Notes under the pieces: generated by a model
What the model was told of the DNA's origin: nothing
Seen by the model: only the letters and a program-made list of their open reading frames with translations
Databases searched by the model: none
Shown here: piece by piece, positions 1 through 64,000 of the stretch
Numbering within the stretch: position 1 is the first letter of the stretch
How the letters are laid out: every line of letters begins with the position of its first letter
Translations under genes and position numbers: made by a program
Source: Flavobacteriales bacterium
GTDB taxonomy: Bacteria > Bacteroidota > Bacteroidia > Flavobacteriales_G > Salibacteraceae
Assembly (NCBI GenBank): GCA_020435995.1
Contig: JAGQYO010000010.1
Coordinates: forward strand, 1-64,000
Direction of reading: 5' to 3'
Length of the DNA stretch: 64,000 nt

Positions 1-1
1 G

Positions 2-1288
2 GGGGAACTAAGATTGACCTATGCTGGGCTACTCTTGTTTGGTAGTAAAATGGCGCATCGGAGGCTGATACCAGCAGTTAGGGTAGATTACATTCGGGTT
101 CCTGGTAGCATTTGGATTGAAAACCCTGATAATCGGTTTACCACAGTTGATATGCGGGGATCGCTTCTTCTCATTTTGTCCCGAATCTATAATTCGGTTG
201 TTGATGACCTTCCAAAAGGGTTTTTATTGCCTGAAGGAGAGCTGCAAGCTGAATCCGTAGGACTTCCTGGAAGGGTTTTGCGCGAGGCTTTAGTTAATGC
301 CCTCATGCACAGATCGTATCGAGAAAATCAACCGATTCAAATCATACGTTATAGCAATCGTATTGAGATTCGCAACCCAGGGTTTTCCTTAAAATCGGAT
401 GAACATTTTGGAGATCCTGGTTCTCAACAGAGGAACCCTTTTATTGCTGCCGTTTTTCATGAAACAAATTTGGCAGAAACCAAGGGTAGTGGAATTCGTA
501 CCATGAGAAAGTTAATGGATAAGTCTGGAATGGCTCCACCTACTTTTGAGTCGGACCATTCTCAAAATACATTTACTACTCGTTTGTTATTACATCATTT
601 TTTGAGTGAATTCGATTTAGTGTGGTTACGACAGTTCGATTATTTGGGCATAAATGACAATCAAAAAAAGGCGCTTATTTTTATTCGCGAGGTAGGCGCA
701 ATTGATAACCCAACTTATCGTCAGCTAAGTGGTGAAGATGTGTTAAAAGCTAGTCAGGAACTGCGAAGTCTTAAAAATTTCGACCTGCTATTTTCTAAAG
801 GTAAAAGCAGAGCTACATATTATGTTGCTGGTGCACTATTGCAAACTGCACTAGTGCAGTTAGACGAAAGTAGCAGTTCTTCTTCTGCAAGTGCTTTTGT
901 AGGAAATATTCAAGCTGCTACTGCACCACCTAATTCACTTACTGCACCACCTCAAAATACTACTGCACCACCTCAACAAGTCGATCTTCTCGCTTCTAAT
1001 GAAAGAGCATTGTTGCTAAAAGATGCGCCAAAGGATATTTTAGCTATGCTTGATAAAATGGGGAAAAGAACCAAGGATAAAAGTTTTATAAATGGGCTAA
1101 TTGTTCGTTTGTGCAGATGGAAATTTCTGAAGGCTTCCGAAATTGCAATCATTCTTGCGAAGTCCGAAAAATGGGTACTACGAGAGTACATTACACTTCT
1201 GATTCAGGCAGGGGAATTACAATATACCATACCTGACATGAAAAATCACCCCGATCAAGCTTACATTGCTAGTGCAAAAGAAGGATGA
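2..1288 (+). CDS. AlbA_2/HATPase_c_4 ATP-binding protein (5' truncated)
   Basis: The reading frame is open to the left edge, so the true start lies outside the window and only the C-terminal part is seen. Near the start is LTYAGLLLFG, typical of the region after an AlbA_2 (divergent AAA-4, formerly Schlafen-like) domain. It is followed by the GHKL-like segment LREALVNALMHRSY and by RNPG, which mark HATPase_c_4. The C-terminal half looks like winged-helix units linked by a short Thr-Ala-Pro-Pro repeat stretch (about residues 303-324 counted from position 14). The family is RecG C-terminal-like and is often cargo in type I restriction loci. Its stop overlaps the next ATG (ATGA), so it is probably translated together with the GIY-YIG gene. 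The biological role is unknown. Confidence 0.8.
   Translation, partial: GELRLTYAGLLLFGSKMAHRRLIPAVRVDYIRVPGSIWIENPDNRFTTVDMRGSLLLILSRIYNSVVDDLPKGFLLPEGELQAESVGLPGRVLREALVNALMHRSYRENQPIQIIRYSNRIEIRNPGFSLKSDEHFGDPGSQQRNPFIAAVFHETNLAETKGSGIRTMRKLMDKSGMAPPTFESDHSQNTFTTRLLLHHFLSEFDLVWLRQFDYLGINDNQKKALIFIREVGAIDNPTYRQLSGEDVLKASQELRSLKNFDLLFSKGKSRATYYVAGALLQTALVQLDESSSSSSASAFVGNIQAATAPPNSLTAPPQNTTAPPQQVDLLASNERALLLKDAPKDILAMLDKMGKRTKDKSFINGLIVRLCRWKFLKASEIAIILAKSEKWVLREYITLLIQAGELQYTIPDMKNHPDQAYIASAKEG
920..973 (+). repeat. Three 12-base direct repeats, period 21, inside the ATPase gene
   Basis: The unit ACTGCACCACCT occurs at 920-931, 941-952 and 962-973. It encodes repeated Thr-Ala-Pro-Pro in an Asn/Gln/Pro-rich linker. 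The 21-base period keeps the frame, so copy number could change without breaking the gene. Confidence 0.85.
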
Positions 1289-1872
1289 ATATGCACAACT
1301 GGAGCGAACCCTATATCGATCAATTACAAGCACTATTGGCAAAAGCAGAAGTAACTGCTGACTCAGTAAAAGCGGTTCTAAATCAGCCGAATACACCCTA
1401 CTTATCTGAATTATACGAAACCACTATGGTTGATAACAGTTATGTGGAAGATTGTTTGTCAAACAATGAAAGCTCTACCAGCAAAACAAAAACCCTAAAG
1501 CATAAGTTCATAGAGTTAAGTTATTCACCCAATGTAAAGTCCAAATCGAGCATTAAATCACTAAATGAATTCAAAGGCTTGTATGTATTTGGTGAAGAAG
1601 TTAATGGAACTGTAGTTCCTGTTTATGTAGGAATTTCTAGGGTTATTTATCAAAGACTCAGGAACCATGGTTGGGGTAAATTGAAGAACAATTGCACCTT
1701 AGCTTATCTCATTTCCAAAGATCAAAAAATTTCACTCTGTGAAGCTAAATTGTTGGTCAGGAATTTCAAGGTATTTCTACATCCCGAAAAAGAAGATTAC
1801 GATCTTTATTTTCTAGAAGTTGCCATTGCGGGTATTCTAAAAACCAAATGGAACTCATTCAGAACGCATTGA
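1285..1872 (+). CDS. GIY-YIG-superfamily protein
   Basis: This 195-residue protein has a C-terminal GIY-YIG-like nuclease fold. Seen in order are G98-L99-Y100 (the GIY strand), VYVGIS (the YIG strand, about 113-118), an Arg in IYQRLRNH, a Glu in YFLEVAIAG and a final Asn in TKWN. That is the full set of positions expected for a metal-dependent GIY-YIG active site. The first 90 residues are unrecognised and Ser/Thr-rich at their end. The ATG overlaps the upstream stop, and the next GIY-YIG gene starts four bases after its own stop, so the three form one transcription unit. Nuclease activity is inferred from the motif alone. Confidence 0.7.
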   Translation: MNMHNWSEPYIDQLQALLAKAEVTADSVKAVLNQPNTPYLSELYETTMVDNSYVEDCLSNNESSTSKTKTLKHKFIELSYSPNVKSKSSIKSLNEFKGLYVFGEEVNGTVVPVYVGISRVIYQRLRNHGWGKLKNNCTLAYLISKDQKISLCEAKLLVRNFKVFLHPEKEDYDLYFLEVAIAGILKTKWNSFRTH

Positions 1873-1875
1873 ATA

Positions 1876-2319
1876 ATGGATGACTTGAAGAAGATAAAAT
1901 TAGAATGGAGTTATCCAAGGGAATTTAGTAGCGCCTTGTGTTGTCACCATGCCAAAAATCGAGGTTTATATCAAATTTCTCGTATTTGGGGAGGTAAAGA
2001 AACTTTGGTTTATATAGGGTTGGTGAAGGGACGAAACCGGCAGTTTCGGAATCGATTAAGAGAACATGAATATTGGCTTAGAGAGGTAAGGGGGGTGATA
2101 AAAGTTCGTTTTGGCACACTGCAAGTTCCGCCCAAAACTCGTCTTACAAATAAACTTATCGAAACCATTGAGGGAGTACTTATTTGTGAATATCAGCCTC
2201 CATATAATGTGGCTAAACGAGAAACCTTTTTGGCTCACCAAAATGTAGTAATTTATAATTGTGGCTTTCGTGGGTCGCTTAAAAAATCATTTAAGGTAGA
2301 AGATTATTATCTGGATTAG
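1876..2319 (+). CDS. GIY-YIG-superfamily protein, second copy
   Basis: This 147-residue protein is almost entirely a GIY-YIG-like domain: G30-LY, then LVYIGLV, NRLREH with the conserved Arg, a Glu in LIETIEGVL, and QPPYN with the terminal Asn. The active-site positions appear complete. It is not a close copy of the preceding protein, since only the motif residues align, so this looks like an old pairing rather than a recent duplication. It starts four bases after the previous stop. DNA or RNA cleavage is inferred from the fold; the target is unknown. Confidence 0.72.
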   Translation: MDDLKKIKLEWSYPREFSSALCCHHAKNRGLYQISRIWGGKETLVYIGLVKGRNRQFRNRLREHEYWLREVRGVIKVRFGTLQVPPKTRLTNKLIETIEGVLICEYQPPYNVAKRETFLAHQNVVIYNCGFRGSLKKSFKVEDYYLD

Positions 2320-2531
2320 CGGATTTAACTAAGCCATTGGATGTCATAATTGATTCTTTAATAGGATATAATCAGGCCTTCAATTTTTTACTTTCTTTGA
2401 GAAGTAGTCCATAAACGGCATTTCTGTGGTTCAGGATAAATTTGGTTTAATTGAAGTGCAGAACTAGTGCACACAATCGGTCAATCTTGCAACAAATTTA
2501 TGACATGAGGCAGATTAATTAAAGTTAAGAA

Positions 2532-4238
2532 ATGAGCAATCAATTTAATCATTTAGACTTAGATCCAGAAAACCTTGAGTTTAATGAGGCGGTTGATTTT
2601 GTACACAATACCAACTCTTCTTTATACCTTACTGGTAAAGCTGGAAGCGGAAAAACAACCTTCTTAAAGTACATAAAGAAAACTACCAAAAAGAATGCGG
2701 TAATTGTTGCCCCAACTGGAATTGCCGCTATTAATGCTGGGGGTCAGACGATTCATTCGTTTTTTCAAATTCCCTTTAGTCCTTTTATTCAAGGTGATCC
2801 AAGGTTGGATACCAAAACAAAGGATGCTCAGAATTACTACCAAACCTTTCAATACCGTAAGAAAAAAAGAAAGGTAATACAAGAATTAGAATTGCTCATT
2901 ATCGATGAAGTATCGATGGTTCGTTGCGATATAATTGATGTTATCGATAGAATCCTCAGGATAGAAAAAAGGCAACGGGATTTTCCATTTGGAGGTGTTC
3001 AGGTTTTGTTTATTGGCGATGCATTCCAATTGCCACCTATAATTAATGACAACCAGTGGAATATCCTTTGTGAGTTTTATGATGGTCCTTTCTTTTTTAA
3101 TTCATGGGTATTTGATGGGTATGCACCAAGCTATATAGAGCTAAAGAAAATATACCGTCAAAAGGAGCAAGGTTTTATAGATCTTCTTAACAGAGTACGG
3201 ACAAATGAAGTAACCGACAACGATATTTCAATGCTCAATGGAAGGCTCATAACCCCACCCTCTGACGACAAAGAGTTTATCACCCTTGCAACACATAATA
3301 TTCAAGTAAACCAAACGAATGCAAGAGAGTTGGAAAAGTTGCAAGGGGACATTCATGAATTCGAAGCAACTATTTCAGGAGATTTTCCTAGTAACAACTT
3401 TCCCGCTGAGCATTTTTTAAGACTCAAAGAGGGTGCTCAAATCATGTTTTTAAAAAATGATTATGCAACTCATAAGCGATATTACAATGGAAAAATTGGT
3501 GTCGTTCAAAGTTTTACGGACGACGGAATAGTGGTTTCGTGTTCGGGTGAAGATCCTATTCTTGTAGAAAAAGCCGCTTGGGAGCATATAATTTATGAAT
3601 ATGATAGGGAAGAAAAGAAAATCACGGAAAAAGTAAAAGGAACTTTTACCCAATATCCGTTAAGACTAGCATGGTCAGTTACAGTTCACAAGAGCCAGGG
3701 GCTCAGTTTTCCTAAATTAATTGCCGATGTTCAAGGTGCCTTTGTAGCTGGTCAAGTTTATGTGGCATTATCCCGATGTACTACTTTTTCAGGGCTTATT
3801 TTAAAGAGTCCGATTCACAGGAATTGTATCACATCAAACCCTATGGTAATTGAGTTTGCAAAAAAGGAAACAAATCAACACGAATTAAGCCGAATGAAAA
3901 ACGATGGTAAGGCTGATTTAAGGTATCGAAGGGCAATTAAGGAATTTAATAATGGTGAGATAAAGAAGGCCGTAACAGAAGTAATTGAGGCGATCAATCT
4001 CCGTGATGATTTGGATAGTGACATGTTTCGAAGATTTGTAAGGTATAAAATGATTAAAGGTATGAAGTTGGAAAAATTCGATGCCAATGTCAATCCTTGG
4101 GTGGAATTGGAAAAAGAAATGGAGCGAGCGCTTAACATGGTCAAACTCATTTTGAGAGAAACTGCTGAACAAAACATACCGCTTGATCGTGCAACCGAAG
4201 AATTGAATAATTTAGTTCATCTAGAATCCAAGCAATGA
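2532..4238 (+). CDS. PIF1-like ATP-dependent helicase
   Basis: This 568-residue superfamily 1B helicase has a Walker A motif at about residues 33-44 (LTGKAGSGKTT), motif Ia-like VAPTGIAA, a Walker B LLIIDEVSMV near residue 124, the GD-x-FQLPP motif III, and a C-terminal VHKSQG ... VALSR segment typical of PIF1/RecD-family helicases (UvrD_C_2). It should translocate 5' to 3' on single-stranded DNA. The last 130 residues (KADLRYRRA onward) are a helical tail of unknown role. The stop overlaps the ATG of the HsdR gene, which argues for coupled translation and a shared function in restriction or DNA processing. PIF1-like genes as cargo next to hsdR are known in Bacteroidota; a direct role here is inferred. 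Confidence 0.85.
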   Translation: MSNQFNHLDLDPENLEFNEAVDFVHNTNSSLYLTGKAGSGKTTFLKYIKKTTKKNAVIVAPTGIAAINAGGQTIHSFFQIPFSPFIQGDPRLDTKTKDAQNYYQTFQYRKKKRKVIQELELLIIDEVSMVRCDIIDVIDRILRIEKRQRDFPFGGVQVLFIGDAFQLPPIINDNQWNILCEFYDGPFFFNSWVFDGYAPSYIELKKIYRQKEQGFIDLLNRVRTNEVTDNDISMLNGRLITPPSDDKEFITLATHNIQVNQTNARELEKLQGDIHEFEATISGDFPSNNFPAEHFLRLKEGAQIMFLKNDYATHKRYYNGKIGVVQSFTDDGIVVSCSGEDPILVEKAAWEHIIYEYDREEKKITEKVKGTFTQYPLRLAWSVTVHKSQGLSFPKLIADVQGAFVAGQVYVALSRCTTFSGLILKSPIHRNCITSNPMVIEFAKKETNQHELSRMKNDGKADLRYRRAIKEFNNGEIKKAVTEVIEAINLRDDLDSDMFRRFVRYKMIKGMKLEKFDANVNPWVELEKEMERALNMVKLILRETAEQNIPLDRATEELNNLVHLESKQ

Positions 4239-7200
4239 GCAACTTTTTATTCATCGAACAATCTTGGCCCGAACTTTACCAAAAAGCGGAGCGTGCCGAA
4301 AGGCGTGTTCTTATTGAACCAGATACATCGGCTTTTACTGGTCGCTTGGCCTTGGAATGGATGGTACATAAGATTTATGAGCTTGAAAAGCTTGATTTAC
4401 CTTTTAACAAAGACTTGTTTAGCTTGTTGAGCGAGGTGGAGTTCGTTGCGATTCTTCCTGCTAACTTGAAAAGTGGGGTCCATATTATCCGAAAAACGGG
4501 AAATTCCGCAGCGCACGCAAAACATGTGTCTTCGAGAGATAGCCTAAGAAGTGTGCGGTATCTTTTTGATTTTGTTAAGTGGTTTTCCTGTGTTTACAGC
4601 TATCAAAAACTGTCATTGCCTGGCCGCTTTAACGAGGATTTAATTCCTACTGTTGAGACTGCTGCGGCTGCCATCCAGAAATCCATTGATACTCAAAAGG
4701 AGCTAGATGAGATTAGGTTTAAATACGAGCTTCTAGCTAAAGAGCGGGAAGAAGAGCTCGAAAAAGCCAAGGAGAGTGAAGAGACCTACATTGCGTATTT
4801 GAGCAATATCCAGCATCACAAGAATGCTATATCGGATCGAAAGCTGCAAAGGAATTACAAGAGTTCAAGCGAATACACCGAAAAAGAAACGCGAATTCAC
4901 CTTATTGATGCGAATTTGATTGAAGCTGGATGGAACGAACTCCGACAAGGCTATCATGTTGAATATCCAGTACAAGGAATGCCAATCTCTACAGATAATC
5001 CCAAAGGCAATGGTTATGCAGATTACGTGTTGTGGGATGACAACGGCAAACCATTGGCGGTAATAGAAGCCAAAAGAGCATCACGAAGTATAGAGGAAGG
5101 AAAACATCAAGCAAAACTTTATGCAGATTGCTTGGAGAAGATGCATGGACAGCGGCCAATAATTTTTTATTCCAATGGGTATGACACCAATATTTGGGAT
5201 GATCGGTTTTATTCAGCACCTAGACCTATTTATGGATTTCTAAAAAAAGATGAATTACAACTTCGAATTAACCAAAGAGAAAATCGAAAAAACATACTAC
5301 GCGCTACAATCGAAGAAAGTATATCTGGAAGGCATTATCAAATTGAGGCAATTAAAAGAGTAGCTGAAAGTTTGGTTACCGATGAAATAAACGGCTTTAG
5401 AGGAAAAAAGAGAGAAGCGCTTTTGGTAATGGCCACTGGCAGCGGAAAAACTAGAACTGCTGCTGGATTGGTTGATGTTTTGGTAAAGAATAATTGGGCA
5501 AAAACCGTCTTATTTCTGGCTGATAGAAACGCTCTAGTAAGACAGGCGAAATCAAGGTTTAGTGAATTTTTACCTCATTTATCTTCTATTGATCTCACCA
5601 AAGAATCTGACTCCGATTCAACCCGTTTAGTCTTTAGTACGTACCCAACAATGCTTAACCGAATCGATTTTTCAAAAGAGGGTGATTCAAGAACCTATGG
5701 TGTGGGCCATTTTGATTTAATCATAGTGGACGAGGCACATAGATCAATTTACAACCGTTATCAAGCCATATTTGATTATTTCGATGCCATAATCGTAGGG
5801 CTTACTGCAACCCCTAAGAATGCAATTGATTTTAACACCTATGAACTATTTGGTTGCCCTGATGGTGACCCTACGTTTTCTTATACTTTGGAAGAGGCAG
5901 TGCCCACTTATTTAAAACCATTCGAAAATATTTCAATTGACACTAAGTTCATCAGAGAGGGTATAAAATACGAAGAGCTTACTGCCGCGGAAAAAGTTCG
6001 ATATGAGGAGACCTTTATGGACAATTCAACGGGGTTGTTTCCAGAGCAGATTGCTTCCTCAGAGATGAACAAAACCCTTTTCAATGTGAATACGGTTCAT
6101 AAGGTGTTGGATTCCTTCATATCCAAATGCCTTAAAATTGAAGGAGGCGACAAAATTGGTCGCACCATCATATTCGCTGGCAACCAAAAACATGCAGAAT
6201 TCATTGTAAAACAATTTGAAATCAGGTATCCTGAATATCCTCCAGGGTTCATTGCGATGGTTCATAATAAGGTGTCGCATACCGAGAGCTTAATAGACGC
6301 GTTTTGTGATGAGTTTAAAGAAAACCTTCCACAAATTGTGGTATCGGTCGATATGATGGATACTGGAATTGACGCTCCAAGGGTACTCAATTTGGTCTTT
6401 TTTAAGGTTGTTCGGAGCTATTCAAAGTTTTGGCAAATGATTGGAAGAGGAACTCGGCTATGCCCAGATGTTTTTGGACCAAACCAAGCAAAAGAAAAGT
6501 TCTTGATTTTTGACGTTTGTAGAAATTTTGAGTTTTTCGAAATCGAACAAAATCAGGGTGATTCAAGGCCAAGCCAATCTTTAACCCAACGAATATTTAA
6601 TTCGAGTCTAGAATTGTCGGTTTTACTTGCAGAAACTGGTGAACTGGAAGATTTAGCACTTGCGGCAGAACTAAGAAATACCTTACATTATGCTATTTCG
6701 GGGCTTGATAGAAATAGGGTATCCGTTAAAATGAGGCTAAGGTGGGTGGATGAATTTTCTGACCGTAAGCGATGGAATAATTTGTCCAAAGACGATGTAA
6801 ACGCCATTATTTCCTATTTGTCGGATTTACCTACAGCTGCTTCCGAAGATGAAATAGCAAGGCGCTTTGATTTACTTATTTTAAAGCTTCAATTAGCTAA
6901 GTTATTGGGACTGAATGCTGAAGTGTCCATTACAAGGAATTTGGTAGAAATAGCCAATCAATTGAGTAAAAAATATACAATTCCTGATGTATTGAAGTCA
7001 AAGGAGTTAATAGACCAAATGTGTGATGTGCGGTTTTATCAGGAAATAAGCCAGCGAAAATTAGATCAAGTACGAGAAGAAATCAGGGAACTTGTTCAGT
7101 ACTTAGATAGGTCAACTCGTGAAATAGTTTACACAGATTTTGAAGATTCAGAAGTAACTATTGAAGAGGGAGGTGGATTATCTCATAGCCAGGATTTAAT

Positions 7201-7663
7201 ACCATATAAATCAAGAGTTGAAGAGATAATTAGAGCAAATAGCAACCACATTACCATATCTAAGCTTAAAACAAATCAAACATTGACAATTGATGAAATT
7301 CATGGACTTGAACAGCTGATTTACAATCCCGAATTGGGAAACAAAGAAGACTTCACGCGAGAATTTGGACCGCTACCCTTAGGGCGCTTTGTTAGAAGCA
7401 TTGTCGGCCTAACGGAGGCTGCGGCAAGGCAAGCCTTTTCTGAATTTATTAATGTACCGAATATTGACCCAAAGCAAATCACATTCATTAATACCTTGAT
7501 TCAGTCATTTACAAAAAATGGAATTATTGAACCGGCTATGTTGTTTGAACCACCTTTTACAAATTTGAATGAAAACGGTGTGATTGGCGTGTTTGACGAT
7601 GCAGATGCCCATAAAATAATAAGCATTATAAGACAGATCAACCATAATGCGGATGTAGGTTAA
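4235..7663 (+). CDS. hsdR: Type I restriction endonuclease subunit R (EcoEI-like), with DUF4145 N-terminus
   Basis: This 1142-residue motor and nuclease subunit begins with a DUF4145-like domain (about 25-115), then a charged coiled coil (about 150-200). Next is the HSDR_N nuclease domain with D263 and E278-A-K280, the PD-(D/E)XK signature. The SF2 helicase follows: Walker A MATGSGKT at 399-406, DEAH at 499-502, LTATP, and motif VI IGRGTRL. The C-terminus resembles EcoEI_R_C. All catalytic residues appear intact. The ATG overlaps the PIF1-like gene stop. No hsdM or hsdS for this subunit lies beside it; they may be left of the window. The only hsdM here (11.0 kb) is broken and separated by an attachment-like site, so this HsdR is functional only if partners exist elsewhere. 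Confidence 0.92.
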   Translation: MSNFLFIEQSWPELYQKAERAERRVLIEPDTSAFTGRLALEWMVHKIYELEKLDLPFNKDLFSLLSEVEFVAILPANLKSGVHIIRKTGNSAAHAKHVSSRDSLRSVRYLFDFVKWFSCVYSYQKLSLPGRFNEDLIPTVETAAAAIQKSIDTQKELDEIRFKYELLAKEREEELEKAKESEETYIAYLSNIQHHKNAISDRKLQRNYKSSSEYTEKETRIHLIDANLIEAGWNELRQGYHVEYPVQGMPISTDNPKGNGYADYVLWDDNGKPLAVIEAKRASRSIEEGKHQAKLYADCLEKMHGQRPIIFYSNGYDTNIWDDRFYSAPRPIYGFLKKDELQLRINQRENRKNILRATIEESISGRHYQIEAIKRVAESLVTDEINGFRGKKREALLVMATGSGKTRTAAGLVDVLVKNNWAKTVLFLADRNALVRQAKSRFSEFLPHLSSIDLTKESDSDSTRLVFSTYPTMLNRIDFSKEGDSRTYGVGHFDLIIVDEAHRSIYNRYQAIFDYFDAIIVGLTATPKNAIDFNTYELFGCPDGDPTFSYTLEEAVPTYLKPFENISIDTKFIREGIKYEELTAAEKVRYEETFMDNSTGLFPEQIASSEMNKTLFNVNTVHKVLDSFISKCLKIEGGDKIGRTIIFAGNQKHAEFIVKQFEIRYPEYPPGFIAMVHNKVSHTESLIDAFCDEFKENLPQIVVSVDMMDTGIDAPRVLNLVFFKVVRSYSKFWQMIGRGTRLCPDVFGPNQAKEKFLIFDVCRNFEFFEIEQNQGDSRPSQSLTQRIFNSSLELSVLLAETGELEDLALAAELRNTLHYAISGLDRNRVSVKMRLRWVDEFSDRKRWNNLSKDDVNAIISYLSDLPTAASEDEIARRFDLLILKLQLAKLLGLNAEVSITRNLVEIANQLSKKYTIPDVLKSKELIDQMCDVRFYQEISQRKLDQVREEIRELVQYLDRSTREIVYTDFEDSEVTIEEGGGLSHSQDLIPYKSRVEEIIRANSNHITISKLKTNQTLTIDEIHGLEQLIYNPELGNKEDFTREFGPLPLGRFVRSIVGLTEAAARQAFSEFINVPNIDPKQITFINTLIQSFTKNGIIEPAMLFEPPFTNLNENGVIGVFDDADAHKIISIIRQINHNADVG

Positions 7664-7725
7664 TTAAGTGCGGGTTGGTTGCACATTATGAAGTTTTATT
7701 TGCCATCGGAAAAAGATAAGAAGTG

Positions 7726-9372
7726 ATGAAAAAGATTGGGATTGAAAACTTTCTAGTTTTTAATGAAATGACCGAGATGGAGCTTGCCCCAATAACAGTA
7801 TTGACTGGGCCGAATAATTCGGGGAAGAGTTCTTTTACTAAGTTTTTAAGATTTATGGCGAAAGGAATTGACAATTTTTCATTTCGAGTTCCTGAATTAA
7901 ATTTAAACTCGATAAGAGAAATTAAAAATTGGGAAAATAACGCTGATGAAATAAAGATTAGGGTAGGCGGCGAAATACCATTCCTTGTAGAGGATATAGT
8001 AATTGAACTTACTTATAGAATACGTAAAGAAGAAAGCAGTAAGAAACTCGATTCACTTACTGTTTTAGCAAATAATGAAATTCTTTTCTCCGCACAGAGA
8101 AGAATTACAGTGGATTTGAATAATTCCTTTGCTGAAGAAGAATATTCTATCAACAATTTTAACATTGATTTTATTGTTGAACGCTTGGTTGGAAATGGGT
8201 TGGGTCTAAATAGAAATTATATGACCAAAGGACAGATGAACCATTTAACAGGGGTAACCATGAGAGAATTTTTCGAAAAGAGAATAGCCGAGATTACCGA
8301 AAAATTTGGTGGAGGAAGCAAGCGGCTCTTAAAAGTGCTAAATGATGAGAATAATAAAATTTCAGACGAAGAATTAGCAAAAATTGAAAAAGTCCTTTTT
8401 GATAGTAGAGCGATTTCAGAACCCTACGAAGTGGTAACTCTTCCATATTCAAATTACCTTCTTTCACTTCTAAGGAAATTTAAAGACTTTCCCTCGCAAA
8501 AAGACTCAATTTTAAGAAAAAATGGGTTTAACTTCTCTGCCGATCTAGAACTCGAATTTACGGATCTTGGAAATTTCATATTCAAAGAAGAATATGTTCC
8601 CGAATTGATTTCTTTAGTTCATCAGCTTTATGAAAATTTTTCTCATGTAGAATTTATTTCTTTGAATAGGGGAACACATCAAAATTATTTAAGACATAAT
8701 GGAGTATTTGCTGAAGTAGAAATGGAGTCTGTGATTTCGGAAATAATTAATGAAGGGTTAGCGGAGGATAATAACTTTAAAAGCTTCCTCAAAGACTCTT
8801 TTAATCTCTTGGGCTTAAATTATGAACTAAATATTATTAACTCAGAAGGTGTCGTAAACTTCGTTAAAATGACATCGGAAGACCGAGATCAAAACATTTC
8901 AAATATGGGATATGGCTTTTCCCAGCTTGTTCCAATATTGTTGAAAATAGCTATTACTGGTCTAAAAGCCAATAGATTGCGTGATTTTTGGAACCCGTCA
9001 GAAACTAACTTTCGATTGATAATTGAGGAGCCAGAGTCAAATCTCCATCCAAATTTACAATCCAAATTGGCCGATGTGTTTTTGATGGCAATTAAAACGT
9101 TTGATATAGAACTTATTCTTGAAACGCATAGCGAATACCTTATTAGAAGATTTCAATATCTAGTTGCAAAAAAGGAGTTAAAGAGAAAGGAAATTGTTAT
9201 TCATTATTTTAGTACTATGAATACTATCCAAGACCATAATGAGACTAGGGTTAAGTCTATAAAGATAAATGAGTTTGGAGGGTTGACAGACTCATTTGGA
9301 TCAGGATTTTTTGATGAAGCTACAAGGCTGAAATTTGAGCTCCTTCAATTGAATAAAGAAAGATTGAATTGA
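7726..9372 (+). CDS. OLD/DUF3696-like AAA (ABC-type) ATPase
   Basis: This ATPase of about 548 residues starts with an SMC/OLD-type head: KIGIENFLVFNEM, then Walker A GPNNSGKSS at about 28-36. Late in the protein come a signature-like MGYGFSQLVPIL, Walker B with E434-E435 (IEEPESNLHP) and the switch His in LETHSEYLI. The end (RVKSIKINEFGG) resembles DUF3696. There is no TOPRIM nuclease domain after the ATPase, so it is not a self-contained OLD or GajA nuclease. The ATG at 7726 is preferred over the GTG just before it. It overlaps the next gene (TGATG), so the two are very likely a functional pair in which this protein senses and the partner acts. A role in phage defence is inferred from domain type and location. 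Confidence 0.82.
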   Translation: MKKIGIENFLVFNEMTEMELAPITVLTGPNNSGKSSFTKFLRFMAKGIDNFSFRVPELNLNSIREIKNWENNADEIKIRVGGEIPFLVEDIVIELTYRIRKEESSKKLDSLTVLANNEILFSAQRRITVDLNNSFAEEEYSINNFNIDFIVERLVGNGLGLNRNYMTKGQMNHLTGVTMREFFEKRIAEITEKFGGGSKRLLKVLNDENNKISDEELAKIEKVLFDSRAISEPYEVVTLPYSNYLLSLLRKFKDFPSQKDSILRKNGFNFSADLELEFTDLGNFIFKEEYVPELISLVHQLYENFSHVEFISLNRGTHQNYLRHNGVFAEVEMESVISEIINEGLAEDNNFKSFLKDSFNLLGLNYELNIINSEGVVNFVKMTSEDRDQNISNMGYGFSQLVPILLKIAITGLKANRLRDFWNPSETNFRLIIEEPESNLHPNLQSKLADVFLMAIKTFDIELILETHSEYLIRRFQYLVAKKELKRKEIVIHYFSTMNTIQDHNETRVKSIKINEFGGLTDSFGSGFFDEATRLKFELLQLNKERLN

Positions 9373-10238
9373 TGGATGTTTTTGTAGATAAGCATTTTCT
9401 CAAGTTTTTAGAGAAGGTTGAAGTTGGAAGGATTGATTCTAAAGGTTGTGAAATATTATGCCTTATATTCCAGAGGTATGGTAATTTGAGCGTCTATATT
9501 GAAAAAGAGATAGATTCTAGTCAACAATTAGAGGCTTTTTGTTTAAGGATTCCCGTGTTGGCATATTATACTTCGAATACTGCGTCACCAACACCGATAG
9601 ATGAGTTCACTCCCGCGATTTTGGACTACTCTGATTTTTCTCAAACAATTTATATGGGCGCTGAGAATCAAGAAATACAGGAAATAGTAGAAGGAAAGGG
9701 AGGAATACATCTTTCTACAACTAATGTATTTAACAAACTCGAACGAATCTCGAATGATGGAACACTCTTTTTTGATCTTTCAGATGGAGTTGGTTTCCCA
9801 GGATGGCATATCTTGAATAGAGTTGCCGCTGTATCTACCAAAGGTCTTACTATCAATGACAACTACATTTGGAAGCAAGAGAATCGACCGGTATTAGAGG
9901 AATTAGTAGCCTTATTTAGAATTGAAGAAACTATAGATGCTAGATGTCGAGTACTTACACATAGTTCAAATGATACCGACGAGCAAATAATGAATCAAAT
10001 TAGAGGACATGGAGGGATGCTTGGTTCCGAACGGGTAAGGGTATTTAATAATCGCATGCTTCCCAACCATGATCGCTTACTATACGCTAGTTTTGCATTG
10101 ATAGAAAGCCCAAGTGGGTTCAAGCCAAGACCAGACATTTTTTCTAAAATTGAATCAAATTCAATATTTGATTACAAGACTTATAGAAGGTGGAATAATC
10201 ATATGTCCCGAATCCAAAGCCAAATTGGCGACCTATGA
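9372..10238 (+). CDS. Unrecognised partner of the ATPase, with a faint PLD/MIT_C-like C-terminus
   Basis: This protein of about 288 residues is not confidently recognised. It is soluble, with no signal peptide or membrane segment. Two features suggest a diverged phospholipase-D-like or MIT_C-like fold: a hydrophobic strand ending in TINDNYIW (D163), and near the C-terminus PNHDRLL (H233-D234-R235) followed by a strand and SPSGF, recalling the HDR-then-glycine pattern of that group. The second HKD motif is not seen. The ATG overlaps the TGA of the ATPase gene by one base; a TTG three bases upstream is the alternative start. Coupled translation implies a complex. It could be the effector (nuclease or NTP-binding) of a two-gene immune system. 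The family assignment is weak. Confidence 0.6.
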   Translation: MDVFVDKHFLKFLEKVEVGRIDSKGCEILCLIFQRYGNLSVYIEKEIDSSQQLEAFCLRIPVLAYYTSNTASPTPIDEFTPAILDYSDFSQTIYMGAENQEIQEIVEGKGGIHLSTTNVFNKLERISNDGTLFFDLSDGVGFPGWHILNRVAAVSTKGLTINDNYIWKQENRPVLEELVALFRIEETIDARCRVLTHSSNDTDEQIMNQIRGHGGMLGSERVRVFNNRMLPNHDRLLYASFALIESPSGFKPRPDIFSKIESNSIFDYKTYRRWNNHMSRIQSQIGDL

Positions 10239-10684
10239 AAGTCAATTCTAATGTAATTGTCTTTTCCTGACTTGAAAGAAGAACATTGGGTATCAGTCGT
10301 AAAGGAGTGAATCTCCTGCGGTTGTGCTCTAATTGATGGGTATTCAAATTCAGCTCTTGAATTTTAGGCTTCAAGTGCGCCAATTAGTTTTACTACTTTT
10401 CTAAGAACGTCGAAAGGTTTGGAGCTCTAGTCTATCGAATATGCACTCATACTTCATTTTTTAGAATAGTAAAATGAAGTAAATGTGTTTATCAAGAAGC
10501 ACTTGTGATTTACTTTCCAAACTTTTAAGAATGTAATTGAAATATTTGCTCTAATATTGAGTCGAATTTAAGCAATTCGTTCTTTGATTTAAATACAATT
10601 CATGGCAATAAAAGTGGGCATTTCGTGTGCATTGAATTTGTTGAGTTTATAAGATATTGGTTATGAGTGGATTAGAATAGTTTA
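10239..10684 (+). other. Gene-free gap before the tRNA-tail repeats
   Basis: No credible coding frame is seen in these 446 bases. The one clear structure is a perfect 11-base inverted repeat, TACTTCATTTT at 10450-10460 against 10471-10481, with a 10-base loop. It has no T-run, so it is not an obvious terminator. The stretch is AT-rich and could be the non-coding end of the island. Confidence 0.5.
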
Positions 10685-10706
10685 TTCGAGTCCCGTCCAG
10701 ACCGCA
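10685..10706 (+). repeat. tRNA 3'-end copy (probably tRNA-Asp), candidate attachment site 1
   Basis: The 22 bases match a tRNA 3' end: T-loop TTCGAGT, T-stem CCCGT, acceptor strand CCAGACC, discriminator G, then CA. A 5' T-stem partner, anticodon arm and D arm are missing upstream, so this is not a gene. A GGTCTGG acceptor with discriminator G fits Bacteroidota tRNA-Asp, from memory. Such 3'-end copies arise when an integrative element inserts into a tRNA gene. Confidence 0.7.
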
Positions 10707-10710
10707 GTTT

Positions 10711-10747
10711 AAAAAAAAGCTCCTTGATTTTTCGAGGAGCTTTTTTT
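10711..10747 (+). terminator. Rho-independent terminator after the tRNA tail
   Basis: The hairpin GCTCCTTGA / TCGAGGAGC has a TTTT loop and one G-T pair. It is flanked by eight A upstream and a long T-run downstream, and so would work in both directions. It sits five bases after tRNA-tail copy 1, where a tRNA transcript would normally end. Confidence 0.85.
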
Positions 10748-10761
10748 GTTTAAAATAACTT

Positions 10762-10827
10762 ACGGGACGAGAAGTTTATCCCGAATGAAGCAACGCTGAT
10801 ATTCGGGAAAGTCCCGTCCAGACCGCA
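10762..10827 (+). repeat. Nested inverted repeat carrying tRNA-tail copy 2 (candidate attachment site 2)
   Basis: AGTCCCGTCCAGACCGCA at 10810-10827 repeats 18 bases of copy 1, offset by 121 bases. Its GTCCCGT (10811-10817) pairs with ACGGGAC at 10762-10768. Inside that, TCCCGAAT (10779-10786) pairs with ATTCGGGA (10801-10808). This makes a two-tier cruciform-like structure, as expected of a recombinase core site or a rearranged tRNA end. Confidence 0.65.
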
Positions 10828-10862
10828 AAGCCCAAAAATCACGCGAGTGATTTGGCTTTTAG
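10826..10862 (+). terminator. Hairpin after tRNA-tail copy 2, possible terminator
   Basis: The sequence folds imperfectly as AAAGCC..AAATCAC, loop GCGA, GTGATTTGGCTTTT. It lies at the same relative place as the strong terminator after copy 1, but with bulges and only four T. Confidence 0.4.
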
Positions 10863-11031
10863 CCTCCCCCACAGGGTCCGACTCGCCGACGATGGGAGGT
10901 GAGTCAATCCCGTTTCACACAAGTCGAGCTCGCTCGAACTTGGATGTAATTCTATTTTTTCATTCATTTAGTACCAATTCTACACTTCCATTTACTTTTT
11001 GTTGGTTTACACTTGGGAGAAATCTCTCAAC

Positions 11032-12611
11032 ATGCCGAAAGCAGATATAAATTTCGAGAAAGAACTTTGGGACGCGGCCAACTAACTCCGTGGCGCAGTA
11101 TCAGAAAATAACTACAAAAACTATATTCTCCCGCTGGTGTTTCTTAAGCACATGAGCGAACGTTACGAAATAGTGCACGATGAATTGGCCGGCATGCTTT
11201 GGGACCCAAAATCGGATCGATATACACCGACCAGGATGAGATTAATTATGTGCTTGAAGACCGGGACGAATGCACGGCCAAAAACACTTTTGTAATTCCA
11301 AAAACGGCTACTTGGCAGTATTTAAAAGACAATGCCGAACAGGACGACATAAAAGTAAGAGAGGATGATGCCTTCGATCAAATCCAAGATTTACTCACCG
11401 ATTACAATCGTCAGCTTAGTAATATCCTGCCCCGAATTTTTGTAAAAAGCGAACTCTCGGCCAAACAAACAGGTGGAATTATCAATTTACTGTCGCACCC
11501 CAAATTTTCGGAAAAGGAAAATCCTGAAAGTGATATACTAGGTGGAATCTACGAATACTACATTGGCCGATTTGCAATGGCCGAAGGTTCAGGTGCAGGG
11601 CAATTTTTTACGCCTGGTTCTATAGTGCGCTTGTTGGTGGAATTGCTCGAACCCTACAAAGGAAGAATATTTGACCCAGCTTGCGGAAGTGGTGGCATGT
11701 TTGTGCAAAGCATGCGTTTTATCAATGAGCATGGTGGCAATAAATCTGACATCTCCATCTATAGGTAGGAAATGTCAGCGCAAGCCCTTCGACTGTGTTT
11801 GATGAACCTCATGCTGCGTAACCTCAGTTTCGACGTAAGGCTGGGCAACTCCTTGCTGGATGACAAATTCCCAAAACTCAAGGCAGATTTTGTAATCGCC
11901 AATCCTCCTTTTAATGTGAGCTCTTGGCATCCTGAAGATTTGCCCGAAGGCGATCCACGTTTGTTTGGACCTCGTGAGGAATTTACCACCGACGGCAGCG
12001 CAAACTATATGTGGATGCAAACCTTTTGGCATCATCTCAGAGACATTGGCATTGCGGGAATCGTAATGGCCAATGGGGCCATGACCTCAAATAGTAAAGG
12101 CGAAAAAAACGTACGCCAGCACATGGTGGACAATAGCATGATCGATTGTATTGTGCGCTTGCCCGATAAACTTTTCTTGACCACAGGCATACCTGCTTGT
12201 TTGTTTATTCTGAGTAAAAACCGAGATGGTAAGGATGGTCAACATCGTAAACGCAACAACGAAGTTTTGTTTATCGACGCGTCCAAAATGGGGGAGATGG
12301 CCAGTCGGAAACTGCGTGTGTTTAAGGATGACGATATTTCCAAAATTGCAGCGGTTTACCACAACTGGCGAAACGCTTCGGGCAACTACGAGGATGTGGA
12401 TGGTTTTGTAAAATCAGCCACTATTGAAGAAATTCAAAAACAAGATTACAAACTCACGCCAGGTATTTATGTGGGTACCGAAGTTGAGGAAGATGATGGA
12501 ATTCCTTTCGAAGAAAAAATGGCCGAGCTAAAAGCGACGTTGTTGGAGCAGTTTAAAAAGAGTAGCGAATTGCAAAAAGAGATAGAAAAGAATTTTGATC
12601 GAATTGAATGA
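11032..12611 (+). pseudogene. hsdM: Type I restriction DNA methyltransferase subunit M, disrupted
   Basis: An HsdM-like protein can be read from ATG 11032 only by crossing three lesions. First, after 17 codons (MPKADINFEK...) an in-frame TAA at 11083-11085 sits where family members usually have Lys or Glu. Second, near 11210 the frame slips, so LPLVFLKHMSERYE continues in another frame as YTDQDEINYVLEDRDE. Third, an in-frame TAG at 11766-11768 sits between ISIY and EMSAQALRL, where GQE is expected. Between the lesions all landmarks survive: GQFFTPGSIV, the SAM motif DPACGSGGM and the catalytic NPPF. The good preservation says inactivation is recent, or that the lesions are assembly errors. 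It lies next to the AbiE pair and an hsdS fragment; no matching hsdR is visible. Confidence 0.85.
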
Positions 12612-12613
12612 CG

Positions 12614-12649
12614 TGTTCATTATATTTGCATGTACATAAATTATGAACA
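12614..12649 (+). promoter_or_regulatory. Promoter and probable operator of the AbiE pair
   Basis: TATATTTG at 12621-12628 matches the Bacteroidota -7 box TAnnTTTG. It lies between the arms of a perfect 7-base inverted repeat, TGTTCAT (12614-12620) and ATGAACA (12643-12649), with palindromic ATGTACAT at 12630-12637. AbiEi antitoxins repress their own promoter through inverted repeats, so this is the likely site. Confidence 0.55.
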
Positions 12650-13668
12650 AAATAAAAAAAATGAACAATCAATTACTTGTAAACGAGTTTGAAGCAACTA
12701 TGAAGGCGAGTCTCCAAAGACAAAATCTAAACATTAAACTTGGAGAAATACGGATGCAAGAAAATAATTTTGACGCCAGCATAGAAATAAACGGACATAA
12801 AGTACTAGTTGAAATAAAACGAGCCGTGGATCCTTTGATGGCTAATCAAATTATTCATCAAAGTCATCAAATTACCAATGGCCTTCCGAGTTTACTTTTT
12901 GCTTCATACATTACCCCAAAAGCCAAATCAATGCTTGTAGAAGCAGGTATTAATTACTTGGATGGCGGCGGCAATTTGTATTTGAAATTACCCCAACTAA
13001 GTGTGCGAGACGAAGGCCATAAAGTAGCGCCACATACGGCTCAATATCGCAATAGGGCCTTTGCAAAAACTGGTGCGGCAGTCGTGTTTCAATTGTTAAT
13101 GGATTCCAATGCCATTAACGATACACAAAGATCGTTGGCCAAAAAGGCCAAAGTTTCTCTAGGCTCAGTTCCATTGATATTGGAAGAATTAACTCAAGCG
13201 GGATTTGTAATTCAACTAGACAGACATACCAAAAAACTCAATAACCAAGAAAAATTACTGCTCAAATGGGCAGATTCGGTTTACGAAAAAATATTGCCAA
13301 GCCATCTCGTAGGTCGATTTGTGTGTGTTGGTAAAACTGCATTAGAACTTCTGAGAGAAAATCCATTTGACACATCTACCCAATGGGGTGGGGAACCCGC
13401 CGCCGCATTGTTAACCCATTATTTGAGGCCTCAAGAATTTACCCTGTACACTGAGTTCCATCCAAAGGCTCTAGCCAGAAAGTATAAACTTGTACCAAGC
13501 GATAAAGGTGAGATAGCTGTTTACCAAAAATTTTGGAACCACATGGACGGCAAAAACACCTATGTACATCCTACTTTGATTTATGCCCAATTGATAACTT
13601 CTGGTGACGATCGAAACATAGATACCGCTAAAATTATTCTCGATGAATACATCCGACCAAACTTATAA
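12643..13668 (+). CDS. Type IV toxin-antitoxin antitoxin, AbiEi family
   Basis: This protein of about 341 residues has a helix-turn-helix in its middle (QRSLAKKAKVSLGSVPLILEE) and a C-terminal region typical of long AbiEi antitoxins. The N-terminal 100 residues look like a restriction-endonuclease-like fold (VLVEIKR, LLFASYITPKAK). AbiEi proteins repress their own operon and neutralise the AbiEii nucleotidyltransferase without binding it. The gene overlaps the toxin gene by 26 bases, the expected arrangement. The ATG at 12643 is only 15 bases from the -7 box and lies inside the operator arm; ATG 12661 (MNNQLLV) is an equally good start. Confidence 0.82.
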   Translation: MNKIKKMNNQLLVNEFEATMKASLQRQNLNIKLGEIRMQENNFDASIEINGHKVLVEIKRAVDPLMANQIIHQSHQITNGLPSLLFASYITPKAKSMLVEAGINYLDGGGNLYLKLPQLSVRDEGHKVAPHTAQYRNRAFAKTGAAVVFQLLMDSNAINDTQRSLAKKAKVSLGSVPLILEELTQAGFVIQLDRHTKKLNNQEKLLLKWADSVYEKILPSHLVGRFVCVGKTALELLRENPFDTSTQWGGEPAAALLTHYLRPQEFTLYTEFHPKALARKYKLVPSDKGEIAVYQKFWNHMDGKNTYVHPTLIYAQLITSGDDRNIDTAKIILDEYIRPNL

Positions 13669-14488
13669 AGCCTACTCATTTGCCGATCACAAAGAAGTGT
13701 ATCTTTTATTAGAAAAGGTATTTACGCAATTCGACATTTTCTACTACCTCATTGGGGCGAATGCCCGAGATGTAAGTTTATATAAAGCAGGAATAAAACC
13801 GAGTAGGGGAACCGCCGATATCGACTTTGCGGTAATGGTTCCTGACATGATAAACTACATAGACCTTAAATCTCAATTAAAAGCTCAAGGGTTCATAGAA
13901 CCAAATCAGGATCAACCATACAGGCTGTTTTATAGCCGTACAAACACGGTAATCGATTTACTTCCGTTTGGAGAAATTGAAGAAAAAAACACCGTCTCAT
14001 TTAGCGATAGACAAATCGAGATTTCTACAGTAGGGTTTAAACAAATGGTAAGCGAAGTGGAACCGTTTGAACATCCCGAAGGTTTTTCAATTCCGGTATT
14101 GCCAGCACATGGCATTGTCTTGCTCAAGTTGATTTCGTGGGGCGAAAAACCGGAATGGGGCAAAGATTTATTAGACATAAAGGAACTGTTGGAATCCGCT
14201 TGGGAACTATATGAACCCGAACTATACCAAGAAAACGCCAAGCACGCCGATGTATTTGGGACAGATAATTTTAAAATGCCTTTAGTTGCTGCTCGTATAA
14301 TGGGAAGGAAAATGAAGTCAGTTTTGAACCAAGATCAAAAATTAAAAACACTCATTTTAAAACAATTGGGTGACGAATTATCGCATGATGTGGGGCCGAT
14401 GGTGGCAAATATGGCTGCCGCTTCTAGAAACACAGTAATGGAAATAAAAGAAATATTTTCGGCTTTAGTTCAAGGAATAAACGATTGA
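13643..14488 (+). CDS. Type IV toxin-antitoxin toxin, AbiEii/AbiGii nucleotidyltransferase
   Basis: This 281-residue protein of the DNA polymerase beta-like nucleotidyltransferase superfamily has a Gly/Ser-then-DxD pattern in SRGTADIDFAV near residues 54-64, a third acidic residue in TVIDLLPFG, and a conserved LLKLISWGEKPEWGKDLLDI segment, all typical of AbiEii toxins. AbiEii enzymes stop growth by nucleotide transfer; tRNA is a known target in related members. Its start lies within the antitoxin gene, so expression is coupled. The reading frame is undamaged, unlike the surrounding restriction genes, which suggests the pair is still selected. Confidence 0.82.
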   Translation: MNTSDQTYKAYSFADHKEVYLLLEKVFTQFDIFYYLIGANARDVSLYKAGIKPSRGTADIDFAVMVPDMINYIDLKSQLKAQGFIEPNQDQPYRLFYSRTNTVIDLLPFGEIEEKNTVSFSDRQIEISTVGFKQMVSEVEPFEHPEGFSIPVLPAHGIVLLKLISWGEKPEWGKDLLDIKELLESAWELYEPELYQENAKHADVFGTDNFKMPLVAARIMGRKMKSVLNQDQKLKTLILKQLGDELSHDVGPMVANMAAASRNTVMEIKEIFSALVQGIND

Positions 14489-14640
14489 TATTATGAGTAT
14501 TAAATTATTTTAGTAAGCTTGATCAAAATGAATAAAATTAGAAGGGTTATCAACTTATGAACTGCATTATTCATATAACGTATAGTCTAACTTCTCTTGT
14601 TCTTGCCCATGCAAGTGAAACAAACGCCCTAAATAATAAC

Positions 14641-14681
14641 CATCATGGACAACATCTCGAACATCTTGTCCATGATGCTAC
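14641..14681 (-). repeat. REP-like hairpin upstream of the RAYT transposase
   Basis: CATCATGGACAA (14641-14652) and TTGTCCATGATG (14666-14677) form a perfect 12-base stem with a 13-base loop. On the minus strand the stem is preceded by GTAG, the tetranucleotide that usually precedes REP hairpins recognised by RAYT transposases. It lies in the 308-base gap after the AbiE genes, in which no credible gene is seen. Confidence 0.6.
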
Positions 14682-14796
14682 AAATGCTAATAGAAATAGT
14701 GTTAATCAAAGAGTATAAAAAGGAATAAAATCAATTAGAAATAAACGATTACGAATCGAGATATTTGGTAACAGATCGATTGACGGCATACCAACA

Positions 14797-15402
14797 ATGA
14801 GCGAAAATTTTAGAAATAAATACAAAGGAACCACCGCCAGATTACAAACCTGGGATTATACATGGGATGGGTCTTATTTCATTACCATTTGCACGGCAGA
14901 TCGGGCCCATTTGTTTGGAGAAATAGAAAACCAAAAAATGCAATTATCGCGATTGGGTGTAATCGCTGATATTTTGTGGAACGAATTACCACATCGCAAT
15001 CCAAATATAAAATTGGGCGAATTTGTGGTAATGCCAAACCACATTCACGGAATTTTGATATTGAATAATACAAGCGAACCGTTAAACCCGTCAACCACAA
15101 CCCCAATTGAACCCACTACAACCAATCCCAAAAACCAAAAAATGGCCATCATTTCGCCCAAACCCAATTCAATTTCAACCATTATACGATCGTATAAATC
15201 TGCCGTAACCAAACACGCCTACCGATTGGAAATAGAAAATGGGTGGCAACCTCGGTTTTACGAACATATTATTCGTAATGATGCGGCATTTAAACGCATA
15301 TCGAGTTATATCATAAACAACCCCTTGCAATGGGATAAGGACAAATTCGCAGGAAAAAATAATGAATCAATCAACCACCAACCAATCGACCAACCACAAT
15401 GA
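14797..15402 (+). CDS. REP-associated tyrosine transposase (RAYT, IS200/Y1 HUH family)
   Basis: This 201-residue protein is a Y1 transposase-like HUH enzyme. It has the opening typical of RAYTs (YTWDGSYFITICTADRAHLFG), the metal-binding HxH in VVMPNHIHGIL and a later SYKSAVTKHAY helix. RAYTs cut and rejoin single-stranded DNA at REP hairpins and are usually single-copy domesticated genes rather than mobile insertion sequences. A REP-like hairpin lies 116 bases upstream and a perfect palindrome 69 bases downstream. Such genes are frequent inside type I restriction loci of Bacteroidota. The C-terminal tail (ESINHQPIDQPQ) is low complexity. Confidence 0.88.
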   Translation: MSENFRNKYKGTTARLQTWDYTWDGSYFITICTADRAHLFGEIENQKMQLSRLGVIADILWNELPHRNPNIKLGEFVVMPNHIHGILILNNTSEPLNPSTTTPIEPTTTNPKNQKMAIISPKPNSISTIIRSYKSAVTKHAYRLEIENGWQPRFYEHIIRNDAAFKRISSYIINNPLQWDKDKFAGKNNESINHQPIDQPQ

Positions 15403-15470
15403 TGAATTCTATATTATTGTTTCGCGACACAATTTGCAACATACCAATTGGTGAAACGAAAAACACAATA

Positions 15471-15486
15471 CCGTTGCGCGCAACGG
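15471..15486 (+). repeat. Perfect 16-base palindrome downstream of the RAYT gene
   Basis: CCGTTGCGCGCAACGG is fully self-complementary and lies between the RAYT stop and the hsdS fragment. It could be a REP half-site or simply an extrusion-prone sequence. No T-run follows. Confidence 0.6.
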
Positions 15487-15542
15487 CTTTCAACAACAAA
15501 AACGGAAACCGAATTAAATTGCCACTCAATTGAAGGAAATAA

Positions 15543-15785
15543 ATGAACTCTAGTAATCAAAATATACCCAATAACTGGTCGATAAAAAAAATCAGTGACA
15601 TTGCAGAACTGAGACATGGTTATCAATTTAGAAACTATGATTTTTCCGATGATGGGATCAAAATATTTAAGATAACTCAAATTAAGGGTGATGGAATCTT
15701 TGATATTTCCAACTGTAGTTTTAAAGATAGTAATAGATTGAAGGATTTTGAAAGAGCATCCACTCTATGTTTTTGGACAAAATAG
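15543..15785 (+). pseudogene. hsdS: Type I restriction specificity subunit, N-terminal fragment
   Basis: Only 80 codons remain. NNWSIKKISDIAELRHGYQFR followed by GIKIFKITQIKGDGIF is the opening of a target-recognition domain of HsdS, whose normal length is about 400 residues. Homology appears to end near residue 70, and the last residues (STLCFWTK) with the TAG look like random read-through. No central conserved region or second recognition domain follows before the next gene. With the broken hsdM upstream this shows the locus has lost its specificity and probably its hsdR by deletion. Confidence 0.75.
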
Positions 15786-16020
15786 GCTCAAAATTTTTCG
15801 ACAATATTTACCCTCGACTGCCTTATGAGTCATCGCGCAAATGGATATTTAAAAGCCCACTTTGAAAGCGCATGCCTTTAGCCCAAACCGATATAAGCAT
15901 TGCCCAAATTTTGAAGCAATATATTTAAGTGCGAAAAAGTTGAATTTCACCGCCGTCAATCTTTGGTGAAACCAATTGCACTAGTTAACTTTGAAGGTTA
16001 TAAACTAAGTTACAAAACAC
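15786..16020 (+). other. Gap at the junction between restriction remnant and chromosome
   Basis: No hsdS or hsdR sequence is recognisable here in any frame. The right half carries the promoter of the following adhesin gene. The left half is unassigned and is the probable deletion scar. Confidence 0.4.
15962..15993 (+). promoter_or_regulatory. Canonical Bacteroidota promoter of the SprB-repeat gene
   Basis: A -33 TTTG at 15962-15965 and a -7 TAACTTTG at 15986-15993 are separated by 20 bases, an optimal spacing. The TTG start codon at 16021 lies 27 bases downstream, which supports that start. Confidence 0.7.
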
Positions 16021-19000
16021 TTGACAAAACGACGATTTTATGATAATATCTGTCCTAAAAGGTATTGCCTATTACTGTCCTTTGTGTTTACATCTATTCT
16101 TGCGCAAGCCCAGCTTTTAACCAATTCAGGAAAAGAATTCTGGTTTGCCTTTCCCGAAACCTATGATAAAGCAGCCGCTGTGTATTGGGTAAACATTACA
16201 TCAAATGGCGCGGCTAGTGGTACGGTTTCAATTCCGGGCAAGGCATGGACCCAGAATTTTAGTATCGCAGCCGGTCAAGTGGCGCGGGTTAATATCCCAT
16301 CCAATTTTGCTACTAATATTGGATCCGATATACTCTTTAATACGGCTATAAGAGTCACTTCGAATATTGATGTGGTGGTGTTTGCCATCACCTATCACCA
16401 ATTTAGGCACGAGGCATCTTTGGTACTGCCAAATGAAGCTTTGGGCACACGGTACCGAGCTATCACCTACCAATCGGAAATAAAGAGCGGTCTCCAAGAA
16501 TCTGAGTTTTGCATCGTAGCCGCTAATGACACTGCCGAAGTAGTTATCACACCAAAGGGTAATATTGCTGGCGGACATGCTGTTAATGTGCCCTATACCG
16601 TTAAGGTTCCACCAAACTACGTCTACCAAGCTCAAGCTCTGGCTGCAACCGATGACCTCACAGGAACTTTGATTGAAGGTAAAAACGAGAATAAATTTTC
16701 GGTTTATGCTGGCAACGTATGGTCGACTATTGTTTGTACGCCTAATTCTGATCCAATTTTGGAAGGTATGTTTCCTACAAATACTTGGGGAAGAGATTAC
16801 TTCGTGATACCTACGCCCAGTGTAAACAAGGATTATGTAAGAATTTTGGCAGATCAAGATTCAACACTAATTTTTAGAGACGGTGTGTACAGAAAATTGC
16901 TTAACGCAGGAGAATTTTATGCAGACACGATTTCAACCATCAGGCAATATACCAGCAACAGACCAATTGCAGCAGCACATTTTTTAGTTACTGGGCAAGG
17001 AGGATGTACGGGATACACCAATACTGACCCTTCTATGATTATCCTCAATGCTACGGAACAGATGTTTTTGGATTCGATTTCCTTTTTCGCAGTAGATACA
17101 TCAGCTATCGACAGCCATTTTGTGCATGTACTCACCCGAACGCCGGATACGGGAAAAGTGGTGATGGATGGGGGACAAGTATCGGGCTGGACGGTTTTTA
17201 GTCAGACTGCGGACTATGCCTACAAAACTGAACGTGTTCAACCCGGATCGCACCGCTTAGAAACCACAGGTTGTGGATTTATTGCATACAGTATGGGTAT
17301 TGGAAATGCGGTTTCTTATGGCTACGCAACGGGAGCTTCTCTAATGGATTTAGAAAAAGATATTAGTTATACCAATTTTTCGGGAAGTGACACCATTTGT
17401 AAGGATGATTCCATCCAATTTAAATCATTGCTTCGCGGTAACGTGGTGTCTTACAAATGGTATTTTGGCGATGGTGATTCTTCGGATTTAAAAAATCCGA
17501 CCCATTCATATTCTCAAACCGGTACGTACTACGTAAAGGCCTATGTGGTATATGAATGTGTTCCCTACGACACCATCCTCGATACCTTGGTTATCCCTGA
17601 GTTTTCTTCCAGTTATAATTTAACCACAGATAATGTATCTTGTTTTGGTGAACAAGATGGTTGGGCATCCATCAGCGGAACCTTTCTCAAACGGATTAAT
17701 TGGGATTCTAACATCACTCACAAAAGCATTGATTCAGCTTGGTCATTACCATCGGGGAATTACACAGTTACCATGCTCGACTCAGGGGGATGTGCCAGAG
17801 ATACTTTATTTACGATTACACAACCGCCCGTTTTAGCGATTGACTCCATTGTTCAAGATTCTGTTTTGTGCTTTGGCGATTCCACGGGCAAAGCTCGGGT
17901 TTACCCGTCAGGTGGTGTTGGGTCTTATGCCTATAGTTGGAACAACGGTCAAACAAATTTCACGGCGAATTCATTGGCGTTGGGAGCATATCGCGTAACG
18001 GTTTCAGATACCAACGGTTGTCAGCTAGATACATCCATAACGGTGTTGCAACCTGATGTACTTTCTTTATCAGGCTTTCAGCAAAATGTTCTTTGTTTTG
18101 GAGATTCCACGGGCATGGCGAAAGTAGAGGCTCATGGTGGTGTTTCTCCGTATTTGTACAGTTGGAAAAAATGGGGGGCCACCGTATTAAATGATTCTAT
18201 ATCGCAATTGAATGCCGATACATTTCGGGTGCAAACTGTAGATTTTAATGGTTGCCAGAAGGACTCCTTGTTTGTTATTTCGGAACCTTCAGAATTAAAA
18301 ATTGACTCAATTTCACTACTTCATAATTTGTGCTTTGGTGATAGCTTGGCCCAGAGCATTGTTTCTGTCTCCGGTGGCACCGGAAATTATACTTATGCAT
18401 GGAGCCCTAATGTAGCTCATCAAAGTGGTGATACGGCCTACAAGCTTTTAGCGGGCAATTACAGCGTTACAGTGTCCGATAGTAATTCTTGCGTGGCTTT
18501 AGATACCTTTACCATAACTCAGCCTAGTAATATGATTTTGGGAATCGCCAAGCGCGATGTTATGTGTTTTGGAGATTCTAGTGGCAAAGCATGGACATGG
18601 GCGAATGGAGGTACGGGGGCATATATCTATGCTTGGGGCACAAATGCACGCTCCCAAACAACAGATACGGCAAGTTTTCTCAAATCAGGGACCTATCAGG
18701 TGCAAGTTAGGGATGCTAATGGTTGTTTAAAAAGTACATCCGTAGTCATTGCAGAACCCACTATTTTAAATATTGATTCGATATTTCAAGATTCTGTTTT
18801 GTGCTTTGGCGATACTACTGGCCGAGCACGCGTTTATCCATCAGGTGGTACTGGTATATTGAGTTACCATTGGAGTAACAGTCAATCCGGATTTACGTCT
18901 AATTCTTTGTCCGTTGGATTATATCGTGTAACCATCACGGATGCAAATGGCTGTCAAATCGATACATTCATAAACGTGTTGCAACCTGCAATTCTGAGCC

Positions 19001-21201
19001 TAACTGGTTTTCAGAAAAACGTTTTATGTTTTGGAGGTTCTAATGGAATGGCCACCGTAAGTGCATCGGGAGGCGTTCTGCCTATCTCCTATCGTTGGAA
19101 CAACAAGGGAACAACGGTCTTGAATGATTCATTGACCCAACTTGCAGCTGATACCTTTAGGGTAATGGCCATCGACAAAAATGGCTGTAAAATTGATTCG
19201 TTGTTTACAATCACGCAGCCTGCGCTTTTAAAAATAGATTCTATTGTAGTCCAAAACAACCTTTGCCACGGAGATAGCACCGGTCGAGCTGTTGTATTTG
19301 TTACCGGGGGTGTAGGAAATTACATTTACTCATGGAGTCCTAATGTTTCAAGAAATTCATTAGATACTGCATTTTCTCTTGTAGCTGATACCTTTGTGGT
19401 GTACGTTGGTGATGGAAACGCTTGTTACTTAACCGATTCATTTTTTCTTACCCAGCCTCCTTCCCTTAAGGTTAATATATCAAGCGACGAAGTAAAGTGT
19501 TTTGGCGATTCAACGGGCAAGGCGTGGGTATGGGGTCTTGGAGGAATAACGCCTTATACTTATTTATGGGGCAACGCACAAACAACCGATACAGTATCTG
19601 GTCTAAATGCAGGGAATTACTATGTTGAATTAACAGATAAACACGGTTGTAAGGCCGATACAACTATTTACTTAAACCAACCAGATTCGCTAAATACAAC
19701 TCTCCAAGGAAATAACATACGTTGTTTTCAAGGAGACGATGGTTGGATAAAATTAATTAAATCTGGAGGGGTAGCCCCTTACACATTCTTATGGGCGCCG
19801 AATTCATTAGGACAAGGAACCGACAGTATTTTTAATTTAACTTCGGGCTCTTATTCTGTTCTTTTGGTAGATAGCAATGGCTGTAAAAGAAGGGATAGTT
19901 TGAGCTTATCTGAACCACCCAAAATCAAGCTTACATTAAATAATTCAGGGAAGGATACTATTTGCGTTGGAAGCCAAGTGCGGTTGACCTCAAATGTTAC
20001 CGGTGGAGTGGCACCTTACAGTTTTGTATGGAATAGCGGAAGCACCGCAGATTCAGTTATTGGCGTGCCTATGTCTACCGCAGCGTACTCCCTATCAGTG
20101 ACTGATTCGCGTAATTGTCCTGGTGATTCTCAGACATACTTTATTCATGTCCGCGATCTTATGGCGGATACCTTGGATGTAACCAGTAATAGTCCAGTTT
20201 GCTACGGGGAGCGCGTTCTTGTACAGGGTTGGCACAGTGGAAAATACCCACCATATTCCTATTCTTGGTCTCCGTTTGGCGATTCCTCTCTTGGGCCACT
20301 CAATAAGCTACTTTATAAAGCTACCAGCACTATTTTAACTGTTTCAGATGCTTGCGGTGTAAGTAGAAAAGACTCGGTATATGTGGATATTCATCCACTG
20401 CCATTAATTGAGTTGCCTGATACCGGTTACAAAGGGTGTGAGCCATTATCAATTATTGCTATCAATAAGCTCCACGAAGATGATTATGATTATTCATGGG
20501 ATTTTGGAGATGGTGGGGTGGCCCTCGAAAACCGGCCAAGCTATGTTTACAAGGCAGCCGGAGATTATAGAATATTAGTAACTGTAATAAATAAATATGG
20601 GTGTAAAGTTTCCAATGACGGCCACACGCCAGTTACAGTTTGGCCTAAACCTAAAGCGGCTTTTAGTTTGAATAAACAAACAGCTAAGGTAAATGAGGCT
20701 TCCTTTCGGGTGGAAGATTTGTCGTTGGGATCCGCTTCAAACAACTGGTATCTGTTCGATACCATCATCGGTTCTGGAAAAGTATTCGAAGTAGTTTTGG
20801 ATGATACAGGAAATGTGGCTATAACTCTTTTGGCTATAAGTGAGCATGGATGTTTGGATACCACATCTCAGAACGTTTTAGTTACCCCAGATCATGTTGT
20901 TAAAGTTCCTAATGCGTTTAACCCAAGGTTGAACGGTGGAGGGGGAAATGGCTCATTTGATCCTGATAGCCCTGATAACCAAGTATTTTTTCCGTTTGTA
21001 GAACACGCTGAAGAATATGAGTTAATGATATTCGATAGATGGGGTGAAATGATTTTTAAATCGAACGATCCTAAATACGGATGGGATGGCTACTACAAGG
21101 GCGAGTTGAGCCCGCAGGATGTGTATTTGTGGAAACTCCATGTGGTATTTACTGATGGACTCGAAAAAACAATGATGGGGGATATTACCTTATTGCATTG
21201 A
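16021..21201 (+). CDS. Giant SprB-repeat surface protein with IgGFc-binding-like and PKD domains, T9SS type B (CHU_C) cargo
   Basis: This 1726-residue secreted protein has a signal peptide (hydrophobic core to about residue 30), an IgGFc-binding-like N-terminal region (GKEFWFAFP, about 35-450) and a PKD domain (WYFGDGDSSD, about 480). Ten SprB-type repeats follow (about 540-1297; hallmark C-F-G-D ... GG ... Y-W ... NGC ... QP), then further Ig-like/PKD domains (YSWDFGDGG, about 1487). The C-terminal CHU_C gliding-motility-type sorting domain runs from about 1640 (VPNAFNP ... FDRWGE ... WDGYYKG). Type B cargo is exported by the type IX system with a dedicated PorP/SprF partner, which is the next gene (TGATG overlap). 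The start is TTG; no in-frame ATG precedes the signal peptide. Probable role: adhesion or gliding. Confidence 0.9.
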   Translation: MTKRRFYDNICPKRYCLLLSFVFTSILAQAQLLTNSGKEFWFAFPETYDKAAAVYWVNITSNGAASGTVSIPGKAWTQNFSIAAGQVARVNIPSNFATNIGSDILFNTAIRVTSNIDVVVFAITYHQFRHEASLVLPNEALGTRYRAITYQSEIKSGLQESEFCIVAANDTAEVVITPKGNIAGGHAVNVPYTVKVPPNYVYQAQALAATDDLTGTLIEGKNENKFSVYAGNVWSTIVCTPNSDPILEGMFPTNTWGRDYFVIPTPSVNKDYVRILADQDSTLIFRDGVYRKLLNAGEFYADTISTIRQYTSNRPIAAAHFLVTGQGGCTGYTNTDPSMIILNATEQMFLDSISFFAVDTSAIDSHFVHVLTRTPDTGKVVMDGGQVSGWTVFSQTADYAYKTERVQPGSHRLETTGCGFIAYSMGIGNAVSYGYATGASLMDLEKDISYTNFSGSDTICKDDSIQFKSLLRGNVVSYKWYFGDGDSSDLKNPTHSYSQTGTYYVKAYVVYECVPYDTILDTLVIPEFSSSYNLTTDNVSCFGEQDGWASISGTFLKRINWDSNITHKSIDSAWSLPSGNYTVTMLDSGGCARDTLFTITQPPVLAIDSIVQDSVLCFGDSTGKARVYPSGGVGSYAYSWNNGQTNFTANSLALGAYRVTVSDTNGCQLDTSITVLQPDVLSLSGFQQNVLCFGDSTGMAKVEAHGGVSPYLYSWKKWGATVLNDSISQLNADTFRVQTVDFNGCQKDSLFVISEPSELKIDSISLLHNLCFGDSLAQSIVSVSGGTGNYTYAWSPNVAHQSGDTAYKLLAGNYSVTVSDSNSCVALDTFTITQPSNMILGIAKRDVMCFGDSSGKAWTWANGGTGAYIYAWGTNARSQTTDTASFLKSGTYQVQVRDANGCLKSTSVVIAEPTILNIDSIFQDSVLCFGDTTGRARVYPSGGTGILSYHWSNSQSGFTSNSLSVGLYRVTITDANGCQIDTFINVLQPAILSLTGFQKNVLCFGGSNGMATVSASGGVLPISYRWNNKGTTVLNDSLTQLAADTFRVMAIDKNGCKIDSLFTITQPALLKIDSIVVQNNLCHGDSTGRAVVFVTGGVGNYIYSWSPNVSRNSLDTAFSLVADTFVVYVGDGNACYLTDSFFLTQPPSLKVNISSDEVKCFGDSTGKAWVWGLGGITPYTYLWGNAQTTDTVSGLNAGNYYVELTDKHGCKADTTIYLNQPDSLNTTLQGNNIRCFQGDDGWIKLIKSGGVAPYTFLWAPNSLGQGTDSIFNLTSGSYSVLLVDSNGCKRRDSLSLSEPPKIKLTLNNSGKDTICVGSQVRLTSNVTGGVAPYSFVWNSGSTADSVIGVPMSTAAYSLSVTDSRNCPGDSQTYFIHVRDLMADTLDVTSNSPVCYGERVLVQGWHSGKYPPYSYSWSPFGDSSLGPLNKLLYKATSTILTVSDACGVSRKDSVYVDIHPLPLIELPDTGYKGCEPLSIIAINKLHEDDYDYSWDFGDGGVALENRPSYVYKAAGDYRILVTVINKYGCKVSNDGHTPVTVWPKPKAAFSLNKQTAKVNEASFRVEDLSLGSASNNWYLFDTIIGSGKVFEVVLDDTGNVAITLLAISEHGCLDTTSQNVLVTPDHVVKVPNAFNPRLNGGGGNGSFDPDSPDNQVFFPFVEHAEEYELMIFDRWGEMIFKSNDPKYGWDGYYKGELSPQDVYLWKLHVVFTDGLEKTMMGDITLLH
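17838..19700 (+). repeat. Tandem duplication of a four-repeat SprB block (about 933 bases per copy)
   Basis: SprB repeats 2-5 and 6-9 align one to one: 2 with 6 (SVLCFGD.TG.ARVYPSGG), 3 with 7 (GTTVLNDS-type loop), 4 with 8 (YSWSPNV), 5 with 9 (SGKAW / TGKAW). A 29-base exact match starts at 17853 and again at 18786, giving an offset of 933 bases (311 codons). Confidence 0.8.
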
Positions 21202-22196
21202 TGAAGGTTCGGTTGCTTATACTGGTTTTAGTTGGTTTTTCGTTTGCAAAAAAAGCAAGAAGTCAAGACCCACAAATCTCTCAATTTATTTTTGCTCCAG
21301 TTTATTTAAACCCAGCTCTGGCTGGCGAAACACGGCAATGGAGATTTACGATTAACAGTAGAATTCAGTGGCCATCTACCAAGGCAAAATATGTTTCAAA
21401 CGCATTGACGGCTGAGTACAATGTGGAGGCAAATCACTCGGGTTTGGCGGCACAGATATTACATGACGAATCGGGATCAGGAAAACTGACCTATGTGAGT
21501 GCTGGAGGGGTTTATTCTTATAAAGCCTACCTAGGTAGAAAGTTAAAATTGAATTTTGGAATCAAAGGATCTTTCAACCAAAGATACTTCGATCGTGGTG
21601 CTTTGATTTTCGCATCTGATATAGCTGAAAATTCTAGCAATGCGGCACCCCTCGATTTGAAGGAAAATGTAAAATATTTTGATGTGGGAAGTGGAGCGGC
21701 ATTGGTCTCGCGTAGATGGTGGGTAGGCATATCATTGGATCATTTAAACCGCCCGAACTACGCTTTTAGTTCAACCGAATCTCGTTTGGCATTAAAATAT
21801 TCCCTTCATGCTATGTATGAGTTTGTTACAGCAAGGGACAAAAAGAAGCAAATCGCGGAAAGTATTGTTGTCGGTGCCAATTACAAGGGTCAATTAGAGT
21901 GGGATCAACTGGATATCGGCGGTTTTTATAATTACCATAACGCTATTTTTGGTATCTTTTATCGCGGTGTTCCAGTGCAATCAACCGTTCCAAATAACAT
22001 CAATCAAGATGCAATGATCGTTATTGCTGGCTACAAATGGCTCGGTTTGAGAATCAACTATTCTTATGACATTACGGTATCTAAAGTGTACAAAGAAACC
22101 GGTGGCACCCACGAATTTAGCCTCATTACTGAATACCCTTTTCGCCCTCCAAAAAGAAGACGAAGCAGCAGAATATTGCCGTGTCCCAAATGGTAA
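21201..22196 (+). CDS. PorP/SprF-family type IX secretion outer membrane protein
   Basis: This protein of about 331 residues has a signal peptide and the PorP/SprF opening after cleavage: QDPQISQFIFAPVYLNPALAG, followed by a predicted 14-strand beta barrel. Members bind CHU_C-type cargo at the cell surface and are encoded directly after it, as here. The ATG overlaps the adhesin stop by one base; the TTG just before it is less likely. The Arg-rich end (PPKRRRSSR) is unusual for the family but follows the last strand. No terminator is visible downstream. Confidence 0.92.
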   Translation: MKVRLLILVLVGFSFAKKARSQDPQISQFIFAPVYLNPALAGETRQWRFTINSRIQWPSTKAKYVSNALTAEYNVEANHSGLAAQILHDESGSGKLTYVSAGGVYSYKAYLGRKLKLNFGIKGSFNQRYFDRGALIFASDIAENSSNAAPLDLKENVKYFDVGSGAALVSRRWWVGISLDHLNRPNYAFSSTESRLALKYSLHAMYEFVTARDKKKQIAESIVVGANYKGQLEWDQLDIGGFYNYHNAIFGIFYRGVPVQSTVPNNINQDAMIVIAGYKWLGLRINYSYDITVSKVYKETGGTHEFSLITEYPFRPPKRRRSSRILPCPKW

Positions 22197-22280
22197 ATTG
22201 AAAACCTTTTTTGACTCTGGGTATTTTTCACAAGGCTGATTGGTTAGTATAGGTTTTGCCCCGTTCATTTTGATGAGTTT

Positions 22281-22370
22281 AACCCAATAATTTACCTTTA
22301 CTTTGTTACAAGAATTGCAAATATTTACCCTTACTTTGATACGAAACGAAAGTCGTTACCCAATAAGTCG
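22281..22370 (+). repeat. Imperfect direct repeat with duplicated -7-like elements
   Basis: ATTTACC(T)TTACTTTG occurs at about 22290-22304 and 22323-22338, and ACCCAATAA occurs at 22282-22290 and 22359-22367. The TTTACTTTG parts resemble the -7 box with a one-base shorter spacer. It lies before the 130-residue gene and could hold its promoter. Confidence 0.35.
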
Positions 22371-22393
22371 CTTTAAATAACCAGTTAGTAATC

Positions 22394-22786
22394 ATGGAAA
22401 AACTGCCTCTATATCCGCATTTGCTAGAGCTAGCCATAGAAATATTGGATGCCAAAAACGAATATCACAACAAAACACCTTCTGAAAACGAAATGCATCG
22501 AGCGCAATATTTGGCCGATGGTTTTGAAAAGATAATTGACCGCCAACGGACCAAGTATCCATATTTAAAGGACGAAGATCAGATTATTGAAGCGGTTGAT
22601 TTTATGACAGCTTATTGTTCCATTCATTTTTCCGAAGATTTTTTCAAGTGGTTCGAATACACTTTCAAAATACTCATCAACGTTTCGACTTTTCAGGCGA
22701 ACGTAAATCCAAATACTCGAGCTTTTCAGTTCGTTCAGCGTATCCATAAAACTTCCGGTGATTATTTGGATGATTGGAAAGCGTAA
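22394..22786 (+). CDS. Conserved-looking hypothetical protein (130 residues)
   Basis: I do not recognise a family. The protein is acidic-to-neutral, mostly helical, without signal peptide or membrane segments (EKLPLYPHLLELAIEILD, then QRTKYPYLKDEDQIIEAVDFMTA). Normal codon use and an ATG with an upstream gap suggest a real gene. It faces the small HTH gene tail to tail, with 30 bases between stops. Confidence 0.55.
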   Translation: MEKLPLYPHLLELAIEILDAKNEYHNKTPSENEMHRAQYLADGFEKIIDRQRTKYPYLKDEDQIIEAVDFMTAYCSIHFSEDFFKWFEYTFKILINVSTFQANVNPNTRAFQFVQRIHKTSGDYLDDWKA

Positions 22787-22816
22787 TTGAAGACTTAGCC
22801 AACCAAAATTATCGTT

Positions 22817-23146
22817 TCAATTCCGATCAATCAGTCCAAGTTTTTCCAATTTACTCCTAATAGCTCCGTAGGAACGCTTTTGAGTTTTGGCAATTTCACC
22901 GATACTTGCTTCGGTTTTAAATAGTCCAACAACAATATCCTCTTCATCTTCGGTCCATTTGGCACCTTGTCTTTCAGGACTGTTTTTTACTGTGCTTTTA
23001 TTCGAAATAACACCACTTGCAAAAAACAAGGCCCTAATAACTTCTGGATTGTTGTAAGGACTATTTTTCGGTAAAATTTCGCCAGTAATTGGATCAATCC
23101 CATTGGCTAGAGCGGTAATAATTGTCGCGGCTTTTTGCGTATCCAT
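22817..23146 (-). CDS. Small helix-turn-helix DNA-binding protein
   Basis: This 109-residue protein starts at MDTQKAATII; a longer frame from 23191 adds a Cys/Ile-rich segment unlikely to be real. The first part contains LANGIDPITGEILP and YNNPEVIRALF, a module seen in small proteins with a C-terminal DNA-binding tail. The last 50 residues (KWTEDEEDIVVGLF ... IGEIAKTQKRSYGAIRSKLEKLGLI) form a Myb/SANT-like helix-turn-helix that reads like a sequence-specific binder. Target and role are unknown. Confidence 0.65.
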   Translation of the reverse strand: MDTQKAATIITALANGIDPITGEILPKNSPYNNPEVIRALFFASGVISNKSTVKNSPERQGAKWTEDEEDIVVGLFKTEASIGEIAKTQKRSYGAIRSKLEKLGLIDRN

Positions 23147-23313
23147 CGTGATAAATTTTTGGAAGACCAAGATAATTAGGGGATTACACATTTACAAGAC
23201 ATGAAACTCATTTTTTTTCGAACGCACTGGAGCATGATTTTCAATCCGGCCTAGATCAAACCCTTTCTAAAGATTACATTTGAAAATGACATGATAAAGA
23301 ACTTGATAGTTAT

Positions 23314-24114
23314 TTGTTTCGCCTAGATCATATACTCAAAGAAAACCTAATCGCCTCCTATGTGGTGGAAGAAGGTATACCCTGTTTTTCGCCTAAAAGT
23401 GAAATAGAAACAGCCTATGACAAATATGAAAGCATTGAGAATAACATTGACTTTTATACATGGCTCGTGTACGGACATAGACCAGAGCGCAATGTTTATG
23501 CAAGGGTAAATGATTTGCTACATGAATACCTCAAATCGGATGGCTCCAGCATTATTTTAGATGTTGGTTGCGGTGTGGGGCGAACCATTTATGATATTGC
23601 GGAGAAATACAGGGAGACACATTTTATTGGTTTTGATTATTCGTTGAATATGCTGCAGCGTTCCAAACAAATATTAATTGAAGGCGGAAAATTGCTTGTT
23701 GATCTATCAAGTTCAGGGTTTCAAGATTTTGATCTTAAATGCAAAAAGCTGAACAATGTTCATCTGGTACAAGGCAGTGTGAATGAGTTGCCATTCAAAC
23801 CTAACTCATTCGATGTGCTCGTCAATACATTTCTCATCGATAGGGTGGAGAACGTTCGTTCTGCCATCGAACAAATGGCCTTGGTTTTAAAACCCGGTGG
23901 ATTGTTTGTACTGGCTAGTCCACTCAACTTCCAAACCCGCGAGAATTGGAAATACGGTCAAACTGAAACCTTAGTAGAACTGATCAAAAGTCAAGGAATT
24001 GAAATCGTGAAATCGGAGGGTGGCATACCTCATAAAGAAGTACTCGACGCTCGTGGAAATTTTAAAATGTGGCAAACCCTAATAATTTGGGGAAGGAAGT
24101 CCAATCCTCTTTGA
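23314..24114 (+). CDS. SAM-dependent methyltransferase, class I
   Basis: This 266-residue protein has the Rossmann methyltransferase motif I in IILDVGCGVGRT (about residues 76-87), an acidic motif II region after HFIGFDYSLNM, motif IV-like NSFDVLVNTFLID and LVLKPGGLFVLASP. It belongs with Methyltransf_11-type enzymes; the substrate cannot be told. The start is a TTG; there is no in-frame ATG between it and the upstream TGA at 23287. The next gene, truA-like, begins 24 bases after its stop, so they may be cotranscribed. Confidence 0.75.
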   Translation: MFRLDHILKENLIASYVVEEGIPCFSPKSEIETAYDKYESIENNIDFYTWLVYGHRPERNVYARVNDLLHEYLKSDGSSIILDVGCGVGRTIYDIAEKYRETHFIGFDYSLNMLQRSKQILIEGGKLLVDLSSSGFQDFDLKCKKLNNVHLVQGSVNELPFKPNSFDVLVNTFLIDRVENVRSAIEQMALVLKPGGLFVLASPLNFQTRENWKYGQTETLVELIKSQGIEIVKSEGGIPHKEVLDARGNFKMWQTLIIWGRKSNPL

Positions 24115-24138
24115 GGTAGATGAACCATTTTTGTTGCT

Positions 24139-24939
24139 ATGGCGAAGTACAAATACAGGTACTTATTTTTTATTCAATACTTAGGTTTTCGCTTTCATGG
24201 CTGGCAAAAACAAGGAGATTTGAAGACTGTTCATTTTATGATCGACAAAACCCTGCCTTTTGCCTTAGGTCATTCTAGTTTTAAAACAATGGGCTCAAGT
24301 CGTACCGATGCCATGGTCTCTGCTGAGTTATCAGCTTTCGAGCTGTTTTTACATGAGCCAATAGCACATGATTTTTTAGCTGTTTTCAACTCCAATCTAC
24401 CACCAGACATTAAAGCCCTTCGAATGGTTGATTTAGAGGAATACCCTGATTTCAACATTTTGCAATCCGCCATAAATAAGGAGTACCGTTATTATTTTTC
24501 TAGTGGCCAGAAAGCGCATCCGTACGCGAGTCCATTTATTTACACAGAATTGCAACAGCTCGATACCAATCTTATGGCGGAGGGCGCCAAGCTTTTTGAA
24601 GGGACCCATTTTTTTGGTAGATACGGCACCAAAACTGGGACGAATACCACCTTAGAAAGAACGATAACCACAAGTGAAATTTGCGAGTGTTTGGATTTTA
24701 AAGCCGGTTTTTTTCCTAAAAAGGTATTTGAATATCGTGTTGCTTCCAGTGGGTTTATGCGCAACCAAGTGCGGCTTATAATGGGTCAATTGCTAATGCT
24801 CGGCTTGCATCAATTAACGTTGGAAGAAATTGAAGAGTCGCTTTTGCAGTCGGAGCAATACGAATCCTTGAATTATATTGCCCCGTCGTCTGGATTGCAT
24901 TTAATAAGTGTGCAATTTGAGGGATTTGGTCAACCATAA
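24139..24939 (+). CDS. TruA-family tRNA pseudouridine synthase paralogue
   Basis: This 266-residue protein has the TruA fold: YLGFRFHGWQKQG at the start, catalytic Asp D57 in SSRTDAMVSA, RYYFSSG, and a C-terminal GFMRNQVRLIMGQLL. TruA converts U38-U40 of tRNA anticodon stems to pseudouridine. The catalytic loop differs from the standard GRTDAGVHA (Gly to Met, His to Ser), as in a Bacteroidota-specific paralogue group, so substrate range may differ from classical TruA. No frameshift or truncation is seen. Confidence 0.8.
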   Translation: MAKYKYRYLFFIQYLGFRFHGWQKQGDLKTVHFMIDKTLPFALGHSSFKTMGSSRTDAMVSAELSAFELFLHEPIAHDFLAVFNSNLPPDIKALRMVDLEEYPDFNILQSAINKEYRYYFSSGQKAHPYASPFIYTELQQLDTNLMAEGAKLFEGTHFFGRYGTKTGTNTTLERTITTSEICECLDFKAGFFPKKVFEYRVASSGFMRNQVRLIMGQLLMLGLHQLTLEEIEESLLQSEQYESLNYIAPSSGLHLISVQFEGFGQP

Positions 24940-25243
24940 AAAGACAGTTGTGCGGCCTAGATTTTTTTATTTTTAAGAATATGAAACCTTCCATTCTATT
25001 CTAGGTCATTGTTTTTTTCGTTTTTCATTCTTATTTTGGTCACTTAAAGTTTAGTATATGCGGTGGAGAGCCCTTTTTATGGTAATTGTTGTAGCTTTTG
25101 CATCGGTGTATTTGTTGTTATTTTGAAATAAAACACCGCTTCAAAAAAATCGGGTAATTAAGTTCCCGAGCATGCTGATCATCCCAGTAGGTGTTGGTCC
25201 TTGCTAAGCTTTTTTATTTTTACCAACTTTATTTATTGCTAAT
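24940..25243 (+). other. 304-base intergenic gap
   Basis: The gap is AT-rich with several T-runs but no clear hairpin terminator. It contains one possible 22-codon membrane micro-ORF, listed separately. No RNA gene is recognised. Confidence 0.4.
25058..25126 (+). CDS. Possible 22-residue single-span membrane peptide
   Basis: From ATG 25058 the frame reads MRWRALFMVIVVAFASVYLL then LF and stop. Two Arg precede one uninterrupted hydrophobic helix. The positive-inside pattern fits a membrane micro-protein, but a chance ORF in an AT-rich gap is at least as likely. Confidence 0.25.
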   Translation: MRWRALFMVIVVAFASVYLLLF

Positions 25244-26272
25244 TTGGACCAATTGTCCACTCAAAATTCAATTCGATTTAATGCCCTTGATGCATGGCGA
25301 GGTATTGCCGCCTTAGCTATCGCTATTTTTCACTTCAATACAGGTTGGGGAGGTTATTTAGCGGTCGACTTCTTTTTGGTTCTCAGTGGTTTCATTTTAT
25401 ATCATACCTATCGAGCCAATCCTCATTCCATTACCTTTCGTGTATTTGTGGTGCATAGAATCGCGAGGCTGTACCCTCTTCACTTGTACAGTCTGTTGAT
25501 GTATGCTTTAGGCTTTTTATTTGTATTCGGAGATTTGCCGGACTATGCCGAAGGCCGATGGTTTACATTTATTCAACACCTATTATTGGTTCAAGGCATT
25601 GGTATAAGTCCTTGTGGTTGGAATTATCCAAGCTGGTCTATTTCGGTTGAGTTTTGGATCAATATGGCCCTGTTTTTATTTGTTTCTTCAAAATTAAAAT
25701 CAGTATGGTTGGTGGCCATATCTATTATTGGTCTTATTCCAATTTATTATTTCACAGGCCACCTAGATACTCATGCGACGAATTATTTTACGGTTTTCAA
25801 TTCTGGACTACTAAGAGGAGTTGTTTCGTTTTCGTTGGGCATTGTAGCGTATCGTTTATACCAGTCTAATTCCCAACAAATGCAGCGGTTATCGTATTGG
25901 AAATCTTCTGCTTTAGAAATGGCGATAAGCCTGGGAGTGGTACTCATGCTTGCGCTTCGCTCAGAGAAACACAGCGAACTCGATTTTTTGGCACCTTTTC
26001 TATTCTTTTTGTTGGTTTTTGTATTTGCCCGCGATGCTGGTATAGTGAGCAAAGGGCTTGCTATATTCCCGCGTTTGGGAGCTATCTCCTATTCTGTTTA
26101 CCTCAACCAGATGTTGGTGTTAATGGTGTTAGAACCGCTGTTTCCTGCCGAATTAAATGAAGGATACATACATTTTCTGGTCTATGTTGTCATCCTGATT
26201 TTGTATTCTGAATTGACCTATCGAATGGTCGAAACCCCCATGAGAAAATATATCCGCAACCAATGGGTATAA
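25244..26272 (+). CDS. Acyltransferase family 3 membrane protein (OafA/YrhL-like)
   Basis: This 342-residue integral membrane protein has about ten hydrophobic segments. The family signature is at the start: LDAWRGIAALAIAIFHF with the conserved Arg and His, then GYLAVDFFLVLSGF and RIARLYPLH. Such enzymes transfer acetyl or other acyl groups to extracytoplasmic sugars of lipopolysaccharide, exopolysaccharide or peptidoglycan. It stands alone, with no glycosyltransferases nearby, so the acceptor is unknown. The start is TTG 25244 or the TTG three codons later. Confidence 0.85.
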   Translation: MDQLSTQNSIRFNALDAWRGIAALAIAIFHFNTGWGGYLAVDFFLVLSGFILYHTYRANPHSITFRVFVVHRIARLYPLHLYSLLMYALGFLFVFGDLPDYAEGRWFTFIQHLLLVQGIGISPCGWNYPSWSISVEFWINMALFLFVSSKLKSVWLVAISIIGLIPIYYFTGHLDTHATNYFTVFNSGLLRGVVSFSLGIVAYRLYQSNSQQMQRLSYWKSSALEMAISLGVVLMLALRSEKHSELDFLAPFLFFLLVFVFARDAGIVSKGLAIFPRLGAISYSVYLNQMLVLMVLEPLFPAELNEGYIHFLVYVVILILYSELTYRMVETPMRKYIRNQWV

Positions 26273-26499
26273 ATTAGTGTGCAGTAAGCGGATTGTAAAT
26301 TTTAAAATGGGCCATCCTGAGTTGAAAACCGTTGAATTCCTTGTGAATCTGGAAATAATAGTTTAACTTTTGCAACATATATTTATTCATCAAGCAAAAT
26401 GGGTTTATGGATCACGGATTGCCAATTTTCGTTAAAAAAACGGAAATTAAACATAGTTAAATGTAAATGTATCTAGGTGATTTTGTGTAAGTTATAATC

Positions 26500-26507
26500 T
26501 AGTTTTG
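26500..26507 (+). promoter_or_regulatory. -7 box of the YtxH operon
   Basis: TAGTTTTG matches TAnnTTTG exactly and lies 25 bases before the ATG. TTTG at 26482-26485 is closer than the ideal -33 spacing. Confidence 0.5.
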
Positions 26508-26532
26508 TGCAAAATTTAAAAACTATCATATT

Positions 26533-26775
26533 ATGAAAGAAGTAACTAAAGCATTGGCGATTCTTTCTGCTGGATTTGTGGCAGGAGCAGTAGTAGGCGT
26601 ATTATTCGCACCAGATAAAGGCGAAAAAACAAGAGCTAAGATTAAGAAAAAGGCAGAAGAATTAAGCGACAAAGTACACGACAAGTACAATGAAGAAATT
26701 GAATACTTGAAGTCGAAGATTGAAGAATTGAAAAACGGAAACAAAACTGCAGCAGCGGGCAAAGGAGCCAAGTAA
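26533..26775 (+). CDS. YtxH domain-containing protein
   Basis: This 80-residue protein has an N-terminal membrane anchor with glycines (FVAGAVVGVLFAPDKGEKTR), the YtxH/gas-vesicle-GvpP-like hallmark, followed by a Lys/Glu-rich amphipathic helix. The family is linked to envelope stress in many bacteria. Its TAA overlaps the next ATG (TAATG), so it forms an operon with the two following genes. Confidence 0.85.
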   Translation: MKEVTKALAILSAGFVAGAVVGVLFAPDKGEKTRAKIKKKAEELSDKVHDKYNEEIEYLKSKIEELKNGNKTAAAGKGAK

Positions 26776-27155
26776 TGTCGAAACTTAAAATTTTCACCGA
26801 ATTCGAAGATTTGGTTCAAAGTCTTGCTGACCTCATCAAGTCCTATTTGAGGTACTTTAGAATTGCGGCTTATGAGCAAGTGCTCAATGCGGTATCTGTA
26901 GTTTTATCGCGTTTTATTCTACTGCTCACCATACTGGTGTCGAGTATGTTTTTTTCCATTGCTCTTGCCATGTATATCGGGCGTCTATTGATTTACCCTG
27001 AGCTGGGGTTTATGATTGTTGGTATCATCTATTTTTTAGCCGGAATGTTATTTATCAAATACAGAGACGAAATCATTGTGAATCCAATTATCAAGGACTT
27101 GAATAAAATAGCCGATAGAATTGAAAACGAAATACTCAATGATGATGAAGAATAG
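26775..27155 (+). CDS. Phage-holin-like family membrane protein
   Basis: This 126-residue protein has an N-terminal amphipathic segment and two membrane helices, ILLLTILVSSMFFSIALAMY and LGFMIVGIIYFLAGML, joined by a short loop, then an acidic tail. This resembles the Phage_holin_3_6/YqjD-neighbour proteins that follow YtxH genes in Bacteroidota. No lytic role is implied; a structural or envelope-stress role is inferred from its partner. Confidence 0.65.
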   Translation: MSKLKIFTEFEDLVQSLADLIKSYLRYFRIAAYEQVLNAVSVVLSRFILLLTILVSSMFFSIALAMYIGRLLIYPELGFMIVGIIYFLAGMLFIKYRDEIIVNPIIKDLNKIADRIENEILNDDEE

Positions 27156-27396
27156 CAGGGCATTAGGTTCTATTAGAGATGTGCGAAATCGCCGTCAAGA
27201 ACTAAAGTACGAACTCGAAATAGCAAAAATTCGATTTGCACAGCGCAAAAATTCGGTGAAAAGGGAGTTAGATCCTCTGAATCTCTACTATGATTTAGTA
27301 GGCAGATCCATTCATAAACTTCAAGAAAAACTATCCTTTGGGTTGTTGGGGAAGATTATGGGCATGTTCAAGGCTAAACCCAGTTTAGAAGATTAA
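27139..27396 (+). CDS. Small basic helical protein, third gene of the YtxH operon
   Basis: About 85 residues, highly charged and helical (RNRRQELKYELEIAKIRFAQRK), with a C-terminal GLLGKIMGMF that may touch the membrane. No family is recognised. ATGs at 27139, 27142 and 27145 overlap the end of the holin-like gene; a TTG at 27121 is less likely. Position and overlap argue for a shared role with YtxH and the two-helix membrane protein. Confidence 0.6.
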   Translation: MMMKNSRALGSIRDVRNRRQELKYELEIAKIRFAQRKNSVKRELDPLNLYYDLVGRSIHKLQEKLSFGLLGKIMGMFKAKPSLED

Positions 27397-27402
27397 AAAT
27401 AC

Positions 27403-27469
27403 ATCTGCAGTGTTTAGGAACTAGTGTTCTAAGGTACTCTTTTGCCAGTAGAGCCGAAAACCTGCAGAT
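27403..27469 (+). repeat. Inverted repeat in the 288-base gap after the YtxH operon
   Basis: ATCTGCAG (27403-27410) and CTGCAGAT (27462-27469) are exact inverse complements. Between them is a smaller imperfect palindrome around AACTAGTGTT. No T-run follows, so it is not a typical terminator. The rest of the gap shows nothing clear. Confidence 0.4.
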
Positions 27470-27672
27470 ATATTCGTTTTTAAACCACCCATTTAGATAA
27501 TAGCTTCCTTTTTAAGCCTCCATCGCATGGGAGTTGAGTCTGCCGATTATTCACCAATTCGTTCCCCTATACTTTATTCGACAATTCGATGTGCAAATGA
27601 CCTCAGGTTGCTAATTAAAGCCCGAATGTTGAAAATGAAGCAATTGATTTTATAAAACGCGGCTTAACGTAC

Positions 27673-27680
27673 TAATTTTG
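27673..27680 (+). promoter_or_regulatory. -7 box abutting the start of the barrel protein gene
   Basis: TAATTTTG matches the consensus exactly; transcription would begin at or next to the ATG at 27685, implying a leaderless or near-leaderless transcript. Confidence 0.4.
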
Positions 27681-27684
27681 ATAA

Positions 27685-28458
27685 ATGATAATTCGTATCA
27701 TTTTAATAAGCGCCATTCTTCTTGAAGTATGCACGGGCAGAGCTCAAGAGTTTTATTCCGCCGATTCTGCTAAGCAAGTGGAGCATGAACAACGCAGACA
27801 TGCGGAAACGGGCGTAGGCGTAGTCATATCATTTAAAGTGGGAGCGGCCATCCCTACAGGCTCTTTTTCCAGCGATAACGTCATATCTACCGACCCATTA
27901 GATAGTCCTGGCTTTGCCAAAGATGGAATTCATCTCGGAATTGAATTGGAAGCTCACAGCAAAAACTTGTTTTTGTTTGGTTTGCATCTGGATTACACAA
28001 GCTTTAATTACAATACCGAACCTTACGAACAGGCCATTTTTTTGGATAGTTCATTAAATGGGTTTTCGGCTGGGTCTTGGCGACAAATTCAGCCATTGTT
28101 GGCGCTTGGAGTTCAACATGAAGTAGGAAATTTGGGTGTGGAGCTAAAGATGTTGGGTGGTGTTTCGATCAATCAAAGTCCAGAAACAAGGCTGAACTTT
28201 GATTATTTGGGGATACCAATTACGCAGGTACAATTGGCAACCAATTCGTCATCGCTGGCATTAGGCCTAGGCTTTGGCATGAGGTATCATTTCAATTCTT
28301 TTTTTCTGAAAGCATATTCTGAGTATATAGCCACCACCGCCAATTTTATTATGGAAACACAAGTCTTGGGTTTGGGCCAAAATTTTTCATTGTCAGACAC
28401 TTACACCCACAAATTGGCAAATTTGCGCTCAGGACTTTCAATAGGATTTAAGTTTTGA
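27685..28458 (+). CDS. Outer membrane beta-barrel-like protein
   Basis: This 257-residue protein has a signal peptide (IILISAILLEVCTGRAQ) and then alternating hydrophobic strands (GVVISFKVGAAIPTGSF, FLFGLHLDYTSF) ending in GLSIGFKF with a terminal Phe, as in outer membrane barrels. No specific family is recognised. A perfect -7 box TAATTTTG at 27673-27680 ends only four bases before the ATG. The stop overlaps the following lyase gene (TGATG), although a functional link is not obvious. Confidence 0.65.
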   Translation: MIIRIILISAILLEVCTGRAQEFYSADSAKQVEHEQRRHAETGVGVVISFKVGAAIPTGSFSSDNVISTDPLDSPGFAKDGIHLGIELEAHSKNLFLFGLHLDYTSFNYNTEPYEQAIFLDSSLNGFSAGSWRQIQPLLALGVQHEVGNLGVELKMLGGVSINQSPETRLNFDYLGIPITQVQLATNSSSLALGLGFGMRYHFNSFFLKAYSEYIATTANFIMETQVLGLGQNFSLSDTYTHKLANLRSGLSIGFKF

Positions 28459-29309
28459 TGAAAATAATAGAATGTCCGAGAGACGCCATGCAGGGAATTC
28501 ACGATTGGATACCTACAGAAGTGAAAGCGAAATACATTAACCAACTTCTCAAGGTGGGATATGACACCATCGATTTTGGAAGTTTTGTTTCGCCAAAAGC
28601 CATCCCACAATTAAAAGATACTGCTGAAGTATTGGCAAAATTGGATTTAAAGGAGGATTCGGCTAACCTGTTGGCCATAGTTGCCAATGTGCGAGGAGCT
28701 GAGGATGCTTGCCATTTTGAAGAAATTGATTATTTGGGATTCCCGTTTTCTATATCTGAACAATTTCAGCAGCGCAATACCAATTCGAGCATCGAAGAAT
28801 CTTTGGTGAGGGTAGAGCAGATCAAGAAACTGACGGAAGCTCATCGTAAAAAACTGGTGATTTACATTTCTATGGGCTTCGGAAATCCTTATGGCGAGGC
28901 GTGGAGCCCGGAGATAGCTGCTCACTGGTCACAGCGTTTGGCGGCCGATGTGGGTATAGAGATTATAGCGCTTTCCGATACGATTGGCGTTTCTAATCCC
29001 GAGAACATTCAGCAGTTATTTTCTACGCTAATTCCCGCCCTACCTCAAGTGGAATTTGGCGGACATTTGCACAGCACACCCGAAACCCGAATAGAAAAAA
29101 TAGATGCGGCATATCACGCTGGATGCAGAAGATTAGATGCAGCCATCGCGGGGTATGGCGGTTGCCCAATGGCCAATGACGATTTGGTGGGAAATATGGC
29201 CACCGAAACGGTGTTATCCTACTTTCAAAAAACAGGAATTGATACCGGTTTAAACTTTAAGGAATTTGAAACTGCTAGGGCCATGGCGACTACAGTTTTC
29301 CCCATTTAA
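28458..29309 (+). CDS. Hydroxymethylglutaryl-CoA lyase-like enzyme
   Basis: About 283 residues of the HMGL/DRE-TIM metallolyase family. Seen are the opening ECPRDAMQG with catalytic Arg-Asp (RDG-like), SFVSPKAIPQLKD, ISMGFGNPYGE, the DTIG segment and the metal-binding GGHLHSTPET. The cysteine loop CRRLDAAIAGYGGCPMA matches the family's GCP motif. It should cleave HMG-CoA to acetyl-CoA and acetoacetate in leucine breakdown, or a related acyl-CoA. No other leucine-catabolism gene is nearby. ATG 28458 overlaps the upstream stop. It converges on the TlpA gene with a five-base gap. Confidence 0.85.
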   Translation: MKIIECPRDAMQGIHDWIPTEVKAKYINQLLKVGYDTIDFGSFVSPKAIPQLKDTAEVLAKLDLKEDSANLLAIVANVRGAEDACHFEEIDYLGFPFSISEQFQQRNTNSSIEESLVRVEQIKKLTEAHRKKLVIYISMGFGNPYGEAWSPEIAAHWSQRLAADVGIEIIALSDTIGVSNPENIQQLFSTLIPALPQVEFGGHLHSTPETRIEKIDAAYHAGCRRLDAAIAGYGGCPMANDDLVGNMATETVLSYFQKTGIDTGLNFKEFETARAMATTVFPI

Positions 29310-29314
29310 GTACC

Positions 29315-29935
29315 TTAATTCAGCAACTTGTTAAATCCTTCCACAAAAGCCTTGTCGGTGTAATTGGCCATGCCAGATTCAAGGTAGGCCACCTTTCCTT
29401 CTTTGTCGATAACGGCGGTGGTAGGCAAGCTTCCGCTAAAAATACTACCTTGATAATCTACCATTAATTTAAAAACTGGTAGATCGGCTGGCAGGTTTTG
29501 TTTCGCTAAAAAGGCGTCAGTTGTTGAAAAATCTTCATGGGTAATCAACAGAAATTGTGTACCAGGATTCCCTTTGTATTGCTCATATAAATCAATGATA
29601 CTACTCAATTCGGCGCGGCATGGCGGACACCAAGTAGCCCAGAAGTTGACAAAAGTGACCTTACCCGAAAAATGGGAAAGGTCCATTGTGTTACCCGCTC
29701 TATCCAGGATAACTACGGCGCTTGCTTCCTTGGTAAAATCGATGTTTTCGTCATAGAATGAAGTGCCCATATTAAAGAGTCCGGTTTGTAACAAAGCCTT
29801 TCGGTATAACATTCTACCATCAGGGAAAATGAGAAGAACCATAATCGCTATAAAGAGTAAATCACTGACTTTGCCCCATGTAGATTTTGACTTCCACTTT
29901 TCAATTCGGCTTTTAATAAAATTCATAAGAAACAA
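29315..29935 (-). CDS. TlpA-like membrane-anchored thiol-disulfide reductase
   Basis: This 206-residue protein has one N-terminal membrane anchor (VSDLLFIAIMVLLIFPDG) and a periplasmic thioredoxin domain with the redox site WATWCPPC, FLLITHEDF and a cis-Pro region GSLPTTAVIDKEG. TlpA/ResA proteins reduce periplasmic disulfides, for example during cytochrome c maturation or as repair reductants. It is divergent from msrA with only 28 bases between starts, which fits a shared protein redox-repair context. Confidence 0.88.
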   Translation of the reverse strand: MFLMNFIKSRIEKWKSKSTWGKVSDLLFIAIMVLLIFPDGRMLYRKALLQTGLFNMGTSFYDENIDFTKEASAVVILDRAGNTMDLSHFSGKVTFVNFWATWCPPCRAELSSIIDLYEQYKGNPGTQFLLITHEDFSTTDAFLAKQNLPADLPVFKLMVDYQGSIFSGSLPTTAVIDKEGKVAYLESGMANYTDKAFVEGFNKLLN

Positions 29936-29951
29936 TTAAGGATTCTGCTTG

Positions 29952-29959
29952 TAACTTTG
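29952..29959 (+). promoter_or_regulatory. -7 box abutting msrA
   Basis: TAACTTTG matches TAnnTTTG exactly and ends four bases before the msrA ATG. The intergenic space to the divergent tlpA-like gene is too short for a usual leader. Confidence 0.45.
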
Positions 29960-29963
29960 GGGT

Positions 29964-30608
29964 ATGAAAGCAAATACAGTTTTAATATTGTGTTTTGTTG
30001 TTTTAGCTCAATTATTCAGCTGTGCGCAAAGGAACGAAACAAGTGCTAAACAAATTGATAATATGAATACAAATCTAAAATTGGATACAGCAACCCTTGG
30101 AGCTGGCTGTTTTTGGTGTGTTGAAGCTATTTTTCAGCAACTCAAAGGCGTTGAATTGGTGGTATCTGGTTATGCAGGAGGCCATGTTAAAAACCCGTCG
30201 TACAAAGAAGTTTGTACTGGCAATACAGGACATGCCGAAGTGTGCCAAATCTTGTTTAACCCACAAGAAATAAGTTATGACGAATTACTTGAGGTGTTTT
30301 GGCAAACCCACGATCCTACCACACTGAACCAGCAGGGTGCAGACCGAGGAACACAGTATCGTTCATCAGTTTTTTATCACAGCGATTTGCAAAAAGAAAG
30401 GGCAGAATATTACAAATCAAGATTAACAGAGGAGGGTGCATTTTCGGCCCCGATAGTAACTGAGATTGTGCCTTTTGCTAATTATTATCCTGCCGAGGAT
30501 TACCATCAAAACTACTTTAATGAAAACGGAGAGCAGGGTTATTGTCAAATGGTGGTACGCCCCAAATTAGAGAAGTTTCAAAAGGCTTTTAAGGATAAAT
30601 TGAAATGA
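29964..30608 (+). CDS. msrA: Peptide methionine sulfoxide reductase A, lipoprotein form
   Basis: This 214-residue protein has a lipoprotein signal ending in the lipobox LFSC (C20), so it is exported and membrane-anchored. The MsrA domain starts with LGAGCFWCVEAIF, with catalytic C49. VVSGYAGGHVKNPSYKEVCTGNTGHAE and NQQGADRGTQYRSS are all as in the family. It reduces methionine-S-sulfoxide in damaged envelope proteins using thioredoxin-like donors, possibly the adjacent TlpA-like protein. Its stop overlaps the GNAT gene ATG. Confidence 0.95.
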   Translation: MKANTVLILCFVVLAQLFSCAQRNETSAKQIDNMNTNLKLDTATLGAGCFWCVEAIFQQLKGVELVVSGYAGGHVKNPSYKEVCTGNTGHAEVCQILFNPQEISYDELLEVFWQTHDPTTLNQQGADRGTQYRSSVFYHSDLQKERAEYYKSRLTEEGAFSAPIVTEIVPFANYYPAEDYHQNYFNENGEQGYCQMVVRPKLEKFQKAFKDKLK

Positions 30609-31081
30609 TCATTCGGGCCATCGAGCCAAGGGATAATAAAACGGTGGCTCAAATTATTGTAGAAACTTTAGCTGAATACGGAGCCAAAGGTGACGGGTTT
30701 GCCAGTGCCGACCCCGAATTGAAGAATATGTTTGCTGCTTATCAATTGACTAATGCAGCCTATTTTGTTATTGAAGATGAAGGAAGGATACTGGGCTGTG
30801 GCGGTATTGGTCCTCTAAAAAATGGAGATTCGGCAACCTGCGAGCTTCAAAAAATGTATTTCCGTACTGAATTGCGCGGAAGAGGCTGGGGTAAAAAACT
30901 CATTGCGCATTGTTTGAGGCTTGCAAAATCTTACGGATACTCGAAGTGTTATATTGAAACGCTTCCAAATATGGTCGCTGCTCAGGCTGTTTACAAACTT
31001 GCTGGATTCGATTATATCCCTGAGAGAATGGGAAATACAGGACATTCCAAATGCCATGTTTTTATGCTAAAGAATCTGTAA
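30605..31081 (+). CDS. GNAT-family N-acetyltransferase
   Basis: This 158-residue protein begins IIRAIEPRDNKTVAQIIVETL and carries the acetyl-CoA binding motif in LQKMYFRTELRGRGWGKKLIAHCL (the R-G-R-G-W-G form of RxxGxG/A), then CYIETLPNMVAAQAVYKLAGF. The substrate is unknown. Translation is coupled to msrA by ATGA overlap; co-occurrence with msrA is seen in other Bacteroidota. Confidence 0.88.
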   Translation: MIIRAIEPRDNKTVAQIIVETLAEYGAKGDGFASADPELKNMFAAYQLTNAAYFVIEDEGRILGCGGIGPLKNGDSATCELQKMYFRTELRGRGWGKKLIAHCLRLAKSYGYSKCYIETLPNMVAAQAVYKLAGFDYIPERMGNTGHSKCHVFMLKNL

Positions 31082-31114
31082 ATGAGATTGTTCATTTTTT
31101 TTCTGCCTTTTAAT

Positions 31115-31122
31115 TAACTTTG
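31115..31122 (+). promoter_or_regulatory. -7 box of the PAS histidine kinase gene
   Basis: TAACTTTG matches the consensus exactly, 26 bases before the ATG. TTG at 31088-31090 could be the -33 element at a slightly long spacing of 24 bases. Confidence 0.5.
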
Positions 31123-31148
31123 AGTAACAAATTCCGTAACCCGAAAGT

Positions 31149-33476
31149 ATGTCTAAAACAGATGCCGGTATTACAAAAGAGTCAATCTCCGCAGATATTT
31201 TTCAAGACCTATTCGATCGACCAGAACTTTTTTTGGAATTCATAAATGATTTTCCAGGAATAGTATATAGGGTAAACCCTGCCGACGATGGGAAGGTACT
31301 TTTTATAAGCGGAGAGGTTGAGCGCATTACTGGATATGCTCCTCAATGTTTTACTCAGTATGGTTTACGACTAGAGGATTTAATTCCCGTTAAGCAGCAT
31401 CAAAAAATATTAAAAGCAGTCGATCGGTCACTTCAAACCAATATACCATTTCGGGTAAATTACCACCTAACCCACAAGGATGGAAGAAACGTGAATGTAT
31501 CCGCATTTGGAAGATTCAGGAAAAACCAAGCGGGGGATCCTATTTTTTGTGATGGCACCATCCTCGATGTTACCAATGTAAGTGATAGTGAATCGGTAAT
31601 AGCCGAGCAATTCTCCATTATTCAACGTATACTCGACAATTCTCCCAACCTCATTTTTGTCAAAGACTTAGAAGGCAGATACAAAATGGTGAATAAGGCC
31701 ATGTGTGATTTATTTGGTTTGCTACCTAAGGATTTATTAGGGCTTACCGATGAGGTATTGTCTCTTCCTAAAGGCGAATTACAAAAGTTTAAACGGCAAG
31801 ATGATCAGGTTTTTGAAACTGGAGAAAGTGTTTTTGCCGACACCCAACCCTTAACCCTTAGGAATGGCGAAGTAGGGTATTTCAAAACTGTAAAATCTCC
31901 ACTATTTAATCAATCAGGGGATTTATATGGTCTTTTGGCCATAGTTACCGACGTTACCGAAGAACGCAAAACTGAAAACGAAATCACTGAGAGTAGAAAA
32001 ATGCTTGATTTGATTTACAACAATGTAACAGATCGAATTGCATTATTACAACCTGTTGATGGGCAGATGAGGTATGTATCCGTGAATCAATCATATATAA
32101 AAACTTTTGAGCATTTTGGTGTTGGGGTTAAGCGTGAGGAATTGATGGGTAAAGTGTTTATTCAACACGCCGTAGAAAACAATTTTTTTACTGGCGAAGT
32201 TGCCGCTGCTGCCCTCTCAAGAATTGAAAACGTTATGAGCACAAGACAGGCTCTTGAATTTACTGAAGTAACACCCACACCAAATGGAATCCTGTACATG
32301 GATTCGTCTATTACGCCAATTTATGATAGCAGTGGAGAGCTCTTGTACATCATGTACCGGAGCACCGACTTTACTGAAATAATGCGCTCGAATAGAGCAC
32401 TTCAAGAGCGCGAAATGATGCTCGAATCCATCAACAGAAATGTGAATGATGGGATCTACAGATCAACTGTAAAACACGGGCTTAAATATGTAAACGATGC
32501 TATGTACCGTATTTTTGGATATGAGCCAGGGGAGTTTGACCAACTTAAAATGGTATCGTTGTATGTGATGCCTGGCGAGCGTTCTGAAATAGTTGAAGAA
32601 CTTCGTAGGAATGGATCATTTTCAAACAAAGAGGTTTTGTTACGGAGAAAAAATAACGAGCATTTTTGGGCGCGGTTGAGCTGTACCATGACGCGCGATC
32701 ACGATGGAACTGAAATCATTGATGGTATCGTTGTGGACATTACGGAAAGACGTGAAATGAATATTTTGCTCGAAAGCACCAACAACCACCTTAAAAAGAC
32801 CAACTCTGAATTGGATCACTTGGTTTATCGAACTTCTCATGATTTAAGGTCTCCTATCGCCTCTTTGTTAGGCCTTGCCGAATTGATGAAGCTTGAGGGG
32901 ATGGACGAGACGCAAAAAGAATATCTGGATTTAATGGAAGGGCAGTTGCACAAGCTTGATAAAATTATTTTGGATATTATTAATTATCGCAAGATAGCTA
33001 TGTCGGGTCCACAAAATCAACAAATTAATTTGAGAGCAGTGGTTGACGATATTCTATCAGGTGTACAGTTTTTATCCCAATGTGAATCAATCGAAAAATC
33101 CATTGTTATTCAAAACGATATTCCGTTTTACAACGATGGACACAACATTCAGATTATATTTAACAATCTTATATCCAATGCGATAAAGTATTCTAGATTG
33201 GATGTAGCAACCCCCAAAATTATTATTGAGTTGATTGTTGAACCCACAGTACTTAAAGCCTCAATTATAGACAATGGGATTGGAATAGAAAAGGAATACG
33301 TTGACCAAATCTTCGACATGTTTTTTAGAGCTACATCACACAATACTGGTACAGGTCTGGGCTTGTTTATTGTAAAAGAGGCGATTGAAAAACTAAATGG
33401 AAAAATAAGCGTGTCCTCTAAAAAAGGAGAAGGTACCCAATTCACGCTTGAAATTCCAAACCTACTTAAAGCCTAG
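31149..33476 (+). CDS. Multi-PAS sensor histidine kinase
   Basis: This 775-residue protein has no membrane segment. It contains about four PAS domains in tandem (about 35-140, 155-275, 285-415, 425-545; for example GIVYRVNPADDGKVLFISGE and NIIFVKDLEGRYKMVNKAM-like LIFVKDLEGRYKMV), each with a PAC-type end such as GTILDVTN and GIVVDITERRE. The kinase part has the phosphoacceptor H564 in TSHDLRSPIAS, N box NNLISNAIKYS, G1 DNGIGI and G2 GTGLGLFIVKEA. It lacks a receiver domain, and no response regulator gene adjoins it. It probably senses a cytoplasmic small-molecule, redox or light signal. It converges on the dipeptidase gene with stops overlapping at CTAG. Confidence 0.92.
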   Translation: MSKTDAGITKESISADIFQDLFDRPELFLEFINDFPGIVYRVNPADDGKVLFISGEVERITGYAPQCFTQYGLRLEDLIPVKQHQKILKAVDRSLQTNIPFRVNYHLTHKDGRNVNVSAFGRFRKNQAGDPIFCDGTILDVTNVSDSESVIAEQFSIIQRILDNSPNLIFVKDLEGRYKMVNKAMCDLFGLLPKDLLGLTDEVLSLPKGELQKFKRQDDQVFETGESVFADTQPLTLRNGEVGYFKTVKSPLFNQSGDLYGLLAIVTDVTEERKTENEITESRKMLDLIYNNVTDRIALLQPVDGQMRYVSVNQSYIKTFEHFGVGVKREELMGKVFIQHAVENNFFTGEVAAAALSRIENVMSTRQALEFTEVTPTPNGILYMDSSITPIYDSSGELLYIMYRSTDFTEIMRSNRALQEREMMLESINRNVNDGIYRSTVKHGLKYVNDAMYRIFGYEPGEFDQLKMVSLYVMPGERSEIVEELRRNGSFSNKEVLLRRKNNEHFWARLSCTMTRDHDGTEIIDGIVVDITERREMNILLESTNNHLKKTNSELDHLVYRTSHDLRSPIASLLGLAELMKLEGMDETQKEYLDLMEGQLHKLDKIILDIINYRKIAMSGPQNQQINLRAVVDDILSGVQFLSQCESIEKSIVIQNDIPFYNDGHNIQIIFNNLISNAIKYSRLDVATPKIIIELIVEPTVLKASIIDNGIGIEKEYVDQIFDMFFRATSHNTGTGLGLFIVKEAIEKLNGKISVSSKKGEGTQFTLEIPNLLKA

Positions 33477-34177
33477 TCAAGCTGGTCAAATGGCACATCC
33501 AATATATCATACTCCTCCCACCCTTTAAAGTCGAAGTGCCACCATTCTGTGGGATAAATGCTAAATCCGTTTTTTTCCATTACTGATCTCAAAAGTGTTC
33601 GGTTTTTCATTATTTCTTCTGGAAGGTCTTGCAGCAAAGGACTTGATTGTTCAGTAAATTCGTCAAAAGGAGTTCCCATATCAAGTTCAACCCCCGTTTT
33701 TAGGTCAAAAAGAGTGAGGTCAACTGCAGCACCACGGTTGTGTCTAGAGCCCGTATAAGGAGAGGCTACATAAGCGGTGTCTAGGTAAAGCTCATAAAAA
33801 ATGATGGTGACGGAATAAGGCCTGTAAGCATCAAATATTTTTAATCCATACCCTTTTTTCTTTAGCTGTTTTTGCACTGCTGCCAAAGCACTTGCAGCTT
33901 CTTGACGCAAAAATGCCCTTGGTTCTCGGTAAATTACCTTCCCTGTAAAATTTTCGGAAGTGCTGTATTTAATGTCCAATTGAATTCCTTCTATTTCCTG
34001 AGCAAGGTCTTTCAAGCGGGCATTTGGGTTGTCGATAAGGCTTGCTTCGTATGCCTCTCGAGTATTGATGGGTGTAAGGCCATAGTCGTATTGAGCTGAA
34101 ACGTCTATTACAAAACCAATTGTACCCAAAGCCAATAAAATCCAGTTCGTGATTTTCATATTTTTTGTATCAAACAT
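33473..34177 (-). CDS. D-alanyl-D-alanine dipeptidase (VanX/DdpX, M15D)
   Basis: This 234-residue protein has a signal sequence (ITNWILLALGTIGFVIDVSAQ), so it acts in the periplasm. Zinc ligands and catalytic residues are complete: SRHNRGAAVDLTLF (His and Asp), then EWWHFDF (Glu and His). The substrate-binding YNNFTGK-type segment reads YSTSENFTGKVIY. Outside vancomycin clusters such enzymes recycle D-Ala-D-Ala from peptidoglycan. There are no vanH/vanA-like genes nearby, so resistance is not implied. ATG at 34177 or at 34159 (MKITNW). Confidence 0.9.
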   Translation of the reverse strand: MFDTKNMKITNWILLALGTIGFVIDVSAQYDYGLTPINTREAYEASLIDNPNARLKDLAQEIEGIQLDIKYSTSENFTGKVIYREPRAFLRQEAASALAAVQKQLKKKGYGLKIFDAYRPYSVTIIFYELYLDTAYVASPYTGSRHNRGAAVDLTLFDLKTGVELDMGTPFDEFTEQSSPLLQDLPEEIMKNRTLLRSVMEKNGFSIYPTEWWHFDFKGWEEYDILDVPFDQLD

Positions 34178-34387
34178 TAGTAGGGCAATAGTAGTAATTT
34201 ACCTCATGGATTGTAGAAGACCAAGCGCAAATTAAAACTCATCAAGTGTTTATGATCGTGCCCATTCAATCGATTCCGCATTTTAAGGGATCGGTTTGCA
34301 TAAATAAAGCTAAGAAATGTTTGAAACAAAAAAGGTCAATTTCAATTTGTGTAATTTCGGGAGCTCAAACTCAAACAAATACGCTGC

Positions 34388-34858
34388 ATGTTAACGGAAG
34401 AATATTCTATTACTGAAATTTCAGATAAAATTATAGCTGCCTTGCCCTATGGTCCAAATTTTAGGTTTGTAGATGAGATTCATTTCATCGACCAGGAGAG
34501 GGTAGAGGGGAGCTATACCTTCAGGAAGGACCATTCTTTTTATGAAGATCACTTCGTTGGTTTTCCCCTCACTCCTGGTGTTATACTCACCGAATGTATG
34601 GCGCAGATTGGGATGGTAAGCCTTGGGATTTATCTTCGCAATTTTGATATGGGCAGCGATGGACTTAAATTCGTTTTTACCTCATCAAATGTGGATTTTA
34701 AAGCTCCGGTACATCCGGGAGAAAAGGTAACAGTGAAGTCGGAAAAATCGGTGTTTCGTTTGGGCAAGCTTCGATGCAGCGTTCAATTATTTAAAGAAGA
34801 TCAAACGCTTGCAGCTAAAGGCGTTTTAGATGGGTTTATATTTTCTGGTGATAAATAA
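34388..34858 (+). CDS. FabZ/FabA-like 3-hydroxyacyl-ACP dehydratase
   Basis: This 156-residue hot-dog-fold protein has FRFVDEIHFID at the start, the active-site His in DHFVGFPLTPGVILTECMAQIG (canonical HFPGxPxxPGV with Pro replaced by Val) and the catalytic Glu in ECMAQ. It would dehydrate 3-hydroxyacyl-ACP. The main fabZ of Bacteroidota is usually fused to lpxC, so this stand-alone version probably serves a specialised fatty acid. It lies 86 bases before a large MMPL-type exporter, which hints at lipid synthesis plus export. Confidence 0.8.
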   Translation: MLTEEYSITEISDKIIAALPYGPNFRFVDEIHFIDQERVEGSYTFRKDHSFYEDHFVGFPLTPGVILTECMAQIGMVSLGIYLRNFDMGSDGLKFVFTSSNVDFKAPVHPGEKVTVKSEKSVFRLGKLRCSVQLFKEDQTLAAKGVLDGFIFSGDK

Positions 34859-34944
34859 TCATACAAACGAAACGGCACTTAATAAATTAGATGTTGAATA
34901 CCATGTGTCCCATTCATTTTGGATAACTAGAATGTACCTATTAC

Positions 34945-37215
34945 TTGAGTCATTTGAAATTTAGATTAATAGCCTCGGCTATACTTGTTTCCATTGGGTT
35001 GATTTCCATATTCATGCTTTGGCAGGTTAGCCAAATAAAGTATGACTATGACTTCGAAGCTTTTTTTCCGAAAAACCACCCATCAACTGAATTTTTTAAA
35101 GCTTATCGCCACAAATTTGAACCAGATAACAATTATGTTCTAATAGGAATAAAAAACAACACTGGTGTATTCAATGCTGATTTCTTAAATCGCATTAATG
35201 ATCTGAGTGATTCACTCGCCAAAACATCTTACGTTACCTCAGTTATCTCACCCACTACTTTAAAAGACTATCGCAGGTATGCATTGTTTCCAAAATTGGT
35301 GGAGGTGCCATTCCTTGATTTAAATAAACCAGAACGATTCTTTGATGATAGTGTCAGAATTATGAGCCACCCACATTTGAGTGGTTCCTTTTTTTCTAAA
35401 AAAGCACCAGCAGTCATCCTAATTATTCGCCATCAATCTGATATTAACGAAGTGCAAAGTGCTGAGTTTGCCGAGCTCGTTCGAAACGTGGTAAGCGCTT
35501 ATCACTTTGATGAGGTACACTATGCCGGCCGCACTTTTGGACAAAGCATTTATATAGATATCATTCAAAAGGATGTACTCGTATTTGTTACCGCTTCGGT
35601 CATACTTGTCATCCTGTTTTTATTTCTTGCTTATAGGAGTTTTTGGGGAATCTGGATGCCTCTCTCTGTGGTGGGTTTAACTACCATTTGGACCATGGGG
35701 GGAATGACCATCACAGGTAAGTCGCTTGATCTTATTTCTAATATTATTCCCACCATCCTCATGGTTATCGGACTGTCTTCCGTTGTGCATCTATTTACCA
35801 ATTACCTCGATCGGCGCCGACAAGGGTTGGAGTTGCAAGTGGCTTTATTTGGATCTATGAAAGAAGTTGGGCTGGCTACGGTTTTTACCACTTTTACTAC
35901 CATGATCGGTTTTTTAACGCTGCTCAATTCTAATGTGCAACCCATTATTGAACTTGGCATTTACACCACACTTGGCCTAGTGGTGGCCTTGTTTTTAACC
36001 TACACTTGGTTTCCCTCATTGATTTATTTGTTGAACACGGGCGAGAAATCGAGGTATGTGAACAACAGTTTTTGGAACGAAAAACTCATGGCTCTTTATC
36101 AAATGGTGATGACCCATAGGGTAAAAATTCTATTGATTTTCTGTGCGTTAGCAGCCCTAGGTATTGGCGGAAGCATGAAAATAAAACAGAACAACTATAT
36201 TCTCGAAGATCTGCAGGCAGATCATCCTCAGCACCAGGCGTTTAGTTTTATAGAAGAAAATTTTGCAGGGGCGCGACCATTTGAAATGTATGTAGGGTTG
36301 AAGGATAGCACACGTACTTTTTTCGAGCGTCCCGTTATTACTCAGCTTCAACTGCTCGATTCATTTTTGGTTCATCACTACGGAGTGGGAGGAATGACCA
36401 ATCCTGTGAGTATAGCAAAGGCTGCCAATAAAATCAACCATCAAGGAAAAGATGAGCTTTACAAAATCCCTGAAAGTGATAAGGAATTAAAGGCTATACA
36501 AAAAGATTTGTTTCGATACGGAAGCCAAGTGGATTTATCGGCTTTTTTAAGACGGAATCATTATGAGGCGCGTATTTCGGGATTCGTTCCGGATTTGGGC
36601 AGCCTTGTTTTTAATCAAAAAAATGAGGAATTAAAATCTTTTTTTGAATCGAATATGGATACTGATTTGTTTGAATATCAAATTACGGGCACAGCTACCC
36701 TGGTGGACCTTAATACTGTATTCGTGTCCGATAACGTGATTGAAGGATTGCTGATTGCGTTTATAATTATTGGATGTATCATCGGAATTATGTTTGGTTC
36801 AATCAAAATGGCGTTTATTTCTTTGCTGCCCAACGTATTTCCGCTGTTGGTTACAGGAGGAATTATGGGCTTTTTTGGCATTGATTTAAAAATGAGTACC
36901 TCTTTAATTTTTATCATTTCGTTTGGGATTGCAGTAGATGACTCTATCCATTTTCTAAGTAGGTTTAAACAAGAACTGGCCAAAAACAAAGAATTATCAA
37001 CTTCGTCGGCACTTAAACAAACCTTTTTGGGCACCGGAAAGGCCATCGTTATTACGAGCTTGATTATTTCTGGCGGCTTTCTAAGTCTTTGTTTTTCAAG
37101 CTTTCTGGGTACTTTTTATATCGGAATCCTTATTTGTGCTACACTCATTGCGGCACTTTTCGCAGACCTTTTTTTACTACCCGCTTTGGTGCTTACTTTC
37201 TGGAAAAAGAATTGA
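34945..37215 (+). CDS. RND/MMPL-family lipid or hydrophobe exporter
   Basis: This 756-residue inner membrane protein has two repeats of one helix, a large periplasmic domain and a five-helix bundle (about 12 helices in total). The first MMPL/SSD-like bundle includes VFVTASVILVILFLFLAYRSF, and the second includes SLIFIISFGIAVDDSIHFLSRF with the proton-relay Asp pair typical of RND permeases. It is shorter than AcrB-type pumps and resembles HpnN/MMPL lipid carriers. The start is TTG 34945 or TTG 34954; no ATG is in frame. A terminator lies 57 bases after the stop. It could export the product of the FabZ-like enzyme's pathway. Confidence 0.85.
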   Translation: MSHLKFRLIASAILVSIGLISIFMLWQVSQIKYDYDFEAFFPKNHPSTEFFKAYRHKFEPDNNYVLIGIKNNTGVFNADFLNRINDLSDSLAKTSYVTSVISPTTLKDYRRYALFPKLVEVPFLDLNKPERFFDDSVRIMSHPHLSGSFFSKKAPAVILIIRHQSDINEVQSAEFAELVRNVVSAYHFDEVHYAGRTFGQSIYIDIIQKDVLVFVTASVILVILFLFLAYRSFWGIWMPLSVVGLTTIWTMGGMTITGKSLDLISNIIPTILMVIGLSSVVHLFTNYLDRRRQGLELQVALFGSMKEVGLATVFTTFTTMIGFLTLLNSNVQPIIELGIYTTLGLVVALFLTYTWFPSLIYLLNTGEKSRYVNNSFWNEKLMALYQMVMTHRVKILLIFCALAALGIGGSMKIKQNNYILEDLQADHPQHQAFSFIEENFAGARPFEMYVGLKDSTRTFFERPVITQLQLLDSFLVHHYGVGGMTNPVSIAKAANKINHQGKDELYKIPESDKELKAIQKDLFRYGSQVDLSAFLRRNHYEARISGFVPDLGSLVFNQKNEELKSFFESNMDTDLFEYQITGTATLVDLNTVFVSDNVIEGLLIAFIIIGCIIGIMFGSIKMAFISLLPNVFPLLVTGGIMGFFGIDLKMSTSLIFIISFGIAVDDSIHFLSRFKQELAKNKELSTSSALKQTFLGTGKAIVITSLIISGGFLSLCFSSFLGTFYIGILICATLIAALFADLFLLPALVLTFWKKN

Positions 37216-37271
37216 TATTATTTCACTTTTACTTGTAAGACTATGGTCTAATTTTGATTTTGGACAAAAAA

Positions 37272-37300
37272 AATCCCAGTGAAAACACTGGGATTCTTTT
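37272..37300 (+). terminator. Rho-independent terminator after the MMPL exporter
   Basis: A perfect 10-base stem AATCCCAGTG / CACTGGGATT with an AAAA loop is followed by CTTTT and preceded by an A-run. Confidence 0.85.
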
Positions 37301-37417
37301 ATAGCCTATGAGAAAGACCTAATCATTGGTCTCAGAAGGTAAGACGCACAATTTATTGAAAGGTTGGTGTTTTATTTAAAATAAATTGTAAGTAAAAGAA
37401 AAACAGAAGGTTAAGGC

Positions 37418-38218
37418 ATGAAAAGTATTTTAGTACCCATCGATTTTTCGCCCAATTCAACAATTGCATTGGAATATGCATTTAGGTTGGCTAACTACAA
37501 CAGGGCGCGAATCGTCGTTATTCACATCGACTCTAATAAATTAGATGAAGATGCCATTGAAGATATGAAGGAGGAAATTTGGGTTTTTTGCGAAGAAACC
37601 AGATCGAAATTGGATGTGGCTGAAGTTTATTACGAGGTAAAGGTGGTACCCGGAGATGATATATCAGCCCTCAACAATCCTGATTATTTGGCGCTGATAG
37701 ATTTAGTAATAATGGGCACCCGTGGTGCAAGTAGTTTGAATAGCTCGCTAATTGGAAGCAACACGGTAAACCTATTGGATAGAATTAAAAAGCCCATGCT
37801 CGTTATCCCTAATGAGGCGAAGTACGAGGAAGTAAAGCACATTATGTTTTGCGCTGACTACAAAGCCACCAATTTCGATTTTACACTCGCACCGCTAAAG
37901 GAGTTTGCCATAATGGTGGATGCCAATGTGATTTTGGGGCATATAAAACTGCACAGTGGTGCGCCTAATCCAACGCATTTAAAAGAGAGCAGGGCGGAAG
38001 GTGAGTTTTTCGGAACTGAGGTGAATCACAGCTATAAGCTTATTCACGCGGATAATGTATTTGACGGAATAAACGATTTTATTGACAACCATGAAGGCAT
38101 ACAAATGGTAGCTATGGTCAATCGAAAGCACAATTTTTTCGATCAACTGTTTCGAACAAATAATACCCACAAAATGGCATATCACACCAATTTGCCGCTT
38201 TTGGTATTGCCTGAGTAA
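37418..38218 (+). CDS. Universal stress protein, two-domain
   Basis: This 266-residue protein has an N-terminal UspA domain: KSILVPIDFSPNSTIALEYAFRLA, VVIHID, then the ATP-binding loop GTRGASSLNSSLIGSNT. A second half (from about residue 145, IMFCADYKATN) has the same fold but a degenerate nucleotide loop (VNRKHNFFDQLF). This tandem arrangement is common in Bacteroidota. The role is stress survival through ATP binding; no specific partner is indicated. It converges on the isocitrate dehydrogenase gene, with stops abutting. Confidence 0.88.
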   Translation: MKSILVPIDFSPNSTIALEYAFRLANYNRARIVVIHIDSNKLDEDAIEDMKEEIWVFCEETRSKLDVAEVYYEVKVVPGDDISALNNPDYLALIDLVIMGTRGASSLNSSLIGSNTVNLLDRIKKPMLVIPNEAKYEEVKHIMFCADYKATNFDFTLAPLKEFAIMVDANVILGHIKLHSGAPNPTHLKESRAEGEFFGTEVNHSYKLIHADNVFDGINDFIDNHEGIQMVAMVNRKHNFFDQLFRTNNTHKMAYHTNLPLLVLPE

Positions 38219-40504
<2,286 letters not shown>

Positions 40505-40532
40505 TTATTCTAAGGGCTCAAAATAAATTTAA

Positions 40533-40572
40533 TAACTAAGAAGTTAGTTATAAAACTAAAAACATATATTTG
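40533..40572 (+). promoter_or_regulatory. BlaI-type operator and -7 box
   Basis: A perfect inverted repeat TAACTAA (40533-40539), spacer GAAG, TTAGTTA (40544-40550) covers the expected -33 region. An exact -7 box TATATTTG follows at 40565-40572. The dyad suits a dimeric winged-helix repressor such as the one encoded next. Confidence 0.6.
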
Positions 40573-40590
40573 TAACGAAATATTTAGATT

Positions 40591-40941
40591 ATGGAATTAA
40601 CGAAGGCAGAAGAGCAAGTGATGTTGGTACTTTGGAAACTCAAAAAAGCAATGGTTCACGATATTATTGAACAAATGGATGAGCCGAAACCGGCTTACAC
40701 CACAGTTTCCACCATTATCCGTATTCTTGAGAAAAAGGGATTTGTAGATCACAAGGCTTACGGCAAAACTCATGAGTACTTTCCTTTGGTTTCTAAGGCA
40801 AATTATTCAAAAAAAGCTGCGGATAAATTGTTGGCTGGATATTTTGGTGGAAGTGTAGAGAACATGGTTTCGTTTTTTGTGAAAGAAAAAAAGCTAAGCC
40901 TCAGCGAGCTTGAAGAAATAATGAAAAACATAGATCAATAA
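40591..40941 (+). CDS. BlaI/MecI/CopY-family repressor
   Basis: This 116-residue winged-helix protein begins ELTKAEEQVMLVLWKLKKAMVHDIIEQM and continues YTTVSTIIRILEKKGFVDHK, the recognition helix and wing of the BlaI family. It ends with a dimerisation helix (LSELEEIMKNI). These repressors bind operator dyads and are inactivated by cleavage when the partner sensor protease fires. The partner follows directly with a one-base TAATG overlap. No beta-lactamase is nearby, so the signal is probably something else in the envelope. Confidence 0.9.
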   Translation: MELTKAEEQVMLVLWKLKKAMVHDIIEQMDEPKPAYTTVSTIIRILEKKGFVDHKAYGKTHEYFPLVSKANYSKKAADKLLAGYFGGSVENMVSFFVKEKKLSLSELEEIMKNIDQ

Positions 40942-42188
40942 TGAACGCGCTGGATTTTTTATTCGTTCAGGGCATTTTCGCTTTTTTAACCCTTGTTTTT
41001 GCCTTGCTTTTTTCTCAAGTGAAGTCTTTTAAATTGAACCGATGGCTTTTGCTCTTCATTCCGTTGCTTTCTTGTGCCTGGATTTGGATAGATTTTGGTC
41101 CCCAAGTAAGTCAACAAATCAGTCGGGTTTATTTGCCTGAGTTTGTTATTGTAAATGCCTCACCGAATACAACTGACTCCACCGGCATAGAGTGGTTCTA
41201 TCTGTACTTTGCCATTAGCTTCCTACTCCTGATTTATACCGCCTTCCGATTGCAATCTCAGTTGAAAAATGGCAAACGAATTTCAACTGTAGAAGGTATA
41301 ATCACTTATGAAATTGATGGAGAAAATTCTTATTCATTTGGAGGAAGAATGTTTTTGACCCAAACAGATAAAAACAACCCGCTCATCATTGCCCACGAAC
41401 TGACGCACTTAAAGCAAAAACATTGGTTGGATATGGTTTGGAGTCAATTGTTAGTTGCCTTATGCTGGTGCAACCCAATGGTATGGTACTGGCGACGACT
41501 CATACAACAAAACCATGAATACTTGGCCGACGAAGCCACGGTTGAATCGAACCAATTTAACAAAAAGGCTTATTTACTCCTTCTTTTGGATAAAACCTTT
41601 GAAACCCAACATTTCTCAATGGAACATTATTTTTCTCTTAATTCATTAATCTCAAACAGAATTGTTATGCTGAACAAAACAAAAAAAGGTCAATGGGGGC
41701 GCTTAATTTTAGGAGGAGTTCTGCTCTTCGGAAGTGCATTATATATGGGCGGATGTGCCAAAACGAACACCGAACCCAAAACGATTGGCGTTGCGGTAGA
41801 AGATGCGGTGCCATCCGAGACACTCAAAGAAGATGATTCCGAGGTACTCACAAAGGCGGAGATTATGCCTGATTTTCCTGGTGGAATGAGTGAACTCTAT
41901 GCTTTTTTAGGCTCCAACTTAAAATACCCTGAAGCATGCAAAAAGGATGGGATTGAAGGAATCGTTTATGTTTCATTTGTTATTACTGAGTCTGGAAAGG
42001 TTACAGGAGCCAGGGTTTTAAAGGGTGTTCATGAGTTGATGGACGCAGAGACTATACGAGTTGTTTCTATGATGCCCGATTGGATACCTGCAGAGGATAA
42101 AGGCAAAAAAGTGAAAGTACAGTATAACATGCCCATTAGATTTAAAATGAAAACGCCTCTACCACCACCGTCACCAACAGAAGACTAA
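40941..42188 (+). CDS. BlaR1-like M56 metallopeptidase fused to a TonB C-terminal domain
   Basis: This 415-residue protein has three or four membrane helices in the first 110 residues and a zinc peptidase motif HELTH with H152, followed by EYLADEATV. A further helix (LILGGVLLFGSALYMGGC) leads to a periplasmic TonB_C-type domain at about 310-405 (GIEGIVYVSFVITESGKV ... PIRFKM). The M56 part relays a signal by cleaving the BlaI-type repressor. The TonB-like domain replaces the penicillin-binding sensor of classical BlaR1, as is common in Bacteroidota, so it may sense or energise outer membrane transport. The end is Pro-rich. Confidence 0.88.
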   Translation: MNALDFLFVQGIFAFLTLVFALLFSQVKSFKLNRWLLLFIPLLSCAWIWIDFGPQVSQQISRVYLPEFVIVNASPNTTDSTGIEWFYLYFAISFLLLIYTAFRLQSQLKNGKRISTVEGIITYEIDGENSYSFGGRMFLTQTDKNNPLIIAHELTHLKQKHWLDMVWSQLLVALCWCNPMVWYWRRLIQQNHEYLADEATVESNQFNKKAYLLLLLDKTFETQHFSMEHYFSLNSLISNRIVMLNKTKKGQWGRLILGGVLLFGSALYMGGCAKTNTEPKTIGVAVEDAVPSETLKEDDSEVLTKAEIMPDFPGGMSELYAFLGSNLKYPEACKKDGIEGIVYVSFVITESGKVTGARVLKGVHELMDAETIRVVSMMPDWIPAEDKGKKVKVQYNMPIRFKMKTPLPPPSPTED

Positions 42189-42196
42189 ATAAATTG

Positions 42197-42224
42197 CAAA
42201 AAGCCCGCACCATTGCGGGCTTTT
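42197..42224 (+). terminator. Rho-independent terminator after the M56-TonB gene
   Basis: A perfect stem AAAAAGCCCGCA / TGCGGGCTTTTT with a CCAT loop lies nine bases after the stop. Confidence 0.9.
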
Positions 42225-42362
42225 TAATTCGACCTATGCCACCAACCCTGAGTAACGCACCCCAACCCCAACCTTTCCTACTTCGAAGTGTTCGAGTGTT
42301 AGTATATTTTAGAAGTTGAAGGGAGGAATTTAGTACTTTCACCCACCCAAGAATGAGCACTT

Positions 42363-45300
42363 ATGAGAAGATTTTTATTTATAGTTTTTGTTTCAATTTC
42401 TGGCTTGGTTTGCGGCCAATCACAAAGTCAAACTATTTATTTTCAATCGGGAAATGTATCACTGACTCCTGAAGGGACTTTAGATGAGCAAGTTGATCGC
42501 TTACCAACTGAAAACGGAATAAGTTATGGGCTAGTTTGCTTTTCTCAACTTCCAAGTGAAGCTGAAAAAAAAGCGCTGGCTTCTCGTGGAATAAGCTTGT
42601 TGGATTATATGCCAAAAAACACCTTCTTCGCAAGAATTGAGGGATTCGTTTCGGGAACATTTTATCCAAGTATCGTCGGAATTTTTCCAGTACCTGTAGT
42701 CGGTAAATTATCTGAAGAACTATCGAAAAAAAGATATCCGGCTCATGCACTTACTTCTGAAGGGCTCACTGTAAATGGACTTTTGTTTCATGGATACTCC
42801 GAAGATCTTTTTAGATTAAAAGTGGGTGAATTGGGAGGTACTTGGATTTCTTCGAAACCCAAGTATCAGGTAGCTACTTTTATTATTCCACTTGATCGAA
42901 TCGATGTATTAACCGAGGTTATTGGATTGCAGTATTTGGAAGTGATTCCAGAACCGGGTGAGCCAGAAAACGACCGAGCCAGAGCAAACCACAGAGTTGG
43001 TTCACTTACCAAAAATTATACGGGACTCAGCAAAGACTTGAATGGCACTGGTATGAGTGTAATGCTCCAAGATGATGGAATAATAGGTCCACACATTGAC
43101 TTTGAAGGCAGAATAACTCAGTTTTTAAATTACGATGGTGCGAATCAACATGGAGATCATACTGGAGGTACTGTATCAGGAGCTGGAAATTTAGACCCTC
43201 GTTATGCGGGCATGGCTCCAGGATCACACCTATATGTTTACGGAGCTGCTCCAACCTATCCAGGTTTTGATTCAATTGCATCTCATTATTCCAAATATGA
43301 TATTAAAATAACATCAACATCATATTCAAATGGCTGTAATGATGGGTATACCACTTTGGCTAGAGAATTAGATATTCAGGTGGAACAAATGGATGCCTTG
43401 AGTCATGTTTTTTCGGCAGGAAACAACGGAAGAAGCGATTGTAGCTATGGAGCTGGAGCAGGTTGGGGAAACATTACCGGTGGGCACAAAGTAGCCAAGA
43501 ATGTAATCACTGTGGCCAACCTCGATTTTGAAGACAATTTGAATGGTTCCAGTAGCCGAGGCCCAGCTGAAGATGGAAGAATCAAACCAGATATTTCGGC
43601 AGTGGGTACAGATGTAATGTCCACCACCAACGACAATGACTATGTTAGAAAAACGGGAACTTCAATGAGTTGCCCTGGTGTAGCCGGAACATTAACGCTG
43701 CTTTATCAGGCCTATAAAGAAAAAAATGCGGGTGCATACCCCGATCAAGAATTAATGAAGGGTGTAATTTGTAATTCCGCTGATGACTTGGGTCGACCTG
43801 GAGTTGATTTTGAATATGGATTCGGAAGAATAAATGCCCGCAAGGCATTTGATATCATCTCCAACAGACAATATTTCTCAGGTTCTCTATCAAATGGCGA
43901 TTCAGGCATTCACCAGTTAAGTTTTCCATCCAATGTATTGGAAGTTAAAGTTATGTTGATATGGAAGGATCCAAAGGGGGCTGTAAATGCGAATACGCCG
44001 CTTGTGAATGACCTTGATTTGGTATTGTTGGATCCGAATTCAATGGAGAATCTGCCATTGGTGCTAGACCATCGGCCAACAGTGGTGCAAATTACGGCAA
44101 ATGCCCAGCCTGGTCGAGATTCTATCAACAACTTAGAGCAGGTCGTTATTCAAGGCCCAATGCCGGGTAATTATACCATTAAGGTAAAAGGGAGTCATAT
44201 TCCAGTGGGGTCACAAGAATACTATGTTGTGTACTCCTATACCACCAACGAAATAATTGTTGAATATCCTGTAGGTGGAGAAAAATTCGCCCCTAACGAA
44301 ACTGAAACGATTCGGTGGAGTTCATTTGGGCAAATCCAAAATTTTATTATCGATTATTCAACTGATTCTGCCAAAACATGGAACACGGTTGGGTCTGCCT
44401 TGTCTAATCTTCGCCATTTTAATTGGACGGTTCCCAATATTGTTTCTGGAAATGTTCAAGTAAGGGTACGAGGAACATCGACCTCTGGGATTTCGCCCGA
44501 GCCGTTTTCAATTATGGGGGTATCGAGTTCGATGCTCATTCAAAAAGCTTGTCCAAAAAGTATTGAGATTCAATGGAATAATGTGACCGGAGCAACCTCA
44601 TACACCGTTTATAAATTGGGTAATCAGTACATGGATTCAATTGGAACGAGTACGGGACCAAGCTTCGTTGCCTCAGGACCTTGGTACAATCCTTATCAAC
44701 AGTTTTGGTTTTCGGTGAGTGCCAATGGAGCCAACCACGCAAAGGGAAGAAGGACAAAGGCGGTGCAATCGGCGGGTCGAATTTTAGGATGTCAAATAAC
44801 CAAGGATATGGAACTCAATAGCTTTGTTTCTGAGGTGAACTATGTGTCTTCGTGTAATAACGGCGGAAGAATGAAAATAGGAGTTTTGCTCATCAACCGA
44901 GGTTCAATGGACATCATCAACCCCGAAATCTATTATTCATTAAATGCTTCGGGAACCATTAAAGAGACTTATTCAGGAACCGTTAAAGTGGGTGATTCGC
45001 TTAGATACGTATTTACCAACGGACCTACACTCTCACAAAGCAATAACCAACTCATGGTTTGGCTTAGTGATGCTGCGGATGAAAACCCGTTTAACGACAC
45101 ACTTAAAGTGAATTCGCAACTTGTTTCGAGTACAGCACTTGCTTCATGTTCTACTACCAACTTTGATAACCTAAACCTTTGTTCAATCGATAATGATTGT
45201 AGCGAAACGGAATGTCCATTACAAGATGGATGGATCAATTTTAAGAATGGGCTAGAGGATGACATTGATTGGAGGGCATATAACCAAAAGGCCAATACAC

Positions 45301-46184
45301 CAAATACAGGCCCTAGTTTAGAACACACCAATGGCTCCCCTTTAGGTCGTTTTATTTATTTAGAAGCTTCTGGTTCATGTGAACGACACGAGGCAATTCT
45401 ACTTTCACCGTGTATCGACTTAGTTTCGGCCAACACACCTAAACTTGATTTTTGGTACCACATGTATGGTTCCGACATGGGAAGTCTTCGTGTGGATGTA
45501 CTAAAGGATGGACTTTGGGTTCTAAATATTTTTGAAGTTTCTGGAAACAAAGGAAACAGATGGAATAATGCGGTGGTGGATTTGCATGAGTACAAGGGTA
45601 GCATTGTCCAGTTGAGATTTGTAGGCATCACGGGGAATGGGTTTTATTCGGATTTGGCATTGGACGATATTTCAATTTCTGACCCACCCAAAGCTGATTT
45701 TGAGCACGCCTTAGTTTCGGGACAAACTATTTCATTTGCCGATAAGTCTATTAATTCTAAAAGTTGGTATTGGGATTTTGGTGATGGTGGCAATACCAGC
45801 ACCCAGCAAAATCCAATAAATACCTATTCGGCTCCTGGAAATTACGTTGTGAAACTAATTGTGGAGAACGATTGCTCAAAAGATTCATTGAAAACAGAGG
45901 TAGAAGTTCGTCCGAGTGAGGTGAATTTACTCAAGGGAAATTTTGAAAATATTAAAGTGTACCCATTACCTGCAAACCAAGCATTGCATATTTCTTCTAT
46001 TGGTGAATTGAAAATTCAAAAGATTCAGATAACTGACATGCAGGGTAGAATTGTGCTAAATGAGTTGGTAGAAGCTGCTGGGAATGCGGTGGTAGACGTG
46101 TCTTCATTAAAGCCAGGTATGTATCATTTACGGTTGAATGATGATAAAGTGGCAGGATCTGGGCTAATTGAAATTGTCAGATAA
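42363..46184 (+). CDS. Secreted S8 subtilisin-like protease with PKD and T9SS type A sorting domains
   Basis: This 1273-residue protein has a signal peptide (FLFIVFVSISGLVCGQ), a prodomain and a Kp43-like S8 catalytic domain. The catalytic residues are an Asp in MLQDDGI (D237 or D238), a His in HGDHTGG (H263 or H266) and a Ser in GTSMSCPG (S434). Beyond are a pro-protein-convertase-like beta domain, Ig-like regions, a MAM-like segment (near CERHEAILLSPCIDL) and a PKD domain (WYWDFGDGG, about 1137). A Por-type C-terminal sorting domain ends it (IKVYPLPANQALHIS ... GMYHLRLND). The terminal domain directs export by the type IX system. It is probably an extracellular or cell-surface protease for nutrient proteins. 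It is flanked by a terminator upstream and is monocistronic. Confidence 0.93.
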   Translation: MRRFLFIVFVSISGLVCGQSQSQTIYFQSGNVSLTPEGTLDEQVDRLPTENGISYGLVCFSQLPSEAEKKALASRGISLLDYMPKNTFFARIEGFVSGTFYPSIVGIFPVPVVGKLSEELSKKRYPAHALTSEGLTVNGLLFHGYSEDLFRLKVGELGGTWISSKPKYQVATFIIPLDRIDVLTEVIGLQYLEVIPEPGEPENDRARANHRVGSLTKNYTGLSKDLNGTGMSVMLQDDGIIGPHIDFEGRITQFLNYDGANQHGDHTGGTVSGAGNLDPRYAGMAPGSHLYVYGAAPTYPGFDSIASHYSKYDIKITSTSYSNGCNDGYTTLARELDIQVEQMDALSHVFSAGNNGRSDCSYGAGAGWGNITGGHKVAKNVITVANLDFEDNLNGSSSRGPAEDGRIKPDISAVGTDVMSTTNDNDYVRKTGTSMSCPGVAGTLTLLYQAYKEKNAGAYPDQELMKGVICNSADDLGRPGVDFEYGFGRINARKAFDIISNRQYFSGSLSNGDSGIHQLSFPSNVLEVKVMLIWKDPKGAVNANTPLVNDLDLVLLDPNSMENLPLVLDHRPTVVQITANAQPGRDSINNLEQVVIQGPMPGNYTIKVKGSHIPVGSQEYYVVYSYTTNEIIVEYPVGGEKFAPNETETIRWSSFGQIQNFIIDYSTDSAKTWNTVGSALSNLRHFNWTVPNIVSGNVQVRVRGTSTSGISPEPFSIMGVSSSMLIQKACPKSIEIQWNNVTGATSYTVYKLGNQYMDSIGTSTGPSFVASGPWYNPYQQFWFSVSANGANHAKGRRTKAVQSAGRILGCQITKDMELNSFVSEVNYVSSCNNGGRMKIGVLLINRGSMDIINPEIYYSLNASGTIKETYSGTVKVGDSLRYVFTNGPTLSQSNNQLMVWLSDAADENPFNDTLKVNSQLVSSTALASCSTTNFDNLNLCSIDNDCSETECPLQDGWINFKNGLEDDIDWRAYNQKANTPNTGPSLEHTNGSPLGRFIYLEASGSCERHEAILLSPCIDLVSANTPKLDFWYHMYGSDMGSLRVDVLKDGLWVLNIFEVSGNKGNRWNNAVVDLHEYKGSIVQLRFVGITGNGFYSDLALDDISISDPPKADFEHALVSGQTISFADKSINSKSWYWDFGDGGNTSTQQNPINTYSAPGNYVVKLIVENDCSKDSLKTEVEVRPSEVNLLKGNFENIKVYPLPANQALHISSIGELKIQKIQITDMQGRIVLNELVEAAGNAVVDVSSLKPGMYHLRLNDDKVAGSGLIEIVR

Positions 46185-46258
46185 ACTTCATTTGATATTA
46201 ATTGGAAGAATATTATTGAAAATCTTTAAAAACTAGGAAGTTCGGGCCTTTCTTCTTG

Positions 46259-46266
46259 TACTTTCG
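46259..46266 (+). promoter_or_regulatory. -7 box of the YceI gene
   Basis: TACTTTCG differs from TAnnTTTG at one position and ends 19 bases before the ATG at 46286, arguing against the longer frame starting at 46256. Confidence 0.4.
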
Positions 46267-46285
46267 CGCAAAATTTAATACGCTT

Positions 46286-46912
46286 ATGAAAAAAATTAGT
46301 TTATGGATGGCGAGCGCCATTTTGAGTTTAGGAATTGTTTCTTGTGGTGGTGGTTCTGGTGAGTCTACCGATGGCCAGGATTCAGTAGCAGTTGAGTCTC
46401 CAGCAGTGGAAGAAACTACAGTAAATGTAAATCTTGAAACTTCTGTAGTAGGTTGGAAGGGTACCATGATGGGCATGTACAGTCACTCAGGTACGGTAAA
46501 GTTGACCAATGGTACTGTTACTATGGCGGGGAATGCTATTAGCGGTGGATCTTTTACAGTAGACTTAAGTACGATTGCTCCAACGGATTCGAACTATAGC
46601 AAGGACAATACAAAGGAAAAACTGGTTGGTCATTTGGGATCTCCTGATTTTTTTGACGTAGCTAACACACCTCTTGCTACATTTGAAATTACAGGTTCTG
46701 ACGAATCTGGAAACGTAATGGGAAATTTGACTGTAAGAGGAAAAACGAACCCAGAAACAGTTACAGGAGTTATGTTTGACGAAGCTACTGGAACCATAAC
46801 TGGAACATTGGTTTTCAACCGTCAGAATTATGGAGTTGCATATAAATCAACTATGAAAGACATGGTGCTTTCGGATGATATTGAATTGAAAATTACTTTG
46901 GTAAAAGCATAA
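46286..46912 (+). CDS. YceI-family lipoprotein
   Basis: About 208 residues with a lipoprotein signal ending ILSLGIVSCGGG and an acidic Ser/Glu-rich linker. The YceI lipocalin-like barrel follows (VVGWKGTMMGMYSHSGTVKLTNG ... GSFTVDLSTI ... HLGSPDFFDVANTPLATFEIT ... VRGKTNPE). YceI proteins bind polyisoprenoids or similar amphiphiles in the periplasm. The usual opening in W-x-V-D... has changed to TSVVGWKG, as in Bacteroidota members. A terminator follows, so it is monocistronic. Confidence 0.92.
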   Translation: MKKISLWMASAILSLGIVSCGGGSGESTDGQDSVAVESPAVEETTVNVNLETSVVGWKGTMMGMYSHSGTVKLTNGTVTMAGNAISGGSFTVDLSTIAPTDSNYSKDNTKEKLVGHLGSPDFFDVANTPLATFEITGSDESGNVMGNLTVRGKTNPETVTGVMFDEATGTITGTLVFNRQNYGVAYKSTMKDMVLSDDIELKITLVKA

Positions 46913-46936
46913 TACGCCAATTTATAAGAATTTAAG

Positions 46937-46970
46937 ACCCGTTGTGAAGAGATTCGCAACGGGTTTTTTT
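46937..46970 (+). terminator. Rho-independent terminator after the YceI gene
   Basis: An 8-base stem ACCCGTTG / CAACGGGT with a 12-base loop and a run of seven T. Confidence 0.85.
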
Positions 46971-47091
46971 GTGCCCTTATCGTTCATTCTTCTTTAGTAT
47001 CGGGCCTTTCGGAGTGGTATAGGTATTTTTTTTGTGATGATAGTATTACTATGAAATATTTATATTTTGGTGCCCAATAAAAAAAGAAAAT

Positions 47092-47718
47092 ATGGATTTT
47101 AATAAGGTATTTGAAAACAACGAAAATTGGATTGCTGAAAAAATAAGGACCAATCCTGACTATTTTAAAGACATGAATAAGGGCCAAAGCCCTTCATTGT
47201 TGTATATCGGATGCTCAGATAGCAGGGTAAGTGCTGAAGAATTAATGGGCCTTGAGCCAGGTGAGGCTTTTGTACATCGAAATATTGCCAACATGGTTAT
47301 CAGCATTGATTTGAATGTAATGTCTGTGGTGAATTATGCCATCAATCATTTAAAGGTAAATCATATAGTTATTTGTGGTCATTACCAATGTGGGGGTGTA
47401 AAGGCCGCCATGCAAGCGCAAGACTTGGGAATTTTAAATCCTTGGTTGCGAAACATTCGTGACGTGTACCGACTTCACCGAGATGAATTGAACCAGATTA
47501 AGGATGAGCAATTGCGATATGACCGTTTGGTGGAATTAAACGTTCAGGAGCAGTGTATTAATATTATAAAAACCGCAGCCTTTCAGGAGGCGTTTATCGA
47601 AAGAGGAATTCAAATTCACGGATGGGTATTTGAGATTAAATCGGGAAAACTGATAGATCTCAAAATCGATTTTGTGAAACACCTAAAGGATATTCAAGAA
47701 ATCTACAAATTGATGTAA
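47092..47718 (+). CDS. Beta-class carbonic anhydrase
   Basis: This 208-residue enzyme has zinc ligands C41, H97 and C100 and the catalytic D43-R45 dyad: YIGCSDSRVS, then VICGHYQCGGVKAAM. It interconverts CO2 and bicarbonate in the cytoplasm. No signal peptide is present. It converges on the SulP transporter, and with DabA/DabB beyond it forms an inorganic-carbon locus: transporters bring in bicarbonate or CO2 and this enzyme equilibrates them. It shares a bidirectional terminator with the SulP gene. Confidence 0.95.
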   Translation: MDFNKVFENNENWIAEKIRTNPDYFKDMNKGQSPSLLYIGCSDSRVSAEELMGLEPGEAFVHRNIANMVISIDLNVMSVVNYAINHLKVNHIVICGHYQCGGVKAAMQAQDLGILNPWLRNIRDVYRLHRDELNQIKDEQLRYDRLVELNVQEQCINIIKTAAFQEAFIERGIQIHGWVFEIKSGKLIDLKIDFVKHLKDIQEIYKLM

Positions 47719-47744
47719 AAAAAAGGGGCCTAGGCCCCTTTTTT
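47717..47744. terminator. Bidirectional terminator between carbonic anhydrase and SulP genes
   Basis: The perfect palindrome GGGGCCTAGGCCCC (47725-47738) is flanked by eight A on the left and six T on the right, so it serves both converging genes. It overlaps the carbonic anhydrase stop and the SulP stop. Confidence 0.9.
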
Positions 47745-49917
47745 ATTTCAATAGATCTATCATTTCTTTTGCTCTTATTTGTAGGGTCTCGAGATCCTTC
47801 ACTGAAAGTAAATCGAGGCCTTGGTGTAAGGCCATACTTTTTCCATTGCTTGTCAATAACAAATCGGGGTTGTTTTCAAAAAACGACAGCAATTCAGGCT
47901 TGAAAAAAGCCCTAATTTCTTCTTCATTTTCTTCGCCAACGAGCGAATAGTTTTTTGAAAACTTAGGGTGGCTTTCAAAATCGATATCATGACCGTGCAG
48001 TTTGTCCTGCATTCTTTCCACAAAGGTTTCCTTTTGCATATAAAACATGGGTAGTTTATCAAACCCTGAGATTCTCACTACAGTTACGGAATAATGATGA
48101 GCCGACAACATAGCGCCTTCTGTGATGCTTAAATCTGCCGATTGAATAATCATGGATTTGTAATTGAAAGTGACAATATTTTCAGCCTTAAGTAATTTAA
48201 CCAATGTAGAAACTGACTTGAATTTCCACGCGTCTAAATCCAAATCCAAGTTGGTGTATTGGAAGTTGTGATTTAGTGCGAAATCGAACAACTTCCGTTG
48301 GCGTTTATTAATGTGTTTGCTTCTCATTCCTTTTTTACTCGCAATGTCACGAGCCGCCAATGGATGGTCTGATACAGGATTCAACTGTTCAATATTGATA
48401 ATGTGAAGCTCTTTGCCATTCTTTTCCAATTCCTTTGCAAATTCTTCTAAATGCTCCATTGCGGTGTGGTCAACATGTTTTACATGGGCAAAATCCAAAT
48501 TGACAACACGTGCTTTTTTTGCCGCTTCTTCTAGCTTTTTCTTGAATGGTAAGTAGTTTGAAAATACCAGCGACATATATAGCCTAATTGTAGCTTCGTC
48601 TCCATCGTGTTCTACTTTGCTAAAACACTTTACCAACGAAATGGGCTTAATACCTTTATATATGAGCAGGGCGTATTTAAAAAGAATTCCAATTGCGATT
48701 CCGACAATTAGGTCAGTTGCCAAAACGGCAATAATTGTCACTACAAAGATTTCTAGCTCCATTAACCCAATTTTAAACATGTGTGTAAACTCTCGAGGAG
48801 ATGCCAATCTAAAACCTGTAAAAACGAGCATTGCGGCTAATGCGCTCACGGGGATCATTTCGATAAGTACTGTGGCCGCCAACAAAAACAACAACAGAAA
48901 GAGGCCGTGAAAAAAATTCGACCATGTGGTTTTTGCACCATTCGAAACATTGGCAGACGACCTCACTATCTCAGATATCATAGGCAGGCCACCTATACTT
49001 GCGGCAGCTGATGACCCAAGGCCCATAGATATAAGATCCTTATTTAAGTTGGATTTTCTTTGAAATGGATCGAGACTATCTACAGCCTTAGCACTCAGAA
49101 GTGTTTCGATGGATGAAACCAAGGCGAAACCTATTACAGCCTTCCAAAATACGAGTTCAAAAAACTTGGCAAAGCTGGGGAATTCTATACCGCCTTCGCC
49201 AAGAATGTTGTGTGGTAGCGTTACTAATGAGACACTGGTGTCGTTTATAAAATAAGCCAAAGGAACAGTAATTAGAAGCACCCACATAGGACTTGGAATA
49301 AGTTTTATCCATGTGATTTTGATTTTTGGAAAAAGAACAAGTATCAAAATGGAAACGCCACCTATTGCACCAGCCATTGGGTTTAAATGGGTAAAAGCAT
49401 GTGGTATTTCCAATGCAACTTCGAGTATTTCTCCTTTTGGTGATTTTACACCTAGTAGCGGAAAAATTTGTTTAATGATAATGATAACACCAATGGCGGC
49501 CAACATACCATGAACTGCCGCCGAAGGAAAAAAATCACCAATTTTTCCAATTTTAAGTAGGCCAAAAATGGCCATAATTACTCCCGCCACCACTATGGCT
49601 CCTAATGTGCTGGTATATCCGGCATATCCCGATTCTGGACCTGCTCCTCCCATGGTTTCCATGGCATGAAGCGTAATCACTATTAATCCTGCGGCGGGAC
49701 CACTAATGGTGACGAAAGTGCCAGCAATTCGGGAGGCCAACATTCCACCAATAATGGCCGTGATGAGTCCAGCCAATGGCGGAACTCCTGAGGCAATTGC
49801 AATTCCCAGACAAAGAGGTAGGGCGATAAGTGATACTGTAAATCCAGCAAGAATGTCATTTTTAAAATGAGTTTTTAGTCCTGCAAGACCTTCTTTTGGT
49901 AATTCTAATGTTTTCAT
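47743..49917 (-). CDS. SulP-family anion transporter with STAS and an extra C-terminal domain
   Basis: This 724-residue protein has a SulP membrane region of about 10-14 helices, opening FKNDILAGFTVSLIALPLCLGIAIASGVPPLAGLITAI and including GLGSSAAASIGGLPMISEI. A STAS domain at about 430-540 (VVNLDFAHVKHVDHTAMEHLEEF) follows. About 180 further residues after STAS (INKRQRKLF onward) are unrecognised. SulP proteins carry sulfate, bicarbonate or other anions with sodium or protons. Placement between carbonic anhydrase and DabA/DabB favours bicarbonate, as in BicA. It lies 37 bases after dabB on the same strand, so it is probably the last gene of the operon. Confidence 0.9.
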   Translation of the reverse strand: MKTLELPKEGLAGLKTHFKNDILAGFTVSLIALPLCLGIAIASGVPPLAGLITAIIGGMLASRIAGTFVTISGPAAGLIVITLHAMETMGGAGPESGYAGYTSTLGAIVVAGVIMAIFGLLKIGKIGDFFPSAAVHGMLAAIGVIIIIKQIFPLLGVKSPKGEILEVALEIPHAFTHLNPMAGAIGGVSILILVLFPKIKITWIKLIPSPMWVLLITVPLAYFINDTSVSLVTLPHNILGEGGIEFPSFAKFFELVFWKAVIGFALVSSIETLLSAKAVDSLDPFQRKSNLNKDLISMGLGSSAAASIGGLPMISEIVRSSANVSNGAKTTWSNFFHGLFLLLFLLAATVLIEMIPVSALAAMLVFTGFRLASPREFTHMFKIGLMELEIFVVTIIAVLATDLIVGIAIGILFKYALLIYKGIKPISLVKCFSKVEHDGDEATIRLYMSLVFSNYLPFKKKLEEAAKKARVVNLDFAHVKHVDHTAMEHLEEFAKELEKNGKELHIINIEQLNPVSDHPLAARDIASKKGMRSKHINKRQRKLFDFALNHNFQYTNLDLDLDAWKFKSVSTLVKLLKAENIVTFNYKSMIIQSADLSITEGAMLSAHHYSVTVVRISGFDKLPMFYMQKETFVERMQDKLHGHDIDFESHPKFSKNYSLVGEENEEEIRAFFKPELLSFFENNPDLLLTSNGKSMALHQGLDLLSVKDLETLQIRAKEMIDLLK

Positions 49918-49954
49918 TTTATTTGAAATGTTTGTGGTAAATGAATTGTAAATG

Positions 49955-51814
49955 TTAAGCTGAGCGATGGCTCACTGAATGATAAGATTTGACATGTGGC
50001 CCCATAAATAACCTTGCATAAATCCGAATAATCGATAAGCCACTGAGTATAAAACTTACCGAAAGGATACATACTAAGACGAGCTGATCTTGATGGATGT
50101 GGCTGAATATTAAATCAACACCCAAGAAGGTAAAAGTGATGGGGAAACCACTCATACTCAAACATGCCAACAAGAAGAGAAAGGCCAAGCCTGGGTACTC
50201 ATACACGTGTCCGTAGAAGCTATTTAAATCAACTGACGGCTCTTTTTTAATCAAATTGTTGATGACCAAAATACCCAAAACAGTGGCGATAGAAATCCCG
50301 GATAAATAAAGCGCAACATGCTCAAAGCCAAAGCGTTCATTCAGTGAAATGGCCATCGCAATCCACGCATGGTTTGATGCGATGAGAAGCCAGCTACGTC
50401 GAATATGGATTCGTTCTACAAAGCTTTTGAGAACAAGAATTAACCCTATGAAGCTAAAAATATAGGGCAACAAAACTTGCGTTTCATGAGAGAATAAGGC
50501 GGAATTGGAGTAGGCAAAACAACCCAATGCAAAAAGAGCAAGGAGAATTCCAAGAAGTAATTTATTCGGAATTATGTTGAGTTTTTTACCCGTCGTTTTA
50601 AATGGCTTCCAGAGGTAGTGGAAAAGATAGCTATCCAAATTCCATTCTTTTAGACTCAATACATATAGACTATTTGCCCATTTACTGCGCTTTACATCGG
50701 TTTTTGAAATTTTAGGATTGAAAAATTGCTCTCGAATTAAGAAAGTTACAACTGAAGGAGAAACGAGTAATTGATAAGTTCTCAAAAATGCGTTACCTGC
50801 AAAATGTAGAAGTGCCAACCATTCCAGTCCCAAAGCAATTTCAATGAAAATAATTCCAATTTGAGCAACTGAGCTGTAGGCAATTTGAGATTTTATGGAG
50901 GATTGCACTTTTGAAGCTCTTGATGCCATAAAAGCCGTAAGCAATCCCATGGCGATGATAAATACCCTTACCAAAATTTGACTTTCCCAAAGCGGGTAGG
51001 TACGCAAGAGTACAAATACCCCAATATGGACCGATAGTGAACTATAAAATATGGCAGACGAAGGAGTGGGTCCTTCCATTGCCCTTGGGAGCCAAGATGA
51101 AAATGGAAACTGGGCCGACTTTACGGTCGCTGCAATAAAAATGGTAATCGCCACGAAAAGCGCTTCAAAGCTGTGTTGGTGAACAGTTTCATATACTACT
51201 TCTGCATTGGCCAATTCAGAGAAAGTGATGTTGTGATGCCAAATATGATGGCTCATCCACATTGCCAGAATCATAGCCATATCGCCAATCCTATAGACAG
51301 AAAATACTTTGAAAGCATTTTTTACTGGAAGATATCGATCGCGATAATATGCGATGAGAAGGAATGAGGAAATTCCCAACACTTCCCATCCCATAAATAG
51401 GGTTTCGAAGTTCCCCGAAAAAATAGTGATGTTATACCCCAAATAGAAGAATAAAATGGTGTTATAAAACCTTTTAAAACCTTCTTCTCTGTGTAAATAG
51501 AAGCGGCTATAATTGGCGATAAGAAAGGTCAACAAGGCGCCCATAAGTAAAAACACTATCGAAATATTGTCACAGAAAAAATCTATGAAAAATTCATAGT
51601 GATCCGACTTGTAAAGCGTAAACTTTTTGATATTGACATTCGGCATTCCAGCAAAACACCAAAACACAGTAAAGCTTAACGCAAGTAGCAGTTGAATCCC
51701 ACTGGTGTAGAACGCTACCTTAGAGATTAGGCTTTCGTTTTGTTTGGGAATAATAACGCTTATCACAAATCCCACTAAGGGAATTATGATGAATAATGAT
51801 AAAATAGAGGTCAT
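49955..51814 (-). CDS. dabB: DabB-like proton-conducting membrane subunit (NuoL/NADH-quinone oxidoreductase family)
   Basis: This 619-residue antiporter-like protein has about 14-16 membrane helices and conserved charged positions in helices: FMGWEVLGISSFLLI with the Glu of the proton channel, and VKSAQFPFSSWLPRAMEGPTPSSA with the Lys and the family signature. It ends three bases before dabA would begin (genes in order dabA, dabB). DabB conducts cations to energise DabA-catalysed CO2 hydration. No other complex I genes are present, which separates it from nuoL. Confidence 0.9.
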   Translation of the reverse strand: MTSILSLFIIIPLVGFVISVIIPKQNESLISKVAFYTSGIQLLLALSFTVFWCFAGMPNVNIKKFTLYKSDHYEFFIDFFCDNISIVFLLMGALLTFLIANYSRFYLHREEGFKRFYNTILFFYLGYNITIFSGNFETLFMGWEVLGISSFLLIAYYRDRYLPVKNAFKVFSVYRIGDMAMILAMWMSHHIWHHNITFSELANAEVVYETVHQHSFEALFVAITIFIAATVKSAQFPFSSWLPRAMEGPTPSSAIFYSSLSVHIGVFVLLRTYPLWESQILVRVFIIAMGLLTAFMASRASKVQSSIKSQIAYSSVAQIGIIFIEIALGLEWLALLHFAGNAFLRTYQLLVSPSVVTFLIREQFFNPKISKTDVKRSKWANSLYVLSLKEWNLDSYLFHYLWKPFKTTGKKLNIIPNKLLLGILLALFALGCFAYSNSALFSHETQVLLPYIFSFIGLILVLKSFVERIHIRRSWLLIASNHAWIAMAISLNERFGFEHVALYLSGISIATVLGILVINNLIKKEPSVDLNSFYGHVYEYPGLAFLFLLACLSMSGFPITFTFLGVDLIFSHIHQDQLVLVCILSVSFILSGLSIIRIYARLFMGPHVKSYHSVSHRSA

Positions 51815-51817
51815 GTT

Positions 51818-54310
51818 TTAATGAAGTTTAAAAACTGGTAAATCTTGATCTGTGCTTTCAATAAGCTTACTTAGGTCCTTTATAACGGGAATCTCAGTAG
51901 TGAGTGTTTTATATGGAAAAAATCGTCCATCCCTGAATACCTCAATTTCATTTGTTTCTGGATTTATGGCAGCTAGAATAACCCACTCGTTTTTAAACCA
52001 TTCGTAGGTATGCTCGTTGTTTTGAATCACTTTGAGAACCACTTCTGGAAAATGTTCAATAATCATCAGAAGACGCAAAGGATTATGGGCTTCAATCATT
52101 TGCAAGGGAAGTCCTGGCCTTAAATCCCCTTCAAAACCATTAGCAACTCCAATTAACCCCATTACGTTGTGAGGCAATTTAGAACCTGCACCTAGTTTTT
52201 CGTTATCAACCCTTGAGAAATAATACTCTAAGTTGATACCCCCACATACAGGACCCGCGGCGTTTACAATTCCTATAAGGAATTGGCCATCTCGATCTAT
52301 TTCGTAGTTATAAGAATTGAGAAATGCCCTCCGATCCAAAAACAAATTTTGGTTCAAGCCATTCCTTCCAATAATACACAAGGTGTTGGTAGCATGATTC
52401 AATTCAGGCCGGGGTTCAAATAGAGAAACCGAGCGTTCTTTTATTTTTTTATGGATTTTTTTCGCCGACTTAGAGGTGTTGATCGTAGCAAATCTCCTTG
52501 ACCTTTCTTTTGCATTGTTTTTAAGCGCACGTTCAAATTTCACAACGTTCAAATTGTGAAGTTTTTCATTTTCTGGTGAGAGTGCTCCTACATCGTAAAA
52601 CATAAACTCATCACGAGTGGTGTCGTGCAGTCCTCCAATGAATTCTGTATCCTTAGGAATGATTAATCCCCGAAGTGCCAACTGTTCCCTCACCTCGGGA
52701 TGATTGGCCATTGTACAAAACGAACGTGAGTTAACAGAACCAGGCCTACCCGAACACGCACCACAATCGTAAGCAGCGTAATGTGTATTGTTTGTGCTAC
52801 TGGCGCCATGGCCAAATATGTAAACCAAGGGAGCAAAATTTTCTTGCAAACCACAACTTCGCAACACGGCCTCTACGCGGTCAGTCATTTCTTTTAGGTT
52901 GTATCCTACTTGTAAATGATCGATTTTGTGATTTGGACTTCTGTTCTCAACCGTAAGCGAAGAATAACGGTTCATGTGCTCAAATGAGTGTGAAGTAATG
53001 TTGCTTAATCTAGGCCTAAGGATGCTAAACATTAAACTAATAGCCGACCAAAAACCTATGGTTTGTGTAATAATCCATCCCTTGAAAAAGGACTGTACAG
53101 GTTTTATATAACTGTATTGATGTTTGTGATGGCTTTCTATGCCAACTTCTCGAATGAGATATTTAGGTTGAACAGGCACAGGGCAAATTTTTGTATAGAA
53201 CGATCCTTTAAGTGGTTGGTAAAACGCATCAATACCGTAGTGTCCCGGAGTACTATAAGTTTGGGCACGTGCATCTTCTTTTTCTATATATCTGCGTACG
53301 GAACATTCGCGGTCATCGATGCAGAAAAAAGCCTGAAATGATGGACGGGCAGGATTGGACGTTGGTGGGTCGTGTTGCTGTACCCCTGCCAAAACTTCAT
53401 CGTAGTAGGTCCATTCGTATGCCTCTTGCCAAATGGTGAGCACTTCATCCAACTCGGTAAATTCCTCATCTTTTAGGATATCTATTGGATCAAAATCGAC
53501 AATTGTGCCCAACGCTTGCCACGAATTTCCGAGGGCATGGTCGAGGTTGTCAATTTCCAACACAAGTTCTAAGAAAACGAGCTCTTTTAGTTGAATTGAC
53601 CTAGTATCCAATAAGGAATTGGGATGTAGTTCAATTTCTGAAATGAGTCCTGACCAGCCCGGATGTGAAAACTGTTGGTCAATGAGGTACTGCTCGAAGT
53701 ACCGCTCGTTGCCTACTAAAATTTCTAAAAGTGGCTTCATTCCTAGCTCAAAATTTTTAAGCAGCAAGCGAGCTCTTTTGGTTTTAAATAAACTCACATA
53801 AGTATTCTCTTCCAAATAGTCTATTGAGCTGATAAGGCTTCCATTGTGAATGGGAAATTTCACATCGGATATTCCTTGATCTAGATAGCTATTCAATATT
53901 CTGAAAAGATTGGTGTGCACTACTGAATCAATGTCAAAATGATATTTTGATTTCCAAAGTGCGCGAATCTTACCTATTTTTCTTGGAATTTCTTCTGAAT
54001 AAATTTTATTTAAAACCTTATGTTTCCAATGGAGTAGCTCGGAGAGTTGATGCCTTTCGTAAATTCTTCTTTCAAGAATTTCTTCTTTTATTTTGCCTTT
54101 TTCGAATAGGGTTCTGTATTCGGATAAAGAAAGCGAAACCTTGTATCCAAAGGACTTGGATGCGTGACGAATGCCACGTTCAAATTTTTGCTCCTGAAAT
54201 GCGTGCAAAGTATTGTGATGCACAAAATCTTTTAAAGGAGCTTGTGAAGGAAGGTAGTGTTTCAATTTATGAATCACTACGTTCTCATCAAATGCTTGAG
54301 AAGTTGTCAT
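51818..54310 (-). CDS. dabA: DabA-like inorganic carbon transporter subunit (DUF2309)
   Basis: This 830-residue protein is a cytoplasmic, membrane-associated, carbonic anhydrase-like subunit. Zinc site residues are visible: C330 and D332 in FFCIDDRECS, H501 in FGHGASSTNN and C516 in YDCGACSGRPGS. The 15-residue spacing between His and second Cys equals that of characterised DabA. Near the start is HHNTLHAFQ. With DabB it captures CO2 and makes bicarbonate in one direction, driven by the membrane ion gradient. It is the second gene after a small secreted protein, followed by dabB and sulP on the same strand. Confidence 0.93.
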   Translation of the reverse strand: MTTSQAFDENVVIHKLKHYLPSQAPLKDFVHHNTLHAFQEQKFERGIRHASKSFGYKVSLSLSEYRTLFEKGKIKEEILERRIYERHQLSELLHWKHKVLNKIYSEEIPRKIGKIRALWKSKYHFDIDSVVHTNLFRILNSYLDQGISDVKFPIHNGSLISSIDYLEENTYVSLFKTKRARLLLKNFELGMKPLLEILVGNERYFEQYLIDQQFSHPGWSGLISEIELHPNSLLDTRSIQLKELVFLELVLEIDNLDHALGNSWQALGTIVDFDPIDILKDEEFTELDEVLTIWQEAYEWTYYDEVLAGVQQHDPPTSNPARPSFQAFFCIDDRECSVRRYIEKEDARAQTYSTPGHYGIDAFYQPLKGSFYTKICPVPVQPKYLIREVGIESHHKHQYSYIKPVQSFFKGWIITQTIGFWSAISLMFSILRPRLSNITSHSFEHMNRYSSLTVENRSPNHKIDHLQVGYNLKEMTDRVEAVLRSCGLQENFAPLVYIFGHGASSTNNTHYAAYDCGACSGRPGSVNSRSFCTMANHPEVREQLALRGLIIPKDTEFIGGLHDTTRDEFMFYDVGALSPENEKLHNLNVVKFERALKNNAKERSRRFATINTSKSAKKIHKKIKERSVSLFEPRPELNHATNTLCIIGRNGLNQNLFLDRRAFLNSYNYEIDRDGQFLIGIVNAAGPVCGGINLEYYFSRVDNEKLGAGSKLPHNVMGLIGVANGFEGDLRPGLPLQMIEAHNPLRLLMIIEHFPEVVLKVIQNNEHTYEWFKNEWVILAAINPETNEIEVFRDGRFFPYKTLTTEIPVIKDLSKLIESTDQDLPVFKLH

Positions 54311-54403
54311 GATAACAGGTGAATAGGGATCTGAATTACATCAGCATCCAGTTTTTAAAGTTTGTTTATCGATTGGAAATGAAAGGGTTAGCTACGCTAA
54401 ACT

Positions 54404-54715
54404 TTAATGGTAGAAAATATAGGTTTGATACAGTACGTAGAGTGGTTCTTTTTTGGTTACGAATAAATTGAGTGATAATTGCTTGACTGATGGGAAGTTC
54501 CTGAATGGAATTACCCAACTTACTTCCGTTTCGGACGGAAGTTGATAGAATTTGAAATCTTTTTCTTTGAGTTCATTATTCTCTCGGCATTCCTCCCCTC
54601 CCTCTACATCTTCAATTTTAACCTTTTCTTTGGTAAAAATGAGTTGCGTAATGTCTTCACTTAGATAGAGGCCTACCCAGAAGACAAGAAAAAACGAAAG
54701 TATTTTATGTTTCAC
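54404..54715 (-). CDS. Small secreted or membrane-anchored protein upstream of dabA
   Basis: This 103-residue protein has an N-terminal hydrophobic segment (ILSFFLVFWVGLYLS), then an acidic Glu/Lys-rich middle and an aromatic end. No family is recognised. An exact -7 box lies 18 bases upstream, and no terminator is visible in the 93 bases before dabA, so it may lead the dabA-dabB-sulP transcript. It could be an accessory factor of the transporter or an unrelated gene; the coding call rests on the signal-like start and the promoter. Confidence 0.5.
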   Translation of the reverse strand: MKHKILSFFLVFWVGLYLSEDITQLIFTKEKVKIEDVEGGEECRENNELKEKDFKFYQLPSETEVSWVIPFRNFPSVKQLSLNLFVTKKEPLYVLYQTYIFYH

Positions 54716-54733
54716 TTAGTTCAGAAACTATCG

Positions 54734-54741
54734 CAAAATTA
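54734..54741 (-). promoter_or_regulatory. -7 box ahead of the small protein and dab genes
   Basis: On the minus strand the sequence is TAATTTTG, an exact TAnnTTTG match, 18 bases before the ATG at 54715. No clear -33 element is seen. Confidence 0.45.
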
Positions 54742-54818
54742 GTTGAATTAATAAACGCGGATATTTTTATTAATAAAAATTTTTTTTGTTAAAACCCTAA
54801 AAAACAACCAATTAAACA

Positions 54819-56270
54819 TTAATTTTTTCTCCAAAAAAACGGAGTGAATAAAATAAGAACCGTAAAGAGCTCCAACCTTCCCAAAAGCATAAGCAAAGAC
54901 AAAAACCATTTTCCTACTTCGGGAATAAAAGAATAATTGTACACTGGCCCTACCTTGCCCAATCCGGGTCCAATGTTTCCCAAACAGCCGATGGAGGCTC
55001 CAATGGCTGTTTCAAAGTCTATGCCTAAAGAAGCTAAAAACGCCGCACCAGTCATAAAAATGATGAGGTAAATGAGAAAGAAGGATAATACATTAAACAC
55101 AATCTCAGTATTGACGGATTTACCATTGAGTTTAACGGGAATGATGGCCGAAGGATGGATTAGTTTTTTTAGCTCTAACACACTGTTTTTGAGCAGAATA
55201 ATATGTCGTACTATCTTCACACCACCGCTGGTGCTACCCGCTGAAGCTCCCATAAACATAAGCCAGAAGAATATGACTGTTACAAAATGACTCCAAATCG
55301 TATAATCTGCCGTGACGAACCCAGTAGTGGTGAGAATGGCTACAACTTGAAAAAAGCCATCGCGGAGAGATTGTTCAAAGTTGGTGGGGTTATTAACGAA
55401 TACAGCCAGCGAAACGAAGAGTCCAACTGAAACAGTGAGAAATGCATAGAACTGCAATTCTTCGTTCTTCCTGATTTTTTTAAATTTTCCTTTTAATGCA
55501 AAATAGGTCATGGTAAAATTGACACCTGCAATAAACATAAACACAATGATCACCCATTGAATAAAACTTGAATCGTAGTGGGCAACACTGGCATTTTTGG
55601 TGGAAAACCCTCCAGTGCTTATTGTCGACATGGCATGGTTTACTGCATCAAACCAGCTCATGCCTCCAAAATAGAGAAGCACAGTCTCGGTGACGGTCAG
55701 CAAAACGTAAATGGCCCAAAGTCTTTTTGCCGTTTCTTTTATTCTTGGGTGAAGTTTATCTGCGGAAACTCCCGGCGATTCCGCTACAAATAACTGCATT
55801 CCTCCAATACCTAATAGTGGCAGAATAGCAATGGTTAGCACTATGATACCCATCCCTCCAATCCAATGGGTAATGGATCGCCAAAAGAGAATAGAGTAGG
55901 GCAAGATTTCGATATCGGTGAGTATGGTAGCACCTGTGGTAGTGTAACCCGAAATAGTTTCAAAAAAAGCATCGGTGTAATTTGGAATGGATCCTGAAAT
56001 GATAAAAGGAAGTGACCCAGTGAGCGCGAGTATGGCCCAACCCGCTGATACAATTAAATATCCGTCTCGTTTTTTAAGGTTTTTATTATGATCTCGCGAA
56101 AAGAACATGAGTACTATTGCTATCACGAAGCAAGTAACACTCGAATACACAAAACTGATAATGCTTTTATCTCCGTAATAAAGCCCAACTGGGATACACA
56201 AGAGCATAAAAAGACCATTAATACCTGAGAGGAGCCCTAAAATATTAATGATGACTTTGGCGTTGAGCAT
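54819..56270 (-). CDS. trkH: TrkH potassium transporter, membrane subunit
   Basis: This 483-residue protein has four M1-P-M2-type repeats with selectivity-filter segments, including SGYTTTGATIL, STGGFSTKN, TTTGFVTADY and GCLGNIGPGLG. The GASAGSTSGGVKIVRHIILLK stretch is characteristic of TrkH. It imports potassium, gated by the TrkA partner encoded just upstream on the same strand with a two-base gap. No truncation is seen. Confidence 0.96.
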   Translation of the reverse strand: MLNAKVIINILGLLSGINGLFMLLCIPVGLYYGDKSIISFVYSSVTCFVIAIVLMFFSRDHNKNLKKRDGYLIVSAGWAILALTGSLPFIISGSIPNYTDAFFETISGYTTTGATILTDIEILPYSILFWRSITHWIGGMGIIVLTIAILPLLGIGGMQLFVAESPGVSADKLHPRIKETAKRLWAIYVLLTVTETVLLYFGGMSWFDAVNHAMSTISTGGFSTKNASVAHYDSSFIQWVIIVFMFIAGVNFTMTYFALKGKFKKIRKNEELQFYAFLTVSVGLFVSLAVFVNNPTNFEQSLRDGFFQVVAILTTTGFVTADYTIWSHFVTVIFFWLMFMGASAGSTSGGVKIVRHIILLKNSVLELKKLIHPSAIIPVKLNGKSVNTEIVFNVLSFFLIYLIIFMTGAAFLASLGIDFETAIGASIGCLGNIGPGLGKVGPVYNYSFIPEVGKWFLSLLMLLGRLELFTVLILFTPFFWRKN

Positions 56271-56272
56271 GA

Positions 56273-57613
56273 CTATTTAAAGAAGGACTCCACTTTTTGA
56301 GCAGCACCTGGTAGGCAAAACACAATAACCTTATCGTCGGCCTCAGCTTGAAAATCGCCTTTCGTAATAAGTGCTTTTCCGTTTCGTATAGCTCCTCCAA
56401 TTACTGCAGAATGAGGAAATCCTAATTTGTAAATAGGCTTCTTGGTAATTTTTGACCCAGCTTTTACCTCGTATTCCAAAATTTGAGAATCTAGCCCACG
56501 GATCATGGTAGAATTAACCACTTTTCCTTTTCGGATGTATTGGTAGATGTTACTTGCCGCAATCAATTTTTTATTGATAAAAGCATCAATACCTACCGAC
56601 TTAGACAGGTGGATGTACTCCATGTTTTCTACCAATGCAATGGTTTTATATACCCCATGTGCTTTTGCCACAAGGCAGCTCATGATATTGGTTTCGCTAT
56701 TACCCGTAACGGCAATAAAAACGCCCATTTGGTCTATATTCTCTTCTTGTAGCAATTCCGCATCTCGCCCGTCTCCTTTAATTACCAGAACATTTTCTAA
56801 CTCGTCGGCCAATTCAAATGCCTTTTCTTTATCCGACTCTATGAGTTTTACTTTGTATTCCTTACAAAGGGCTTTTGCGGTTTTTACCCCTATGGTACTT
56901 CCGCCTAGAATCATCACGTTTCTAAAATCTACGGTTTCATTGCCTGTGAGTGTTAGAAGTCGTTTGATGCCATGCTTTTGTGCAATAAAATAACAGTCAT
57001 CACCTTCGTTAATGAGGGTATCACCGCGCGGAATAATGGTCACGTTCATCCGATTAATGGCAATCAACATAAAGTTGAGGTCTGGGTTCAGGTCGGCGGC
57101 TTGTTTGATGGTTTTATTAAGTATTGGTGCATCCTTACCCATTTGGATGCCTATCAAGCTCAGTTTTCCACCTTCAAATTCAAAGGCATCGGTAAAGGCG
57201 GATTGTTTTACTAAAAAGGCAATTTCTTCTACGGCTAATTTTTCTGGAGAAATAAGAGAATCTAAACCCAAATTTTCGAGGCCAAGTCTGCCGTAGTTTT
57301 TGATGTGTTCGGTATTGGAAATCCTCGCAATGGTTCGTTTTGCTCCTAGTTTTTTGCCCAGCATTGCCACAAGCATGTTGGTGGTTTCCGAGTCGGTAGC
57401 CGTAATCAGAAGATCACAATGTTGAATTCTCGCTTCATCCAATATGGCTACGGAAGTGGCATCACCCCGCAAGATCATTACATCGGTGTGCGATTCTGCA
57501 TACTTTAACTTTTGTTTGTTGAGGTCGATAAGGGTTATGTCCTGGTGCTCGTCAGATAGGAGTTTAGCGAGATGGATTCCCACCTCTCCTGCTCCGGCTA
57601 TCACAATTTTCAT
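56273..57613 (-). CDS. trkA: TrkA, regulatory NAD/nucleotide-binding subunit of the Trk potassium system
   Basis: This 446-residue protein is built of two RCK units, each with TrkA_N and TrkA_C parts. The first Rossmann loop is IVIAGAGEVGIHLAKLL with the acidic residue in TLIDLNKQK. The second (NVMILGGSTIGVKTAKAL) is intact enough to bind a nucleotide. It controls TrkH gating. The trkH gene follows after two bases. A -7 box lies 19 bases upstream of the ATG. Confidence 0.95.
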   Translation of the reverse strand: MKIVIAGAGEVGIHLAKLLSDEHQDITLIDLNKQKLKYAESHTDVMILRGDATSVAILDEARIQHCDLLITATDSETTNMLVAMLGKKLGAKRTIARISNTEHIKNYGRLGLENLGLDSLISPEKLAVEEIAFLVKQSAFTDAFEFEGGKLSLIGIQMGKDAPILNKTIKQAADLNPDLNFMLIAINRMNVTIIPRGDTLINEGDDCYFIAQKHGIKRLLTLTGNETVDFRNVMILGGSTIGVKTAKALCKEYKVKLIESDKEKAFELADELENVLVIKGDGRDAELLQEENIDQMGVFIAVTGNSETNIMSCLVAKAHGVYKTIALVENMEYIHLSKSVGIDAFINKKLIAASNIYQYIRKGKVVNSTMIRGLDSQILEYEVKAGSKITKKPIYKLGFPHSAVIGGAIRNGKALITKGDFQAEADDKVIVFCLPGAAQKVESFFK

Positions 57614-57632
57614 TTGATCCTAAAAATTTGCA

Positions 57633-57640
57633 CAAATGTA
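57633..57640 (-). promoter_or_regulatory. -7 box of the trkA-trkH operon
   Basis: Minus-strand TACATTTG matches TAnnTTTG exactly. The same 8-mer is used for icd and rsmE in this window. Confidence 0.5.
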
Positions 57641-57689
57641 ACCCGATTAATCTTTTTGCTGGAAAAAATTAGGAGTTAGTATTTGGTTG

Positions 57690-58349
57690 TTAGAGCGTTT
57701 CTCCGCTGAATACAAATTCGATGATGTTGGCTCCCATTTGGAGGGCTTCTGTGCGTTTTGCCTCGGGGTCGTTGTGTACGCTTCCATTTTCCCAACCATC
57801 GCCCAAGTCGCTTTCGAATGAATAAAAACAAACCAATCGGCCTTTGTAGATAAGGCCATATCCTCGAGGAATAGCATTGTCGTGTTCGTGAATTTTAGGA
57901 AGTCCTTTGGCAAAATCAAAAGTTTGATGATAAATAGCATGAGAATAGGGGAGTTCTACAAAGTCTAACTCGGGAAACACCTTCTTCATTTGTGGACGAA
58001 TGAATTTATCAAGTCCGTAATTGTCGTCGATATGCAAAAAGCCTCCGTTGCTCAAATAGTTTCTAAGGTTTTCGGCCTCACGGTCGTTAAAAATCACGTT
58101 GCCATGCCCAGTGAGATGCACAAATGGATGATTGAACAAATCTTCGCTTCCTACCTCAACAATAGCCTGCTCAGCAGACAATTGGGTTTTGATTTTTTCG
58201 TTGCAATACTTGGCCATATTGGGCAAGCTGGTTTCTAAGTTTGCGTACCAATCGCCACCGCCATTGTATTTCAAAAGGCCCAGTTGAATTTCTTGACCAA
58301 AAGCAGTAAGCGAAACAAAAAATGAAAGAAGGAGAACTCTTAAATTCAT
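57690..58349 (-). CDS. DUF4159 domain-containing exported protein
   Basis: This 219-residue protein has a signal peptide (VLLLSFFVSLTAFGQE). The DUF4159 domain is recognised by QLGLLKYNGGGDWYANLETSLPNM, the strand FVHLTGHGNV, the segment LRNYLSNGGFLHIDDNYG and GYGLIYKGRLVCFYSFESDLGDGWE. Related proteins have a glutamine-amidotransferase-like fold; the activity is unknown. The start overlaps the stop of rsmE by four bases, so they are cotranscribed. Confidence 0.88.
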   Translation of the reverse strand: MNLRVLLLSFFVSLTAFGQEIQLGLLKYNGGGDWYANLETSLPNMAKYCNEKIKTQLSAEQAIVEVGSEDLFNHPFVHLTGHGNVIFNDREAENLRNYLSNGGFLHIDDNYGLDKFIRPQMKKVFPELDFVELPYSHAIYHQTFDFAKGLPKIHEHDNAIPRGYGLIYKGRLVCFYSFESDLGDGWENGSVHNDPEAKRTEALQMGANIIEFVFSGETL

Positions 58350-59041
58350 TCGATGCCGTTAATTAGGGCGCAAACAAAAATACCCGCCGTTTCGGTGCGG
58401 AGAATAGAATCTCCTAGTGTAATTTGCTTGTAGCCATGCATGGTGGCAAAGCTAACTTCCTCTGGAGAAAAATCACCTTCGGGACCAATGAGAATGGTGA
58501 TATCTGAATGATTCTTAACAGCCTTTAAGAGAGGCATACTTTGCTCAGGATTTTCACAAAAAGCTATGCATCCCTCAGGGTGGTTTTTTACAAATTCTTT
58601 GAAAGGAGTCATTTCACGTAAAATGGGTAAAAAAGGTTGACCCGATTGTTTGATGGCAGATACCAATACTTTTTGAAGCCTTTCTGGTTTTATTACCTTT
58701 CTTTCGCTTCGTTCGCAGAGCAGAGGAGTGATGTGGTCTATACCGATTTCAGTACTTTTTTCGAGGAAGTTTTCAAATCGATCTATGTTTTTGGTGGGTG
58801 CCATGGCTATGTGCAATGAAATGTCTTTTCTGCTAGGATATTCTTTTCGTGATTCGATTTGAAGTTTGGTTTTCTTCGGGTGAGATTCTATTACCTTGGC
58901 TCTGGCAACTACACCTACACCGTTCATCACAAGCACTTCATCGCCTTCCGAAATTCTCAGCACCCGATTCAAGTGTTTTGATTCTTCCTCAGATAATTCC
59001 AAAATATCTGAAATAGGAAAAGGATAATAGACCTTATGCAT
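58346..59041 (-). CDS. rsmE: 16S rRNA (uracil-1498-N3)-methyltransferase RsmE
   Basis: This 231-residue SPOUT methyltransferase opens with ESKHLNRVLRISEGDEV (PUA-like domain). The SPOUT half has LHIAMAPTKNIDRFENFLEKSTEIGIDHITPLLCERSE and the knotted SAM site IGPEGDFSPEE ... LGDSILRTETAGI. It methylates U1498 in the small ribosomal subunit. A -7 box lies only four bases before the ATG. It is followed by the DUF4159 gene (overlap) and preceded, after 22 bases, by trmL on the same strand. Confidence 0.95.
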   Translation of the reverse strand: MHKVYYPFPISDILELSEEESKHLNRVLRISEGDEVLVMNGVGVVARAKVIESHPKKTKLQIESRKEYPSRKDISLHIAMAPTKNIDRFENFLEKSTEIGIDHITPLLCERSERKVIKPERLQKVLVSAIKQSGQPFLPILREMTPFKEFVKNHPEGCIAFCENPEQSMPLLKAVKNHSDITILIGPEGDFSPEEVSFATMHGYKQITLGDSILRTETAGIFVCALINGIE

Positions 59042-59045
59042 AAAA

Positions 59046-59053
59046 CAAATGTA
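59046..59053 (-). promoter_or_regulatory. -7 box abutting rsmE
   Basis: Minus-strand TACATTTG is an exact consensus match that ends four bases before the ATG at 59041, so a transcript from it would be almost leaderless. Confidence 0.45.
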
Positions 59054-59063
59054 GGTTTTGAAC

Positions 59064-59519
59064 TTAAATCTGTGATTGTCGCATCGTCTCTCCCAACACC
59101 ATTGCCACTGAATTGGCCAAATTAAAACTCCTCACCTTGCCCGGGAATGGAATCGTAAGGCATTGATCTTCAAATCGAGAGAGAAGTTCGGGACCAAGGC
59201 CGTCAGCTTCTTTTCCAAAAACCAACCAATCGCCTTCTTGAAATTCTAAGCTATAAAGAGATGTAGTTGCACGGGCACTAAAGAAAAATACCCGATTGGG
59301 GTTGGTTACTTGACTGTACCATTCTTCAAATGAATCATACATTGTTAGCTCCAAATCAGGCCAATAATCTAGTCCAGCACGTTTTACGCGTGAATCTGTA
59401 ATTTCAAACCCCATAGGCTTCACTAAATGCAAATGACATTGCGTAGCCACACACAGACGACCGATGTTTCCAGTATTATTGGGAATTTGTGGTTCTATGA
59501 GTACGATGTTTAGGTGCAT
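59064..59519 (-). CDS. trmL: tRNA (cytidine(34)-2'-O)-methyltransferase TrmL
   Basis: This 151-residue SPOUT protein has the normal length for the minimal family. Diagnostic segments are LIEPQIPNNTGNIGRLC at the start, DYWPDLE, LVFGKEADGLG and IPFPGKVRSFNLANSVAMVLGE at the knot. It methylates the wobble nucleotide of tRNA-Leu isoacceptors. It lies directly upstream of rsmE, giving a small RNA-methylation cluster. Confidence 0.94.
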   Translation of the reverse strand: MHLNIVLIEPQIPNNTGNIGRLCVATQCHLHLVKPMGFEITDSRVKRAGLDYWPDLELTMYDSFEEWYSQVTNPNRVFFFSARATTSLYSLEFQEGDWLVFGKEADGLGPELLSRFEDQCLTIPFPGKVRSFNLANSVAMVLGETMRQSQI

Positions 59520-59877
59520 TTATTAAGGTTCAATGTTCAATGTCCGATGTCCAAAATAGAAGGTAAAAATATCAATCTAAACCGAAATTTTAACTCTGAA
59601 CTTGCCCGCCTGTGTATTCGGGCAGCTTTCACAGTCTATTTAAAACTGCTATTTTCTTTGAGACCTTGGAACAAGTTCAGAGTTGGAAGACTTTAATTCA
59701 TTATTCTTTTACTTCCTTGTTGCATGTTCGATGTTTGAGTTGATTATCAATTTGACAATGTCCAATGTTCAATGTCAAATGTTTAACTAGAAAGTAAAAA
59801 TATCAATATCGAACCGCGATATTATCTCTGCACTTCATTATTCTTTTACTTCCTTGTTGAATGTTCGATGTTCTCAA
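59520..59877. repeat. Repeat-rich 358-base gap
   Basis: The stretch contains no gene. A 39-base unit starting TTCATTATTCTTTTACTTCC occurs at 59697-59736 and 59834-59873 with single-base differences (period 137). GTAAAAATATCAAT occurs at 59563 and 59793. Variants of CAATGTTCAATGT and TGTTCGATGTT are scattered throughout, a low-complexity family common in Bacteroidota intergenic DNA. Confidence 0.75.
59592..59684. mobile_element. 93-base segment with perfect 13-base terminal inverted repeats (possible MITE)
   Basis: AACTCTGAACTTG (59592-59604) and CAAGTTCAGAGTT (59672-59684) are exact inverse complements. A small hairpin GCCCG / CGGGC lies just inside the left arm. No target-site duplication is obvious, so a structured RNA or a remnant is equally possible. 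Confidence 0.35.
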
Positions 59878-60909
59878 TTACTCCACCACCAACTTTTCGA
59901 CGTGGAAAGCCCGGCCATCTTGCAATGCTTGAAATAAATATAAACCCGATGGTAAATTATCCACAGCAATTAATTGTTTGCCTGAATTGCCTGAAACTAT
60001 TTGGTTTAGCACCACTTTGCCTTGTAAACTCATTATCCTTATTTCGAACGCATCTTTTTGGTTTTCTTTGTTCCAAGTAACCGTGAGTAGGTGGTTGGTT
60101 GGATTGGGGAAAATTTTAATTAACTCGTTTAAATCTTGACGTTCATCCAAACCATTTATAAATGATGCATCAAATCTAAAATCATCATACATCAATCCGT
60201 CTCTATTAGAGTTTTGGCCATCAGAGATAAACCCGAATCGAAAAAAAACGGAGTCAGTAAATTGTTTCAATGTAGATTCTGTTTCAAACAAAATGGTTAT
60301 ATCGATTTGCTTAAATTTTTTGGTAAAGCCTGATAACTCAATTGGTTGTCCTGTTATATCAACATTTAAACTCCCGCTATAATTTAGCAAATTTTCCCAT
60401 GTGCTACCATTATCTGTGGTCAGCTCTAAAGTCCCGTAATCCTTTAAACTATCTGAGTCGGTCATATAATTTACGCTCAGATTAATAAAAGCAAATCCTT
60501 CGGAAGTAGGTACTGGAAATTCTTTCATTCTTAAAATAAAATAGGACGTGTCGTTGGTGGGATATGGATTGATTGTATCCGTTATGATGCAATATTTTCC
60601 AGAACTAACGTATTTTAAATTCGGTTTTTTAGCTGGCCCTATTTGCCAAATACAATTTGGGTTACTAAGAGTATCAGTATAAATTTCACAAGCAACGTCG
60701 ATTCTTTCAAAGTCAATCAAACACCATTTATTATGATTTTGGGATATGGCTTCTCCTGAATAAAAAGTAAGTAAAACGCAGGAAATAACTTTAAAGAAGA
60801 ATTGATTTTTCAAAATAATTTGGAATTGATTCTTGTCAAATTTATAAAAAACATTAAACTTTCTTAAAATATTTTTTTCTCCTAATTTTTTTTCGAAATG
60901 CAACAACAC
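59878..60909 (-). CDS. Secreted protein with T9SS type A C-terminal sorting domain
   Basis: This 343-residue protein has a hydrophobic export signal at about residues 37-57 (FFFKVISCVLLTFYSG), unusually far from the ATG, so the true start may be a later alternative codon. The middle is a jelly-roll-like domain with no recognised family (DFERIDVACEIY, LELTTDNGSTWENLLNYSG). The end is a clear Por-type sorting domain: IKIFPNPTNHLLTV, LQGKVVLNQ and LPSGLYLFQAL. It should be exported by the type IX system and attached to the surface or released. Confidence 0.8.
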   Translation of the reverse strand: MLLHFEKKLGEKNILRKFNVFYKFDKNQFQIILKNQFFFKVISCVLLTFYSGEAISQNHNKWCLIDFERIDVACEIYTDTLSNPNCIWQIGPAKKPNLKYVSSGKYCIITDTINPYPTNDTSYFILRMKEFPVPTSEGFAFINLSVNYMTDSDSLKDYGTLELTTDNGSTWENLLNYSGSLNVDITGQPIELSGFTKKFKQIDITILFETESTLKQFTDSVFFRFGFISDGQNSNRDGLMYDDFRFDASFINGLDERQDLNELIKIFPNPTNHLLTVTWNKENQKDAFEIRIMSLQGKVVLNQIVSGNSGKQLIAVDNLPSGLYLFQALQDGRAFHVEKLVVE

Positions 60910-61011
60910 AGGTTATATCTCCTTAGATTGTTCCATTTGCTCAATATAATGGTTTGGGTACCTTTCATTATTAATACTTAAAAGTTTAATCTTATATCTC
61001 GAAATTTTAAG

Positions 61012-61047
61012 CAAAAAAAAATCCCGTCAATTCAAATTGACGGGATT
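61012..61047 (-). terminator. Rho-independent terminator of the prohibitin-like gene
   Basis: The stem AATCCCGTCAA / TTGACGGGATT is perfect. On the minus strand it is followed by a run of T (the A-run at 61012-61019), about 20 bases after the stop. Confidence 0.88.
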
Positions 61048-61066
61048 TAATCAATTAATCTTCAAA

Positions 61067-61915
61067 TTATTTTTCTGCATTAAGAATAATCGGCAATCCA
61101 TTTTTACCGCCTCCAACAACTACAATTTTAGCATTTGGAGATTTGGCTAATTCCAAAGTAGCTTCTATACCTTTTTCAGTCAAAATCTTATCAGTAAGAG
61201 ATTTGCTGATAATGTTAAAGGCGTCAGACTTACCTTGAGCTTCAATGATTTTTCTTTCAGCTTCTTTCTTGGCTCCTTCAATACGGAATTCATATTCCAA
61301 AGCCATTTGCTCTTGTTTCAATTTGTTTTCAATCGCTTGCTGCAGCGTTAAGGGTAACTCCACATCTCTTATAAGTACTGCATCAATCAGCAAGTGTTTA
61401 GAGGCAATCGCTTGTTGAGTCATATTGAAAATTTCATCTTCAATTGCCTCTCTTTTGGTTGAATACAATTCTTCTGGAAGATACTTTCCGATTACTTCCC
61501 TTGCAGCAGAACGAATTTCAGGAATAATCACTGTCTCATGATATCCTTGTCCCACTTCATCGTGTAGGTACCCAATTTCAGCTTCAACTGGCTTATAACG
61601 GTAAGAAACTTCCATTTTAATGGTCAATCCATTTTTAGACAATACTTGCATGATTGAAGTAGCTTCTTGGATTTTTACATCATAAATGTGCATTTGGTTC
61701 CAAGGAAAAATAAAATGAAGACCCTGATCATAAACTACCTCTTTATCCATTCCCCCGCTTAATAGTTTGTACACCACTCCTTTTTGACCAAAGTCAATTT
61801 TTACGAAGATTTTACTCCCGAATCCGAGAATAATAATTGCCCCCAGAACGACCAGGAGTATGGGTAAAAATTTCTTCGGATTAAACTCGGTATTTTGCTC
61901 ATAAAACTCAGCCAT
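61067..61915 (-). CDS. Prohibitin-family SPFH membrane protein
   Basis: This 282-residue protein has one membrane helix near the start (FLPILLVVLGAIIILGFGSKIFV) and then the SPFH/band-7 domain (GQKGVVYKLLSGGMDKEVVYDQGLHFIFPWNQMHIYDVKIQ ...). A long charged coiled coil with Ala/Glu repeats follows (EYEFRIEGAKKEAERKIIEAQGKSDAF). Such proteins form ring-shaped scaffolds in the membrane and often modulate FtsH-type proteases. It is the last gene of a minus-strand group with a lipoprotein and an outer membrane protein gene upstream. Confidence 0.92.
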   Translation of the reverse strand: MAEFYEQNTEFNPKKFLPILLVVLGAIIILGFGSKIFVKIDFGQKGVVYKLLSGGMDKEVVYDQGLHFIFPWNQMHIYDVKIQEATSIMQVLSKNGLTIKMEVSYRYKPVEAEIGYLHDEVGQGYHETVIIPEIRSAAREVIGKYLPEELYSTKREAIEDEIFNMTQQAIASKHLLIDAVLIRDVELPLTLQQAIENKLKQEQMALEYEFRIEGAKKEAERKIIEAQGKSDAFNIISKSLTDKILTEKGIEATLELAKSPNAKIVVVGGGKNGLPIILNAEK

Positions 61916-61931
61916 AATGTTCTTTTTTTAG

Positions 61932-62327
61932 TTATTCAACGGTTTCTTTAATTTGTTTTAAATCACCCACAAATTGTTGTCCTTTCAATAGTGCAGTGTA
62001 TTGATATGTATTTTCTTCAATGGCGCTTATGCTTACCCTTAAGGTATCTTTATAGGTAAGTAAATTTTTCTGTGGATTGCTCGTTTCTTTTAATACCAAA
62101 AAATATTCGCAATCGCTTTTCCAGTAAATATTATAGGTGTCTTTTATATCTCTCTTTTCGCTCGTTTCAATTTGAACTGAATCGTTGCGAATGATTTTTA
62201 TGTCGCTCACAGTTTTGTCCGGAGATTCAAATAGGCCAACTTTAAAATCCTTACAGGTTTTTTTTTGACAGCTCACCGAGCTTGCCGCTAAAATGGTTAA
62301 AGTAAGAATAAGACTAATCGTTCGCAT
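61932..62327 (-). CDS. Small lipoprotein, function unknown
   Basis: This 131-residue protein has a lipoprotein signal (LILTLTILAASSVSC, acylated Cys about residue 20). The mature part has CKDFKVGLFESPDKTVSDIKIIRNDSVQIE and a beta-rich lipocalin-like pattern ending in a small hydrophobic strand. No family is recognised with certainty. It overlaps the upstream barrel gene by 14 bases and lies 16 bases from the prohibitin-like gene, so it is cotranscribed with both. Confidence 0.7.
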   Translation of the reverse strand: MRTISLILTLTILAASSVSCQKKTCKDFKVGLFESPDKTVSDIKIIRNDSVQIETSEKRDIKDTYNIYWKSDCEYFLVLKETSNPQKNLLTYKDTLRVSISAIEENTYQYTALLKGQQFVGDLKQIKETVE

Positions 62328-63162
62328 TGTTGTCTTCAGATTTTGGACGCGTCAAAGGTACACTAAATCCAAAGGCCGCATAATATTCTATCCAGCCAAA
62401 ACGTTGATGTGCTTGTGCGGTATTATCTCCATTAACAAGGATTTTGGGCATAAAAACATAGCCCGATTTCACGGCTGTTTCAAGGTAAAAATTCTTCCAA
62501 AACGTAAACCGCGCGCCAGCTTTCAAATTCGCACCGCCTCCGGCTAGATGAAACTTGTTGTCTTCTCCTTCATCCAATATCATTACAAACGACTTGGGAA
62601 TAACCACCCCAATACCAGCGTTTCCGATGACATCCACATAAAAATTCTTTTTTGAAGAAACCCAAACGGGCAGGTTATATTCGAGCTCAGCGCTGGTGTA
62701 GTTAAGCCCATCACTGTGGTGAACCCAAAAAAAACGCCAGGGCACTACAGTAGGCTCTCCATTGTAAGTACCTTGATACGTGCTGCTCGCCTCAGGAGAG
62801 ATGGTACCATCAATATTTACAGTTTGGTCTTCGATCATATAATATTTCAAGTGGTCCATCCCAATAGAAATACTCAACTTATCGGAGAGGTAATATCCCA
62901 ATCGGTAGTTGTATTGGGGTTGTGAAATATTCTCTGGTTTGAAATACTGCTCCGCCGAAAACGGGCTTGGTTTGTCCTTGGCTTTGATGTCATTAAACGT
63001 GAGGTCGTATCCTTCACCTGAGATATGAAAATCGCTGGTGGTGTAGGCGGCTCGGTTATATCCCCAATAAAAAAATATGCGGCCTTTGCGCTCCACCGAT
63101 TTTTGCCCATAAGCATTTTGGAACATACAGGCAATTAGCAACATAAAACCAACTACTCTCAT
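62314..63162 (-). CDS. Outer membrane beta-barrel-like protein
   Basis: This 282-residue protein has a signal peptide (GFMLLIACMFQNAYGQ). The body is made of amphipathic strands: GRIFFYWGYNRAAYTTSDFHISG, YRLGYYLSDKLSISIGMDHLKYYM and FTFWKNFYLETAVKSGYVF. It ends AFGFSVPLTRPKSEDNN. No substrate or specific family is evident. The ATG directly abuts the proS stop, so translation is probably coupled, which is an odd partner for an aminoacyl-tRNA synthetase. Confidence 0.72.
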   Translation of the reverse strand: MRVVGFMLLIACMFQNAYGQKSVERKGRIFFYWGYNRAAYTTSDFHISGEGYDLTFNDIKAKDKPSPFSAEQYFKPENISQPQYNYRLGYYLSDKLSISIGMDHLKYYMIEDQTVNIDGTISPEASSTYQGTYNGEPTVVPWRFFWVHHSDGLNYTSAELEYNLPVWVSSKKNFYVDVIGNAGIGVVIPKSFVMILDEGEDNKFHLAGGGANLKAGARFTFWKNFYLETAVKSGYVFMPKILVNGDNTAQAHQRFGWIEYYAAFGFSVPLTRPKSEDNNAND

Positions 63163-64000
63163 TTAGTACGCTCTAGCAAATACAACTCTTTTTGAAGATG
63201 GTTTTCCACTATAAACACAAGTTCCAGATTCATTTTTTCCTTCCAATGGAATACAGCGAATAGTGGCTTTGGTCTCATCTTTTATTCGGTTTTCGGTTTC
63301 CGACGTTCCGTCCCAATGAGCCAACACAAAACCACCTTTTTGATCTAAAACCTTTTTGAAATCTTCGTAAGTATCAACTGTAGTGGTGTGGGTAGAACGA
63401 TGTTCGATTGCCCTATTATAAAGGTTGGTTTGAATTTCTTCCATTAAATTCTCAACGTATGCTACTACATTCGAAAGCGAAACAATTTCTTTGCTCAATG
63501 TGTCCCTTCGAGCTACTTCTACCGATTCGTTTTCTAAATCACGAGGACCCATTGCCAAGCGAACTGGAACACCTTTAAACTCGTATTCATTGAACTTCCA
63601 ACCAGGTTTTTGGGTGTCTCGGTCATCGTATTTTACGCAAATTCCCAATTTTTCGAGTTCTGCTTTAAGCGGCAATATCTTGTTTGTGATAGCAGATAAC
63701 TGCTCTTCATTTTTGTAGATAGGAATAATGGCTACTTGAATAGGGGCAAGTTTTGGCGGTAGTACCAATCCATTGTCATCAGAATGGGTCATGATAAGTC
63801 CACCCATTAAACGAGTTGAAACGCCCCAAGAGGTAGCCCATACGAATTCTTCTGTTCCTTCTTTGGTGGCAAATTTTACATCAAAAGCCTTGGCGAAATT
63901 TTGACCCAGAAAATGAGAGGTACCAGCCTGGAGTGCCTTGCCATCCTGCATAAGTGCTTCTATGCAATAGGTGTCGAGTGCACCTGCAAATCGTTCGTTT
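63163..64000 (-). CDS. proS: Prolyl-tRNA synthetase, C-terminal part (truncated by window edge)
   Basis: The frame is open through the right edge; about 279 codons are seen. Visible segments are ERFAGA ... [28 protein letters not shown] (class II motif 3 region), [29 protein letters not shown] and the anticodon-binding domain ([15 protein letters not shown] ... [33 protein letters not shown]). The zinc-binding-like tail ends in KRVVFARAY. The short eukaryote/archaea-like form of ProRS, ending in Tyr as here, is usual in Bacteroidota. It charges tRNA-Pro with proline. Confidence 0.95.

Follow-up and report, generated by a model that had tools for sequence, protein, structure and literature searches.

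Tyrosine integrases use the 3' ends of tRNA genes as attachment sites and leave copies of these ends behind. Copies of a tRNA 3' end are also a feature of the tyrT repeats (rtT RNA) of Escherichia coli, which stand in tandem 3' of a tRNA gene, each with one such copy, and which are known from one locus in enterobacteria, with a unit of about 178 bp. To our knowledge, the tyrT repeats are the closest known form to the repeats described here, which we call tail repeats. Like the tyrT repeats, tail repeats are tandem, lie behind tRNA genes, and carry 3'-end copies; unlike them, they have a unit of about 60 to 120 bp with a conserved hairpin core, occur at many isotypes as well as at tmRNA genes, and have arms that match the target tRNA. 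Small mobile repeats of the REP/RAYT and MITE-like kinds are likewise short, palindromic, noncoding, patchy, and multicopy, whereas the tail repeat is bound to tRNA and tmRNA 3' ends and has a target-specific tail copy. A further comparison is offered by SegB of phages T4 and T6, a free-standing GIY-YIG homing enzyme at tRNA genes that drives tandem amplification (PMC13096335).

The locus studied here, positions 10685 to 10827, lies in a 64,000-nucleotide stretch of DNA, the window, that forms the left end of contig C11 of a Flavobacteriales genome (3.76 Mb, 207 contigs). We consider it likely that a tRNA-Asp locus with a tail repeat formerly stood here, of which these positions represent the downstream edge from the T-loop on, and that an island was later inserted in the first of its two tRNA tails, copy 1.

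Two tRNA-Asp tails in the window

The initial annotation had described two tRNA 3'-end copies 121 bases apart, the first comprising 22 bases of a probable tRNA-Asp tail plus a terminator, the second sharing 18 bases with it, and neither having the rest of a tRNA. Both were found by exact match on the plus strand: copy 1, TTCGAGTCCCGTCCAGACCGCA, at 10685 to 10706 and copy 2, AGTCCCGTCCAGACCGCA, at 10810 to 10827, with a start-to-start spacing of 121 for the 18 nt common to the two. For the 17-mer with up to three mismatches allowed, 0.01 occurrences were expected by chance in the window. The tail is present three times genome-wide, namely, as copies 1 and 2 and, with a single mismatch, in the sole tRNA-Asp(gtc) gene detected, which is intact and lies on a contig other than that of the window (G000:C136:32952-33026). 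A different 3' end in this gene had been named in advance as a finding that would speak against an island boundary; the first 21 nt of copy 1 are identical to it, from the T-loop to the 3' end. Copy 2 starts at position 58/59 of the tRNA and extends slightly beyond its 3' end, and both copies are tRNA-Asp 3' ends in the same orientation. An intrinsic-terminator-like hairpin with a T-run follows copy 1 at 10712 to 10747 on the plus strand, as the trailer of the tail repeat, and a second terminator-like hairpin, probably native downstream sequence, follows copy 2 at about 10830 to 10857, also on the plus strand.

ARAGORN detected no tRNA gene in the window. An Rfam search of the window at the gathering score returned no family, that is, no match to a known family, including E. 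coli tyrT/rtT, and a lax cut-off gave chance matches only, which were driven by the terminators. The description of the two copies was thus borne out, with the nuance that the 45 nt to the left of copy 1 align weakly to nt 4 to 27 of tRNA-Asp, a score equaled by 0.7% of the 45-nt stretches of the window; the Rfam tRNA models had no match in these 45 nt. This likeness is a better fit to a decayed gene than to an attR, and it bears on the reading of copy 1 as the 3'-terminal remnant of a second tRNA-Asp gene, with the anticodon arm lost and the 5' half eroded, in which case the tail repeat would follow it directly and no island would end here. Several relatives do have two tRNA-Asp genes. We nevertheless find a decayed gene rather unlikely, though a serious alternative, given that the identity starts abruptly at the T-loop and is perfect over 21 nt, in contrast to a 5' half that can hardly be made out, that neither the tRNA models nor ARAGORN matched, and that the intact tRNA has an integrase at the corresponding point.

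Copy 1 as the probable edge of an island

An intact tRNA-Asp gene with an adjacent integrase, which the initial annotation had suggested should be sought in the full genome, was present on C136. There, an integrase open reading frame (ORF) starts about 240 bp downstream of the tRNA-Asp gene and is truncated by the contig end; it contains Arm-DNA-bind_5 and Phage_int_SAM_5 domains, and its match to Phage_integrase falls just under the cut-off. The G+C content of C136 is 0.355 after the tRNA versus 0.402 before it, and that of C11 is 0.371 in the part to the left of copy 1 compared with 0.397 past 16 kb; on both contigs, the lower value is on the island side of the core. The proposed right-hand part of the integrated block covers positions 1 to 10684, its left end being the contig end, and ORF, Pfam, and PADLOC analyses assign to it a HATPase_c_4/RecG-C-like protein, a PIF1 helicase, a type I HsdR of the EcoEI class, and an AAA_15 ATPase with a 289-amino-acid partner. 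Two neighboring ORFs in this block (1285 to 2319) look like GIY-YIG genes by eye and have no Pfam hit.

Taken on their sequences, C136 and copy 1 show a pattern that fits the attL and attR of an integrative defense island, with copy 1 most likely the attR core. Copy 1 is thus the probable mark of a defense-gene block inserted into the tRNA-Asp gene, and C136 and C11 would carry the two ends of one island. The 21-nt identity, the integrase beside the intact tRNA, and the foreign-looking cargo are shared with elements that attach at tRNA 3' ends by means of Bacteroidota Arm-type tyrosine recombinases, and in one relative (L184, G019) an apparent Arm-type integrase starts directly 3' of the tRNA-Asp gene. 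The ends of C11 and C136 do not overlap, their longest exact match being 7 nt. Among 40 relatives, most of which have tRNA-Asp, no syntenic empty site was found; a 130-amino-acid downstream ORF used as a probe for such a site was absent from all relatives searched, and for the AsmA-like protein encoded upstream of the C136 tRNA-Asp, all homologues found were diverged and lay in different surroundings. The regions around tRNA-Asp of five relatives contained no tail copies beyond the tRNA itself. The proposal that the restriction/ATPase block entered by integration is supported for the boundary at copy 1 by the 21-nt tail, the C136 integrase, and the G+C content; it is not supported where copy 2 was taken as an attachment site as well.

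Copy 2 as part of a hairpin repeat unit

Between the two copies, the terminator at 10712 to 10747 is followed by a two-helix hairpin, ACGGGAC GAGAAGTTTATCCCGAAT...ATTCGGG AA AGTCCCGT. Its right arm coincides with the beginning of copy 2, and its fold has a z score of -3.45. The left arm, ACGGGAC (10762 to 10768, plus strand), is the complement of GTCCCGT in copy 2, which is also found in copy 1, and the two arms pair over 7 bp. Next to the left arm lies the conserved core of the tail repeat, GAGAAGTTTATCCCGA (10769 to 10784, plus strand), and the whole hairpin unit with this core spans 10762 to 10827. A covariance model of the repeat, R1, recognizes the unit at 10761 to 10819 on the plus strand (43.9 bits; E value, 7.2e-11). 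Its core is 63 nt from the tail end, inside the range usual for first units. The same core occurs elsewhere in the source genome 3' of a tRNA-Leu (C143) and a tRNA-Met (C110), and C150 has two mismatched cores near its beginning, the tail after one of which resembles tRNA-fMet. An arrangement equal to that of the window is present at tRNA-Asp in other genomes (L182, L278, and L322). In the window, the unit is not directly 3' of an intact matching tRNA, only the tail of copy 1 being there; under the island explanation, the tRNA-Asp is missing because the island moved it, and it sits on C136.

To the right of copy 2, the adjoining hsdM gene (11031 to 12611) is broken, with an early stop near 11085 and an ORF split into 11199 to 11768 and 11772 to 12611. 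Beyond it lie an AbiEi/AbiEii-like type IV toxin-antitoxin pair (12643 to 14488) and, by eye, a RAYT-like REP-associated transposase (14797 to 15402; no Pfam match at 1e-3).

Copy 2 had been attributed to an older insertion or a tandem attachment site. In the fullest form of this reading, two integrase elements entered tRNA-Asp in succession or in tandem, and copy 2 is the older attR, the 121 bp being a remnant. The common orientation of the two tRNA-Asp tails and the presence of the broken hsdM and other accessory genes right of copy 2 agree with this, but a model derived from the units of other tRNAs recognizes the interval, with 43.9 bits, as a hairpin unit, and such units lie directly behind intact tRNAs of many isotypes. 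Two attachment sites are therefore very improbable. Integrase elements leave copy 2 unexplained, whereas tail repeats need no integrase and are located about 10 to 80 nt from the tRNA in other genomes. Judged by its sequence and its relatives, copy 2 is part of a hairpin repeat family and no att site, and the earlier attribution is set aside.

Tail repeats across Bacteroidota

When GTDB genomes were scanned for the exact core, at least 117 loci were identified, with 152 core hits among the matches listed. Among these listed hits, 119 follow a tRNA of the same strand within 600 nt, and twelve or more isotypes are represented; 16 are at the starts of loci or contigs, 3 are otherwise near a tRNA, and most of the others lie in coding sequences from outside Bacteroidota that lack the hairpin, a few orphan units making up the remainder. 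First units, defined as those at most 100 nt from a tRNA (n = 91; 12 isotypes), have the entire tRNA tail, beginning at position 59 and reaching the 3' end, in 57 of the 91 cases among the matches listed, and the tail lies directly 3' of TCGGGA or GAGGGA. Tandem arrays of two or three units are common, with up to five tail copies behind one tRNA-Asn (L319), and tail repeats with a tmRNA tail are found 3' of the tmRNA gene (L321/L340, G098). When the class was sampled evenly, the exact core was present in 18 of 396 genomes, compared with 0 for a reversed-pattern control; these cores were again 3' of tRNAs, and most of the tails begin at nt 58/59. The covariance model, built from 33 units, found units in 25 of 148 genomes. 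A tRNA lies just upstream at 24 of its best 30 loci, many with variant cores not in the model, one further locus of the best 30 is the tRNA-Leu unit of the source genome itself, which lies where a contig ends, and one more is the tmRNA locus (L321/L340). Tail repeats are a Bacteroidota-wide family in which the core, GAGAAGTTTATCCCGA...TCGGGA, is fixed and the outer arms match the target. Neither Rfam nor the literature searched yielded an earlier account of the tail repeat.

Among IMG/VR viral contigs, the core 17-mer occurs 14 times, and none of the 14 occurrences is near a tRNA; a viral origin of the repeat was rejected on this ground. In Muricauda/Flagellimonas, tail repeats lie between tRNA-Ile and tRNA-Ala (L061 and L079), probably in the 16S-23S spacer. 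Cultured species that carry units include Flavobacterium micromati, at tRNA-Thr, and Gillisia limnaea, at tRNA-Ile. Units separated from their tRNA by cargo exist outside the window as well: in G162 (L337, 17900 to 20000), a 1.9-kb stretch in which no integrase was seen separates tRNA-Leu from its tail repeat, leaving an orphan unit, and contains two ORFs, which by our reading encode an ImmA/IrrE-like regulator and a toxin of the PIN-like kind.

Pairing of the outer arms with the target tRNA

The left arm forms 5.68 of 8 possible Watson-Crick pairs with the tail of its own tRNA, compared with 4.18 ± 0.12 for shuffled tRNAs; with one unit per tail sequence, the values are 5.61 and 4.18 ± 0.16. 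On the alignment, the outer helix has changes on both sides in 6 of 8 pairs, and cells with double changes number 54 versus 23.8 ± 5.6, a count reached in 0 of 500 shuffles; slid structures were worse. This covariation of left arm and tail means that the outer helix is kept or rebuilt for each target. Of the informative positions, 6 fit a left arm copied from the 5' strand of the T-stem and 9 fit one complementary to the 3' strand, so that neither reading is clearly favored. The trailer is common to both sides in 30 of 67 units, and some arrays could therefore be plain tandem duplications.

The strong fold (z score of the window unit, given above), the covarying arms, the fixed core, and the nearly constant placement on the strand of the tRNA would also be expected if the unit were an RNA device of the host, a selected 3'-trailer hairpin that steers tRNA processing or termination and in which the tail copy acts as a decoy. 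Such a role appears unlikely, as the distribution is patchy (the 25 of 148 genomes noted above), different tRNAs are affected in each species, and one to five copies stand in tandem. A mobile appearance is also given by the genome G016, where the same unit lies 3' of two different tRNA-Leu genes and one of the tail copies is that of the other tRNA; the unit therefore probably moved as a block. The insertion site 3' of the G016 tRNA-Leu is not syntenic in congeners.

GIY-YIG genes and the spread of the units

We infer that the units move or amplify as DNA. Small GIY-YIG genes of the order are of interest in this context: 22 of the first 30 loci listed adjoin a tRNA, and most of these tRNA-adjacent genes are bounded on the far side by a partial tRNA copy, which is a 3' tail where it follows the gene (Asp, Leu, Phe, Val, Met, and Pro) and a 5' fragment where it precedes the gene (Arg, Pro, and Val). 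GIY-YIG genes and hairpin units are mixed in single arrays at tRNA-Asp (L175, G001) and tRNA-Asn (L067). As with SegB, the GIY-YIG genes are beside tRNA genes and amplification is in tandem (PMC13096335), and the bacterial relatives seen here are flanked by partial tRNA copies; unlike in the SegB system, the window unit is noncoding and its link to GIY-YIG enzymes is putative. No GIY-YIG gene is present within the window unit, there being no ORF between copies 1 and 2, and none was recognizable in the reading frames of 10201 to 10720.

At seven loci (L228, L230, L231, L234, L240, L247, and L250), the GIY-YIG gene is preceded by the exact first 21 to 28 nt of, in most cases, the tRNA that follows. 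These 5'-fragment loci mirror the 3'-tail arrangement, and one of them (L234) is in the source genome (tRNA-Pro, C159). Upstream of a tRNA-Leu of G016 (L280), there are repeated 5' fragments of tRNA-Leu with a palindrome, CCCCGATAGTTATCGGGG, inserted in the D-loop.

These arrangements, the mixed arrays, and the precedent of SegB-driven tandem amplification are what would be seen if small GIY-YIG endonucleases cut tRNA genes and repair copied in a unit, which would make the tRNA whole again with a partial copy left behind, the hairpin units being short, nonautonomous derivatives. Among the matches listed, however, a GIY-YIG gene is near only 4 of 117 hairpin-unit loci, which also disposes of the idea that every unit contains one, and the copies start at different points, about nt 51 for the GIY-YIG loci versus 58/59 for the hairpin units. 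Homing of this kind has a modest chance of being the explanation, and GIY-YIG enzymes are a reasonable guess as the candidate driver of the units. With similar reserve, we put forward that tail repeats may be a new class of mobile mini-element whose target is the T-loop of tRNA and tmRNA genes, throughout Bacteroidota and in some Neomarinimicrobiota and Patescibacteria assemblies. Such an element would restore the interrupted gene through the tail duplicate, adapt its outer hairpin arms to each target tRNA, and multiply in tandem, with small tRNA-invading GIY-YIG endonucleases moving it in trans.

Proposed history of the locus and implications

For the window, we favor a former tRNA-Asp locus with a tail repeat and a later island. 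A tail-repeat unit would settle behind a tRNA or tmRNA gene, leaving a copy of the stretch from the T-loop to the 3' end, and units could also duplicate in tandem. The original locus would have consisted of tRNA-Asp, a terminator, one tail repeat with the second tail (copy 2), and a second terminator; before the island, tRNA-Asp would have run directly into CAGTTTAAAAAAAAGCTCC, followed by the hairpin and then copy 2. A tyrosine-integrase element would later have recombined in the 21-bp tail, making copy 1 the attR, with the putative attP junction of the island being GGATTAGAATAGTTTA-TTCGAGTCCCGTCCAGACCGC-TTATTAGC. Displaced by the island, the tRNA body would now be on C136 with attL and the integrase, and the tail repeat would have been left orphaned beside the defense-gene block at the right end of the island. 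The order of events, tail repeat first and island later, is the one that we infer.

Tail duplicates behind tRNA genes are usually taken as integrase scars, and many of those in Bacteroidota are hairpin-repeat units; island calling based on tRNA fragments will therefore misplace borders. The family also constitutes a testable system, in which noncoding repeats with arms that track the host tRNA are found beside GIY-YIG genes with partial copies of either tRNA end.
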